From Sinohyriopsis cumingii (taxonomy: Eukaryota; Mollusca; Bivalvia; Unionida; Unionidae), in the NCBI GenBank assembly GCA_028554795.2, contig CM068830.1:42888337-42952336 (forward strand): 64,000 bases of DNA, written 5' to 3'. Position 1 is the stretch's first letter. Each line of letters opens with the position of its first letter. Position numbers and translations under genes: made by a program. Of this stretch, positions 1 to 64,000 are shown in pieces. A model generated the notes under the pieces. That model was not told where the DNA came from, made no database searches, and saw only the letters and a list, made by a program, of their open reading frames with translations.

Positions 1-1040
1 GGGGGAAGCATATTTTATCCCTTTGACCTGTATTTCATTCTCAGACAGATTAAAATGATTTAGTAGAGAACTTGAATAGGTTCTAGTATAAAGTTTTCAT
101 CTCTGTCCTCTCACTAAATACCTTATAACTATGTTTATAAACAATTACTGAAGGCTATTCAAGCAGATGTGTGTTACTCAGGAAGTGACCCCATCATAAA
201 CACATAAATTAACTGCTTGGACCCCTAATAAATAGTCTGAATGGCCAATACAAATTATAATTTTGTCTTCGTTTATTTTAAATGAAGGTCTCATTTTGAC
301 TACAAAGATATTTTCTCTGACAAAATGTGACAAAAATCCAACATTGGAGCTTTTATATGGTGTAGGAATATATACATGCTGATAACATTTAATGATTCCC
401 CAAAATATTATATATGTGCATTTTAGTTTTTTTTGTTTTTTTATTATATATTTTTAAAATTTTATTAAAATTTTTAAAATAAAAATTAATTTTTTACTTT
501 TAATTTCATTCTTATATTTTAAAAGTCAATATACATGACATATTAAAATTTCATGTGTCTATCATTATTAATAAAGATTTTATACCAATTTAAACTTTGC
601 TCCAATACTGCCTTGACAGGACATAGTACAACATAGCAGCATGTAAACAGAACACAGATTTCACTTCCTGATCATCACCAAGGCCTTATTACTCACTGTG
701 TACTGTCGCCAAAATACACACATACAACAACACCCTGAGCTCATATTATCAAGAATAATCAGTTACCTTAAAATCCCTACCAAAAATGCATAAATAAAAC
801 TCTTCTATCACCACCAAAATGAGAGAGGAAAAAATGTTCTAAAAATAGACTAGAACTACATTCGTGGGTACTGAACTGGAAGTATTAATTGTGATGTAAT
901 TCCAATTAGATGGTGGTATATAGCGCTGTAGATTAAATTATGTTCAAGTATGATCAGGGTTGGAATTTTGGAATGTCCAATAATAACTGAGAGGTGAAAA
1001 ATAAACTTAAAATTCAACCGACCAGTATTTTGCTGCAGAG
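1..1040. other. Non-coding, AT-rich, nothing recognised
   Basis: No exon-like frame, RNA gene or clear repeat was seen. The stretch at about 425-500 is almost pure A/T. It probably belongs to the intron upstream of the first visible exon, since that exon enters in phase from an acceptor. Confidence 0.5.
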
Positions 1041-1049
1041 TTCTGATTT

Positions 1050-1270
1050 TGTACAATATATACTTTCTGTGGAGTCCAGCTGCAAAGTGCGCTGACAAAG
1101 GCCTGCCTTCACATAATGTACCTTCAGATCTGGGTCTATACAGTTTGTATGGAGGAATCAGTATAACAAAACAAAATAGACTCTGATCTGCTGTTGTATT
1201 ATGCAATGGCAGATGAGTATTTATGTCTTTTACAGTTAAACTTGACATATAAGTGAGAACGTATGGTATC
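1050..1270. mobile_element. Degenerate copy of palindromic MITE family C
   Basis: It contains the family marks ccttcagatctgggtctata, tactgattcct-like centre and the terminal part gtcaaactt...tataagtgag, but is more diverged than the copies at 1614, 13912, 14993 and 21932. Confidence 0.45.
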
Positions 1271-1613
1271 TCATAATTTCATGAAGCAGTTGAAAAACAC
1301 TCTACCATATTCAAGCAACACTGGTTAATGGAGGCCAGGTTTGAAATAATGACATGAAATATGTTCTCAGACTACATCCTGTATTTTCTTGAAATTGTGC
1401 AGTCAATCATTAGTTTCTTGGAGTTTGTTTTCACTGCATGTCGTTCACTAACCATTCCCTGCTTATGACTCATCCCCACTTACGACATGCACACATGCAG
1501 GTTTGTACATAACAAAATCTTCTGCACAAGAATCTATATTACTTGTATGTAAAGATGCATGTATAAAATTCTTTGACATATCTGGATTTTTCATATATCT
1601 TCACTACTGTTTA

Positions 1614-1816
1614 TTTTTGCTTGTAAGTCAAACAACATACAGTAGCCCTTGATCTGCCATCGCAGAATGCACAGGCAGATCAGGGTCTACGTTGTCTGTT
1701 CTACTGATTACTTCTAGCACACTGCATAGACCCAGGTTTGCTGGTGCATTATTTGATAGTAGATCTGGGTCTATGCAGTTTGCAGTTTGACTCTTGTTAT
1801 AAGTGAGTATTTATGG
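1614..1816. mobile_element. Palindromic MITE, family C
   Basis: About 200 bp. The left end gcttgtaagtcaaac and right end gtttgactcttgttataag are inverted repeats. The middle holds two inverted copies of an agatc(a/t)gggtcta motif. Related copies lie at 13912-14125, 14993-15207 and 21932-22130. There is no coding capacity, so it would depend on an autonomous relative. Confidence 0.6.
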
Positions 1817-1825
1817 TACTTCCTT

Positions 1826-1905
1826 GTCAGCCATGGTAGCTTATTAGGTAGAGTATTAGACATGTAATCCAAGGGTTCTTGGTTCCATACTCACCCAGAC
1901 CAGCT
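1826..1905 (+). mobile_element. tRNA-like SINE head or tRNA relic
   Basis: The segment has an A-box-like tagcttattaggtagag, an anticodon-arm-like ttagacatgtaatccaag and a B-box-like ggttcttggttccatac. The acceptor stem does not pair well, so it is not a functional tRNA. It could be the 5' end of another SINE family. Confidence 0.35.
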
Positions 1906-2015
1906 GCCTCTATATATTCTTGTGAAAAGCAATTAGCTTCCATTTTCTTAGCATGATAAAAACCTTTATGGGTTAAAAGTGCTATTAAAAACCAACTAGA
2001 CATCTCTACTTCCAT

Positions 2016-2460
2016 TGAAAGTATGGCATTGATTCATGCCAACCTTACTGTGGCATATTTTATCTTCAAGAAAACATACATCAGGTAAAATAAAATTGTA
2101 TTGTATAACTTCCTTACCAAATGGTTTGCTTCAGCAAATGTTGGAAACAAGACTGTTAGTGTGCACTGTTTTTAGGCAAATATCTGATATCAACAGAGAA
2201 TTTCATTATCTAAGCTGTAACCAGGTACTGATGGATGGAAGCTGCCAGTTATTCAAAACATCACAGTTTTCTTCTGGGCAGCATAAATTGTGAGGAAATT
2301 TATATATTTCCCACATGTTAAATCTAAAAAGAAGACCAAGGTTGTTGACTACTTTATCATTTTTTTAAAGTCAGATGATACTTTGCTGTAAGATTAAGTC
2401 AGATGATACTTTGCAGTAAGATTAGTGTAGCATTTCTGTATGACTCTTAACAGAATTTGT
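2016..2460. other. Non-coding, short local duplication only
   Basis: An 85-codon open frame at 2036-2293 shows no family signal and no flanking splice consensus. A 31-bp direct duplication (gtcagatgatactttgc-) occurs near 2370-2420. Confidence 0.4.
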
Positions 2461-2468
2461 ACTACATA

Positions 2469-2469
<1 letters not shown>

Positions 2470-2502
<33 letters not shown>

Positions 2503-2808
2503 TTTGGATTTTTTAACATAGCTTTAACAATTTTTCAGTCATATTGCTGTGATGTCTGCAGTGTGGCAGTTTATAGTGATGTCTAGCACTGGGGCATCAT
2601 GCCACAGACATGTAGCATCATGTTCCACTCAGTCACATTATCCTGACACCAGACTGACCAGTCCTAACACTAGTCTGTAATGCTGAGTGCCTAGCGAGGC
2701 AGCTGCTGGTAGTATTTTTATAAGTCTTTAGTGTGTCTCAGCCAGGGTTCGAACCTGCGACATCCCGCATCCGAGGCAGATGCTCTTATAACTAGGTCAC
2801 TGGAGCAG
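2470..2808 (-). mobile_element. tRNA-derived SINE, family A, full length
   Basis: Read on the minus strand it starts with a tRNA-like head containing a B box (ggttcgaaccctgg), continues through a body with gctgcctcgct, gataatgtgactg and atgatgccccagtgctagac, and ends in an AATC(AC)n tail, here the (GT)n run at 2469-2500. Other copies lie at 9640, 10385, 33424, 37436, 47318, 47862, 54514/62611 and 56172/57069. Presumed pol III transcribed. Confidence 0.75.
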
Positions 2809-2959
2809 TATGCGCTACATAATGATACCATATTCCCTCATTATAATACTGCCATCGGAAGCCATTGAATATACTGCCTTATAGTAAGACCCCTTATAAT
2901 GGAGTACATTATACATATACTGTAGTTTCACTAGTATATAATGAAATGGGGTCCATTAT

Positions 2960-4795
2960 CATACATGACTTGTAACAGAAACAGTGTTATAATGAAGGAT
3001 CTTCTAACAGGAACTGTGTTATAAGGAAGGACCTTCTCAAAGGAACTGTGTTATAATGAAGGACCTTTCAACAGAAACAGTGTTATAAGGAAGGATCTTC
3101 TAACAGTAACTGTGTTATAAGGAAGGACCTTCTCAAAGAATCTGTGTTATAAGGAATGACCTTTTAACAGAAACAGTGTCATAATGAAGGATCTTCTAAC
3201 AGTAACTGTGTTATAAGGAAGGACCTTCTCAAAGGAACTGTGTTATAATGAAGGACCTTTTAACAGGGACAGTGTTATAATGAAGGACCTCACGGGAACT
3301 GTTAATATGAAGGGCCTTGCAGTAGGAATACTTATAATAAAGGTCCTTAGAACAGGAAAAGTGTTATAATGAAAAGCCTTATAACATGAATAGAGTTATA
3401 ATGAAGACCTTATAACAGGAACTATTATAATGAAGGGTCTTATAAGAGGAAAAGTTGTGAAGGGAAGGGCTTTATAGCAGGAAAACTGTTATAATGAAGG
3501 GCATTATAACATGAATTGTTATAATGAAGGGCCTTGTAACAGGAATATTGTTATAATGAAGGGCCTTACAACAGAAATGTTTATAATGAAGGGCCTTATA
3601 GCAGGAACAGTTGTAGTGAAGGTAAGGGCCTTATAACAGGAAAAGTGTTATAATGAAGGACCTTATAATGAACTGTCATAATAGACGGTCTTATAATAGG
3701 AACATTGTTATAATGAAGGGCCTTATAACAGGAACAGTGTTATAATGAAGGGCCTTATAATGAACTGTTATAATAGAAGGTCTTATTATAGGAACATTGT
3801 TATAATGAAGGGCCTTATAACAGGAACAGTGTTATAGTGAAGTTCCTTATAATGAACTGTTATAATAGAAGGTCTTATAATAGGAACATTGTTATAATGA
3901 AGGGCCTTATAACAGGAACAGTGTTATAATGAAGGTCCTTATAACTGGAACAGTATTATAATGAAGGGCTTTATAACAGGAACAGTGTTATAATGAAGGA
4001 CCTTATAATGAACTGTTATAATAGAAGGTCTTATAATAGGAACATTGTTATAATGAAGGGCCTTATAACAGGAACAGTGTTATAATGAAGGTCCTTATAA
4101 CTGGAACAGTATTATAATGAAGGGCCTTATAACAGGAACAGTGTTATAATGAAGGGCCTTATAACAGGAAGTGTTATAATGAAGGACCTTATAATGAACT
4201 GTTATAATAGAAGGTCTTATAATAGGAACATTATTATAATAAAGGGCCTTATAACAGGAACAGTGTTATAATGAAGGTCCTTATAACTGGAACAGTATTA
4301 TAATGAAGGGCCTTATAACTGGAACAGTGTTATAATGAAGGGCCTTATAACTGGAACATTGTTATAATGAAGGGCCTTATAACTGGAACATTGTTATGAT
4401 GAAGAGCCTTATAACTGGAACAGTATTATAATGAAGGGCCTTATAACAGAAGCCGTTGTAATGAAGTGTATTACAACATGAACAGTGTTATAATGAAGGG
4501 CATTATAACAAGAACAGTGTTACAATGAAGGGCCTTATAACAGGAACAGTATTATAATGAAGTGCCTTATAACAGGAACAGTGTTATAATGAATGGCCTT
4601 ATAACTGGAACAGTGTTATTATGAAGGGCCTTTTAACTGGAACAGTGTTATAATGAAGGGCCTTATAACAGGAACAGAGTAATAATCAAGGGCCTTATAA
4701 CAGGAACAGTGTTATAATGATGGGCCTTATAACAGGAAAATTATTATAATGAAGGGCCTTATAACAGGAAATGTTTTAATGAAAGGCATTATAAT
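2960..4795. repeat. Minisatellite, about 31-32 bp unit, TTATAA-rich
   Basis: About 60 imperfect copies of a unit built from gttataatgaagggcc and ttataacaggaacagt. Each unit holds two ttataa palindromes. Left-hand units (2960-3300) are more diverged (ctgtgttataaggaaggacc); a variant with ttataatgaactgttataat recurs every few units, a weak higher-order pattern. The array begins soon after the SINE head at 2808. Confidence 0.9.
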
Positions 4796-5120
4796 GAGGG
4801 AGTGCTGTGCACATTTTGAGAATCTTGAAAATAATTATTGTAATCATTCATGTCTTTGAAGCACTCCTGTTATTATTTCAAACTGAGTGCTACTAAATGG
4901 CATATATTCAAGGGTGAAAAAAATGATAATACCAAATCAAAGATTTTGTTGTTTTCATTACCTGCGAATTGATTATCAGATTTGTTTGGTAAATCCAAAC
5001 AAACGTTATGTTCATATAGAGACAGACTCATTCAGAGATTTAGTTACTATATCATTTTTATGGCTCCTGACAAATGTCAATGACTGAGGTTTTTTATAGC
5101 TGAAATAAATAAAACTTACT
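4796..5120. other. Non-coding spacer
   Basis: Unique AT-rich sequence; I see no exon, repeat or RNA gene. Confidence 0.4.
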
Positions 5121-5282
5121 GTGTTTGATCATGACCATAGAAGGAAATTTTTTAGTCACATTGTGTCCTTCAGTCTGGACCAATAAAAAATCCAGTTGTC
5201 TAAACTGATTTGTCATTGGTCCAGATTGAAGGCCTCTATGTGACTGAAAAACAGTTTGGCTCCATTGTCATGATCATCAGCT
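5121..5282. mobile_element. Near-perfect hairpin, likely foldback MITE
   Basis: The left arm (5121-5185, through agtcacattgtgtccttcag and tctggaccaat) and right arm (5216-5282, attggtccaga, ctatgtgactgaaaa, catgatcatc) are inverted copies of about 62 bp around a 30-bp loop. It ends 150 bp before the first exon's acceptor. No coding potential. Confidence 0.65.
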
Positions 5283-5314
5283 GCTAAGGTAGCTGGATGA
5301 AAGAAAAAATGGAG

Positions 5315-5431
5315 GACTGATATACTGCATGTCTTCTTTTCCTTGACTACAGATTGAGACGGTAAGTGACAAAATGAAAGAGAAAACGGAAGACTGATAT
5401 ATTGCATGTCTTTTTTTTTTCTTGACTACAG
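5315..5431 (+). promoter_or_regulatory. Duplicated 3' splice region, possible 9-nt microexon
   Basis: About 79 bp are tandemly duplicated: gactgatatactgcatgtct...cttgactacag occurs at both 5319-5352 and 5394-5431. After the upstream acceptor (AG at 5351-5352) comes attgagacg and then a perfect donor gtaagt at 5362. Positions 5353-5361 could therefore be a 9-nt in-phase microexon (Ile-Glu-Thr). Without that donor, translation from the upstream acceptor meets TGA at 5395. Use of either site is untested. Confidence 0.45.
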
Positions 5432-5656
5432 ATCGAGAAGCTAAGTGAAACAGAAGATGTTCACAGCATTCTAAAGAAGATTGTCCATGATTGTGATGAG
5501 ACCAGTCTAACATCCACCAAAAAGGCCCTTCAGCTTAGACTGGATCCATGGTCAGTCCAACGACTGTCCGAAATACTGGCAAGACTTAATCACTCCAAGC
5601 TCATTACAATGGCAACTGATACTGATGGGACCAAAAATGCCTCCTCTGCTACCTCG
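5432..5656 (+). CDS. JAKMIP-like gene, exon a (75 codons)
   Basis: The exon starts after a pyrimidine-rich acceptor (run of T, then cttgactacag) and ends at ACC TCG before gtgagt. It encodes 75 residues, IEKLSETEDVHSILKKIV through TDGTKNASSATS. The first 50 are predicted helical and rich in L, K and D; the tail is a polar linker. I do not recognise this part by family. It sits where JAKMIP has its mid-protein linker before the second coiled coil. A near copy of its acceptor lies 79 bp upstream, and its 3' end seeds the repeat array that follows. Confidence 0.72.
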
Positions 5657-8600
5657 GTGAGTGTTATATTTACTCCTCTGCTACCTTAGTGAGTTATATT
5701 TACTACTCAGCCACCTCAGTGAGTGTTATATTTAATCCTCTACTACCTCAGTGTTATATTTACTCCTCTGCCACCTTGGTGAGTGTGATATTTACTTATC
5801 TGCCACCTCAGTGAGTGTTATATTTAATCCTCTGCTACCCCAGTGAGTGTTATATTTACTCCTCTGCTACATTGTGAGTGTTATATTTACTCTTCTGCTA
5901 CCTCAGTGAATGTTATATTTACTCCTGCCACCTCAGTGAGTGTTATTTATTCTTCTGCTACCTTGTTGAGTGCTATATTTACTGTTCAGCCACCTCAGTG
6001 AGTGTTATATTTATTTCTCTGCCACCTCGGAGAGTGTTACACTTCTTACAAGGTCAAAGGCACGGAGACCTTCGCAAGAAAATCAGAAAGTTGAAAGCTG
6101 AAAATCTGTACACTGTTAATCCAACGAATTTCGTGAAATTCTGCAAAGAATGCATGATTTATATTGTACATAGTATGGTAATATTGTTTGTGGTGATAAT
6201 GAATATCAGGTTTGTAAACAGAATTTGACTTCTCCTGGCTTTTATCTGGCCCCTTTTGGGATCTTCAAAATCACTGCTGCATTTATTTCAGAAGTTGTTG
6301 TTGTTCTTGTTGTGAGGTTTAATGCCATTTTACAGCACACAATAGGCTATACATGGTGGCCAGTATTAATGGTGGAGGAAGAACGCAGGAAAAACCCAGG
6401 AAAAAACCACCGACCCACGATTTCAGAAGTAGTATGCAATGAAGAAAAATGGTAGACTTGTGTTCCAAATAAATTCTAGATAGGAATTGTTTACTCAAGC
6501 TTCAAGCATTAAAATCTCATCATGGAAGCCTCAAGTCATCAGAGGCTGATAGGTATATGAATATGGATTTACTGAGTAAATGGGAAACATCCATGGACAT
6601 TTGCAGCCCCTATTGTTTTCAAATTGACTCCACTTTTTGACCTGGTAGGGATCCAAGGGACCCACTTTTTTCATTCCTGGAATCATATGTATCAGAGTCT
6701 ATATCAGTCAATTTCAAAATTTTAATTAGTAGCTTCTTAATTTTAATTAATTAGCATCTAAACCATTATATTTTTTTATCTACATAAATTGAATGTGCTT
6801 TTATAGAAATGAAATTATTTGCCATATGTATTCTCAATTATGTCAAGGAACATCTGACTCATGCACATTTTTTCCAACTCTTCTCATTTGGGGGCTAGGA
6901 CCTGGATGACAATGTGTGTTGCCTTGGTACACTCATATGAAGATTTCTGTGCCATCTCCGAGTATGGTGGACACAAGTATTTCTTAAACTGTCATCTCTA
7001 ACAATTTTGTTTCCTCGGCCATTTCTTGCTCCCAATCCCCAACTTATCCTACTTTTTATAAAGATTCACCTGTCTGTCTGCAGTTCAGACCAAGTCTGCC
7101 TTAAATCACAGGCCAAAAAGTCTAAAATCCAGACACAAAATCCGATCCCATCCAACTGGCAAATTTTTAGTGTAAAAAAATCGGGTTTCTAAAGCTGTTT
7201 TTCCCACTGCATTTTGTTATGTGAAAGAAAGTCCAGATTATTTTTTGGTATCATTGTAGAGCTACATCTGTCTGCTCTTTTGTAATGATGCTACTTTGTT
7301 GTATTTTAAATGACCTTGACACTACAGAGCTTGGAAGTAGGGTACAGCCTCAGGCGGGATTGGGACTGAATGAGTTAAGAATTCTTAATCTGACTACCCA
7401 TCATGCATCATTGCACCAACTGTTGCCCAGGTGGAACAGCTCTAGTCCCAAGTACACTGGTTCTGGCTGGTTTCTGCAATGATGCACAATATATGACCCT
7501 CTGACACATTTTGTGTCTCCTGTGTCCTGTGTGTTTTATTCATGTTTATTTATGCTGTTATTATAGACACAACATTTGCACTGCTTTCCACTTAGTTCTA
7601 ATAAAGATTGATTTTGGCCCATGTATATGTTTGAGTTATGCACCCTTTTTGTAATGTGTGGACAGAAAACATAAAAATGCTGTTTGTTTCTTTTTTTCAA
7701 TTTGTTTTTAAAAATCTTTTAATTTTCAAAGTTTCAGCTAATGGTTTTGGGGTCGACAGCCTTTAAAATGATTTTTTTGTTGTCCTACATCTGGTTGAAT
7801 TACATGTATGCAGAATGAAAATTTCCTTTGGGTCCTGAATGGCCAGTTATTTACATGATTGTTTTGATTGCAACGTTTAGACTCATAACTTGAACTGTGC
7901 AACAACCTGGTGTCTAAATCCTTTCTTTAAACACACTTCTGCATAAATACACAGATGAATTTTATTACTTGATAAATGAATTCAAATGAAATGCTTGTCA
8001 GTAATTGCTTGCATGAGTTTATGCTTTCTTCTTTTTTTCAGTCCGGCTGCTCTGAAGAAGAGAGCAGCCAGAAATCTCAGATGAAAGTTGCTGAGCTGGA
8101 GTTGGCACTTAAAGCCTCAGTTTCACAGGACAGCTCTCAGCTGGTTAGTGTCATTACCCAACTCACTTCCTCTAGAAATTACTAACCAACAGAAAACCAT
8201 AATTTCTAATCCTTATGCAAAATAATGCTTTATTTATTTTATATCATTTTTACAAATACACAATTTACATACCCATTAATCGTGATCATGCTACGGAGGC
8301 AAAGTGGGAGGCTAAGTCATGGAAAAATACTTTGCCTTCTTCTATAAAAAAAAGTGAAAATGACTTTGCCCTGTTACGTTTTAGATGTTAACTAAGTGGT
8401 AGCAATTTATAGCTTTTGAGTTATAGTGTTGTAGCCCCAGGCAAAATCTATTGCATCCTTTTCAGATGTAAATATCTATTTTGTGCCAGCCAAATAAACT
8501 TGTGCACATTCACAGGCATGTATTTTAAAAGATGATTTATCATTAAAAAATAGTGTTTATTAATGGAATGTACAAGTATCATTGACAGGAAATACATTGA

Positions 8601-11600
8601 CACTCTCCCAAATATGGCCACATTTATGTTTTATTGTACACCTGTATTTGGTCATTGTACCAAGCCCTTCATATTTTCTTTCTCAACAATGGTTACTGGA
8701 AAGATTCTTTAAAAATCCCAGTGGTTTTTCTGGGACCGAATGCCTTATAAAATTTTCAAACGTTTTGACAAATATATCTGGAAGGTCTGCAGCATTGTTT
8801 TACCACCCCACCCTACCCCCACCCCCATCCCCCGCTGAAATTCAAGATCCCCAAAACTATTAAAACTGAAGATTTAGACTGAAATAAAATAGAGTGAGCC
8901 TATATTTAGCACTAACCTATAGAAGCAAATCTAGTATCCAGGTGTCTGACATTCCAATATTTTTTCATAAATTACTGATTGTGGTTCAGTGGCTGTGTGT
9001 ACGATTCACAACCAGATCAATGTTTTTTAAGAATTTTGCAATCAGATCAACCTTGGCTAGCATACAGGGTGAGTCCTTGTGCAAGGTGCTTTATTTCAAT
9101 CACTGCAGCACTATAAATAACTTATATATATTGCTGTGCCATACAACACCAAACCAAACAAGACCCTCCCCCCGTTTTTGCATACACAGAAATGAAACAT
9201 TCCTTTGATTTTAATCAATCTGATTATAATCAGATCTGCGCTATTCTACCAGAAGATTTGACAATGACAGCTTAGGGTCATGTTCTAGTGACCTCTGAAC
9301 TATCCCATGGAAATGCAGCTTTCAGAATTCTGAAATTGAATCAAATCATGTGGCACACATTGATGACCTTTAGCCATGCTGCTCATTCTGCCAAATGCTA
9401 AGATGTAAGACTTCATCTGATTGGCTGATAAAATTAGAGATTATGGTAATAACATAGGTCACAAGGACATGACCCCTACTAATATGCTGTCAGATCTTCA
9501 TGTGGGACGGTGGAGATGTGATTTTAATCAGATTGGATTTAACTAATGTGTATCCTTTCAATCATTTATACTCTACTAATCCAATGAGAGATTTATAATT
9601 ATGAGGCATTAAAACCAGGACTCATTGAGTCATAAAGAGCCCTAAAGTGTGTGTGTTTGCCTTAGATTTTTAACATAGCTTTGAAACATTTTCCGTCATA
9701 TTGCTATGATGTCTGCAGTGTGGCAGTTATAATGATGTCAGTGCACTGGGAGATCATGCTGCAGACATGTAGCATCATGTACCACCCAGTCATATTATCC
9801 TGACACTAACCTGTCAATGCTGAGTGCCAAGCGAGGCAGCTGCTAGTACCATTTTTATGTCTTTGGTATGACTCAGCTGGGATTTGAACCTGTGACCTCC
9901 TGAATGCAAGGTGGACACACTAACCACAAGGTGACTGGAACAGTCACAGTCCTAAAGAGATGAAATCATATTGAGAAAACTGATATTGTTTAAAAGAAAG
10001 AAAAGGAAAATTGGACTTACTGAATGGATCTACATTTCTGACTGCCATAAATTACATCATTATCACAGACATTTACTGAAGCTTAAAGCAAACCAATGAT
10101 AAATTCTTCATTCCACGAAGAACTTCATGATTAGAGACACCTTCTCATTCTGGATCTGTTGAAGTGGTTCCAAGTACATAGAAGTTCCCATTTTCAAATA
10201 TCCCATATACCTCGATAGTTATTATCATTTTTGTTATCACAAGGCTGCAGAAGCTATGTATTTCTAAATTTAGATTACTCATATATTTGAATATTCAACA
10301 TTTCTTACAGTAACGTATTCATTAGTAAAATTCTGAATTAGATATGAAGATACATTTATTGATTTGCTTTTGCTTCACAACTACTGCTCCAGTGGCCTAA
10401 GTGATTAGAGCATCCGCTTCCAATGCAGGAGTTCACGGATTCAAACCCAGGCCAAGTCACACCAAAAACTTATGAAAATGGTACTAGCAGCTGCCTCGCT
10501 TGGCAGTCAGCATTAAGAGGTTGGTATTAGGACTGGTCGGCCTGGTGTTAGGATAATGTGACTGGGTGAGACATGATGCCACATGTCTGCAGCATGATGC
10601 CCAAGTACTAGACATCACCATAAACTGTCACACTGTAGACATTGTAGCGATATGACTGAAAAATATTTTAAAAGTATGTTAAAAATGCCCAAAACACATG
10701 CATACACATTTCAAAACTTCTTATATTGGAGAATTAGATCTTTTGTAATTTTCTTGTCCAATTATTTAGTAGTCTCCTCAGAATGAAAATTTTAATGATA
10801 ACTGTTTTATATTTAGTAGTAGTTTCACTTCCCTACAGAATACAAATATATGTTTTGTAAATTTTCTATATTTTTTGTAAGATGAGAAATATTTTTGCAA
10901 TGTGTAGAAATCAGTGTGTGGTTTTGAAGTGGAATGTAATTAATGTCTACTTATTGTATCCTGAAATCAAATCATTTTAAAACACTAATAGAAATTTTCA
11001 CTGGATAAATAGAATGTCATGACCAAATCCTGAAATCAAATCATTTTAAAACAGTAATAGAAATTTTCACTGGATAAATAGAATGTCATGACCAAATCCT
11101 GAAATCAAATCATTTTAAAACAGTAATAGAAATTTTCACTGGATAAATAGAATGTCATGACCAAATCCTGAAATCAAATCATTTTAAAACACTAATAGAA
11201 ATTTTCACTGGATAAATAGAATGTCGTGATCAAATCCTGAAATCAAATCATTTTAAAACTGTAATAGAAATTTTCACTGGATAAATAGAATGTCATGACC
11301 AAATCCTGAAATCAGATCATTTTAAAACAGTAATAGAAATTTTCACTGGATAAATAGAATGTCGTGATCAAATCCTGAAATCAAATCATTTTAAAACAGT
11401 AATAGAAATTTTCACTGGATAAATAGAATGTCATGACCAAATCCTGAAATCAAATCATTTTAAAACAGTAATAGAAATTTTCACTGGATAAATAGAATGT
11501 CATGACCAAATCCTGAAATCAAATCATTTTAAAACAGTAATAGAAATTTTCACTGGATAAATAGAATGTTGTGATCAAATCCTGAAATCAAATCATTTTA

Positions 11601-14600
11601 AAACAGTAATAGAAATTTTCACTGGATAAATAGAATGTCATGACCAAATCCTGAAATCAAATCATTTTAAAACTGTAATAGAAATTTTCACTGGATAAAT
11701 AGAATGTCATGACCAAATCCTGAAATGAAGTCATTTTAAAACACTAATAGAAATTTTCACTGGATGAATAGAATGACAGATGATCAAATCCTGAAATCAA
11801 ATCATTTTAATGGACTGTAATAGAAATTTTCACTGGATAAATAGAATGGCATGATCAAATCCTGAAATCAAATCATTTTAAAACACCAATAGAAATTTTC
11901 ACTGGATGAATAGAATGTCAGATGATCAAATCCTGAAGTCAAATCATTTTAAAACACTAATAGAAATTTTCACTGGATAAATAGAATGTTGGGATCAAAT
12001 CCTGAAATCAAATCATTTTAAAACAGTAATAGAAATTTTCACTGGATAAATAGAATGTCATGACCAAATCCTGAAATCAAATCATTTTAAAACAGTAATA
12101 GAAATTTTCACTGGATAAATAGAATGTCATGACCAAATCCTGAAATCAAATCATTTTTAAACAGTAATAGAAATTTTCACTGGATAAATAGAATGTCATG
12201 ACCAAATCCTGAAATCAAATCATTTTAAAACAGTAATAGAAATTTTTACTGGATAAATAGAATGTCATGACCAAATCCTGAAATGAAGTCATTTTAAAAC
12301 GCTAATAGAAATTTTCACTGGATGAATAGAATGACAGATGATCAAATCCTGAAATCAAATCATTTTAATGGACTGTAATAGAAATTTTCACTGGATAAAT
12401 AGAATGGCATGATCAAATCCTGAAATCAAATCATTTTAAAATACCAATAGAAATTTTCACTGGATAAATAGAATGACAGATGATCAAATCCTGAAATCAA
12501 ACCATTTTAATGGATTGTAATAGAAATTTTCACTGGTTAAATAGAATGTCATGATCAAATCCTGAAATCAAATCATTTTAAAACACTAATATAGATTTTC
12601 GCTGGATAAATAGAATGTCATGATCAAATCCTGAAATCAAATCATTTTAATACACTAATAGAAATTTTCACTGGATGAATAGATTGACAGATGATCAAAT
12701 CCTGAAATCAAATCATTTTAAAACACTAACATAAATTTTCATTGGATAAATAGAATGTCAGATGATCAAATCCTGAAATCAAATCAATTTAAAACACTAA
12801 TAGAAATTTTCACTGGATAAATAGAATGTCATGATCAAATCCTGAAATCAAATCATTTGAAACCCTAATAGAAATTTCACTGGATGAATAGAATGACAGA
12901 TGATCAAATCCTGAAATCAAATCATTTTAAAACACTAACAGAAATTTTCATTGGATAAATATAATGACAGATGATCAGATCCTGAAATCAAATCATTTTA
13001 AAACATTAATAGAAATTTTCACTGGATGAATAGAATGACAGATGATCAAATCCTGAAATCAAATCATTTTAATGGACTGTAATAGAAATTTTCACTGGAT
13101 GAATGGAATGACAGATGATCAAATCCTGAAATCAAATCATTTTAAAACGCTAACAGAAATTTTCATTGGATAAATAGAATGACAGATGATCAAATCCAGA
13201 AATCAAATCATTTTAAAACACTAATAGAAATTTTCATTGGTTAATTAGAATGTCATGATCAAATCCTGAAATCATTTTAAAACACTGATATAAATTTTCA
13301 CTGGATGAATAGAATGACAGATGATCAAATCCTGAAATCAAATCACTTTAATGGACTGTAAAAGAAATTTTCACTGGATAAATGGAAGGACTCATTTTTT
13401 AATGAGCAAGGCATTAATTTTAATTTTATAACAGGGAGTAAACTAGTGTTGGAAGCTGGAGTATGAGAGAAACACTGTTTATATTTTTTAGCAGTGTGAT
13501 AATACAAAGTCCATAAATAGAAAAGGGGAATTCCTTGATAAACATGATGACTGAATAACAACTTTTTTCCAAAGCTTGTCATTTGCAAGTGAGTGAACAT
13601 ATTTTTGAAAATTTATGCTATATTTCTGTAGCAGTGATGATTAAAAGCATTGGACATTTTTAAATGTGATAATTGTCTGCAGTGGAAACATATAGCAAGT
13701 GCTGCAACTGTTTTCCGCAAGTCGGTTTCTCCCCACCATACATGTATCAGAACATTGTAAAGAAAGAATTTTTGGTGATTTTAGCCATGATGGTTTTTAT
13801 GGTGCAAGTGTTATTTTAGCCATGCTTCTTTCTTAAAGGTGGAGATTTTTATCTTGTAGATGTTTTTTTAAGATGTTAGTTACATCCTACGTTCATATTA
13901 GAAGTACACTATCTCTACTCGCTTATAAGTCGAGTCAAACTGAAAACAACAAAGATCCCAATCTGCCATAGCGTAATGAGCATGCAGATCAGGGACTTTG
14001 TTATTTATTCTACTGATTACTCCTGACAAACTGTACAGACCCAGATCTGCTGGCACATTATACAAGAGCATTTCTGGGTCTGTGAAGTTGCAATTGGACT
14101 CGTCTTGTAAGCAAGTGCATATGGTTCTGGTATATTCAGTTCCCTTGGGGCAGAGCTTGAAGCTGTTTGTGCACAATAAGGCAAAATTAGTAACTGTAAC
14201 ACATTGCATTCTTGGACATTTTTTGATTATCCCTACCCATCAAAGTCAGGTGGGACGTTTGTTCTTTTGTTTACTTCTATCCATTTTGCCTGTCTGCTGT
14301 CTGTGTATCTCTTTTCTGTCTCCAGAGAATAACTCCAAAATTGGTCAAGATATCTCTTTTTAAATGGTACACATATTAGACTAGTGATCCTAACAAGCCT
14401 TGTTACTGTTAAAATTTCTTCACTTTTCAATGTTTTTGAAATTGTTTGTGTCCATTTATCTCCACATTGATCCATTGATTATCCATATTTACATTTACTG
14501 TATGAAACTCAAAGGTGGTTTAAGATCTTACATCCTTCCATCATACACTTTCATTTCTGGAGGAAAAATAAAAAACAGTTGAAGAGGCAATTACAGTGGA

Positions 14601-17600
14601 GCAGAGGATATTGATGATAACATCCTTCTATTTGTAACTGTTTTGCAGATAAGAAAGCTGAGAGACCTGGAACAAAAATGTAAATCTCTTCAGGAAAAGA
14701 ACAAAAAATTCCTGGAGAAGAACATGGAGTTGACTACAGCAAACAGGAATTTGAGGGATGACATCAAGAAAGTAGATGAAGAAAACAAGAAACTGGTGAG
14801 ACAAATATTTTTAAGCCTACCTACAAATAATTTATACATTCCCATCTATAGTCCTGGATTTTTATCAATATCAATTACCTTATGGTAAACCGAGAGTTTC
14901 ACAAAATTGGTATGCTTTATCTGTCCATGTACATGTAAATATGACATAGATGTGCTTAAATTTCAACGAGTCCTTGCTAAAACAAACACGCTGTATATAC
15001 TAGTTTATAAGTCAAGTCAAACTTCAAACAAGAAAGATCCTAGTCCACCATAGGATAATGCACCTGCAGATACAAGTCTATGTTGTTTTTTCTACTTATT
15101 TCTCTTAATAAACTGCACAGACCCAGATTTGCCTGCACATTATGCGACAGCAGATCTAAGTCTGTGCAGTTTGCAGTTGGACTCATCTTATAAGCAAGTA
15201 TATATGGCAGCCGTTTTGATAACTGATGGCCAGGTGTATTGAAGAACTTCATTTTACCATTGAACCCAAATAAATATGCAAAGCTTATTTCATGGGCAAT
15301 AGGACTTATAGTGAGAGGTCCAAGGGCAGCCTGGGAGGTAATGGAAGTGGTACGGCAGCAAGATAGGTATGAGAGGTGGGAGAGCAGCCTGAGAGGTAAT
15401 AGGAAGTAGTAAAGCAGCATGAGAGGTATAAGAGGTGGGAGAGCAGCCAGGGAGATGAGAGATCAGTTTGGGTGGCATGGGAGACAGGAAGACAGCCTGG
15501 GAGGTAATGTGAGGTGGGAGAGCAGCCTGAGAAGTAATTGGAGGTGGGAGGATAGCCAGAGGAGTAATGGGAGGTGTTAGGGCAGCCTGATAGGTAAAGT
15601 GGGGGATGGGTTTATATTAAAGTATTGATTCATCATATTAGAGTCAAATTATGGAAAATAATGGGTGTACCTTGCTTTATTATTTATTACATTACATTAT
15701 TTATTATATTTATTACATTGATAATATTCTGAGAGTTAGCTGTGCCTCGTTTTTTGAAATGATTATTTACTATTTTATCCATCTGACAAATAATTATCAA
15801 CTTGTTTTCATGCGTCCATATCCTACACTATTTATTACATTGATAATACACTGAGAGTTAGCTGTGCCTCGTTTTTTGTAATGATTATTTACTATTTTAT
15901 CCATCTGACAAATAATTATCAACCTGTTTTCATGCATCCATATCCCCACCCATCCCTTCAGGGCAGGCATATATGCAACCAGTTTTCTGTGGGTTGCATC
16001 CCATGTTGGTGAAGGAAGGAGAGGCTGGGTTGTTGCAATTCCAATATAGCAAACTGCTTTAGCCTTAAATTCAGTCCAGACCTGGAGTCAAAGAGGCCTG
16101 GTCTAATCAAATGTATAGTAATGCCAAGCTTTGGAGACTTTGTCAGCTTCAGTTTCCATATGCCACCCCCCACCCCCCCCATTTACATCACCATGACAAC
16201 ATTGAGACACCTGTACTGCTATGTTTGGAACCTCAGGTAAAGGACATGACATCTCACAGCACTAGTAGCAATGGCTAGTCGGGTTAGGATTTGTTACATT
16301 TGAGTAGATCATCCAGTGCAACCCAAACATAAAAAATGCAAATATCAGTTAATTCCCAATATAAAATTGCTAGTGGGAACTGTGCTTGTTTCAACATGAC
16401 AAAATGACAAGTTCATTGCTGTTACCATTGCTGTGTCAGGACATGAAAATGAGATGATGATGGTGGTGGTGGTAATGATGAATATGGTGGTGGTGATGAT
16501 GATGATAATGATAATTATGGTAAAGATGAAGATACTGGGGATAGTGGTGGTGGTGGTAAAGATGATGATGGTGGAAATGATGAAGATGATGATGGTGGGA
16601 ATGATGAAGATGATGGTGGTGGTAATGATGATGCTGGTAGTGTTATTAATGAAAATGAATTTAGTAACAGTAATGATGAAAATGGTGATGGTAATGGAAG
16701 TGATAATAATGATTTTGATGATGTTAGTGTTGTTGATGAATATGATGACCAAGGTGATGAAGGTGGTGACAGTAATGAGGATGACGGTGATGATGACAAT
16801 TAACATTGATGATAATGATAATAGTTTTGTTATAAGCAACCATGACAACTAGTGTTCAAAAATGTATAATTGTATTTTCAGCAAGAGCTAAGAGAACAGA
16901 ATAAGCGTAAAGCTATGCAATTGTCACGACAGTTAAGTCAAGAGAGACTGGAAAAAGGAACTCTAGAACTTCAGTTGCAAGAGCTAGATGGTATTCGTCA
17001 CCAAGTTGCAGAACAGACAAAATCCATTGCCGCTCTCAAACAGACCATTGCTGTAAGATCAAGAACAGAAATGACATCAACATAATATTGTGTTCTATCT
17101 TTATATTTTGAATACATCAGTTATGTACAATTCAGTATTATATCCAATATGCATATCTATTGATACATTTACATTTAGGCATCATATCCATATGAACTGA
17201 CACATTTACATTTGGGTATTATATCCATATGTATTGATATGTTTACATTTTGGCATGTTTTGGGACACCAAAATTATTAAATTCCCCCATTGTATCCCAT
17301 AAACAATTCATCAAAGCCTATTGTATCCCATTAAATTCTTCCATTGTATCCCATTAAATTCCCTATGGTATCCCATTAAACAGTGCATCAAAGCCTATTG
17401 TATCCTATTAAATTCCTCTATTGTATCCCATTAAATTCACTATGGTATTCCATTAAACAGTGCATCAAAGCCTATTGTATCCTATTAAATTCCTCTATTG
17501 TATCCCATTAAATTCCCTATGGTATCCCATTAAACAATGCATCAAAGCCTATTGTATCCTATTAAATTCCTTCATTGTATCCCATTAAATTCCCTATGGT

Positions 17601-19646
17601 ATCCCATTAAACAATGCATCAAAGCCTATTGTATTCTATTAAATTCCTCCATTGTATCCCATTAAATTCTTTATGGTATCCCATTAAACAATGCATCAAA
17701 GCCTATTGTATTCTGTTAAATTCCTCCATTGTATCCCATTAAATTCCCTATGGTATCCCATTAAACAATGCATCAAAGCCTATTGTATCCTATTAAACTC
17801 CTCCATTGTATCCCATTAAATTCCCTATGGTATCACATTAAACAGTGCATCAAAGCATATTGTATCCCATTAATCAATGCTTAAAAGGGTCAGGACAGAT
17901 TAGTAAATTCCAAGGAATCTGGATACAGAACTTCAGACTATATTTGTTGGCAGTATTATTTGCAGTGGATTATGGTATTTTTTGTCCTGCAGGTAATTAA
18001 CCAGTTCTTTACTTGACCAACAGGTGAACTTAAAAGAAAAAGAAGGAAAGAAAAAGAAAAGAATGACAACTAATCATGTTTAATTTAATTTCGTAAAATT
18101 TTATTCACCCTCATCATTGCTTTAGAGTGGGCCTTAGGTGGTCGAGTGATCTAAATTGCTTACCTTTTTCGATTGTGGACATCCCACTTTTGTCTGAATT
18201 GGTTGGAGTCTAGGGCTCAGCAAATGTGGGTATGTGAGAAAATTAGCCACTAGCTTCCTGTAGGTCAGTGGTTCTTTTGGGGGTTTTCCCGGGCTCTTTC
18301 ACCACTGTTTATACTAGCCACCATGTATAGCCTATCATATGCTGAAAAATGGCATTAAACACAAAGAGAAAACAACATCAGTGCTTCAGAGTGCAGCTAA
18401 AATGATCACATTTGTAACTGAAATGTACAGACTAGCAAGTGAAAATTGTCAACTGGACACCCTTCAGAATAAAAATATGGAAACCAGAATATGATCTCAG
18501 CATGCTCCAATTACAAGAATATACCACATTTTACACTAAAAACATTTAGAAGATGTAACTTAGCAAGCAGCATAAAGCCCTTTTCATTGTAAGACTGCCA
18601 GTTCCTTCATGAAGTTGCCATATTTATGGGTAGATTGCCTGGCTTGCAGTGACCAGTCTTAAGCATGACCTGTGCATTCAACCTTTGTTATTGATATGGT
18701 TCTAAAAAAATCATGGAGACAAAAATATACCATTTGGATAGTATTAATGACAGTCAAAGTAACCTAGAGATAGATTTGGCTAAAACTTTAATTCACATAA
18801 ATTTTCATCAGAGGAAAATACAGGTTAAGAACCTTTAAAATGTACATGTATGTTTTAGTGAACTCCACAGTGAATTTTAAGTTTTGCTTGAGGTTGAAGC
18901 AGATGGTGACATTTCTATCAGACTGGTCTAGGAGCTTACACTCTTTCGTTAGAAATCCCTTTAAGTATGCCATAAATAAAACATTTGCTTTATTAATTTT
19001 CTACCATTAATTCCCCACTAAACTGATTTCTGCTCTCAACATCTAAGGCAGTAGTTATCAATCTTGTTACTACAGTGGCCCAGCTTTTGAAGTGTTCTTT
19101 GGGCTGCAAGCACACATTAGGCCCAGCTTGCAGCTCTCAGTGTGTTCTGTAGTTTGCACACACACATTAGGCACACTTGCAGCTCTCAATGTGTTCTGTG
19201 GGTTGCACACACATACACACAGTAGACCACATTTGCAGCTCTCATTGTGTTCTGTGGGTTACACACACAGTAGGCCACACTTGCAACTATCAGTGTGTTC
19301 TGTGGGTTGCACACATGCACACACACACAGATACTTACACATACAGTGGGCCACATTTGCAGCTCTCAGTGTGTTCCTTGGGTTGCACACACACACACAG
19401 TAGGCCACACTTGCAGCTCTCAATGTGTTCTGTGGGTTGCACACACAGTTAGCCACACTTGCAACTCCCAGTGTGTTCTGTGGGGTGCACAAACACACAG
19501 TATGGCACACTTGCAACTCTCAGTGTGTTCTGTGGGGTGCACAAACACACAGTATGCCACACTTGCAACTCTCAGTGTGTTCTGGGTGTTGCACACATAT
19601 ATACACAGTATGTAACACTTGCAGCTCAATGTGTTCTGTGGGTTGT

Positions 19647-19678
<32 letters not shown>

Positions 19679-22600
19679 GGCCACACTTGTAGCTTGCAAT
19701 ATAGTCTGTGGATTGCACAAACACAGTAGGCCACACTTGCAGCTTTTGAAGTATTATATGGATTACAGACACACACAGTTGGCCACACCTGTAACTCTCA
19801 ATGTGTTCCTCTGGGTGGCACATGGAAAACTTACTTCCTTTGTATCCATTTAAAAATGTTTTGTATCTGTCATGTGCACCAATGTGCTAATTGGGCCATG
19901 TGCTGTGAACCACTGGTCTAAGGTGATTAAATTATTAGGGCTTCTTGACCAAAAATTTGGAATGGCCACTACAATTTTTGAGTAGGTTCCAATATGGCTA
20001 GGTGAGTTTGATAGGTACTTGGATTGCTTGTTGCTTTATTATTTACATGAATCATCTGTTAATGGTTTCAGTTTATGGTATTTGAAACACTTTTTACAAT
20101 TTGAAGCTCATGAATGCTTTGTCTCCCTTTGTATGCTTTCCAGCAGTAAAAATACAAACCTGCAATCACATGTTGGTTTGATGTAACGATTATGATGATT
20201 GATTTAATAGTTATCAAAGTAATTAATTACTTAGTTTTCTGCCCACTGTCTTAAGATGAAAGGTAGTTTTCTTTCATTACCCTGCACATAAAGAACTATT
20301 TACTTTTTAATTCATTTTTATTGCAGATTATTATAGGTGTAACTTTCATTGCTATAGTGATTTATTTTCTCAATATTTATTTTTTACGGACTATATGACT
20401 AGTTTTTGCCATACCAAAAGCGTACTGATTATATGGTATAAAACTACAATATTTTAAATTGATGTACTTGAAAGAAATTATTTTAAATGAAAATGACCAC
20501 TTCATTTGCACTTTTCAGGAGAAAGATCGCAGAATGGAACTCTTGCAACATAGAAAGAAAAGAAGATTGAGAAACTCACATGATCAGGTACAAGAGTAAT
20601 GAGATGGTAAAGAACATCCCTTTCTTGGGCCTGAATAAAAATATTACATTACCCTTTTCTTGGGCCTGAATAGGAATATTATATTACCCTTTTCTTGGGC
20701 CTGAATAGGAATATTACATTTCCCTTTTCTTGGACCTGAATAGGAATATTACATTTCCCTTTTCTTGGACCTGAATACTAATATTACATTACCCTTTTCT
20801 TGGGCCTGAATAGGAATATTACATTACCCTTTCTTGGACCTGAATACTAATATTACATTACCCTTTTCTTTGGCCTGAATAGGAATATTATATTACCCTT
20901 TTCTTGGGCCTGAATAAAAATATTACATTACCCTTTTCTTGGGTCTGAATAGGAATATTACATTACCCTTTTCTTGGGCCTAAATAGAAATATTACATTA
21001 CCCTTTTCTTGGACCTGAATACTAATATTACATTACCCTTTTCTTGGGCCTGAATAGGAATATTATATTACCCTTTTCTTGGGCCTGAATACTAATATTA
21101 CATTACCATTTTCTTGGGGCCTGAATATAAATATTACATTACCCTTTTCTTGGGCCTGAATAGGAATATTACATTACCCTTTTCTTGGGCCTGAATAGGA
21201 ATATTACATTACCCTTTTCTTGGGCCTGAAGAGAAATATTACATTACCCTTTTCTGGGCCTGAATAGGAATATTACATTACCCTTTTCTTGGGCCTGAAT
21301 AGAAATATTACATTACCATTTTCTGGGCCTGAATTGTACTATTACATTACCTTATTCTTTGGCCTTAATTAAATATTACATTACTCCTTTCTTTTACCTT
21401 AATTGAAATATTACATTACCCCATTCTTTGGTCTTAAATGAAATATTACATTACCCTATGCTTTGGCCTTAATTGTAATATTACATTAACCCTTTCTTTG
21501 GCCTTCATTGGAACATTAAATAACCCTTTTCCCTTGATAACATGGCCCAAAAACAAAGACCATTCAGAGATTGGTTATCTTGAAAATAAAGTTAATTTAT
21601 ACCAGAAAACAAACAATTTCATTAGAAAAAGCTGTTTATTGACAACTGTTCCCAATGCAATTATAAAATAAGCATTCAGCCATCAAACAGTGTGGCTACC
21701 CACCCCTTCCATGGTCATCTCGATGTCTAGCCAGGATGGCATCCACTTCTTCATTTTTCAGAGGTCCCTCAGCAGTAACTTTTGTTCTCATGTTTAGTGC
21801 AGTCTATGTTTTTGGACTGTGTTGTGTGCAAGTTTTAGAGGGTAAGGTGTATTTGTATACAGAAACAATAATTCTCTAACATGAAGAGCAAATTAGTTTC
21901 TTTAGAAGTGCTTTATTCCCAAAATACCATTTATACTTACTTATAAGTTGAGTTCAGTTGTAAACTGCAAAGACCTGGATCTGCCATCACATAATATGCC
22001 AGTAGATCTGAGTCTATGCAGTTCATTAGGAGTGATCAGTCGAATAAACAACATACACTGACCTTGTATTATGTGGTGAGTCAGGGTCTATATTGTTTGC
22101 AGTTGGACTTGACTTCCATGTATGCATATCTGATATCCCATTGTTGATGCCTGATATGAATAGCTTTCAGTGGCATAGTTGAACTCCTAATGTGTAAAGA
22201 TGTGCAGTTTGTCAGTGGCATAGTTGAACTCCAAATGTGTAAGGGTGTGCAGATTGTCAGTGGCATAGTTGAATTCCAAATGTGTAAGGACGTGCAGTTT
22301 GTCAGTGGCATAGTTGAACTCCAAATGTGTAAGGATGTGCAGTTTGTCAGTGGCATAGTTGAATTCCTAATGTGTAAGGATGTGCAGTTTGTCAGTGACA
22401 TAGTTAAACTCCAAATGTGTAAGGATGTGCAGTTTGCCAGTGGCATAGTTGAAATCCAAATGTGTAAGGGTGTGCAGATTGTCACTGGCATAGTTGAATT
22501 CCAAATGTGTAAGGATGTGCAGTTTATTAGTGGCATAATTGAACTCCAAATGTGTAAAGGTGTGCAGTTTGTCAGTGGCATAGTTAAACTCCAAATGTGT

Positions 22601-24488
22601 AAGGGTGTGCAGTTTGTCAGTGGCATAGAGGAATTCCAAATGTGTAAGGGTGTGCAGTTTGTCAGCATCAAAATAGATGGTAAATTGCTAAGAGTAAAGT
22701 TGAATGTCTTGAAGACCTGATCATTCATCATCCACCCTGTAACTAGTGCATGTGACATAATTGTTATTTTGAACTATTAATTGTTTCAGAATGTATTATT
22801 TCATACCTGACATAATACTATGTGTCATTCTAACAACACAATTTTTCACTCCCAAACCCACTGACCTAATCATGTTTTGAAAAAACACAATTTCCCTCAG
22901 CAACCTTCAACCCCCCTACCCAAAGAAACCCCTCCCACTTTTAGTATATGCCCATAGCATGTAGCATGTATAAATGATAAGCAGTCCTGATTGGAGATAA
23001 TGCAAAAGTCTCCTTTGGGCATATTAAATAGCAGCAATCAAAAGACAAAGAGGTCACCTTACTTGACGTGGTTTTTACCTGACCTCTTTGCCTTATTACT
23101 TAATTGGCTCACAATAGCTAGTGTGATGTGTTAAGTACTTTGAAGACTGTGTTGGAAGAGACCATTGTGCTAATTTGCATAGGTAAAGTTCACTAAGTGG
23201 AACAACCCAATATAGGTAAATAAAGAGATGCATATAGGAAAACAAAAGTTATTACATACCATTGCCTTGAATGAGAATGTTTAAGCCATCTGTATTAAAG
23301 ATTAATGATACGTTTGTGAACAGTGGCAATGTTTCTTTGAAGTTAGAGTTTACTCCATACTGTCTATAAAATGCAAAGCATGGTTTTATTTGAGTTGTAG
23401 AAATACTGTTCAATGTGATTAATTTTTGATGATGATTCAAGAAGCAATTAGCTATCAGCAAAGACAATGAAGTCCAGCAAAAATAAATTTCAGAACTCCT
23501 GGTTGATGGGGTTTTACTTTGCGAAGCACACCAGTAAACGGGAAGGTGGGTATTTAATCATTGCACATACTGCAAACAACATATCAATATGCATCGTTCC
23601 TGTGGGTATGGTGTAATGTCAAAATAGGAACACCACCTGTATGTAACACACTCAGATTGGTTCTCTCCATTAGCTTTATTCCTGATCTTAATCACGTTGA
23701 ATTACTATTAATTGACCCATGCTTTTCAGGATGGTTTTAGCAATGAAATAGATTAATTGAAATACAATCATCAGCACATGTTCATATTTAAACCATTGAT
23801 TTGTTTTGATAAAGGGTTAACACCAGTACTGGACTGAGTTTTTTTATTACTGAAGTACCTGTATAGCCCCCATTTAACTTGAAAATATTACCCCCCCCCT
23901 TCCACAATGAAATGGTCAGTCCTAAATGTGATCTGTATTCATTGTTCTATAAAGATAAGCATATCTCATGATCAGACTGCATCAGATACAGTTTGGATAA
24001 TGTTATGTTTCCATAATGTTAATCCAGACCATCTTGGTTTTAAGTGTTCACTTACAGAATCAAGCAGAGAAGTTTAAACACAAGTATAATCCAGTGTATA
24101 GTGTGTACAAAGATGAACAACAATGGCACTTGCATTACCTTCAAACCCCCGATTGAACTATTGAGAGTAGCAAAGACTGCACCTAACTAAGCCAATATTT
24201 TACCATGGGACCTCAAAACACACTTTTTGAGTCTCAAAAAATCTAATACTGGCTGGGAATATGGCAGTGTGTATTTCAGAATAAGGATTGTAGTGAAAAA
24301 GAATTACAAGATTTTGGACTTGACAAATCTTTTGTTTTATTACAAAATGTATTGTTCCCAATTTTGTGCTAAAAGTTTGACTCTAAAAATATGTATTGAT
24401 TTATTGCCAAAACAATTTATGTGAGAGAAATTTAAATTTAAAAAAATTGACTCCAAAACCTTCCCAACCAGTTTGTCAGTAATCTTTG

Positions 24489-24525
<37 letters not shown>

Positions 24526-27500
24526 TCTTGGTGCCATGCTGTAGTCATGATCCGTAATCTGTAAACAGTATACAAAACTATCACCTTGGGGCAGTTTATA
24601 TAGCTGATTGTCATAGACTATGAAGATATTAAATGGTGACTCAGTCAGAGATAAACAGCCATCCTTGCATAGATTAATAATATGACTGACAATAGCTAGG
24701 ATGATGATGTGATAGAATTCTTTATGAGAGAATCCATCAGGCTAATTTGCATAGGTAAAGTACATGAAGTGGAACAACCCAGTTTGAAGTTAGATATATT
24801 AGAGAGATACATATTGAAGAAACAAAAGTTGTTGCTCTTTCCTGCCTTGAATAATAATGTTTAAGCCATCGTTTTTTACATATATTGGTTAGGTTGTGAT
24901 CAGCATCAATTATGCAAAGTTGAAATTGTCACTATAGTTATAGTATTTCTGTAGCTGAAATATGGTGGAAGTGGGATTCAGTTTTGAAGGCAAAAATGTT
25001 AAAATGCACCTGTGATTCAGGGAAGGATGAGCCATCAATAAAGTGAGTCAAGTCCACCAAAACTAAATTTTTGAACTTCTGGTTGATGGATTTTGGAATT
25101 TTGGGAAGTGCAGCATGAAGGGGAGCATTTTTTTCTTTGTATATATATATATAGAGGCTACTGCATTTACATAGGAAAATATGAACAAATTTTTTGGATG
25201 GAAATACTACATGACTTTGGGAGTGCAGTATATCCATCCAACAAAACGAGTTCATATTTTCCCATACAAATGCAGTATCCTTTTTATTATATGCTCATTT
25301 TCTAGTTCTACCTAAGGCTTAATTATGTAAACAAAAATACACTACACAAAACAAAGTAACTGAATGTATGCCATATTCCAAACTAAATACACAAATACAG
25401 ATTCATCATTATACAACAACAACATTATTAATGAGCACATAACTCTGCCCAGATAAATTTGAACTTAGTCACGCACTAGACATAACTTTCGAAAGAAAAT
25501 GGCATTTTGGTCTTCTTAAAATTGAAATTTGGAGTCATATTGTGGTTCATTGTAGCAACTTTTCAATTTGATCTGAAATGAATAGAATTTGGTATTTTTT
25601 TCATTTCTACGAAATTTCGTGATTATGGACTGGATTTATGTGCCAATTCTACATGTAGTACATTGGATTTCAGTGGCAACGGAGCAGTGTTTTGACATCT
25701 GCAAATTTGTTTCTGTTCTGCCATTGAATGTTTGAAATCAGAATTTGGGAAAAATATGAAGTCATTAAATTTCAGTTATCAAAAAGACACTATGGAATAT
25801 AATGTTTATTTCATTTTGAGTGCAGTAAGGACGATATAATTGCACTTGGAATATAGTCAAAATTACAGTACAATTTCGAAATGTGTAATCAAGCTTGAGA
25901 ACCCATGACATGGCTCATGTAATTTAGATTTGCAGAATTAAAAAATACATTTTGAGGAAATTCAGGATGTAAAACTGTAAGTATATTTTTTTTGCCATTC
26001 TTTTTACCTGCTAAAGAAGACAGTTTATGCCTTTATAGCTTGCATGTTATTTGTAGGTACCCAGCAATTTTTTAAAATCTGGCATCTATTGCCCAACTAA
26101 ATCCGAAACATTGTATCAAAAAAGTTAATGTGGAATGTAGCAAAGCACGAAACATCTTCTTTAGTTCATTCAGAAACAAATTTAATCAACAAAATGTAAA
26201 GGGCCTACTATGTGAGTCTAAATGATTTGTTTACAAATCAAAAGTGTTGGCATCTGTGTCCACTGTTTGTTTACAATAGAAAGTAGTTCCTTTATCTCAA
26301 TGCAGTATGAATTGTGCACGCGAGTTCAATATCATAAAATACTGCACTATCCTGACAATACAAAGTTAATGGAGAAAAAATGAGCATATATATATTAACT
26401 TGCATGCTTAGACAGTCTAACTAGTATAGCCATCACATTCTTGACACTATTACAGCAATGCAGAAAAATTATTTTCTATGCTAAGAAAAATTAAGCAAGA
26501 TATTTACAGAAGTTTGAACAACAGTACCATTCAGTCTCTATTGAATGCAAAGACAAACTCTAATGTGTATGTAAAGATGATATTTGACAATGCTGAGTTT
26601 ACCAACTGTTTTCTGTTTGAAAGTGTATTGAATTTCCAGTAATTTTCTATAGGTTTAATATGAATAGATAACCTGCTGGTATTCTCACTTGCATTACATC
26701 AGTTTTAGTTCGCTGGCACTAGCCCCACTTGGGACCTCAAAACACACTTTCTGAGTCACAAAAGCTTCCCAACGGTGCTGGGAAGGTTGGCAGGTATGAC
26801 ATCATTGTGTGCAGCACTTGTAACACTCAAATATAGTTCCAACTCTTATGACATAATGGTTGCAAAATTGTCAAAAAAACACATTTGTTACAAAAGTTGA
26901 CTAGTTTTCTATTTTGTTTTTTAGCTGGTAATGTTGAATGCTAGCCTCGAGGAGGACAGATCTCTTGGTTCAGAGTGTTCATTCTCATCCTCAATGTCTG
27001 CTGGGACATCCAGTCTCGACAGTCTGCAAGAAGAGGTAGGGCTGTAATAATATACAGTACGATAGGACATCCAATCTAGACAGTCCGCAAGAAGATGTTA
27101 GGCTGTATAAATATACAGTATGATAAGACATCCAATCTAAATAGTCTGCAAGAAGAGGTTAGGCTGTATAAATATACAGTAAGATAGGACATCTAATCTG
27201 GATGGTCCACAAGAAGCGGTTGGGCAGTAAATATAAACAGTGAGACCAGACTTCCAATCTGGACAGTCTGCAAGCAGAGGTCATGCCGTAAAAATAGTAA
27301 GATAGGACATCCAGTCTAGTTAGTCTGCAAGCAGAGGTTGAGCCATAGAAATGAACAGTAAGACAAGACATCCAATCTTGACAGCCTGCAAGAAGAGGTA
27401 GGGCTGTAAAAATATACAGTAAGACATGACATCCAATCTTGACGGCCTGCAAGAAGAGGTAGGGCTGTAATAATATACAGTAAGACAAGACATCCAGTCT

Positions 27501-30500
27501 AGACAGTCTGCAATAAGAGATTGGGCTGTTGTGATATACACTAAGATAGGACATCAGTCTAGACAGTCTGCAAGAAGAGGTCAGGCTGTAGTGATATACA
27601 GTAAGATAGGACATTCAGTCTAGAAAGTTTGCAAGAAGAGGTCAGGCTGTAGTGATATACAGTGATATAGGAAAAAGAGATTAATGATGATGTATCACAG
27701 TAGATGTTCATATGTGATGTTTGGTTTCTAAACACAGAAAATTCATATTTTGTATTCAGATATATTTAGCAACTTCTCAAGGATTAAGTGTAAGTCTTTT
27801 TCTACTTATAAATAACTCCAATTGTAAGTGATCATTATTTTATTCTTGTTAACTTTTTTTCTTATTCTGCATTAATTTGATTAGCAGTAAGGTTTATCTA
27901 GACCTTTGAGTGGATTTATTTTCTCGCTTTCACAGCACAAGTAAATTGATTCTTTTATTGTATTTTTATGGCAAAAAGTAGTGATAGGGCAAGTTTGAAA
28001 CATTAACCAATCTCCATTTCTTTTGCAACAGTTATCACCTGAAGAGGTACAGAAAGGATACAGAAAATTAATGAAGGAACATCTCAGACTAGAGAAATCT
28101 ACAGCACTTTTACAAGCACATTTAGATTGTCGTACAGATCCTTACAGATACAAAAAGGTAAGCAGGCAGAAGTAAAGGGTAACTCTGTAAAACAGATAAA
28201 ATATTTAAAATTGAAGTTAAAAAAAATTAGGATATTTAGCTGTTCATTCAAGCATAAGCTTTTAAATTTTATTTTCAACTACATTTCCTGCCTATTAGAG
28301 ACAGATTCACTTAAATGATGAGTAATATTTATCAAGCCAGCTGTTGATTAAATATGATGTTACTTGAGCTAATTTATTATGATAATGGTCGCTGAAGCTA
28401 GAGTATTATAATACAGGTCACTGGAGCTTGTGTATTATGATACAGCTCACTGGAGCTTATTTATTATGATACAGGTCACTGGAGCTTATTTATTATGATA
28501 CGGGTCACTCAAACATCTGTATTATGATACAGGTCACTCAAACATCAGTATTATGATACAGGTCACTGAAGCTTGTGTATTATGATACAGGTCACTGGAG
28601 CTTGTGTATTATGAGACAGGTCACTGGAGCTTGTGTATTATGATACAGGTCACTGGAGCTTGTTTATTATGATACAGGTCAATGGAGCTTGTGTATTATG
28701 ATACAGGTCACTGGAGCTTGTGTATTATGATACATGTCACTGGTGCTTGTGCATTATGATACATGTCACTGGTGCTTGTATATTATGATACAGGTCACTG
28801 GAACTTGTATATTATGATACAGGTCACTGGAGCTTGTGTATTATGATACAGGTCACTGGAGCTTGTGTATTATGATACAGGTCACTGGAGCTTGTGTATT
28901 ATGATACAGGTCACTGGAGCTTGTGTATTATGATACAGGTCACTGGAGCTTGTGTATTATGATACAGGTCACTAGAGGTTGTGTATTATGATACAGGTCA
29001 CTGGAGCTTGTGTATTATGATACAGGTCACTGGAGCTTGTGTATTATGATACAGGTCACTGGAGCTTGTGTATTATGATACAGGTCACTAGAGGTTGTGT
29101 ATTATGATACAGGTCACTGGAGCTTGTGTATTATGATACAGGTCACTGGAGCTTGTGTATTATGATACAGGTCACTGGAGCTTGTGTATTATGATACAGG
29201 TCACTGGAGCTTGTGTATTATGATACAGGTCACTGAAGCTTGTGTATTATGATACAGGTCACTGGAGCTTGTGTATTATGATACAGGTCACTGGAGCTTG
29301 TGTATTATGATACAGGTCACTGGAGCCTGTGTATTGTGATACAGGTCACTGGAGCTTGTGTATTATGATACAGGTCACTGGAGCTTGTGTATTATGATAC
29401 ATGTCACTGGTGCTTGTGCATTATGATACATGTCACTGGTGCTTGTATATTATGATACAGGTCACTGGAGCTTGTATATTATGATACAGGTCACTGGAGC
29501 TTGTATATTATGATACAGGTCACTGGAGCTTGTGTATTATGATACAGGTCACTGGAGCTTGTGTATTATGATACAGGTCACTGGAACTTGTGTATTTTGA
29601 TACATGTCACTGGAACTTGTGTATTATGATACACGTCACTGGAGTTTTTGTATTATAATACAGGTCACTGGAGCTTGTGTATTATGATACAGGTCACTGG
29701 AGCTTGTGTATTATGATACAGGTCACTAGAGGTTGTGTATTATGATACAGGTCACTGGAGCTTGTGTATTATGATACAGGTCACTGGAACTTGTGTATTA
29801 TGATACAGGTCACTGGAGCTTGTGTATTATGATACAGGTCACTGGAGCTTGTGTATTATGATACAGGTCACTGAAGCTTGTGTATTATGATACAGGTCAC
29901 TGGAGCTTGTGTATTATGATACAGGTCACTGGAGCTTGTGTATTATGATACAGGTCACTGGAGCTTGTGTATTATGATACAGGTCACTAGAGGTTGTGTA
30001 TTATGATACAGGTCACTGGAGCTTGTGTATTATGATACAGGTCACTGGAGCTTGTGTATTATGATACAGGTCACTGGAGCTTGTGTATTATGATACAGGT
30101 CACTGGAGCTTGTGTATTATGATACAGGTCACTGAAGCTTGTGTATTATGATACAGGTCACTGGAGCTTGTGTATTATGATACAGGTCACTGGAGCTTGT
30201 GTATTATGATACAGGTCACTGGAGCCTGTGTATTGTGATACAGGTCACTGGAGCTTGTGTATTATGATACAGGTCACTGGAGCTTGTGTATTATGATACA
30301 TGTCACTGGTGCTTGTGCATTATGATACATGTCACTGGTGCTTGTATATTATGATACAGGTCACTGGAGCTTGTATATTATGATACAGGTCACTGGAGCT
30401 TGTATATTATGATACAGGTCACTGGAGCTTGTGTATTATGATACAGGTCACTGGAGCTTGTGTATTATGATACAGGTCACTGGAACTTGTGTATTTTGAT

Positions 30501-33500
30501 ACATGTCACTGGAACTTGTGTATTATGATACACGTCACTGGAGTTTTTGTATTATAATACAGGTCACTGGAGCTTGTGTATTATGATACAGGTCACTGGA
30601 GCTTGTGTATTATGATACAGGTCACTAGAGGTTGTGTATTTTGATACAGGTCACTGGAGCTTGTGTATTATGATACAGGTCACTGGAGCTTGTGTATTAT
30701 GATACAGGTCACTGGAGCTTGTGTATTATGATACAGGTCACTGGAGCTTGTGTATTATGATACAGGTCACTGAAGCTTGTGTATTATGATACAGGTCACT
30801 GGAGCTTGTGTATTATGATACAGGTCACTGGAGCTTGTGTATTATGATACAGGTCACTGGAGCCTGTGTATTGTGATACAGGTCACTGGAGCTTGTGTAT
30901 TATGATACAGGTCACTGAAGCTTGTGTATTATGATACAGGTCACTGGAGCTTGTGTATTATGATACAGGTCACTGGAGCTTGTGTATTATGATACAGGTC
31001 ACTGGACTTGTGTATTACGACACACACTGGAGCTAGTGTATTATGAAAGTGGTCACTGGAGCTTGTGTATTACGATAGTGGTCACTGAAGCTTGTGGATT
31101 ATGATACAGGTCACTGGAGCATTTGTATTACAATACAGGTCAATGGAGTGTGTGTATTATGATGCAGGTCACTTGAATTTATTCATTATGACACTAGTCA
31201 CTGGAGTTGCGTATTATGATAGTGGTCTTGGGAGCTTGTATTATTATAGTGGTCACTGGAACTTGTGTATTATGATACAGGTCACTTGAGTTTTATCATT
31301 ATGACACTGGTCAGTGGAGTTGTGTATTATGACACTGGTTGCTGGAGTTGTGTATTATGATATAGGACACTGGAACTTGTGTATTATGATAGTGGTCACT
31401 GAAGCTTGTGTATTATGACACAGGTCACTAGAGTTTTTTCATTATGACACTGGTCAGTGGAGTTGTGTATTATGACACTGGTCAGTGGAGTTGTGCGTTA
31501 TGATACAGGTCACTGGAGCTTGTGTATTACTCTCTGACTGTTTTTCCTCCAGTGTTTACAGAATTTTGTAAAATATTTGTACTCCTATTGAATGTGAGAA
31601 AACTTCAATATTTAGTTTTTAAACACTGTGATTTATTGTTAAATATCACTTTTAATATATTTTTTTTCTTCAGATGAAGACCGATTTAGAAACAGAGTTG
31701 TTTGTTGCTCAGTGTAGAATAGAACAGCTTGAAAACCTATTAGAGAGCAAAGAGGTGAGTTTTCTCTTTTTGTGAGTATGCTATTAAATATGGTTAAGAT
31801 TTTGAAAAAATATATGAAGATTTTTGATGCAACAGTGAACATAATGGCATCAGGGTTTTTGATATTTGTATAAAATATGTCCTTCTGTCATAATAAATAT
31901 GATGATACAAACTTGCAAAAACTGCAATCAGAATATTCCAAGGGGTGTGGGGGGTGAGAGTGTGTGTGTGTGATTTGGACAGCACTTTTTCTATGATCAC
32001 ACTAATGATCAAATTTTAATTGGTCAATATAAAACACGTTAAACAGGCTCATTTTTTCTGTGTAGATAATTTAAGTTCCAATGAAAATTACCAATTAGCA
32101 CAAATCGGCTATTTTCACATTATTGTATCATGTGCCCAGAAAGTATCATGTATACGAAGGTAAACCAGATTGCATTATATCATTTTTTGCCACTTGTATG
32201 ATAAAGTTTCAGTGGGTTTTTTTACAAATGAAGAATTGTGTTTGCATTTCTGTTGTTTATTTCTATTTGTTTGTAAAACTGGCAGCTTGTTCATAATGTA
32301 CGTGTGGTGCCATTGCCAATAGGTATTGCTAGAACGTTGCCTTTCATATGTGCTCTAGTTCAAGTATTGATATTGTTTCATAATGCCAAGATTGTCGTTG
32401 ACAAATGAATATGTCACTGGAATAATATGTATTTATTCATATTATCTTACCTGCAAAAATTCTGAAAGCCATATTTCTCTTAAAACGCTTCAAGTGATCT
32501 CAGTGCAAAAACTCCAAATATGCTGATATGTAATGGAGCCCAATCACTTACACTGGTCAGGAATTTTGTTGTGAAGTACCATTTTTGTACACCATTTAAA
32601 GATTTCAAGATGGAATTGACTACATCCCAGATGAAATTACCAAGGGGAAATATGTCATTAAATAAATCTCAGTTACCAGAGATGTTGAGCACTTTTGCAG
32701 AAATAAATACAGATGCAATTTAGTTTACTTGAAAAGGGAAAACCAAGATAACTTACATAGATATTTAAACTTTACATCACACAAGTTAAACTGATTTTAA
32801 TGGGAACAGGAATTGATATGGTTGTCTCCCTTTGTGCATGTTCCAGCAGTAACTGTTTTAATGAAGCCTGCTGTCAGATCTTGACTTTTGTACCACTGGT
32901 GACCATTGATTTAATTAATTCATTCATTTATTAATTACTATTGCCATCTAACTGAAGATGAAATTTTGTCCTTTATTATTATTTTTAACAAGTTCCAGTT
33001 ACTTTGTTTAGGGCACTGTTCATGAGTTGTGAAGGGCACTGTTTATGAACCATGGAGGGCACTGACCAGGAGTTGTGGTGGACTCTGCTCATGAATTGTG
33101 GAGGGCACTGCTCATTAGTTGTAGAGCTTGTCAGCTGTTTTATTGCTGTTAATTATTTAACTTATTCATGCAATAATTATGGCAGTCAAAGGAGTTTTAT
33201 GCCCATATGGTTGACTGTTCATTGGCCAGAGTTCTGGTACATTTAAAATGTTTCTTAGGTACATTAGAACTTGAATACTTTTTTTTATTTTTTATTTATT
33301 TATACAACTTCCTTAGTATCTGGAAATTGTATGTACTATTTAAAAGTTTTGGAAATTTTGAAAATGTATTGCGAAAATAAACTGGAGAGTCTGATTGTTT
33401 TGATTAATTGCAAAAAGTATCTTCCACCCACCCACCACTCTGGTAGCATAGTGGTTAGAACGTCTGCCTCAGATGTAGCAGGTCATGGATTCGATCCCCA

Positions 33501-36260
33501 GCCAAGTCATACCAGACTTACAAAAATGGTACTAACAGCTTCTTCGCTTGGCGCTCAGCATTAAGATGTTAGTGTTAGGACTGGTTGGCCTGGTGCCAGG
33601 ATAATATGACTGGGTGGGATATCATGCTACATGCCTGTGGCATGATTCCCCAGTGCTAGACATCACTATAAACTGCCACACTTCAGACATTGTAGAGATG
33701 TGAATGAAAAATTGTTAAAGCTATGTTAAAAATCCAAATCACACACACAGTGGTCTCACATCTCATTATCAATAACCTAAGAAAAAACCTGAGATAATGA
33801 TCTTTTCATTAGGACAGATTTCTTAAGAATGTAGCAATACAATAAAATGTGAGGCTATTTATTTACATTAAAAGAAACCAAAAGTAATATGAATGTTGCC
33901 AGTGAGTGGTTTTGAACCATTGGTATGACACACATTCATTTAGATACACAAGTTTATTTTGACATAATTGAATATGAAAGTAATTTGAAATTAATATGAA
34001 ATCAATATGAACTGAATATTACATGTCTGTTTCCAGGGCTGTGACTACAGCTGGGTTTTAGAAAAGGACCAGTTGTCTGCAGAGAAACAGTCTCTTCTTG
34101 AACAGGTAGAGATTCATTCACAATATGACTCCAGCATACTTGCTATGCTGCACAGTTATATTTTTTACTCTCCCATGAATGTTTAGAGAAAAGTATATAG
34201 TATGGGTATTTCTGTTCATCTGTCTGTCATACTTTCAGTTCTGCTTCATGAAACTTAGTATACTAATATATCATCATTTGATGGTGTGTTATATATCAAT
34301 TGGGGATGAAATGTTGAAGGTCAAGGTCATTGCCTAATATTTTATCGCATTTCCATCTGCTTATGGGTCCTGTCTTCAGTGTCAAGGACAGAGCTCAATA
34401 CTTTCAGTATTCTACTGAAATCAAATCTATAACTTTAAAGCCATTTTAGACTAAGATTGAAACTTTGTATGCTTAGACATGGTAACTATAACTTGTGTCA
34501 TGTACCAAACTGGGGGTCAAATCTTGAAGGACAAAGTCACAACTCAGTATTTTACATTTTCATTACATGTACTCATTTGCTCCATAACTTCAAAACCATA
34601 TTAGATTAAGGGATAAAACTCAGTATCCTTGTACATCATCACTCGAGGACATGTTGTTTATTACATTGGAGGGTGCTATCAAAAAGATCAAGGTAATGCT
34701 TTAATATTTGTATCTTTTTCCTTCTTTATAAGTTAAAGGCCATTTGAGAGGGACAAGGTCATAAATAAAGCTTGGTATATTTGAATATCATCATTAGAAG
34801 GTGTTTCACATACCTTATTCAGGGTGATATCTTCAGGGTCAAGGTCATGCCTCTGTATTTTAATATTTTCATCACAGTTTCCAGTTTGCTGCATAATCTT
34901 CAAGCTGTTTGAGATTGGTTGATGAAACATAGTGTATTTATGCATCATCATTTGAAGGTGTGTTGTGTACTACATTAGGAGCACCATGTTCAGTGTCAAG
35001 GTCACAGCATGGTGCTTTACATTTTCAATCTCACTTTCCCTTCTGATCTGGAACTTCAGAGCCATTTGAGATTAAAGGATTATACTTTGAATTTTTGTAC
35101 ACCATAGGTTGAATGTGTTACAAACTTTAACTTATGAATGCAGTGCAGGGAGTTGTAGGACTCTACTAGGCGTTGAACAAGTATCAAACTCATGGCTTGA
35201 TCAAAAGGACCATTATGACTCAGTATTTAAAATTTCTTGTCTTACTTTCCCTTTCACTTGACAATTTTGTGTATGTTTGAGATTAAAGGATGATGACCTA
35301 ACCATGCTATACAGGAAACAAAATTCACTGAACTTTCTTGTTTTTTTAATGCCATATAGAAAGGGTACTTAGTACTACCATTGTCACTAACCTACCAAAA
35401 TTGGGTCATTGTGACCAGATTTTCCCATCGTTGTAATTTTTGGTCAACCTGTATGTTCTGATCAGGTTGTCTGGTATTGTAGATTGCAGAGTCCTGTAGT
35501 GGCATATGTTTGGATGCATTGTCTTGAGTAGAACACTGTCCTTCAAAAATATTTTCGCTGTGACCTAAATTTCATGCCTTAATGATTCTGTTTAAATTTT
35601 ATAAATATTTTCATTTCTGGGGTTTTGAAGGCCATGGAGCCATACTACTTTGAATAGATATGTCCTAGTAAGGACACCAATGCCAAAAGTAGGTTACCAT
35701 AGCAGGGTTTTCATGTTTCAAGGTTTTTGCATAGTTTAAAGTATAAATATTTATCATATTTTTTGTGCTGACTGAATTACAGTACAGTGAAACCCATCTA
35801 ATCGGGTTGTGTGGGAGGGGAAAATAATTTAAAGCAGATATAACAGTTTTTCTAGATACTGTCATATCAGTGGTAATGGAAAAGATGGATTTTACCTTCT
35901 AAACATATGTTAGAGAATCTGGAATTATTTTTTGGCCGGATTGCAAAGTTTGATGGCATAGGCCTTTCTGAAAACATGCATACAATCCCAGTTGCTATTG
36001 GTGGCACTTAGGCCTAATTTTTCCAGGTCATAAGCATCCATTATTGCAGTAGTGAGAAAGAAAACAATCTATTCATGTCTGATCATGGGTTCAGTACCAT
36101 TACAGTTACAGTGCTGCATTTGCATCATAATAAATAGTAATAATTTAATTATAATAACTGTAACATGAAAAAGATAAATTGAAAGGTTATAATATTTGTA
36201 TAAGTGTCTCTGTTAAAAGTACCGGCAGTAGGTTTAAGCTGCATCTTGATGAATTATATG

Positions 36261-36305
<45 letters not shown>

Positions 36306-37630
36306 GCACACACACACACACACGCACGCACGCGCGCACACACACACACACTCTCTTCCTCAGTGCAAATAATTATATGTGGTTGGACAGGTGAAAACAT
36401 TGTTTATTGTGGAGGTACATAATTAATTTGATTAATGATATTTTCGTTAAGGTTTTATTTGTTTCTGAATTTGTTTAACTTACATTGGCATGAATAATCT
36501 AAAGTGTAATAAAAGACACCAATAAAAGAATTACCAAAAATTTATGAACACACTCACAAATGAGAAGTTATGAATTGGAAGTTTTGAAAGAATGTGTTTA
36601 GAAAAAAAATTACATAAATTTAACTTCAAATTTTCTTGAATTTTTGACAGGCATTTTGGTCTTATTTTTCTAAATCAGTGATGTTTGAAAGAAATTTGTA
36701 ACTTTTAAATTTGTTAAATCTTTACAAACTTTTTTCAGACTGTTTTATAATGGCCATTTCTATTTTGATATAATTGACCCTGTTGAATGGACTCAACTCA
36801 CAATTATTATGAAATTAGTCCCTGTCAATTTTTCCATTCAGATAGAAAAGTATCTGCAACTAGTTGTTCAAAAATTTGGAAATATACTTTGAGAAATTTA
36901 CAGAATTAGGAAACAACAGTATTGTTGATTTGAATGCAAATAGCTTAGGATTGAACATCAACAAATAATGATGGTTATCATCAGTTTCGTATACTATATT
37001 CTGTACTAGCTAGGAGTCTCTTGTCTTTTGCATACATCTTGACTTTGAAGAACTCTTAATAAGGGAGATTACTTACCTTTTTGGATAGGCCCATAGATGA
37101 AATGGGGTACAGACAAAATCCCTCCAGGGACAAAATTCATCTTGGATAAAACCTCCCCAGCAAGATGATAGGACATAATCACCTCCCCAACATCTAAGTT
37201 TAGCTTTGTTAAACTTTTCAAACCATCACAAACATACATCTTTGTGTGTTGGCTTGGGCCCATTGAAATTTTGTGATGGTTTGTTTCCCTTTAGTAGATT
37301 AAAAATATGTAGAGTGTGGTCTAGATGTTAGTTTATAACTGACAAGGAGATTAAGATGATCATCTTAATATAAAGATTAATTGCATCTTGTCACCTTGCT
37401 TTCACAATTACTGAGTTTTTTGTATTTGACTAATATGCAGGAGGTCATGGGTTCGATCCCCAGCCAAGTCATACCAAAGACTTACAAAAATGGTACTGAG
37501 AGCTGCCTCACTTGGTGCTCAGCATTAAGAGTTAGTATGTCCCAGTGCTAGACATCACTATAAACTGCCACACTGCAGATATCATAGTGATATGACTGCA
37601 AAAGTGTTAATGCTACATTAAAAATCCTAA

Positions 37631-37662
<32 letters not shown>

Positions 37663-39327
37663 TGTTATATTTCGGGAAGTACTTAAAAGCCAATTCATAA
37701 TTTTAGTCGATTAACTTGAAATTCTGTAATTAAATTAAAAATGAAGTGTTTTGATGATATGTCATATTTCTTCTTTCTTTCCACTAGGGTGTAAGTACTT
37801 CAAAGCTAAGCCATAATTATATTGTATGAACATGAAATTCCATAATTACATTAAATATGAGATATATGGATGATATGTCACATTTCTTATTTTTTGTCCC
37901 ACTATCTGGTTTCAAAGGAAGCCAGCATATTTGTGATGGTTAAAAAAGTTTAAAAACTTAGACTGGGGAGGAGATTATGTACTATCTTTCATTTTGCTTT
38001 GGGGATTTTGTCCTGGGGAGGGGGATTTTTTCCAGAGGAGAGTTGGTCCTACACCCAGATGAAGTACATTGGTACAGTTGTGTCTTTCTTTTTTTAAGCT
38101 TGCAAAGCCTTATATTTAAGTTGAAAATAAAGCAGCTCCAAAGTGGATAAATAAAATCTACTTGGTTTAATAAGACAAAAAAAATCTGTTAAATGTAATG
38201 ATGAAATATATAGATTTCTGACTTTAAGGAAACTCCCATAAATGTACACATGCACATTTCATTTTGATACCATAAATGGCAGGAATTACAAATGAAATAA
38301 TATAACATTTTAATAATTTATAATTATATTTAAGTTTACATTAAATGAGAGCTTTGTAGTATCTATATCAACTACAAGGAATCTTTTTCCCTCCATCTGA
38401 ATACTTGTCAAAATCTGTTTTTGCAATAGCTAAGTCACAAATAAAGAATAGAATGCATTGGAAAATTGATGGTTTTCATCTAGAACAAATAATTCTGTTA
38501 AAAAAAAGATAAATGTCATAATTTACCAAAGTATAATCCTAAAATATGTGTATAAAATGTTTTGAGCATAAATGAAAAAATAAACATGAAAAATTTGGAG
38601 AAATTATATTTTGATAATGGATCAAAGGGAGATAAATCCTCTAGGCTTATTCAGATCATGAGTTTGAACTGAATCTGTGAATTCCAATAGGAATCACGTT
38701 GTGGTAAAAAATTTATAGTTATATACAAATTTCAGAGCATCATTTCATTACTTGAACTAATTGATTTGTTTTATTAAGAATTATTCTATTTTCGGATAAT
38801 TGTCTCAGCATTTTGGACAACAAATATAGATCGTCAAGTCTCCAATATCCTATTGCCTCTCAAAGCACTTTAAACCTTTCATAGAAAAACAACCACCCTA
38901 GAAGAAATAAAATAGGATCTTTATCACCCAGAAAGTTTTGGTTATGATAATTTTTGTTTTTTTCTTCCTGTTTTCATGTTAAAGTTAACATATCACATAT
39001 TAATAATTACAATTCCTATCTGATCTTTTAAAAACAAGTGTGTTATACATTATCAACTTTCCAATCTTTTAGCAATGATTTACTGGATTCTTTATTTTTC
39101 CTTTTTATTCATCCTTTTAATTTTATAACTGAAGTGTAGATAGATATTATTATTTCAAGGAATTAATTTATGGGTTAACATGTTACATAAAGAAATGAAT
39201 TTTAATTTAAACAAAAGAATATTTTCTTATTCACTTACAGGTACAGAATCTAGAGAGAAAACTGGAAGAGTCACAGGAACAAATAGAGACAATGGAGTTC
39301 CAGTTACTTGAGATGGATAATTCCAAG
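5432..39327 (+). CDS. Partial JAKMIP-like coiled-coil gene, 10 internal exons
   Basis: This is a spliced gene whose joined exons give 396 codons with no stop; both ends are missing from the window. JAKMIP family members are cytoplasmic coiled-coil proteins that bind microtubules and Janus kinases. The evidence is order and spacing of recognisable blocks. A heptad-rich IRKL..LE..C segment is followed by KNKKFLEKN. Then comes a basic LLQHRKKRRLRNS block and an acidic/serine linker (SLEEDRSLGSECSFSSS). After these come a YRKLMKEHLRLEKSTALLQ block, QCRIEQLENLLESK, DYSW..EKDQL and MEFQLLEMD. Each has a counterpart, in the same order, in the C-terminal half of vertebrate JAKMIP1-3 as I remember them. 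All ten exons are phase 0-0. The first exon (residues 1-75) does not match JAKMIP by eye. Introns run from about 1.1 to 6.5 kb and are filled with tandem repeats and mobile elements. No promoter, start codon, stop codon or polyadenylation site lies in the window. An unrelated coiled-coil family is the main alternative. Confidence 0.72.
5657..6040 (+). repeat. Exon-derived minisatellite, about 30 bp unit
   Basis: Units read (tcctctgctacctc)(a/g)gtgagtgttatatttac. The first half is the last 14 bases of exon a and the second half is its donor and first intron bases. About 12 copies follow, several keeping cag|gtgagt-like donors (mostly with a mutated base, agtgagt). Reading through from the exon meets TAG within 11 codons. 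Confidence 0.85.
6295..6435 (-). mobile_element. SINE family B, 3' part
   Basis: On the minus strand it ends in ggcattaaacctcacaac followed by aagaacaacaac. The body match is the stretch with aataggctatacatgg and aggaaaaacccagg. The tRNA head is missing. Fuller copies are at 18128-18385 and 43560-43817. Confidence 0.6.
6440..8040. other. Intron sequence, nothing recognised
   Basis: Unique sequence between exons a and b. Short open frames (7007-7192, 7285-7482) have no splice context or family signal. Confidence 0.4.
8042..8143 (+). CDS. JAKMIP-like gene, exon b (34 codons)
   Basis: The exon lies between ctttttttcag and gttagt. It encodes SGCSEEESSQKSQMKVAELE and then LALKASVSQDSSQL. An acidic-serine stretch leads into a helix; MKVAELE resembles the QLKIAEL entry into the second coiled coil of JAKMIP. 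The donor gttagt is weaker than the others. Phase is 0 at both ends. Confidence 0.75.
8144..9200. other. Intron sequence, nothing recognised
   Basis: Unique sequence. Open frames at 8582-8863 and 8894-9208 have unremarkable composition, the first ending in a proline run from a C-rich stretch. Confidence 0.4.
9205..9541. mobile_element. Foldback MITE, about 335 bp
   Basis: The left arm (9205-9300: ttttaatcaatctgattata, agggtcatgttctagtgacc) and right arm (9446-9541: aggtcacaaggacatgaccc, gattttaatcagattgga) are inverted copies of about 90 bp with roughly 80% identity by eye. The centre is about 145 bp. No open frame of note. Confidence 0.6.
9640..9944 (-). mobile_element. SINE family A
   Basis: Minus-strand copy with degraded head (aggttcaaatcccagctgag) and a short (GT)n tail at 9646. 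Body motifs gctgcctcgcttggc and tctgcagcatgatc are present. Confidence 0.7.
10385..10709 (+). mobile_element. SINE family A
   Basis: Plus-strand copy. Head tgctccagtggcctaagtga with B box ggattcaaacccagg, full body, tail of degraded CA repeats (cacatgcatacacat). It lies 740 bp from the minus-strand copy at 9640, making an inverted SINE pair in one intron. Confidence 0.75.
10959..13385. repeat. Satellite-like array, 69-bp unit
   Basis: About 35 copies of a 69-bp unit (tcctgaaatcaaatcatttt ... actggataaatagaatgtca). Two main variants differ at the junction: tcatgacc and acagatgatc. A block marked by tgaaatgaag and ttttaatggactg recurs 558 bp apart (11721 and 12279), showing eight-unit higher-order copying. 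The right side (12,450 on) is more mutated. Confidence 0.92.
13386..13900. other. Intron sequence, nothing recognised
   Basis: Unique sequence between the 69-bp array and a family C MITE. The 85-codon minus frame starting at 13600 ends inside the array and is not supported. Confidence 0.4.
13912..14125. mobile_element. Palindromic MITE, family C
   Basis: Best-preserved copy. The left end tcgcttataagtcgagtcaa and right end ttggactcgtcttgtaagca are inverted. The open frames of 103 and 121 codons across it on both strands arise from the palindrome and are not genes. Confidence 0.65.
14649..14795 (+). CDS. JAKMIP-like gene, exon c (49 codons)
   Basis: The exon is bounded by ttttgcag and gtgaga. 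It encodes a continuous coiled coil starting IRKLRDLEQKCKSLQEKNKK and ending DEENKKL, with leucine and asparagine at heptad core positions. IRKL.D and EKNKK are the strongest JAKMIP-like marks in the gene. Phase is 0 at both ends. Translation runs on 31 codons into the intron before a stop, so the donor rather than a stop defines the end. Confidence 0.82.
14993..15207. mobile_element. Palindromic MITE, family C
   Basis: Left end agtttataagtcaagtcaa and right end ttggactcatcttataagca, with internal cagatctaagtctgtgcag. It is 200 bp downstream of exon c. Confidence 0.65.
15305..15600. repeat. Minisatellite, about 35 bp, purine-rich
   Basis: Imperfect copies of gggaggtaatgggaggtggg followed by agagcagcct. 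The plus strand is strongly G/A-rich. Confidence 0.75.
15709..15948. repeat. 122-bp tandem duplication
   Basis: Two nearly identical copies beginning tttattacattgataata at 15709 and 15831, containing gagagttagctgtgcctcg. Few differences, so recent. Confidence 0.85.
16446..16802. repeat. Degenerate GAT/GGT triplet array
   Basis: Imperfect gatgatggtggt triplets for about 360 bp, ending 80 bp before exon d. Triplet periodicity leaves long open frames on both strands (139 codons plus, 167 and 94 codons minus) of low-complexity Met/Val or Ile/Thr/Ser that I do not regard as genes. Confidence 0.85.
16882..17052 (+). CDS. JAKMIP-like gene, exon d (57 codons)
   Basis: The acceptor is tgtattttcag and the donor gtaaga. 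The product starts QELREQNKRKAMQLSRQLSQ and ends SIAALKQTIA, a highly charged coiled coil rich in Gln and Arg. The C-terminal part corresponds in position to the JAKMIP segment before the basic cluster. The acceptor lies only 80 bp after a 360-bp GAT/GGT triplet array. Confidence 0.8.
17129..17252. repeat. Three degenerate copies, about 47 bp
   Basis: Copies of atatccatatg...tgatacatttacattt lie back to back just after exon d. Confidence 0.6.
17277..17876. repeat. Minisatellite, 77-bp unit with sub-repeats
   Basis: About eight copies of a 77-bp unit. Each is composed of three related parts containing tgtatcc(c/t)attaaat, so it arose from an older unit of about 25 bp. Confidence 0.88.
18128..18385 (+). 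mobile_element. SINE family B, near full length
   Basis: The head ggccttaggtggtcgagtga resembles a Leu/Ser-type tRNA A box. The body includes ccaccatgtatagcctatc and the 3' end gctgaaaaatggcattaaac, then an A-rich tail with aacaac. The conserved 3' end resembles the tail reported for V-type SINEs of bivalves (recollection, not searched). Confidence 0.65.
18390..19040. other. Intron sequence, nothing recognised
   Basis: Unique AT-rich sequence with no exon-like frame. Confidence 0.4.
19049..19915. mobile_element. hAT-like non-autonomous element with internal satellite
   Basis: Ends are inverted and hAT-like: left cagtagttatcaatcttg...tggccca, right ttgggccatg...gaaccactg. Flanks atctaagg (19041-19048) and gtctaagg (19916-19923) form an 8-bp target duplication with one mismatch, as expected for hAT. 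The interior is a 50-60 bp array (see next entry) apparently amplified from its own left end. No transposase. Confidence 0.65.
19095..19815. repeat. CA-rich minisatellite inside hAT-like element
   Basis: About 13 copies of gccacacttgcagctctcag plus tgtgttctgtgggttgcaca, each carrying a (CA)n run of variable length. The first unit overlaps the subterminal sequence of the element. Long frames on both strands of Cys/His/Thr repeats are by-products. Confidence 0.88.
20519..20587 (+). CDS. JAKMIP-like gene, exon e (23 codons)
   Basis: This short exon lies between gcacttttcag and gtacaa and encodes EKDRRMELLQHRKKRRLRNS plus HDQ. Nine of the 23 residues are Arg or Lys. The same place in JAKMIP1 holds a basic LLRSKRHRGK cluster. 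About 30 bp after the donor, a 35-bp minisatellite begins. Confidence 0.78.
20618..21525. repeat. Minisatellite, 35-bp unit
   Basis: About 26 copies of cccttttcttgggcctgaat followed by aggaatattacatta, starting 30 bp after exon e. The last copies (21340-21525) are degenerate, with ctttggccttaatt. Confidence 0.9.
21932..22130. mobile_element. Palindromic MITE, family C
   Basis: Left end acttacttataagttgagtt, right end gtttgcagttggacttgact, internal agatctgagtctatgcag. It abuts the 45-bp array. Confidence 0.6.
22163..22665. repeat. Minisatellite, 45-bp unit
   Basis: About 11 copies of ctcagtggcatagttgaact-type units (gtcagtggcatagttgaa, ctccaaatgtgtaagg, atgtgcagttt). Because 45 is a multiple of three, stop-free frames persist on both strands: 176 codons plus and 225 codons minus. 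No splice context or family signal supports coding. Confidence 0.9.
22970..23475 (+). repeat. Dispersed repeat family D, copy 1
   Basis: Shares long segments with 24590-25090, including gctaatttgcataggtaaag, agtggaacaacccaatat-like sequence, and gaatgtttaagccatc. A reversed copy lies at 42155-42385. It is probably a transposon of unknown class. Confidence 0.55.
23476..24480. other. Intron sequence, nothing recognised
   Basis: Unique sequence with a C run at 23892. The phrase gggacctcaaaacacacttt at 24208 recurs at 26732, suggesting ends of a degraded element, but no TIR or LTR was established. Confidence 0.35.
24494..24522. repeat. (GA)n microsatellite
   Basis: Pure ga dinucleotide run of about 14 units. 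Confidence 0.95.
24590..25090 (+). repeat. Dispersed repeat family D, copy 2
   Basis: Second copy in the same intron and orientation as 22970-23475. The left part, gcagtttatatagctgattg and agtcagagataaacagccatc, also matches the reversed copy at 42155-42385. Confidence 0.55.
25157..25280. repeat. Hairpin, 44-bp arms
   Basis: Left arm tactgcatttacataggaaa...ttggatgga and right arm tccatccaac...cccatacaaatgcagta are inverted, about 85% identical by eye, with a 30-bp loop. A looser inverted pair, tatatgctcattttct near 25288 and agaaaaaatgagcatata near 26373, may mark ends of an adjoining 1.1-kb element. Confidence 0.55.
25300..26924. other. Intron sequence, possible degraded element
   Basis: Low-CpG unique sequence without exon-like frames. 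It includes the possible inverted ends described at 25288 and 26390. Confidence 0.3.
26925..27035 (+). CDS. JAKMIP-like gene, exon f (37 codons)
   Basis: The acceptor is gttttttag and the donor gtaggg. It encodes LVMLNASLEEDRSLGSECSF then SSSMSAGTSSLDSLQEE, an acidic and serine-rich non-helical linker. JAKMIP1 has a similar acidic Ser/Thr linker after its basic cluster. The last 34 bases plus the donor are the founder of the roughly 60-bp array that fills the next 630 bp. Confidence 0.78.
27036..27665 (+). repeat. Exon-derived minisatellite with decoy donors, about 60 bp
   Basis: The unit begins with the last 34 bases of exon f (gacatccagtct.gacagtct and gcaagaagag), continues through the donor gtaggg and about 26 bp of intron (ctgtaataatatacagta). 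About ten copies follow the real exon. Copies ending at 27397 and 27458 keep an intact GAG|gtaggg donor; others have gttagg, gtcagg or gattgg. Reading through any donor meets TAA within three codons. Confidence 0.9.
28032..28157 (+). CDS. JAKMIP-like gene, exon g (42 codons)
   Basis: Bounded by ttttgcaacag and gtaagc. The 42 residues run LSPEEVQKGYRKLMKEHLRL, EKSTALLQAHLDC, RTDPYRYKK. The helix YRKLMKEHLRLEKSTALLQ parallels the YQALQRAYALLQEQ segment of JAKMIP1 and leads to the third coiled coil. Phase is 0 at both ends. The 29-bp array of 3.1 kb begins about 220 bp downstream. Confidence 0.8.
28376..31530. repeat. 29-bp minisatellite with 899-bp higher-order repeat
   Basis: More than 100 copies of gatacaggtcactggagctt plus gtgtattat. 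Diagnostic variants recur at 899 bp (31 units): ggagtttttg at 29641 and 30540, ggagcctgtg at 29322 and 30221. A third ggagcctgtg at 30859 lies 638 bp (22 units) on. The last 500 bp are degenerate, with agtggtcac and cactggtca variants. Confidence 0.95.
31674..31754 (+). CDS. JAKMIP-like gene, exon h (27 codons)
   Basis: The acceptor is ttttttttcttcag and the donor gtgagt. It encodes MKTDLETELFVAQCRIEQLE then NLLESKE. QCRIEQLENLL matches the RCQAKIEDLEATL stretch of JAKMIP1 in position and character. The methionine is internal, because the reading frame enters in phase from the previous exon. Confidence 0.82.
31755..33420. other. Intron sequence, nothing recognised
   Basis: Unique sequence. 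Three short repeats of gagggcactg occur at 33030-33110. The 67-codon frame at 32520-32723 lacks splice context. Confidence 0.4.
33424..33751 (+). mobile_element. SINE family A, near full length
   Basis: Head ctctggtagcatagtggtta with B box ggattcgatccccagc, body intact including gctagacatcactataaact, tail aaatcacacacacag. Confidence 0.78.
34037..34105 (+). CDS. JAKMIP-like gene, exon i (23 codons)
   Basis: Between gtttccag and gtagag. Encodes GCDYSWVLEKDQLSAEKQSL plus LEQ. The tryptophan in a D-x-S-W context followed by EKDQL and a Gln/Leu-rich helix matches the DSHWVEDKQLF block of JAKMIP1 and is one of the best family marks here. Confidence 0.82.
34235..35310. repeat. Degenerate tandem repeats, roughly 150-180 bp
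   Basis: Five or six diverged copies share gaaggtcaaggtca, gtattttacattttc(a), cacttccc-like and agccatttgagatta segments. Starts 130 bp after exon i. Confidence 0.55.
35311..36265. other. Intron sequence, nothing recognised
   Basis: Unique sequence without recognisable features. Confidence 0.4.
36266..36352. repeat. (CA)n microsatellite with CG interruptions
   Basis: Compound run of ca with gcacgcacgcgcg segments, about 85 bp. Confidence 0.95.
36353..37080. other. Intron sequence, nothing recognised
   Basis: AT-rich unique sequence. Confidence 0.4.
37085..38075. mobile_element. Inverted-repeat element interrupted by a SINE
   Basis: The left arm (about 37085-37240: ggacataatcacctccccaa, tctaagtttagctttg, aaaccatcacaaac) and right arm (about 37920-38075: gtgatggttaaaaaag, acttagactggggaggagat) are inverted copies of about 150 bp. 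The 680-bp centre contains a SINE A copy at 37436. The element itself has no coding frame. Confidence 0.55.
37436..37661 (+). mobile_element. SINE family A, 5'-truncated with internal deletion
   Basis: Begins at the B-box region (gggttcgatccccagcc), loses about 70 bp between gagttagta and tgtcccagtg, and ends in aatc(ac)n, 28 bases of CA. Confidence 0.75.
38080..39240. other. Intron sequence, nothing recognised
   Basis: Very AT-rich unique sequence leading to the acceptor of exon j. Confidence 0.4.
39241..39327 (+). CDS. JAKMIP-like gene, exon j (29 codons), last exon found
   Basis: Acceptor ttattcacttacag, donor gtaagt. Encodes VQNLERKLEESQEQIETMEF and QLLEMDNSK. ETMEFQLLEMD parallels the LLEFRNLELEE motif that precedes the C-terminal domain of JAKMIP proteins. 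In that family about 200 more residues follow. I found no convincing continuation in the remaining 24.7 kb, so the next exon is probably beyond the window. Confidence 0.82.
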
Positions 39328-39749
39328 GTAAGTGCTTTTCTTTTTCTGTCCATCTGTGTGTTCATCTCACTATCAGTCATTTTCTCTCAGGTTGCTTGTT
39401 AAGAAAGAACCTCAGCAAATGTTGGAGACATATATGCATCCGTTATCTGAAATCCCCTTAACATGGTAATTATTTGTGTCTGTCCTTTTCAAGATTTGCA
39501 TTAAAATGTGAGAAGTCACATGTTCTTGATTTGTTGCTGAATTGAAGTTACACCACGTCCTGGAGATAATGCGACTTAAGGTCTGCAGATCTTGCTGTAA
39601 GTACCTGTCTTACCTGTATCATCTGATTAAGAAGACAACTTGTTGCATCCAGGTGAGCAATATTAAAATTTTGCAATTTAATATTGTAAAAGTCACATGT
39701 CCTACAATAGTGGCTGCATTCACTTAAACTTTAGGTCTCAAGTTTATAT

Positions 39750-40110
39750 CATTGGCACCCAACCTTTTTCAGCTGGGGACCAAAACAGATGAAATAATTA
39801 AAGTCACAGGCTGCATGAGTTAGTTTGTTCACCAACATTTCTAATACAGTTTAATTTTTAAAATTTAATAATTAAATATGAAAATCCAACACAATTATTA
39901 CATGTCACTAACGACATTCTTACTGTGTGGTTGTAATAATATTGTTAAATAAGATAGTTACATATTGCAGTAAACACATAAAACATCATCAGTAGATCCA
40001 TACAGAAAAATGTAATAAGTGTAAATTAAAATACATATTTTCAAAAGGACTGCCTATATGGCAGTAGGTTGTATGATGTGAAAGACTAGGCCGCAGGTTG
40101 GACATGGCTG
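39750..40110. mobile_element. hAT-like MITE with perfect 8-bp target duplication
   Basis: The left end cattggcacccaaccttttt and right end ccgcaggttggacatggctg are inverted. Both sides are flanked by gtttatat (39742-39749 and 40111-40118). The interior, with cagctggggacc near the left and gactaggccgc near the right, is typical of non-autonomous hAT elements. 361 bp, no coding frame. Confidence 0.75.
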
Positions 40111-40146
40111 GTTTATATGTTGATATGCTAGGAGTTACTGTCAGGC

Positions 40147-40470
40147 TCATATATCCTGCAGAAGCAGAAATTTTGGATCATCATTGTGATCAGTGTCAAA
40201 GTTTTGCGTACCCTCAGATAGTTTGGGGACTTTTTGGGGACTGTTTTGAGGTCCCAATAGACATCTGGGTTTTGGTAATCTGAGATGTACCTTAGCAAGG
40301 GAAAAATCGTCATTAGCATCCCTATAACTGGTAATGACATCTGTTTGCTCACTAAACCCTGCCTTAACAAAACAGTTTGCAACATGATCTGTGGAAACAT
40401 GACTCCGAGCAACACAATCTGTAAATCCAGTCATATTGATTGCAGACAGTACATGTTTTTTTGTCAACAC
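40147..40470 (-). pseudogene. pogo/Tigger-like transposase fragment
   Basis: A 107-codon minus-strand frame contains INMTGFTDCVARSHVSTDHV followed by ANCFVKAGFSE. In pogo/Tigger (DDE_1) transposases the domain end has a helix, then a W/V-rich segment and a CF.KAGF motif; this match is the basis for the call. The catalytic DDE residues are not in the fragment, and neighbouring frames upstream (to about 40561) look frameshifted. No TIR was found. It is a dead remnant. Confidence 0.55.
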
Positions 40471-40561
40471 TCATGAATGTACTGCTTCTGTTCCTCATTA
40501 TTTGTTGCTTTGTGTCTGAAGAAACTTTTTTTTCCGACTGGTAAGCTTTGAGCTTTTTCAC

Positions 40562-42150
40562 AGCAGTTACAATTCAAAATGAACACAGAAGAGATTTACT
40601 CAAAGCCGTACACAATTAGTGTACATATAGGTATAGAATAATAGCTAAAGGATGTTTGTAAATTGTTAGTCAAAACAGTACAAAACAAAAAAACATTTCT
40701 TTTAACCCTTAAATTGCATTGAACGAGCAACTGTTGATTCAAAAGTACTGATAATGAATGGGGTGTGATTATCGTGCCTTTATTACGTGTCACTTTTGTT
40801 AGATCCTTGTTATTTACTTTTGATGAATGCAGAGTTATGATCATGCTTTTGTTACCTAGAGTCTTTCTTGTTACACCTTTCTTATCTGAATAACCTCCAT
40901 TGCTTGTCAGATTATAAAAACTACATAATTGGGCTAATTTTCTCCAGCATATCTCACAAATCAAATGTTATTGTAATGACTCAGTTGTCTTAAACTAAGT
41001 ACATGTAACATAAAGAAGAAAGAAGTTTATTAAGATCAACAAATAAATTTAATTTTATTTTAAATTTATTTCTCTCAGTTGCAAAGCAAAATTTTAAGAG
41101 GAACTTATATTATTATGAATTAAATCCAAAATAATCCTACAAGTTCTATCACAAGTCCAAAGATCTAGAGTGTTTGGAATGAATTCCAGCATTGAATGTG
41201 CTGATTTACCAATAGTCTTGAATAGTTGATGTGCCAACAGTCTTCATGTATCACAGTGACATAATTCAGAATGTCTTTGAATGAATTCACAATAATCCCA
41301 AATAGTGATTTTGTCCAAAATATCAATGAGCAATTTGTAATTTCAATGAGTAGTTTTTAAATAAATGATTCCTATCATATTATATCTGAACACAACTGAA
41401 AATGATTCCAGAGACTGATCTTATCATAGGAGTGAATAATATATTTGACCACAGCCTTGTATAAAAACTAGGCACAATAAATGACCAGGATTTGTGTCAA
41501 AAGTTCACTTCCAGAACATTCTTAGTTGTAGATTAGGCTAGGCCTTGAAATGGAATAACCATTAACCACTTTTAAAAGAAAAGATAAAAGTCAGGTGCAC
41601 CATAACTACTCTGCTGTAAATCACAGACAAGGGTCAAGTACATATAATACTGCATTTATCAAGTCTCTGTTTGTCTTTGTACTAATTACAGACTGGATGG
41701 TGCTATTGTTCAAACTTCCTGAGAAGGTGTTGAATTTTTCTCACTGCAGAAAATGATTTCTCTGCATGTACACTGCCATGAGGGAGTGTCAAACATGTTG
41801 GGTGATGTTACTTTGTCAACACATGGCATACACTCCAGAAAGACTAATGTCAATATTGTCTTGGCATGGTGTACAAAAATAAAATGCTTCCACTTGTCAT
41901 TTGAGTTTTTTTTTACTTTTCCCACCCAATAGTCACAGAAAGCTCAGACTAATTGTTCACTAATTAAAGCTGCATTTTGACCACAAAAATAAATCACACT
42001 TGAATACTGTTCCAACCACCACTACTACTTTGTATTTTGAATATGGAGTAAAATCCAACTTCAAATTATGTTGTAGTAGATCATGAACATGCCAATAATC
42101 TTTTATAAACCTAGCTTAAACATTATCATTCAAGGAAGAGCTGTAATAAC
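40562..42150. other. Non-coding, nothing firm recognised
   Basis: The minus frame at 40596-40964 holds two copies of a phrase like GNKSMIITLHS and RNKGTIITPHS, so it is a decayed internal duplication, not a recognisable protein. The rest is unique. Confidence 0.35.
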
Positions 42151-42154
42151 TTTT

Positions 42155-42383
42155 GCTCTTCAGTAGGCATGCATATGATTAATCTAATTTCAAATGAAAT
42201 GGGTTGTTCCAATTAGCATACTTTACCTATGCAAATTAGCATAATGGGCTCTCCCACAGAAGTGCTTAAATGACTTGACACATTACAATAACTTTCATCA
42301 GTCAGTTAAGCTTTTTGTGAAATGATGGATGCTTATCTCTGACTATCTTAGCTTTTAATTGCCTTCATGATAATCAGCTGTAT
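42155..42383 (-). repeat. Dispersed repeat family D, reversed copy
   Basis: Minus-strand match to 22970 and 24590 (actttacctatgcaaattag; ctctgactatcttagc; atgataatcagctgtata). It leads directly into the 45-bp array. Confidence 0.55.
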
Positions 42384-42995
42384 AAACTGCATAGAGGACT
42401 GTCTACTGTTTACACAGACTAGTATCAACTGCTGTAAGCAGGACTGTCTACTGTTTACACAGACTAGTATATACTGCTGTAAGCAGGACTGTCTACTGTT
42501 TACACAGACTAGTATATACTGCTGTGAGCAGGACTGTCTACTGTTTATACAGACTAGTATATACTGCTGTAAGCAGGACTGTCTACTGTTTACACAGACT
42601 AGTATATACTGCTGTGAACAGGACTGTCTACTGTTTATACAGACTTGTATCTACTGCTGTAAGCAGGACTGTCTACTGTTTACACAGACTATTATATACT
42701 GCTGTAAGCAGGACTGTCTACTGTTTACACAGACTAGTATATACTGCTGTAAGCAGGACTGTCTACTGTTTACACAGACTAGTATCTACTGCTGTGAGCA
42801 GGACTGTCTACTGTTTGTACAGACTTGTATCTACTGCTGTAAGCAGGACTCTCAGTTCATGCAAACTATTACGTACTGCAGGACTGTCTAATGTTTACAC
42901 AGACTAGTATCTGCTGCTATAAGCAGGACTGTCTACTGTTTACACAGACTAGTATCTACTGCTGTAAGCAGGACTGTCTACTGCTATGCAGACTA
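42384..42995. repeat. Minisatellite, 45-bp unit
   Basis: About 13 copies of gactgtctactgtttacaca plus gactagtatatactgctg and taagcag. Two plus-strand frames stay open for 174 and 127 codons only because the unit is a multiple of three. Confidence 0.92.
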
Positions 42996-42999
42996 CATG

Positions 43000-43555
43000 C
43001 TTTGGATGTGTATAGTGATGGTCACAAAATGTATCTCTCTCTTTTTTTGCTTCCTAAGGTTACTGAAAATAGTGTTTTCTGAAACATGACCATATTCAGG
43101 GTATGGGAGTTTAAACAAAATCAATTTTTCTCAAAACACATTGTTTTAGGGCAGGTATGGGTTTAAATAAAAAAAAAAGTTTTCATAGTTACATGTCTTC
43201 AACATCATTTGCGGTATTCATTTTAAACTTTAGGATAATGATGTTATAGGTGTCAAGTTTATATACTGACAATGCATGGAGTTCCAGTCTTGCCTGTATT
43301 GCCTACTTAACCATCATGTGAAAGGTTATGAAAGTCCATTACAGGGGCTGTACTGACAAGCAAAACATTTTTTTTTAATGTATAATTCAGTCTTAATTAA
43401 TGTGTGTGTCACATATTATCATGTTATTTACTCAACTGTTGAGTAGCATTTAACAGTGTATAAATAGTTTCTGCCTGAATGAGATAGGGTTAAACTTTTC
43501 TGTATGTATTTGACGTTGTAGTATTCATACTGACATCCAGAATCACTAACACAAG
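43000..43555. other. Non-coding, nothing recognised
   Basis: Unique sequence. Confidence 0.4.
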
Positions 43556-43559
43556 ATAT

Positions 43560-43817
43560 ATTGATGTTATTGTTGTTTGGGGTTTAATGCCATTTTTCAG
43601 CACAAGATAGGCTATACATGGCAGCCAGTAAAACTGGTGGAGGAAGAATCCTGGATAACCCCGGGAAGAACCACTGACCCACAAGAAGCTACTGGCAAGC
43701 TTTCTCACGTATCCACGCTAGCCGAGCCCAAGACTTGAACCCACACTGATAGAGGTGAGATGGCAATGATCCGTAACAGTGAGCGCTTTAGACCACTCAG
43801 CCACTTGGGACCTCCAA
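43560..43817 (-). mobile_element. SINE family B, full length
   Basis: On the minus strand: head gaggtcccaagtggctgagt with A box ggtctaaagcgctcac, B-box region gtgggttcaagtct, body, and 3' end gctgaaaaatggcattaaac followed by aacaacaat. This is the clearest copy of the family. Confidence 0.72.
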
Positions 43818-43819
43818 GA

Positions 43820-45285
43820 TATATTGAAATGGATCAGCTTTGTTAATTACAGAAGTACCTTTCTTAAACTTTTTGGTTCACAAATATTCACAATTTATGC
43901 TGTTACTTTCATTTAATGCAGTCTCTACAGATATGGGTAACATTACTTCTCTGTCAACAAGAATGGAAAACACTTTATAAATCTTACACCCTGGAGGCAG
44001 TTACATGTGAGTACATGGGTATATGCCATGGTAAAGATCCCACGCCATTTTTCAATCTTGCCTGTCCAGTTAAAAAAATACTTTTCTCAAGATTGCAGGT
44101 CCCAAAAATACTCAAGTTTTGAATCTGAACTACTGTTTTGTTAATCTCACGTGGATAAACATCAAAAGTGAAGCTACATGCCTGATTTTTAAAAACAGGG
44201 ATATAATTTTTTAAACAACAAAAATTGTATTGATTATTTCTACACTCTAATAACATCAATCACAATTAGATAATAAGTGGACAAATAAAATCTTTCTTAA
44301 AGGATTTATTTACATGCATATAGTTCTTAATAATTCACCGTAAAAGCTTGTTCTTTTTAAGGGGCAAATTCCTTGGATCTGCCTATTGGATTAGCCTAAT
44401 CTGTGTTGGTGCACATGTCAAAGACTGTTTTAACCTCATCAGAATGGGACATTTTCACCAATAAGCATAGTACAGCCTTTGCTAACAATGAACAATCTCA
44501 TCCAGCGTGTGTGAGGAACTTAGCAGCTTAAATAAATTTCCAAGTTTGAGGTGAAATAATCTGATGATTGGACGAGCTTTAAAAGAAAATGATGCAGAAA
44601 AGTTAGTCTGGTTATCTAGCTTTAGAATAAGTTTTGATTTATTTATATTAGGGGTAATCAGCAAGATTTATAACTTGATACCATTCAGGTGGATGTTGAC
44701 AGAGCAGCATGGAATTGTTAAAGAGAAACACATTCGTCCCTCCCATCCTCAAAAAAAATATGTTTTGAAAGAACATTTATAAATATGTATCATCATTCAA
44801 AAGAAATAGATTTTCACCAGTCATGATTCTAATAAAGTGTAGTTGAATGGAAAAAAGTGTATGTGTGGTTTTTTTTCTTAAAGATAAATTTGCAGCTAGA
44901 GAATAAAAATGATAGCATTTTCGAATGCTTTTGAGTGATAATAATGTTGTTTGTATAATGGAGATTTAAAATTTCAGTCCCCTTCAGTACTGAACGAAAG
45001 GTTTCTTGCCATGTTAAACATGACCTAGATTTCTTAGTCACATTTTCTTTGATCTTTCTAGAGCCATTCAGTCTTTTTCTTATGCCATACAAATTTTCAT
45101 ACAGATAAAATAATCCAATATTCATGTTCAACTCCTGTTATTCTTATTTGTCATTTGAACCTGCAGTGTTGGAAAAAATATTTTGTTTTGAATAAACACA
45201 TCATTATTCTTAGCAAATAGTGTTTCCTTTTTTCATTTGTATTTTATTTTTAAGACACATTAGGCTTGACTGAAGCATGAACTTC
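43820..45285. other. Non-coding; one weak exon-like stretch
   Basis: At 43920-44006 a frame between aatgcag and gtgagt is open, but it would end in phase 1 unlike every other exon of the gene and matches nothing. The rest is unique AT-rich sequence. Confidence 0.35.
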
Positions 45286-45289
45286 AGAA

Positions 45290-45340
45290 AAAGAAAAAAA
45301 AAAAATAATAATAATAACAATAATGATAATAATAATCATA

Positions 45341-45392
<52 letters not shown>

Positions 45393-45400
45393 AAATAAAT
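45290..45400. repeat. (AAT)n microsatellite
   Basis: Long run of aataataat with interruptions, about 110 bp. Confidence 0.95.
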
Positions 45401-45788
45401 ACTAAAATAATTAAAAATAACAATGTAATGAAAGGGGAAAATTATTAGAGAGCCAAACTTAGTGCTCTTTGTCCTTTATTGATACAACTGACAATAAAGC
45501 AAAAAAGGGCAACACATGGTAGGCTGTGAAGAAAGAGACCACCATTATATTGCATGAATAATAAATGTCTAAAGGTGGAAAAGGTTAGGGTCGAAGAACA
45601 TAATTATAACATAGCAATTCCACTTCGTTTGATTTAACATTTCCTTGTAAAAGAAATTGTTCGCTGAAGCATCACTCTTTCCAAAAGATTTTTCTGACCA
45701 AAAACCAAACTGAGTGCCAGTTAGGATCTGAGATTTGACTGGACTTGGCCACCATAGAGCAGATTATAATTTGTGCTTCAAAGCATTT

Positions 45789-47218
45789 ATCAAAGTATAC
45801 TCGAATACAAAGTAGTTTTCAAGGTATACTGGAATACAAAGTAGTTTTCAAGGTATACTGGAATACAAAGTAATTTTCAGGTATACTGGAATACAAAGTA
45901 GTTATCAAGGTATACTGGAATACAAAGTAGTTTTCAAGGTATACTGGAATACAGAGTAGTTATCAAGGTATACTGGAATACAAAGTAGTTATCAAGGTAT
46001 ACTGGAATACAAAGTAGTTTTCAAGGTATACTGGAATACAGAGTAGTTATCAAGGTATACTGGAATACAAAGTAGTTATCAAGGTATACTGGAATACAAA
46101 GTAGTTATCAAGGTATACTGGAATACAAAGTAGTTTTCAAGGTATACTGGAATACAAAGTAGTTTTCAAGGTATACTGGAATACAAAGTAGTTATCAAGG
46201 TATACTGGAATAAAAAAGTATTTATCAAGGTATACTGGAATACACCGTATTTGTCACAGTATACTGGAACACAAAGTAGTTATCAAGGTTTACTGGAATA
46301 CACAGTATTTATCAAGGTATTCTGGAATACACCATATTTATCAAGGTATACTGGAACACCAAGTAGTTATCAAGGTTTACTGGAATACACAGTATTTATC
46401 AAGGTATTCTGGAATACACCATATTTATCAAGGTATACTGGAACACCAAGTAGTTATCAAGGTTTACTGGAATACACAGTATTTATCAAGGTATACTGGA
46501 ATACACAGTATTTATCAAGGTATACTGGAATACAAAGTAGTTATCAAGGTCAGGTATGCTGGAGTACAAAATATGTTTCATTGTATAATGGAATACAAAG
46601 TATTTATCAAGTCAATGTATTCTGAAGTACGAAGTATTTATCAAGATATACTGGAATACACAGTATTTATCAAGGTATACTTGAATATACCGTATTTATC
46701 AGGGTATACTGTAATACACACTATTTATCAAGGTATAATGTAATACACTGTATGTATTAAGGTATAATGAAATATGCAGTATTTTTCAATGTATACTGGA
46801 ATACATAGTATTTTTCAAGGTATACTGGAATATACAGTATTTATCAAGGTATACTGGAATACACAGTATTTATCAAGGTATACTGGAATACAAAGTATTT
46901 ATCAAGGTATGCTGGAATACACAGCATTTATCAAGGTATACTGGAATACACAGTATTTATCAAGGTATACTGGAATACACAGTATTTATCAAGGTATACT
47001 GGAATATGCAGTATTTATCAAGGTATACTGGAATATTCAGTATTTATCAAGGTATACTAGAATACACAGTATTTATCAAAGTATACTGGAATATACAGTA
47101 TTTATCAGGGTATACTGGAATACACAGTATTTATCAAGGTATACTGGAATACACAGTATTTATCAAGGTATAATGGAATACACAGTATTTATCAAGGTAT
47201 ACTGGAATACAAATTATT
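45789..47218. repeat. Minisatellite, 29-bp unit, two subfamilies
   Basis: About 49 copies of aaggtatactggaatacaaa plus gtagttatc on the left (45789-46210) and a acacagtatttatc variant on the right (from 46230). The two subfamilies interleave at 46230-46540 in blocks of four units. The 124- and 187-codon plus frames are repeat by-products (29 is not a multiple of three, so three units make 29 codons). Confidence 0.93.
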
Positions 47219-47317
47219 GCTTATTTCCATTGTTGTCAAGGTTGTTAAACAGACATAACTTCATAAAGAAGCAAATGGTAGCTAGCCATATACCCTCAAG
47301 GGAAATTATGCTACATG

Positions 47318-47460
47318 TTGGCCTGGTGTCAGGATAATGTGACTGGGTGGGACATGATGCTACATATCTGCTGCATGATGCCCCAGTGCTAGACATCACT
47401 ATAAACTGCTATATTGCAGACATTGCAGTGATATGGCTAAAAACTAGTTGAACTATAAAT

Positions 47461-47487
<27 letters not shown>
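47318..47487 (+). mobile_element. SINE family A, 3' half only
   Basis: Begins at ttggcctggtgtcaggataa and ends with aaatc(ac)n. The tRNA-like head is absent. Confidence 0.72.
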
Positions 47488-47493
<6 letters not shown>

Positions 47494-47861
47494 CTTGTTT
47501 TTCTAGCTGCAAGTATGATTTCTGAAGGCACACAGAATCAAGTGTCATATGGCTTGATGAGAAATCCTTTATTTTCACATGTAAAAATATAATAAGCTTG
47601 TGTATTCAAGGTCAGATGAGTCTGATCATAAGCAACGTTAATTATTTCTTCTGTGAGCAATATTGTGCCCACTTGGGGTTCTTGTTACAAAGTCAATAAG
47701 TATTTAGTTTTAAAAATATATATTTATATGGAAATTTATTTTTTAATAGAGTTATGTCCATAAAGTGTTGATTTCTTGGATGATGGAATCGACAATAGCC
47801 ATATAAAACTTTCTTTACAAAATTGGATGAACAACAATTTGTGCAATAATTACTCTTACAA

Positions 47862-48118
47862 AATCTTGCAGATGTGGGAGGTTGTGGGTTCAAACCCCGG
47901 CCGAGTCATACCAAAGATTTATAAAAATGGTACTAGCATCTGCTTTGCTTGGTGCTCAGCATTAAGAGGTTAGTGTTAGGATTGGTTGGCCTGGTGTCAG
48001 GATAATGTGACTAGGTGGGACATGATGCCACATGTCTGCAGTATGATGTGCCAGTGTTAGACATCACTATAAAATGGGGCACTGAAGAGATCATAGAGAT
48101 ATGATGTAACAGTTTTTA
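47862..48118 (+). mobile_element. SINE family A, 5'-truncated
   Basis: Starts within the head at gcagatgtgggaggttgtgg with B box gggttcaaaccccgg; the 3' tail is degraded and lacks CA repeats. It lies 375 bp from the previous copy in the same orientation. Confidence 0.72.
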
Positions 48119-48119
48119 A

Positions 48120-48650
48120 TGCTACATTGCAACTTAAATTTGAAGGTTCATTTTTCATAAAGTGCATTTGTTTCCTCATTAAGATAAGCCTAATAAATTA
48201 TCTTTTTTCTTGTGAGATGCATATGGCATTTTGGATTAGGTTTACAGTCTCATATCCTGCATGCATGGCTTGAGCAGGAAATAATAAAGAAAACAGGTTG
48301 TATGTCATGTAATGACTCTTCGTAGTGCTTGGATTGGATTGTTCTTTGTTTAATACGTACTATAGAGACAAGTGAGTTGAGTATGTACTAAAGAGATGAG
48401 AGACAGACAGACAGACAGACAGAGAGAGACAGAGAGAGGGAGATAGATCCATAACCTGCATCATACTTAAACAGAAATGGTTGTGATTGGCATTGCTTCA
48501 CACTCAATGAAAACTGTTGCCAATGGACAGTACAATCAATTGTGAAAAACGTGATATAAAGACAAAGGTTGTTCGAGATAAGCTATTGCTTTCCATGGAG
48601 TACTTAATTGGTTGGGAATAGCTAAGGTGTCAAAAACTCTAATTTCTGGG
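48120..48650. other. Non-coding with (GACA)n/(GA)n run
   Basis: Contains gacagacagacagac and gagagagac at 48399-48446; otherwise unique. Confidence 0.6.
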
Positions 48651-48654
48651 ATTT

Positions 48655-49065
48655 TCTGTGCATGCTGGCTAATGTCATGCATATACTGTGCCACACATGC
48701 AGGCTAGTGTCAAACATATGCCATGCTGCACATGATAGCTGGTGTCATGCATATGCTGTGCTGAACATATTGGCTATTGTCATGTATGCTGTGCTGCACA
48801 TGATGGCTAGTGTCAAACATATGCCATGCTGCACATGATAGCTAGTGTCATGCATATGCTGTGCTGAACATATTGGCAAGTGTCATGCATATACTTTGCT
48901 GCACATGCCAGCTAGTGTCATGCATATTCTGCACTGTGCATGCTGGCTAGTGTCATGCATATGCAGCACTGTATGCTGGCTAGTGTCATGCATATACTGT
49001 GCTGCACATGCCAGCTAGTGTCATGCATATGCTGTGCTGCATGCTGGCTAGTGTCATACATATAG
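48655..49065. repeat. Minisatellite, about 34-35 bp
   Basis: Eleven or so copies of ggctagtgtcatgcatatgc plus tgtgctgcacatg. The unit contains the palindrome atgcat. Confidence 0.85.
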
Positions 49066-49360
49066 GCTTTATGATTGATTCATATTTAACATTATTTGTT
49101 GCCACAGCCTGGCTTATGTCTTTTTGGCAAAACAATTATCTCAGACTCATTGGAAGCCTTACATTTTATCCCTCCACTGTCATGTGAGCTTTCTTTTCTG
49201 AATCTTTGCTTTATCCTTCCATACCACAAAAAAAATTATTTGTAAACTCATTTTATCCAAACAGTAAGAATCACCTCATTTGACAACTACTTCAGAAGTG
49301 ATCTTAGCATACATTTTGCAATTTAAACATGGAAACAAGCAGCATAATAGTTTTACTTCA

Positions 49361-49400
<40 letters not shown>
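49361..49400. repeat. (CA)n microsatellite
   Basis: Pure ca run of about 19 units. Confidence 0.95.
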
Positions 49401-49401
<1 letters not shown>

Positions 49402-50535
49402 AAGATGTTATGCTGCATAATTCTTATATAAAAAACTATGGAGTCACTACTGTCATTTACTCAGTACAAATTTGAACTCATATACAATACTTGATAAAAA
49501 TCCATTTGATGAAATCAAATACATAAGGAAGAACATTATGTCTATGCGCATTTAAAAAAAACGAAAAGAAAACATACATACAGTGTACAAATAATTTCTT
49601 TAAGTTTCATCAAGGAAACCCGATACTTATGTCAGTAAAATGCCTTTAATTAATTTAGCTGCATTGACCTGCTAGATTGAAATCAAAAGGTAATCCATTT
49701 GTGTGTATCAAGCTTGAGTAAACACTATCAAATACTACTGATTAATTGTACCAATTTTTTTGTTGTTGTTTTAAGTGTTTTGATTGGATGATAATTCAGT
49801 CACTTAGCCCAATATGGAATCAAGCAGTAATAAAACATGCATCTAAGTAACAGTTGCCCAAGACCCATTATGTTGGAGGTACATGTGAGTTTCAGGCATT
49901 CAGTTTGCCCGTGGGGCATGAATGGCCAGATAAAGGTTAAGTAATTAAAACATGAGAATTAGCACTTGCCATATGTGTCTAAAAATTGGTAAAGAGCACA
50001 TGTCCTGGACTAGTGCTTTGGAAAATGTTACTTGTCTGACTTTGAAAAGGAATATTCTTGGATGTTTGTCTATGGGATCTGATTGGCTTTTCTGTAGTAC
50101 TGGTACACAAATCACTGCCTACAATTCCAAAATGTCAAAATGGTTCATTTGCAAAGATTTACAATTTCTTCATATTTTTTGGCAGATTGGTCTCCTGCAA
50201 TCAATGTTAGCATCTTCTTCCATTTTATACAGATTGATCTAAGTCCAGAAGGTGCTTGCTTCTGCAGATTTTTCATCGTCAAAAGTAATTGTCTGATGCA
50301 TGATTCAAATTGTGTCAAAGATCAACATTAAGGTGAAGTCTGTTTCCTTTCATGCCCTTTCAGTCACAATCAAATAAAAAGTGGTGATGGTCTGATAATA
50401 ATAGGAGGGCACATGCTTGACTTCAGACTGAATAAAAACATTAAAAGTGGATTGTAGCAAATTATTACATCATTCTATTAATTGTGCGGTATGGAGGGAA
50501 AAGCATAAAACAGAGGGTTAATAAAGGATATAGCA
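49401..50535. other. Non-coding, nothing recognised
   Basis: Unique sequence. The 96-codon frame at 49952-50242 shows no family signal. Confidence 0.4.
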
Positions 50536-50539
50536 ATAA

Positions 50540-50564
50540 GACACACACACACACAGACACACAG

Positions 50565-50659
<95 letters not shown>
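50540..50659. repeat. Compound (CA)n(TA)n microsatellite
   Basis: About 50 bp of ca with cagacac interruptions, then about 70 bp of pure ta. The TA part is self-complementary and may extrude. Confidence 0.95.
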
Positions 50660-50662
<3 letters not shown>

Positions 50663-50789
50663 GAACATAGTCATATTGCTTGGAAAATAAGATAATTTGT
50701 ATCTCTCTGCCTGACAAAGAATCACTGAATGGAAAATCTTCACATGAAATAGATATCAAATTGCCTCAAGGGTCATTCATCATTGCTTC

Positions 50790-51990
50790 TTAGTCCTGGC
50801 CTTCTGCTTCCACTAGTAACAAAGAAAAGGTATACCCTATCCTTAATCCTGGCCTTGTGCCTCCACCAGTACTATAGATTAAGGTATGCCCTGCCCTTAA
50901 TTATGGCCTTGTGCTTCCACCAGTAATAGAGATTAAGGTATGCCCTGCCCTTAATTATCGCCTTGTGCTTCCACCAGTAATAGAGATTAAGGTATGCCCT
51001 GCCCTTAATTAATGCCTTGTGCTTCCACCAGTAATAGAGATTAAAGTATGCCCTGCCCTTAATTAATGCCTTGTGCTTCCACCAGTAATAGAGACTAAGG
51101 TATGCCCTGCCCTTAATTATGGCCTTGTGCTTCCACCAGTAATAGAGACTAAGGTATGCCCTGCCCTTAATTATCGCCTTGTGCGTCCACCAGTAATAGA
51201 GATTAAGGTATGCCCTGCCCTTAATTATCGCCTTGTGCGTCCACCAGTAATAGAGATTAAGGTATACCCTGTCCTTAATTCTGGTCCTGTGCCTCTAACA
51301 GTAATGCAGTAATGGAGATTAAGATATACCCTGCCCTTAATTCTGGCACTGTTTTTCCACCAGTAATGGAGATTAAGATATGCCCTGCCCTTCATTCTGG
51401 CCCTGTGCTTCCACCAGTAATAGAGACTAAGGTATACACTGTCCTTAATCCTGGCCTTGTGCCTCCACCAGTAATAGAGATTAAGGTATGCCCTGCCCTT
51501 CATTCTGGCCCTGTGCTTCCACCAGTAATAGAGACTAAGGTATACCCTGCCCTTAATCCTGGCATTGTGCTTCCACCAGGAATGGAGATTAAGGTATACC
51601 CTGCCCTTAATTCTGGCATTGTGCTTCCACCAGTAATGGAGATTAAGATATGCCCTGCCCTTCATTCTGGCCCTGTGCTTCCACCAGTAATAGACACTAA
51701 GGTATACCATGCCCTTAATCCTGGCCTTGTGCCTCCACTAGTAATAGATACTTAGGTATATCCTGACTATATGCCTCCACCAGTAATGGAGATTAAGATA
51801 TGCCCTGCCCTTAATTCTGGCCCTGTGCTTCCACCAGTAATAGAGATTAAGGTATACCCTGCCCTTATTTCTGGCATTTTGCCTCCACCTGGAGTAATAG
51901 AGATTAAAATATATCCTGCTCTTAATCCTAGCCTTGTGATATACCAATAATAGAGATTAAGGTATACACTGCCTTTAATCCTGGCCTTGT
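50790..51990. repeat. Minisatellite, 54-bp unit
   Basis: About 22 copies of gcccttaattctggccttgt plus gcttccaccagtaatagaga and ttaaggtatgccct. Because 54 is a multiple of three, open frames of 79 and 147 codons (plus) and 161 codons (minus) persist. There is no other coding evidence. Confidence 0.93.
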
Positions 51991-52369
51991 ACTAATTCTG
52001 AACCACTTTCAGTATCTGTAATACATTCTAATGACAAAATGGTTTACAGATGCAATGATCTCAATTTCCAGCTAGTCAAGTCAAAATACTGCATTTACAT
52101 AGGTGCTTACAAATTTATTTCATTGATGTTTTAGTTTCATTGTGGATGGAAATGATTATTGGTAAATAGGACTGAACAGTTAGTGGAAACTTTTACTGTG
52201 GTTGTGATAATGCTGGACTCCCTCATGGACGCTGAAAATGAAAGGTCTCACCATATGGTATATTGAATATTTTTAGAATCATATCAGAGGTCCTGAAATG
52301 ACTGTATTCACAGGTTATGTCAGGTAGATCAAGCTTTTCACCAGCATATACTGTAAGGAACTGGACACT

Positions 52370-52585
52370 GGTCATATCATTTACCAGTTTAATGTCTAAG
52401 GAACTGGACATTGGTAACATCATTGACCAGCATGTACTCGAAGGACACCGGTCTTATATTTAACCAGCTTAACCTCTAACGAACTGGACATTGGTCACAT
52501 CATTGACTACCGTATACTCTTAGGAACTGAATATTGGTCACATCACTGACCACTATTTGCTCTAAGAAACTGGACATTGGTCATA
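52370..52585. repeat. Minisatellite, about 43 bp, five copies
   Basis: Imperfect copies of ggaactggacattggtcaca plus tcattgaccag. Confidence 0.75.
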
Positions 52586-52889
52586 GAATATCTCTAGAGC
52601 AGTATGTCAAATTGTCTTTGATTTGTGTATACAATAGACTGTCAAATAAACCCCTTAATAAGACACAGTTCAAAGGTCACTAGGTTAAGTATACAGATTG
52701 TTTTTTGTGTGTGGGATAGTCAGTAACATTATTGCTGACTTGGTTTGGCCATCATGTTTTCCCAGTTGTTTAAACACTCTAAGCTATAAAGCACAATACA
52801 AAAGATGTGTGAGAGCTATAATCTCTTGGACTCTATAAATAACCTATAAGTGAATGAATTTTTATCCAGGGTCTGTAACATAGACATTT

Positions 52890-53168
52890 CTTCAGTGCCT
52901 CACAGTGTGTTTTTATTATATTATGTCACAGTGTGTCAGAACATTGAGTATTTTTTATGTTGTGTCACACTGTGTCAGAACATTGTGTGTTTTTATTATA
53001 TTGTGTCAAAGTGTGTCAGAATATTATTGTGTCACAGTGTCAGAACGTTGAGTGTTTTTCTTATATCATGTCACATTGTGTCAGAACATGTGTTTTTATC
53101 GTGTCACAATGTGTCAGAACATCATGTGTTTTTATTATGTTGTGTCACAGTGTGTCAGAACATGTGAA
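52890..53168. repeat. Minisatellite, about 39 bp, seven copies
   Basis: Copies of tgtgtttttattatattgtg plus tcacagtgtgtcagaacat. Overlapping 105- and 98-codon frames are by-products. Confidence 0.85.
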
Positions 53169-53169
53169 G

Positions 53170-54030
53170 CCTAAGCTCGACTTAAGAAAAGAGATACTAG
53201 GAACATCTTTTATCATCTTTGTCCAAGAATTGTCTGAAGACAGGATCGAATAGAACTTTACAACCTGACTTTTTTGGATTCAGTGTCTATCAGTTAGCTA
53301 TTAGATATTTCTGAGTTATCGAGTCTGCTTGTTGTAAATCAGTAATTCAATTTTAAAAGCAGCAGAGAAGAATAAAATAATGTTGTTTGAAATTCTATAA
53401 TTATATTTTTTTAATGAAATTAAATTTTAAAATTAGTCAAACAAATGAATCAACCAGATTGATTCCCTCTGATGAGTTACAGAGGATTTTGGTGATTCAT
53501 GAAATTGCATTAAGCTTGAGGGCAATTTAAAGTATTGGTGTAAAGTACATATATTGCCAAAGCTGTGAAGAGACTTAAAAATCCATTACAACACCTGGAA
53601 CCTAAACTGTAAACACTGGCATGCTTTGGCTATGATTATTGGTTTTCACTGGTTGAAGTGCCTAGGGGTCCCAGACAAGTTACCAAATTTTATTTACATC
53701 AAACTGGCTTTGCATATTTCTTTTTATTGGTGAAGATGCCTGGAGGGCCCAGACAAGAATTATGAAATTGTATGTATATCCAATCTTGCCATGAATAAGT
53801 CAACCATAAAATTGTCTACTTCCCAGGGAATGTACTTTTTGATTGTTTTCTTGACTGAGAAAGAGTTTGATCCAAAGCTGAAATGTTGAAAGCATATGGT
53901 TGACCATTATCATCTGGTCACATTAAATAACATAACTTTAATCGAATTTATGTTAATTAAAAAAGAATATTGGCACTTCTTTGCAGCAGTTTTACAAAAT
54001 TATTTGTATTTATTATTTTTCTAAATATCT
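53170..54030. other. Non-coding, nothing recognised
   Basis: Unique sequence; a weak duplication around tgaagtgcctaggggtccca and tgaagatgcctggagggccc. Confidence 0.4.
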
Positions 54031-54034
54031 AAAT

Positions 54035-54385
54035 TGTTTTCTCAGTGTCATTGTAAGGACCAGTCTATGTTTTGAAAGTTTGTATTTTTTCATCTGTATA
54101 ATCTGCAGTGTTAACATATTATAAGGACCAGTCTATGTTTTGGAAGTTATCTTGTCATCTGTATTATCTGCAGTGTCACTGTAAGGACCAGTCTATATTT
54201 TGGAAGTTTTTATCTTGTCATCTGTATCATCTGCAGTGTCACTGTAAGGACCAGTCTATATTTTCGAAGTTTTTATCTTGTCATCTATATTATCTACAGT
54301 GTCTCAGAAAGGACCCGTCTATGTTTGAAAGTTTTTATCTTGTCATCTGTAGCATCTCCAGTTTCACTGTAAGGACATTGGAAAT
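54035..54385. repeat. Minisatellite, about 62 bp, six copies
   Basis: Copies of tgtaaggaccagtctatgtt plus ttggaagtttttatcttgtc and atctgtatt. Confidence 0.85.
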
Positions 54386-54513
54386 TTTATCCTGTTATAT
54401 GTGTAATGTGCAGATTATTCTTAGGAACACCGTTTAGAAATAAAATAAAAATACCTTTGGTTTGCTTCTTTCTTCATCTTATATAAGTATGATTACAGTG
54501 TTTGTACAACACA

Positions 54514-54686
54514 CCACTTCAGTGGCCTAGTGGTTAGAGCATCCGCCTCAGATGCAGAAGGTCACAGGTTCGAACCCCAGCTGAGTCATACCAAAGACAT
54601 AAAATTGGTAAGAGGTTAGTGTTAGGGCTGGTCAGTCTGGCATCAGGATAATGTGACTGGGTGGAACATGATGCTACATGTCTACA
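54514..54686 (+). mobile_element. SINE family A, 5' half of a split copy
   Basis: Head ccacttcagtggcctagtgg, B box aggttcgaaccccagc, body to ctacatgtctaca. The sequence stops exactly at the left end of the 7.9-kb element; its continuation (gcatgatgccccagtgctag) resumes at 62613. A short stretch before gtaagagg (tactagcagctgcct region) is deleted. Confidence 0.85.
54685..54686. other. Target-site duplication CA, left
   Basis: CA here and at 62611-62612. Removing the element and one CA restores tgtctacagcatgatg, which matches the other SINE A copies (tgtctgcagcatgatg) in length and sequence. Confidence 0.75.
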
Positions 54687-54696
54687 CCCGGCTGTA
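54687..54696 (+). repeat. Left terminal inverted repeat
   Basis: cccggctgta; exact reverse complement of 62601-62610. Confidence 0.85.
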
Positions 54697-54714
54697 GAAT
54701 GTCCATCATATTCC

Positions 54715-55247
54715 ATGAAAAATGATGGAAAACGCTGGAAAATTCTAGCATGGAAAACGCTGGAGTATTTGGACTAATATTCCAGCCTCTGTCCAGGGTA
54801 GGCTGGAAAACCCTGAACAATTCTTGCATGGAAAACGCTGGACAATTCTAGCATGGAAAACGCTGGAGTATTTGGACTAATATTCCAGCCTCTGTCCAGG
54901 GTAGGCTGGAAAACCCTGGACAATTCTAGCATGGAAAACGCTGGAAAATTCTATCATGGAAAACGCTGGAGTATTTGGACTAATATTCCAGCCTCTGTCC
55001 AGGGTAGGCTGGAAAACCCTGGACAATTCTAGCATGGAAAACGCTGGAAAATTCTAGCATGGAAAACGCTGGAGTATTTGGACTAATATTCCAGCCTATG
55101 TCCAGGGTAGGCTGGAAAACCCTGGACAATTCTAGCATGGAAAACGATGGAAAACCCTGGACAATTCTAGCATGGAAAATGCTGGAGCATTTGGACTAAT
55201 ATTCCAGTCTTTATCCAGGGTAGGCTGGAAAACCCTGGACAACACTA
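54715..55247. repeat. Left subterminal array of the transposon
   Basis: Repeated modules: tctagcatggaaaacgctgg, then gtatttggactaatattcca, then gtccagggtaggctggaaaa. The composite unit recurs about five times. Each module contains short inverted pairs (ctgga/tccag), so the strand can fold on itself. Repeated subterminal motifs are where CACTA transposases bind in known systems. Confidence 0.85.
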
Positions 55248-55722
55248 AAATTTAGCTGAAAATTGTTGAAATATTTTATGAAAACGAGATTTTTAACAGT
55301 GATGCAACTTTTATTTGATGATAATTTCAAGAAGAACATGATCCAAATTACCCCAACCAACTCCTTGTATTGACTGTGATGTTTAGTAACTTTTAAACAA
55401 GGAAACAAAAATTAAAAACTATACTTGTCACTGGTAGCTTAATAGGTTGTGCACTAGTATTCAGTAGACAACATGGCTTAAGTTGTCATAAATGTCGCTA
55501 CACTTCTACTGGTGACATAAAATCCAGATTACTGGCTCCTTAACATCATCCGAGTTTCTAAAAATATGTTCTCTTACTCTAGTTATAGTTTGAATTTATT
55601 CTGAAGCAATCTTAACAACAAAATAACAGAAATTCACGTTAATTTCTATCTCAATTTTAATTTAAAAATTTTTAAATATTTCTTTTTACACGTGTTGTTT
55701 CATAGTTCATTCACCACATTTC

Positions 55723-55844
55723 TTATTTTTCTGTTGTCACCACTGGAGTCTGTGGAAGTGATGGTACTCTTGATGGTTTAACCAAATCGCAAAGCTTCTG
55801 TCTCACCATCACCTCCCCAATGTTATACTTCTCCTTCATGATTT
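55723..55844 (-). CDS. Transposon-borne unknown gene, terminal exon
   Basis: On the minus strand the exon follows tgtatttcag and gives two bases completing a split codon. It then encodes IMKEKYNIGEVMVRQKLCDL, VKPSRVPSLPQTPVVTTEK and a TAA stop. The phase matches the exon at 58797-58608 exactly (1 + 2 bases, Glu). The part is basic and helical, then Pro/Thr-rich. Confidence 0.5.
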
Positions 55845-55856
55845 CTGAAATACAAA

Positions 55857-55916
55857 TCATTGTATATTAATGAATCGAATCAAGCAAGATTTCAAATTTA
55901 TTTCAATCCCAAAAAA

Positions 55917-55982
<66 letters not shown>

Positions 55983-56000
55983 GCACAGAGAGAGAGAGAA
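55857..56000. repeat. Compound TA/GA/GACA microsatellite
   Basis: atatatat (55917-55930), then gagaga, then gacagacagaca to about 55982, then ga-rich. Confidence 0.9.
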
Positions 56001-56171
56001 AGGGAGAGAGAGGGGAGTGAGAGAATGAGAGTTATGCCTGAAACATTTCATGCAATTACAGTACTTTTACAATCCCTGAGGTTGGTAATTGTAATGAGGC
56101 ACTTGGCTTGATGACTAACTTGATAGCCTTAAAAACCTGTGGTTTCCATCACAAATTAAACTGGCTAGCTA

Positions 56172-56315
56172 ACTGCTCCTGTGGCCTAAGTCTAAGTGGT
56201 TAGAGCGCCTGCTACGGGTGTGAGAGGTCACAGGTTTGAACCCTTAACCGAGTCATACCAAAGACTTATTAAAAAAATGGTACTATTAGCTGCCTCGCCT
56301 AGTTCTCAGCATTAA
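56172..56315 (+). mobile_element. SINE family A, 5' half of second split copy
   Basis: Inside the 7.9-kb element. Head ctgctcctgtggcctaagtc, B box aggtttgaacccttaacc, body to ttctcagcattaa. The rest of the SINE (gaggttagtgttagg) resumes at 57073. Confidence 0.82.
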
Positions 56316-57068
56316 CCCTTTACCTCATGCAAGCATCTTTTGACGCCTCTACTCCATTCACATGGAAGCGCCTTTTGATGCCTACTGTAAACATCAGCCA
56401 TTTTAAGCCGGTTTTCATAGCGCCACCTTCGGGGAAAACCCCCATTTAGATACTACATTCATTTCTGTGAATGACAATTACATCAGATCACGTGGTCACT
56501 GTTTATGCCCTGGTCGATATCTGCTATTTAAAGTAACTGGGTCATAATCTCCACTCTCCAAAATGGAGGTCGCGGATTTCATTCAGTACTTACGAAGTTT
56601 TCACGATTAGAATCAGAACTAAGAAAGATTCAATAACTTAGGTAAAGGCTCTGATATTGATGCAGGCAGCAATTAGTTTTCATAAATTATCAAATTCAGA
56701 TGACTTAGTGATGTAGATGCAGACGACAAATTGTAAATTTGAAGTATGAGAAATGGCAGCTACGATTGGTCACGCGGCCTCCCTGACATGACGGTGAATG
56801 AGTCCTCTCAGGATTTTAAAGCACGTAAAAAATTCTTCAGTGAAAAATAATTACGCAGCTATAACAATCAGACTTTTAATCTTAAATTTTTCCACACATA
56901 ATAGATGTGTACCAAAAATGTAAAATGGTTACAATTGCTGTTTAACATAAAATACACTACATTGCTTAACAGTTAACAGGCAGGCCTATGCGTATGGAGT
57001 CGAACAGGTAACAGGTGCTCTATTTATAGCATGCTGCACTTTGTAATTATGCTCTATAAGGTAAACGG
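56316..57068. mobile_element. piggyBac-like MITE, 753 bp, inside SINE
   Basis: Left end ccctttacctcatgcaagca; right end, read in reverse, ccgtttaccttatagagc. Flanks are TTAA (56312-56315) and ATAA (57069-57072, one substitution). TTAA targets and CCCTTT termini are the hallmark of piggyBac. Subterminal repeats aagcatcttttgacgcct and aagcgccttttgatgcct lie at the left. A short frame MEVADFIQYLRSFHD then stop at 56563 may be the start of the lost transposase. The element is CpG-richer than its surroundings. Confidence 0.75.
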
Positions 57069-57264
57069 ATAAGAGGTTAGTGTTAGGACTGGTCAACCTG
57101 GTGTCAAGATAATGTGAATGGGTGGGAGACATTATGCTACATGTCTGTGGCATGATATCCCAGTGCTAGACATCACTATAAATTGCCACACTGCAGACAT
57201 CGTAGCGATGTGACTAAACATTTGTTAAAGCTACGTTACTAAACATCTGAATCACGCACACACA
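57069..57264 (+). mobile_element. SINE family A, 3' half of second split copy
   Basis: Continues from 56315: ataagaggttagtgttagga through gctagacatcactataaatt, tail gaatcacgcacacaca. Confidence 0.82.
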
Positions 57265-57830
57265 AACTGGCTACCATATACATGCAGTTGTGATTATACC
57301 ATTTAAACTGAAAGTAGATTTACATTGTCCATTTGAATATTGTCTGTCTACACTATAATATTTCAAGTAGTAGTTGTGTATACGTTTAAATTTCATAATA
57401 ATGTTCCATCCCTAGTTCATAAAAAAATTTTGTTACGATTTGGCATATATTTTGTCATAGGTTAACAAAGTTTAAAACGCATGGTTAATAATTTAAAATA
57501 TACCATAAATTATTTGAATTCTGGACTGTTCTTGGAGAGGTGGCCTTGTGTGTACTTATTATTGGCTCTTGCCCCAGTTAGTGTCTTGCCAATATATTCA
57601 CCAGAGCTGTACAGCATTCTGAATATTTATTTAGCAGCTTTGTTAAAATCCAAAATTTGACATATTTCTGCCTCATGCTGGGTGTGAAAAAAATTTAATC
57701 CAAATTTTCACCATGATGATTCATATGCACTAAGTTTCTGATATATTTACTTATCTACATACACAACTCCAGGTTACAGCTAATGTTCTAGACATTTGAA
57801 TTTGAAACAAATGTGGTATTACCTCTCGCT
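57265..57830. other. Transposon interior, nothing recognised
   Basis: Presumed intron of the minus-strand gene. No motif seen. Confidence 0.35.
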
Positions 57831-57833
57831 TGC

Positions 57834-57917
57834 TTAATTCAAATTAAAAGATCGAAGAATTTCAATGAAGCTGTCGCCATCAAGTTGTTTACATAACTGT
57901 GCCTTGCCACTTTTTTT
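57834..57917 (-). other. Possible alternative terminal exon
   Basis: After ctttaatttcag a minus-strand frame reads KKSGKAQLCKQLDGDSFIEI, LRSFNLN, stop. It looks protein-like but is not in phase with the exon at 58608; in the spliced phase it gives nine residues and a stop. Either a one-base change has shifted it or it belongs to another transcript. Confidence 0.3.
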
Positions 57918-57919
57918 CT

Positions 57920-58600
57920 GAAATTAAAGGACACAAACTAAACAAGTATTTTTGGTGAGGAAAAATGATAATCATTTCCAACAGTTTACAACTGTACATT
58001 CTTATTAATTATACAATAAGTTACTATTTAATATTACTGAAATGGCTGAATATAAATTGGATAGTCAGAAACAAGCCATAATCTGAATTGAAGATTAATT
58101 GGAAAAGAGATCTACCGGTATATTTCCGAGTCACAGTCTAAAATTAATTAAAACAAATATAACTTATTGCTACAAATAGCACACTGTCTGGAAAATAATA
58201 ACGAAAATGTAAAAAATACAAATACCAGTCAGATCATTAATAATATCAAGGGTCAATAAAATTTAAAGTGAAATTTACAATTTGGAAATGTATATTCGCA
58301 AGGCCGGCACGTACCAACTTTTTTGAACGAAAGACACGAGATGACTGGTCATTGTGCATTAGGATAAGTAAAAAATGTTGCCAATTATGTAAACAAAGCT
58401 TAAAACATAACACATACCTTTCAATATCCTTACAAGTTTGACGTTTAATTTATCAGTCTTCAAACAGCATGAAAAAAAGAAATTGTTCCATAGGATATAT
58501 TTCGTAATAGCTTTCCGTAAATTTACGTCACGCGAAGTCTTTCGCAGCTAAGGTACTTGGCGGCCGTGCAAATAATTTTGCTACAATTGGACTGAGTAAT
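57920..58600. other. Transposon interior, presumed intron
   Basis: Unique AT-rich sequence between the possible alternative exon and the first exon of the minus-strand gene. Confidence 0.35.
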
Positions 58601-59340
58601 GACTTACCTGCTACTTTCGCAATAATACACTCATGGTATCCCTTGAATCCACGACAAACCGCCATCACTTTCTCTCCCGTGCGATATTCCTTCATTTCTT
58701 TTCGTGGCGAGCGTACATCAGCCATACAGATTATGCCTCCTTGAATGGGACGATCATTCACCCATATAACCAGTGATATTTCTGGTTCAATGGTCATCTT
58801 AAAATCCTGGGATATTTTATATTATACAATTTCAATGACACTCCAATCGAAAATTGCGCCCAAATTCTAGACTGGTTATCCAAAGCGTATTTCGGTGCCA
58901 TATTTGGAAGCAAAATTTACAGAAACGGTTTTTTTTTTTTTGTTTTTTTCTTTTTACAGAAAATTTGGTTCTAACGCATGAAATCGAAATATGCCGGCTT
59001 TTTCAATGTAGTAATTGGTTAGAAAAAAATAAGTTCTTAATTTTATATCCCATCATAGTCAGCTTCATCAGCCATCATCATACGGAACAACCTCGGCTAT
59101 TTCTGCGTGACAAAAACGTGACTCCGATACGCGAAGGCGAATACTTGACAGAAAAATGAGACATTTTGTTCTCTTTTGATTTATGATTTATCTAAGGAGT
59201 TAATATATATACATCGGATACCAACGCCGTGATTTGGATATGTTGGGGAATGATTGGTTTACAGTAAAGTGGTTTTAGAAGACAAAGTTTACGACCAAGA
59301 GGCAATATCGTGTCGAGGTGTGGAACACAAATGGAAAGAC
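58500..59340. promoter_or_regulatory. CpG-richer divergent promoter region
   Basis: CG dinucleotides are frequent here (for example gtcacgcgaagtctttcg, ggcggccgtgc, gatacgcgaaggcga) and scarce through most of the window. The ATGs of the minus gene (58797) and the plus relic (59240) point away from each other across 440 bp. The likely role is a shared bidirectional promoter of the transposon; this is inference. Confidence 0.45.
58608..58797 (-). CDS. Transposon-borne unknown gene, first exon
   Basis: Minus-strand exon with ATG at 58797 and a consensus donor (gtaagt, 58607-58602). It encodes 63 residues plus one base. The protein starts MTIEPEISLVIWVNDRPIQG and contains ADVRSPRKEMKEYRTGEKVM then AVCRGFKGYHECIIAKVA. 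Joined to 55844-55723 it gives a 103-residue protein without disruption. The alternation of V/I with charged residues suggests a small beta-barrel (SH3/Tudor-like folds look similar), but I recognise no family. TATAAAATA lies 19-27 bases upstream of the ATG, and the plus-strand relic diverges from the same region. An alternative exon at 57917-57834 (acceptor ctttaatttcag) would truncate the frame after nine residues in this phase. As the transposase relic beside it is broken while this frame is open, it could be under selection, or simply short. It could also be a captured host gene. Confidence 0.5.
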
Positions 59341-61780
59341 AACACAAATTGGACACCCAAATATTATAGGTGAGTATGAGATAAACGGAGTCTCGACTTT
59401 ATCTCGTTTGCCCAAGTATAAACTGACTATATGATTAACCGCCCAACACTATATATGTATGACTGGTAATTAAATTGTAAGCAAGTATTTCAATAAATGT
59501 GAAAAGATATACAAGGTCAAAAACAAGTTTCCTTTTGCACCAGTTGTAAAATTAGAGTAGGTATTTTTGTTTTTCAATATATATGTATATATAACTTTCA
59601 AAGCAACCTAATTTGTGGAATTTTATTTTAACAGCCATAACCTTGTAATTGTCAGTCTTGGAAATGTTAACTCCAGTGATACATGTAAGCCCAAACAGGG
59701 ACTGCTCTGGTATTATGATAAAGTTGTGAATTTCTTGAGTATTTGTAGATCTAGTCCAAAAAGGTCTTTAGGTTACTGCTAAATTTTCAGACTGCTACAT
59801 ATATAAGTAAAATCATAACTTAAGTAACTTAAGTCCTGGAAAAAGAAATTTTGAAAAATTTCACATTAATCTTAGCAAGATTAAAATGTACACAAGTTTT
59901 ACCATGAAGATGATTTTTGAACGATATGTTAATGTTTTAATCAGTCTGACTGTACAGTCTGTAAACGTTTGAATGCTGTTTGTGTATTACAGGTACTGGT
60001 GTTCAGGACAAAATATATAAGCAGTTTGAAGTTAATTCCACAAAGTCCATTCCTAAAAGCACTATGTACTGGAGGAAGAGAAAACAATGGTAATTCCAGG
60101 AGTAATAGAGAGCTTTTTTACATTTTAAATAATGTCTGCAGCTGTCTTCCACAACAATGTTTATTTGTGTGAAGATAAGCATTATTCTTTATACATCTGT
60201 TCTTACCTAGTACATTCACAGCTTAACATGGCTCATATCTTAAACACAGTTTCATTATCATATCAATAATTTAAGGAATAAACAAATTTCACTATACAAC
60301 ACTAAGTGGAATTTTCAGAGTTCAACAAATTCTGAGTATATGGTGAAATCATTCAGATTTACAGACAGAATATTCAGTGTACGTGTTTGAACAGAACATT
60401 CACTCTGTATGGGTTATCCAACACACCATACACAATATATGCACAATGTACACCATATTTAACCAAATCAGCCAATTACAGAAATTCCAGGAAATATCTG
60501 ATCAGTATTGATTCTTGCAGAACAAGATATAATAATTTATTGTTATGCATTGTCATACTTAAGTTTTTAATTATTTAAAATGTTAAATATAATTTTTACT
60601 TTCATTTTTCTTATAATGCCCTAAAATGTTATGAAACTTGAGTTGTTTTTCTGAAAACATCACATACATTTATGAAGTGTATGTTGTATCACATGTACTT
60701 TGTATAATTGAGTATATTATTGTGTATCAATTACTTGTCATTTACATGCATTCATTGTGTATCATGTTTGCATTACCCATGTTTAAATGATGCATGCATT
60801 AACATTGGATTTGTCAAACTAAACTACTGTAACAGTGTAATATTAACTGTACATATTCAGTTCCCACAACAAAACAATAATGTTTGAATGTTAAGATTTT
60901 AATATGAATTATACATGTTCACTAAAATTTGTATTTCTCATTACAGTGTTGTTGATCTAGGTGAATCCAGTTCTGTTGGTCTTGGATATTATGAAATTGG
61001 TGACTGTACGTAATACTAATCTTCAAATATAATGAGAATATCAACAGATGAACCAACTAGATATGGTGACAGTGACATGAGTTTTTCATCTGACTCAGAA
61101 GAAAGTAGAGTTTTAATCAAGTTCAGACAATGAACAGTATCATCAGGTGAATGAAGCAACTCAGTCTTACCCATCTCATGTCACAGATCCCCCACTTTAT
61201 GTCATAGCCCCATAACAAGATATATATTGTAGTGAAATCACAAAGTCTGAACATGTTATTGTCCTTGGGGCTTTGCCAACAAGACATAATTTGTCAGATG
61301 CTAAATATGTGACTTTTTGGACTTAATTCAGTTGCATCTTCCTTCAGCAAACACAGGATTGACAATTGTCAAAGATTTGAAGGAAAAATGTGAATTCAGT
61401 AAGGAGTACAATGTATCTCAAATACAATTTTTATTGTGGGATCTGCAAAAAATTGTGCTCCGATAAAGAAGAAATGTGTGAAACTGGGGGCTGTACAGGT
61501 GTACATAACTAATAATTATGAGCAAACATCTCTTTGGAATGAAGTTGGCTCTGACAAGAAAGAAGACTTCCTTTCATCATCAAAAATAGGATCAAGTGTC
61601 TTCGAGAACCTATTATTGTTGTTGAAATTGGAAATGCCATTTATGGTACTGTTCTCCCCAATCATCATGAAAAGGACTAAAATGGCTCTCACCATTGCGC
61701 AGCAGAATTTCATACTTATACACTGTAGTGTCAAGCTCGAGTGGTGAACAGATTTGGACATATTTATGATTTTATATGCA
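59240..61780 (+). pseudogene. Decayed spliced CACTA/EnSpm-like transposase
   Basis: Three exon remnants join in phase. 59240-59369 starts ATG, reads MLGNDWFTVKWF, then an in-frame TAG at 59276, then KTKFTTKRQYRVEVWNTNGK to a gtgagt donor. 59993-60089 follows attacag and reads TGVQDKIYKQFEV to a gtaatt donor. 60947 onward follows ttacag and reads VVDLGESSSVGLGYYEIGDC before TAA at 61011. Phases are 1+2 and 2+1, so splicing was once real. Beyond it, frames break repeatedly. 61032-61130 reads MRISTDEPTRYGDSDMSFSS. Later fragments include LPTRHNLSDAKYV and a cysteine cluster YCGICKKLCSDKEEMC (61432-61479, pattern C-x2-C-x3-C-x6-C). An acidic linker, an RHNLS motif and then a cysteine knot is the order I recall in invertebrate EnSpm-type transposases. 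No catalytic core remains, so it cannot mobilise the element. Confidence 0.55.
60100..60940. other. Relic intron, nothing recognised
   Basis: AT-rich sequence between the second and third remnants of the transposase relic. Confidence 0.4.
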
Positions 61781-62169
61781 CCAGATATTTTCTGGTCAGG
61801 ATTTAACTAATTTTTCAGGATATCTTTTCATACATGTATAGTTTGTGTTACACCAACATTTTTGTATAGTGATGTTCTTTTGATAATGAACATTTAATTA
61901 CATATGTGGTACATACAATAAATGATGTACTACTTCAACACTTGTAGTTTGTTTTTTTAAAGCAGGGGTCAAGTGTGTGTGTGTGTGTGTATGGTTTAGT
62001 TTGTTTATCTGACTTGTGTCCTCTATTTCTCAGTATATATTTATCATAGGTTTGAAATAATAGTTTAGTTTCAAGTTCAAAAATCTGTGTTACAGCGCAG
62101 TTTAGTCATGATTGCTCTTTCTTTAGGTAATTCAAAATAATTCTTTGTACCAATCTTGAAAATTGACTA

Positions 62170-62590
62170 AGTTCTTTTCCAGGGTTTTCCATGCTGAAAT
62201 TTATCCCAAAAATTCTAAGTCCAAACTGTCCATCCTTTTCCAGGGTTTTCCATGCTGAAATTTATCCAAAAAATTCTAAGTCTAAACTGTCCATGCTTTT
62301 CCAGGGTTTTCCATGCTGAAAAAAATTCAGAGTCCAAAATGTCCATCATTTTCCAGGGTTTTCCATGCTGAAAAAAATCAAAGTCCAAAATGTCCATCGT
62401 TTTCCAGGGTTTTCCATGCTGAAAAATTTCAAAGTCCAAAATGTCCAGCATTTTCCAGGCATGTCCAGCATTTTCCATGCACAATGTCCAGGGTTTCCAT
62501 GCTAAATTCTGGAGAATATTTCATTTTTCCATCATTTTCCAGGGTTTTCCATGTTTTTCCATCGTATTCCATCCTTTTCCAGAGTATACG
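62170..62590. repeat. Right subterminal array of the transposon
   Basis: About seven copies of ttttccagggttttccatgc followed by tgaaaaaaatcaaagtccaa and aatgtccat. In reverse complement this is the catggaaaaccctgg module of the left end. A run of about ten ttttccat/ttttccag words leads to the terminal repeat. Confidence 0.85.
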
Positions 62591-62600
62591 ATGGAAAAAG

Positions 62601-62610
62601 TACAGCCGGG
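62601..62610 (-). repeat. Right terminal inverted repeat
   Basis: tacagccggg, reverse complement of 54687-54696, followed by the CA target duplication. Confidence 0.85.
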
Positions 62611-62725
62611 CAGCATGATGCCCCAGTGCTAGACATCATTATAAACTGCCACACTGCAGACATCATTGTGATGTGACTGAATTGTTTTTAAAAAAATACA
62701 TTAAAATCCAAATCACACACACATA
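62611..62725 (+). mobile_element. SINE family A, 3' half of first split copy
   Basis: Begins cagcatgatgccccagtgct and ends aaatcacacacacatac. It is the continuation of 54514-54686. Confidence 0.85.
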
Positions 62726-62786
62726 CATTTGTACAACAAGCATGGCATTGCATTTCAAAATTAAAAGAAATAGAATATTTTGGATA

Positions 62787-63150
62787 TCAGTTTGAAATAC
62801 TGCTCCCAGATGGTTGTGGTATAGGATGGTGATAAGCATTGTCATGGAGGAAATAAAAACAACAACAATGCATTAAAAAAAATGGGAAAAGTGTTACTGT
62901 TAAAATGTTCAACCTTTTCACCCTTAATGCACAAAGTTCTCTCTGATACAACTCCGTTTGAATTTCTTGACTGATATACCTACCTGTACTCCTTTCAGAG
63001 AGGATCGCTACCTGGTTAGACAGAGTTTGGAGATAGGAATCTCCATGACTTGATGACAGCTGGTTTAGCCTAGCACCAAAGACTGACACAATTAGGTGAT
63101 AACACTTAATGGGTCCACCATGAAACCAAGCCAGAGGCTAGTGCTGTGGT
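62787..63150 (-). other. High-complexity segment with open minus frame
   Basis: A 100-codon minus frame from 63089 includes GARLNQLSSSHGDSYLQTLS then NQVAILSERSTG. An acceptor-like tgtcag precedes TTTGGTGCT and donors gtagcg and gtaggt follow AACCAG and GTACAG, so a small antisense exon is conceivable. I recognise no family; a conserved mobile-element segment is the alternative. Confidence 0.2.
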
Positions 63151-63377
63151 GTTAGAATAGAGTTACCACTACACCTAACTTAACCTCTGGTTATTATAAG
63201 TTTGGAATACATTCTTCATGATCGCAAGGTCTACATAGTAGTTCATTAAGTTCAGGTTAAAAGACATATTACAGCAAAATTTAGTAGCATTCCTGTAGTT
63301 TTGCTTTTGGTGAAAAATCTGGTAGAAAGTATTTCCTATCACTGATTGTAAAATGGAAGAGTGGGTGGAGCCAGATT

Positions 63378-63535
63378 TAACACCATTTTTCAGCACATGA
63401 TAGGCTATACATGGCAGCCAATATATTAAGTGCAGAAAGAGTCCAGGAAGAATGACTAACCCACAGGAAGCTACTAGCAGACTATCTCACAGCTTTGGTT
63501 AAGCTGGGAAATGAACCAGCCAGGGTCTTTATGTT
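63378..63535 (-). mobile_element. SINE family B, truncated
   Basis: Shares gataggctatacatggcagc, ggaagctacta and tctcac with the copy at 43560. The head is absent and the 3' end degraded. Confidence 0.55.
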
Positions 63536-63539
63536 ATAC

Positions 63540-64000
63540 AAAGACACTCATGGTACATGCATAGCAATACCCATTTATCAAATGAACCAGGTAGAGTCCT
63601 TATGCCGTGATACATGGACTGCAATAATCATTTTGCAAATGAACTAGGCAGGGTCCTTATGCCATGATACATGCACTCAGTATCCATTTATCAAATGAAC
63701 CAGGCAGAGTCCTTATGCTTTGATACATGCTCTGCAATACCCATTTCTCAAATGAACCAGGCAGGGTCCGTATGCCATGATACATGGACTGCAATACTCA
63801 TTTCTCAAATGAACCAGAGTCCTTATGCCATGGTACATTCATAGTAATGCCCATTTCTCAAATGAACCAGGCAGGGTCTGTATGCCATGATACATAGACT
63901 GCAATACTCATTTCTCAAATGAACCAGGCAGAGTCCTTATGCCATGGTACATGCATAGCAATACCCATTTCTCAAATGAACCAGGTAGAGTCCTTATGCC
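63540..64000. repeat. Minisatellite, about 57 bp, runs off the window
   Basis: About eight copies of catttctcaaatgaaccagg plus cagggtccttatgccatgat and acatgcact. The array is cut by the window edge. The first unit overlaps the end of the truncated SINE B (gaaccagccagggtc). Confidence 0.9.

Follow-up and report, generated by a model that had tools for sequence, protein, structure and literature searches.

The window, a 64,000-nucleotide stretch of the Sinohyriopsis cumingii genome, contains a tRNA-type SINE that is interrupted by a transposable element. As read directly from the sequence, the element occupies 54687-62610 (7,924 bp), lies within the SINE and has one CA on each side. The features are listed below in window coordinates.

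54514..54686, + strand: SINE 5' part, tRNA-type, with the left target-duplication copy as its last 2 bp (outer limit from the initial annotation)
54685..54686, no strand: target-site duplication, left copy, CA (read from sequence; copy flanks)
54687..54696, + strand: left terminal inverted repeat, CCCGGCTGTA
54687..55246, + strand: left subterminal array, TGGAAAA 19 forward and 0 reverse, with a 103-bp tandem unit in 4.9 copies
57070..57262, + strand: SINE piece carried inside the element, likewise inside copies L006, L007, L008, L010 and L084
58606..58797, - strand: 64-codon open exon of a divergent reverse-strand gene, no Pfam match
60764..61501, + strand: relic transposase N-terminal part with broken frames, 87% identical to the C82 relative
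61501..61511, + strand: internal-deletion junction, ~3.2 kb with the Transposase_21 domain gone (C82 4612 to 7797)
61511..61682, + strand: relic transposase C-terminal part, 95% to C82 over 61511-61589; the remainder is placed by the fused ORF of copy L102 and is putative
62167..62610, - strand: right subterminal array, TGGAAAA 17 reverse and 1 forward
62601..62610, - strand: right terminal inverted repeat (TACAGCCGGG on the + strand)
62611..62612, no strand: target-site duplication, right copy, CA (read from sequence; copy flanks)
62613..62725, + strand: SINE 3' part (outer limit from the initial annotation)

A transposon within a SINE

The initial annotation had proposed that the SINE halves join once 54687-62610 and one CA are removed. 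We rebuilt this empty site by script, and the expected reading of an empty allele without the insert is TGTCTACAGCATGATG. The rebuilt SINE gave 24 matches in the searched sequence, 18 of which span the junction; 17 of these are gapless within 14 columns, with 1-5 mismatches each, and the single gapped match (L031) has 13 gap columns. One junction-spanning match (L011) is a second count of the window itself, and six more are SINEs carried inside copies of the element (window 57070, L006, L007, L008, L010 and L084). Among the SINE copies outside the element family, 10 of 11 are gapless across the junction, which confirms the proposed joining. The insertion that splits the SINE is real and exact to the single base.

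Matching terminal inverted repeats had also been described, and they are present at both ends, with CCCGGCTGTA starting at 54687 and TACAGCCGGG running up to 62610. The annotated opposition of the subterminal arrays is borne out by the motif TGGAAAA, which was selected once the sequence had been read: its 19:0 ratio of forward to reverse occurrences falls within the left 560 bp and its 1:17 ratio within the right 444 bp, and the 6,920 bp between the arrays hold 3 forward and 1 reverse.

Copies and target-site duplications

Searches for further copies with the same termini found 78 exact left ends (30-mers) and 83 exact right ends (27-mers) genome-wide, and a reversed control gave 0. Paired in order, these ends give 62 pairs, and in 56 the spacing is 7.0-8.5 kb; one copy, L010, starts with TCC in place of CCC. 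The right limit was checked with a DNA query extending 30 bases beyond 62610, for which 40 of 231 candidate places were scored, the window included; in the 39 places besides the window, the match ends 0-7 bases beyond the limit, which supports it. The element had been presented as one that can be delimited exactly from a single copy. The limits themselves stand, but they do not depend on a single copy, as dozens of young copies exist.

Flanking sequence was read for 39 copies, 38 of them independent; they were chosen mostly by exact ends, which accounts for their agreement up to that point. The flanks differ among the 39 copies, apart from a single duplicated pair on C6. The 2-bp target duplication is perfect in 30 of the 39, against 8.6% by chance as estimated from re-paired flanks, and the 30 duplications comprise 11 different dinucleotides. 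Flanks that match over exactly 3 bp occur in none of the 39 copies, and a 4-bp match occurs in one. The nine copies without an exact duplication are above the expectation from point mutation at ~1% divergence. The median pairwise difference between family copies is 1.4%, and the amplification of the family is recent. Two copies of 5,792 bp have a further deletion in common and occupy separate sites, one flanked by a CA/CA and the other by a TA/TA duplication, which indicates that deletion derivatives of the family transpose.

Transposase relic and internal deletion

The N-terminal part of the relic contains an acidic stretch, an RHNL motif and a C2C2 zinc-like motif, all named by eye. A decayed relative, G000:C82, aligns on either side of window 61501/61511 and retains ~3.2 kb between the aligned parts, with an identity to the element of 84-87% left of the deletion and, over only 79 bp, 95% to its right. 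An ORF between the aligned parts of C82 matches Pfam Transposase_21 at 31.7 bits (cut-off 28.6). One 196-aa frame of C82 leads from the shared zinc-like motif directly into the Transposase_21 domain, the relic protein match at C82 (77%) directly adjoins the PF02992 match, and a second locus, C82:1181217-1181650, contains both parts at 82% and 76%. As judged from these alignments, the relic is homologous to a locus with Transposase_21. C82 lacks element positions 4802-6078 and shares an N-terminal stop; its ends were not found within the 10 kb read when up to 1 mismatch was allowed.

The older copies L102 and L103 have the same loss of Transposase_21, which was not seen in the parts of them that were read. 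In L102, the zinc-like motif of the N-terminal part and the C-terminus are fused in one open frame, with the catalytic core lost, and a Pfam scan of this fused frame gave nothing above the curated cut-off. Likewise, none of eight scanned stop-free frames from the window element passed a Pfam cut-off, and the window copy is not among the 37 PF02992 matches of the genome. Because the window copy shows no Transposase_21, its superfamily membership is drawn from the C82 relative, and the link from relic to Transposase_21 came solely through that locus. When frames of seven genomic Transposase_21 loci were compared with the window element by tblastn, nothing convincing was found; the best match (E 8e-4) pairs a reverse frame of L091 with the SINE carried in the element. 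No intact transposase of the family was found, and the catalytic stretch is present only in decayed loci.

We weighed whether the element could be autonomous, with its own unrecognised transposase encoded perhaps by spliced forward exons or by a reverse-strand gene, and consider this very improbable. Candidate + strand exons with splice-like borders (by eye) at 59263-61015 and the open reverse exon at 58606-58797 are each retained in most of five copies, which favors such a gene; one forward candidate exon is interrupted by a stop in L010, and the reverse exon carries a 16-bp deletion in L007. Comparison of the reverse exon with C82 points the same way, with 9 silent and 11 replacement differences (pS 0.22, pN 0.08), whereas young copies show no sign of selection (1-2 silent versus 4-6 replacement in four comparisons), and all of these counts are too small to carry weight. 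A Pfam scan of the reverse exon gave nothing above the curated cut-off, and as the exon-intron structure of the gene could not be completed, we do not claim a full protein. Against autonomy, no stop-free frame in the element exceeds 114 aa, and the catalytic domain is missing between its two C82-matching parts. Furthermore, most of the relic-protein matches listed are broken into halves, with the split near query residues 60-73, which means that the same break is common to many copies. Long copies were also considered as an autonomous form and rejected: in three pairs the ends are separated by 23-30 kb, with no cargo in common seen. The C55 pair encloses an 8-kb copy in which a Polinton-like insert is nested, and the C1 and C14 pairs are interrupted elsewhere (C1 after element position ~5866, C14 before ~3435); a long form at C1 or C14 is unlikely.

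There is an equally slim chance that the Transposase_21 stretch of C82 is an independent insertion and that the window family is part of a different superfamily that likewise duplicates 2 bp of target. This would agree with the decay of C82: the 10 kb read there show no recognisable CCCGGCTGTA ends, and past the stretch the match spans only 79 bp. However, the zinc-like motif and Transposase_21 share the single 196-aa frame of C82, both parts recur at the second locus, and the ends, arrays and duplication length of the window family are those of TRC elements.

Classification, relatives and mobilisation

TRC stands for "Transposon Related to CACTA", the animal CACTA/EnSpm type, and oppositely oriented subterminal repeat arrays such as those observed here are usual in CACTA. 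We conclude that 54687-62610 is, with high probability, a non-autonomous, internally deleted TRC-type CACTA/EnSpm (Transposase_21) transposon inserted in a SINE. The superfamily named in the initial annotation is upheld by the 2-bp duplication, the arrays and the relic, which is tied to Transposase_21 via C82, but the ends are CCC rather than CACTA, which places the element in the animal TRC branch. Both ends carry terminal inverted repeats that begin with CCC (CCCGGCTGTA), and the 2-bp target duplication is exact in 30 of 39 copies and imperfect in 9. Transposase_21 (PF02992), which marks an autonomous TRC element, is absent from the window copy through internal deletion, so the copy is classed only as a non-autonomous derivative, whose descent from a Transposase_21 element is traced via C82 with a right-hand match of only 79 bp. 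Plant-type CACTA elements have CACTA ends and a 3-bp duplication; neither is seen here, and this type is ruled out. hAT, PIF/Harbinger, Tc1/mariner and piggyBac elements, with target duplications of 8 bp, 3 bp, TA and TTAA, respectively, are ruled out by 2-bp duplications of 11 dinucleotides.

The family is new and of a known type, animal TRC-type CACTA. CCC termini fit this branch as described by DeMarco et al. (2006; PMC1636069), and published animal TRC elements have CCC termini and 2-bp duplications (PMC1636069, PMC4298943). The former source describes SmTRC1 as ~4.5 kb with 54-bp inverted repeats and reports 2-bp direct repeats in 7 of 14 copies (DeMarco et al., 2006; PMC1636069). Shared with those animal elements are the CCC start, 2-bp repeats, Transposase_21, internal deletion derivatives, an internal tandem-repeat region and empty sites proven by insertions in other repeats (PMC1636069), whereas in the window family most paired copies measure ~8 kb, the inverted repeats span 10 bp, the inverted subterminal arrays are long and the catalytic domain is missing. 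By description, Spongebob_HMa / EnSpm-4N1_HM of Hydra is similar in its CCC termini and 2-bp duplication, and its authors were unable to find its exact transposase owing to stops and frameshifts; it differs in its length of 5.8 kb and terminal sequence CCCAGCCAACATTGAC (PMC4298943). CACTA elements have been studied chiefly in plants (PMC4298943). The S. cumingii genome contains an independent Transposase_21 family with CCCC termini and GTTCATGAAC subterminal arrays; two of its copies were read, with flanks TT/TT in one and AT and AA in the other.

For plant En/Spm, defective elements (dSpm) are moved in trans and the element protein binds inverted subterminal motif arrays; these elements differ from the window family in their CACTA termini, 3-bp duplication and array sequence. 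In S. cumingii, a transposase supplied by another genomic locus would bind the inverted TGGAAAA arrays, as putative binding sites, together with the CCCGGCTGTA termini. Acting in trans, it would excise the element and reinsert it, through a cut staggered by 2 bp, at a target chosen almost at random, and such cut-and-paste movement would leave the CA/CA duplication. Another, distant TRC family shares ~31-37% identity with the C82 query along most of its length. We raise, tentatively and as the less probable course, that the family's own transposase is extinct in this genome and that the enzyme of the distant TRC family is the mover, with the fusion of at least one older copy, L102, possibly a DNA-binding regulator before its decay.

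The general picture of CACTA biology is unchanged by this family. As a young transposase-less family with no intact partner found in the genome, it poses the question of which other Transposase_21 family moves it. An animal TRC-type CACTA family is now described with base-exact ends, duplication statistics, arrays and the deletion from which its non-autonomous form originated.

Boundaries, copies and target site of the element

Direct reading of the sequence delimits one inserted block in the window (C7:42888337-42952336 of a 2.9-Gb genome):

Window 54687-62610: inserted block of 7,924 bp, which starts CCCGGCTGTA and stops TACAGCCGGG

CA lies on either side of this block, and the tRNA-type SINE that contains it is continuous again once the block and one CA are taken out. 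The junction of the rejoined SINE is crossed by 18 of 24 SINE hits; 17 of the 18 are gapless there and one is gapped. These 18 include the window itself as a second count and six SINEs carried within element copies. Among SINE copies outside the element family, 10 of 11 are gapless at the junction, which bears out the initial annotation of a clean split.

Other copies share the ends assigned to the element: an exact 30-mer from the left end occurs 78 times in the genome and an exact 27-mer from the right end 83 times, while reversed controls of both yielded 0 occurrences. The ends thus hold as drawn, and the family is multi-copy, so the element need not be delimited from one copy alone. Pairing by order and orientation at distances of up to 60 kb gave 62 pairs, with 16 left and 21 right ends remaining. 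Most pairs (56/62) span 7.0-8.5 kb; the others comprise two of 5,792 bp, one of 6,619 bp and three of 23-30 kb. Using a DNA query that reaches 30 bases past the right end, for which the best 40 of 231 candidate places were scored, we found that the match stops 0-7 bases past 62610 in the 39 places other than the window, which indicates that copies do not extend beyond the proposed right boundary. Separately, C2:139543327-139714025 holds five left ends in one orientation, spaced ~40-44 kb, with no exact right end within 60 kb of them; this arrangement resembles a tandem segmental duplication.

In 39 copies, the window included, the flanks on both sides were read; two C6 copies with common flanks represent one duplicated insertion. 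An identical dinucleotide stands on both sides in 30 of the 39, versus 8.6% after flanks were re-paired, and the match covers exactly 3 bp in none and 4 bp in one. These 30 exact duplications comprise 11 dinucleotides, and the element therefore has no strict target. The remaining nine match at the first base only (six), the second only (one) or neither (two), a proportion (9/39) exceeding what mutation at the family's age should give. In the six, the mismatch is confined to the second base, the one that adjoins the element on its left side.

Subterminal arrays, age and internal features

Counts of the motif TGGAAAA, which was picked after the sequence had been read, are 19 forward and 0 reverse for the left 560 bp. 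The right 444 bp show the opposite orientation, with 17 reverse and one forward, and the intervening 6,920 bp hold 3 forward and 1 reverse. The left array here consists of 4.9 copies of a 103-bp tandem unit, and array length differs among copies. By analogy with known CACTA elements, these arrays may be transposase binding sites.

Across 30 copies, the final 1.7 kb differs by a median of 1.4% between pairs, with extremes of 0 in the duplicated pair and 16% for a 5,792-bp copy, the latter probably caused by its deletion; the window copy lies 0.4% from the majority. Between pairs of five full-length copies, the difference is 2.0-2.7%, gaps left out. Judged by sequence divergence, amplification is recent on the family's own scale.

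The element also carries a divergent gene on its reverse strand:

Window 58606-58797 and 55720-55870, minus strand: divergent gene, with an open 64-codon exon at 58606-58797

This exon is recognisable in a decayed relative on contig C82 (pS 0.22, pN 0.08, few sites) and looks neutral among the young copies when their sequences are compared. Elsewhere, at C55:8882253-8905429, an element copy is broken at its own position 5106-5113 by ~15.2 kb, the ORFs of which, named by eye, we take to resemble Polinton/adintovirus parts (integrase, FtsK-like ATPase, and adenain-like protease, capsid-like, PLA2-like and helicase-like proteins).

Descent and loss of the catalytic domain

Pfam Transposase_21 has 37 matches in the genome, the window element not among them, and eight stop-free frames of the element returned nothing above a cut-off against Pfam. 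The protein from its broken forward gene matches its own copies and, at 77%, C82:2304965-2305252, which directly adjoins the Transposase_21 match C82:2304277-2304708. At the DNA level, C82 aligns to element positions 3107-4802 (84%) and 6078-6815 (87%), lacks 4802-6078, and after the second match carries ~3.2 kb without counterpart in the element, beyond which it aligns to 6825-6903 (95%, 79 bp) and no further. A 196-aa C82 frame that starts within the shared zinc-like motif scores 31.7 bits for Transposase_21 (cut-off 28.6). Alignment on both sides of the ~3.2 kb, together with this match, shows that the element comes from a CACTA-superfamily ancestor and that its catalytic domain was lost at window 61501/61511. 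The initial assignment to EnSpm/CACTA is thereby supported by the C82 relative and refined to a non-autonomous element of TRC type with CCC ends.

The same deletion is common to two older relatives (~86-91% identical in aligned pieces): L102 joins the zinc-like motif and C-terminal part in a single open 117-aa frame, and L103 has a frame shift inside the motif. An additional deletion, from element 4427 to 6674 as read in their right 1.7 kb, marks the two 5,792-bp copies. They lie at separate sites, one duplication being CA/CA and the other TA/TA, which shows that the family's deletion derivatives transpose.

Source of the transposase and place among TRC elements

When the C82 transposase piece served as query and the best 150 of 191 candidates were scored, the catalytic stretch had close relatives at decayed places only:

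C82:2304412: the query locus itself
C82:1181217-1181650: pieces at 76-82%, one stop
C82:1165866: short piece at 78%
C18:18326298-18326758: less sure relative, 44-62%, with stops
C14:86505978: less sure relative, 47%, with stops

Next in rank among those 150 are open, distant transposases, whose identity is 31-37% across most of the query and reaches 47% in shorter pieces. This leaves three readings: a partner transposase absent from the assembly, one that has died out, or mobilisation in trans by a distant TRC enzyme.

A young TRC-type family on C4 and C5 (L091, L094, L095, L096), with more copies on C3, C6, C7 and C18, encodes a 613-aa open Transposase_21 frame; two of its copies share 99.8% identity across 6.8 kb. 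It has CCCC termini and GTTCATGAAC subterminal arrays, and thus shows that CCC-type termini with subterminal arrays belong to Transposase_21 elements in this genome. The flanks of one of the two copies are TT/TT, those of the other AT/AA.

DeMarco et al. (2006; PMC1636069) describe SmTRC1 with CCC termini, Transposase_21, truncated derivatives, 2-bp direct repeats (seen in 7 of 14 copies) and an empty site proven through insertions into other repeats. They propose that CCC forms the core of TRC termini in animals. Another report (PMC4298943) places in TRC a family from Hydra that has CCC and 2 bp. The family in the window fits the TRC kind. Taken together, the window element is a clean, well-supported, ordinary transposon.
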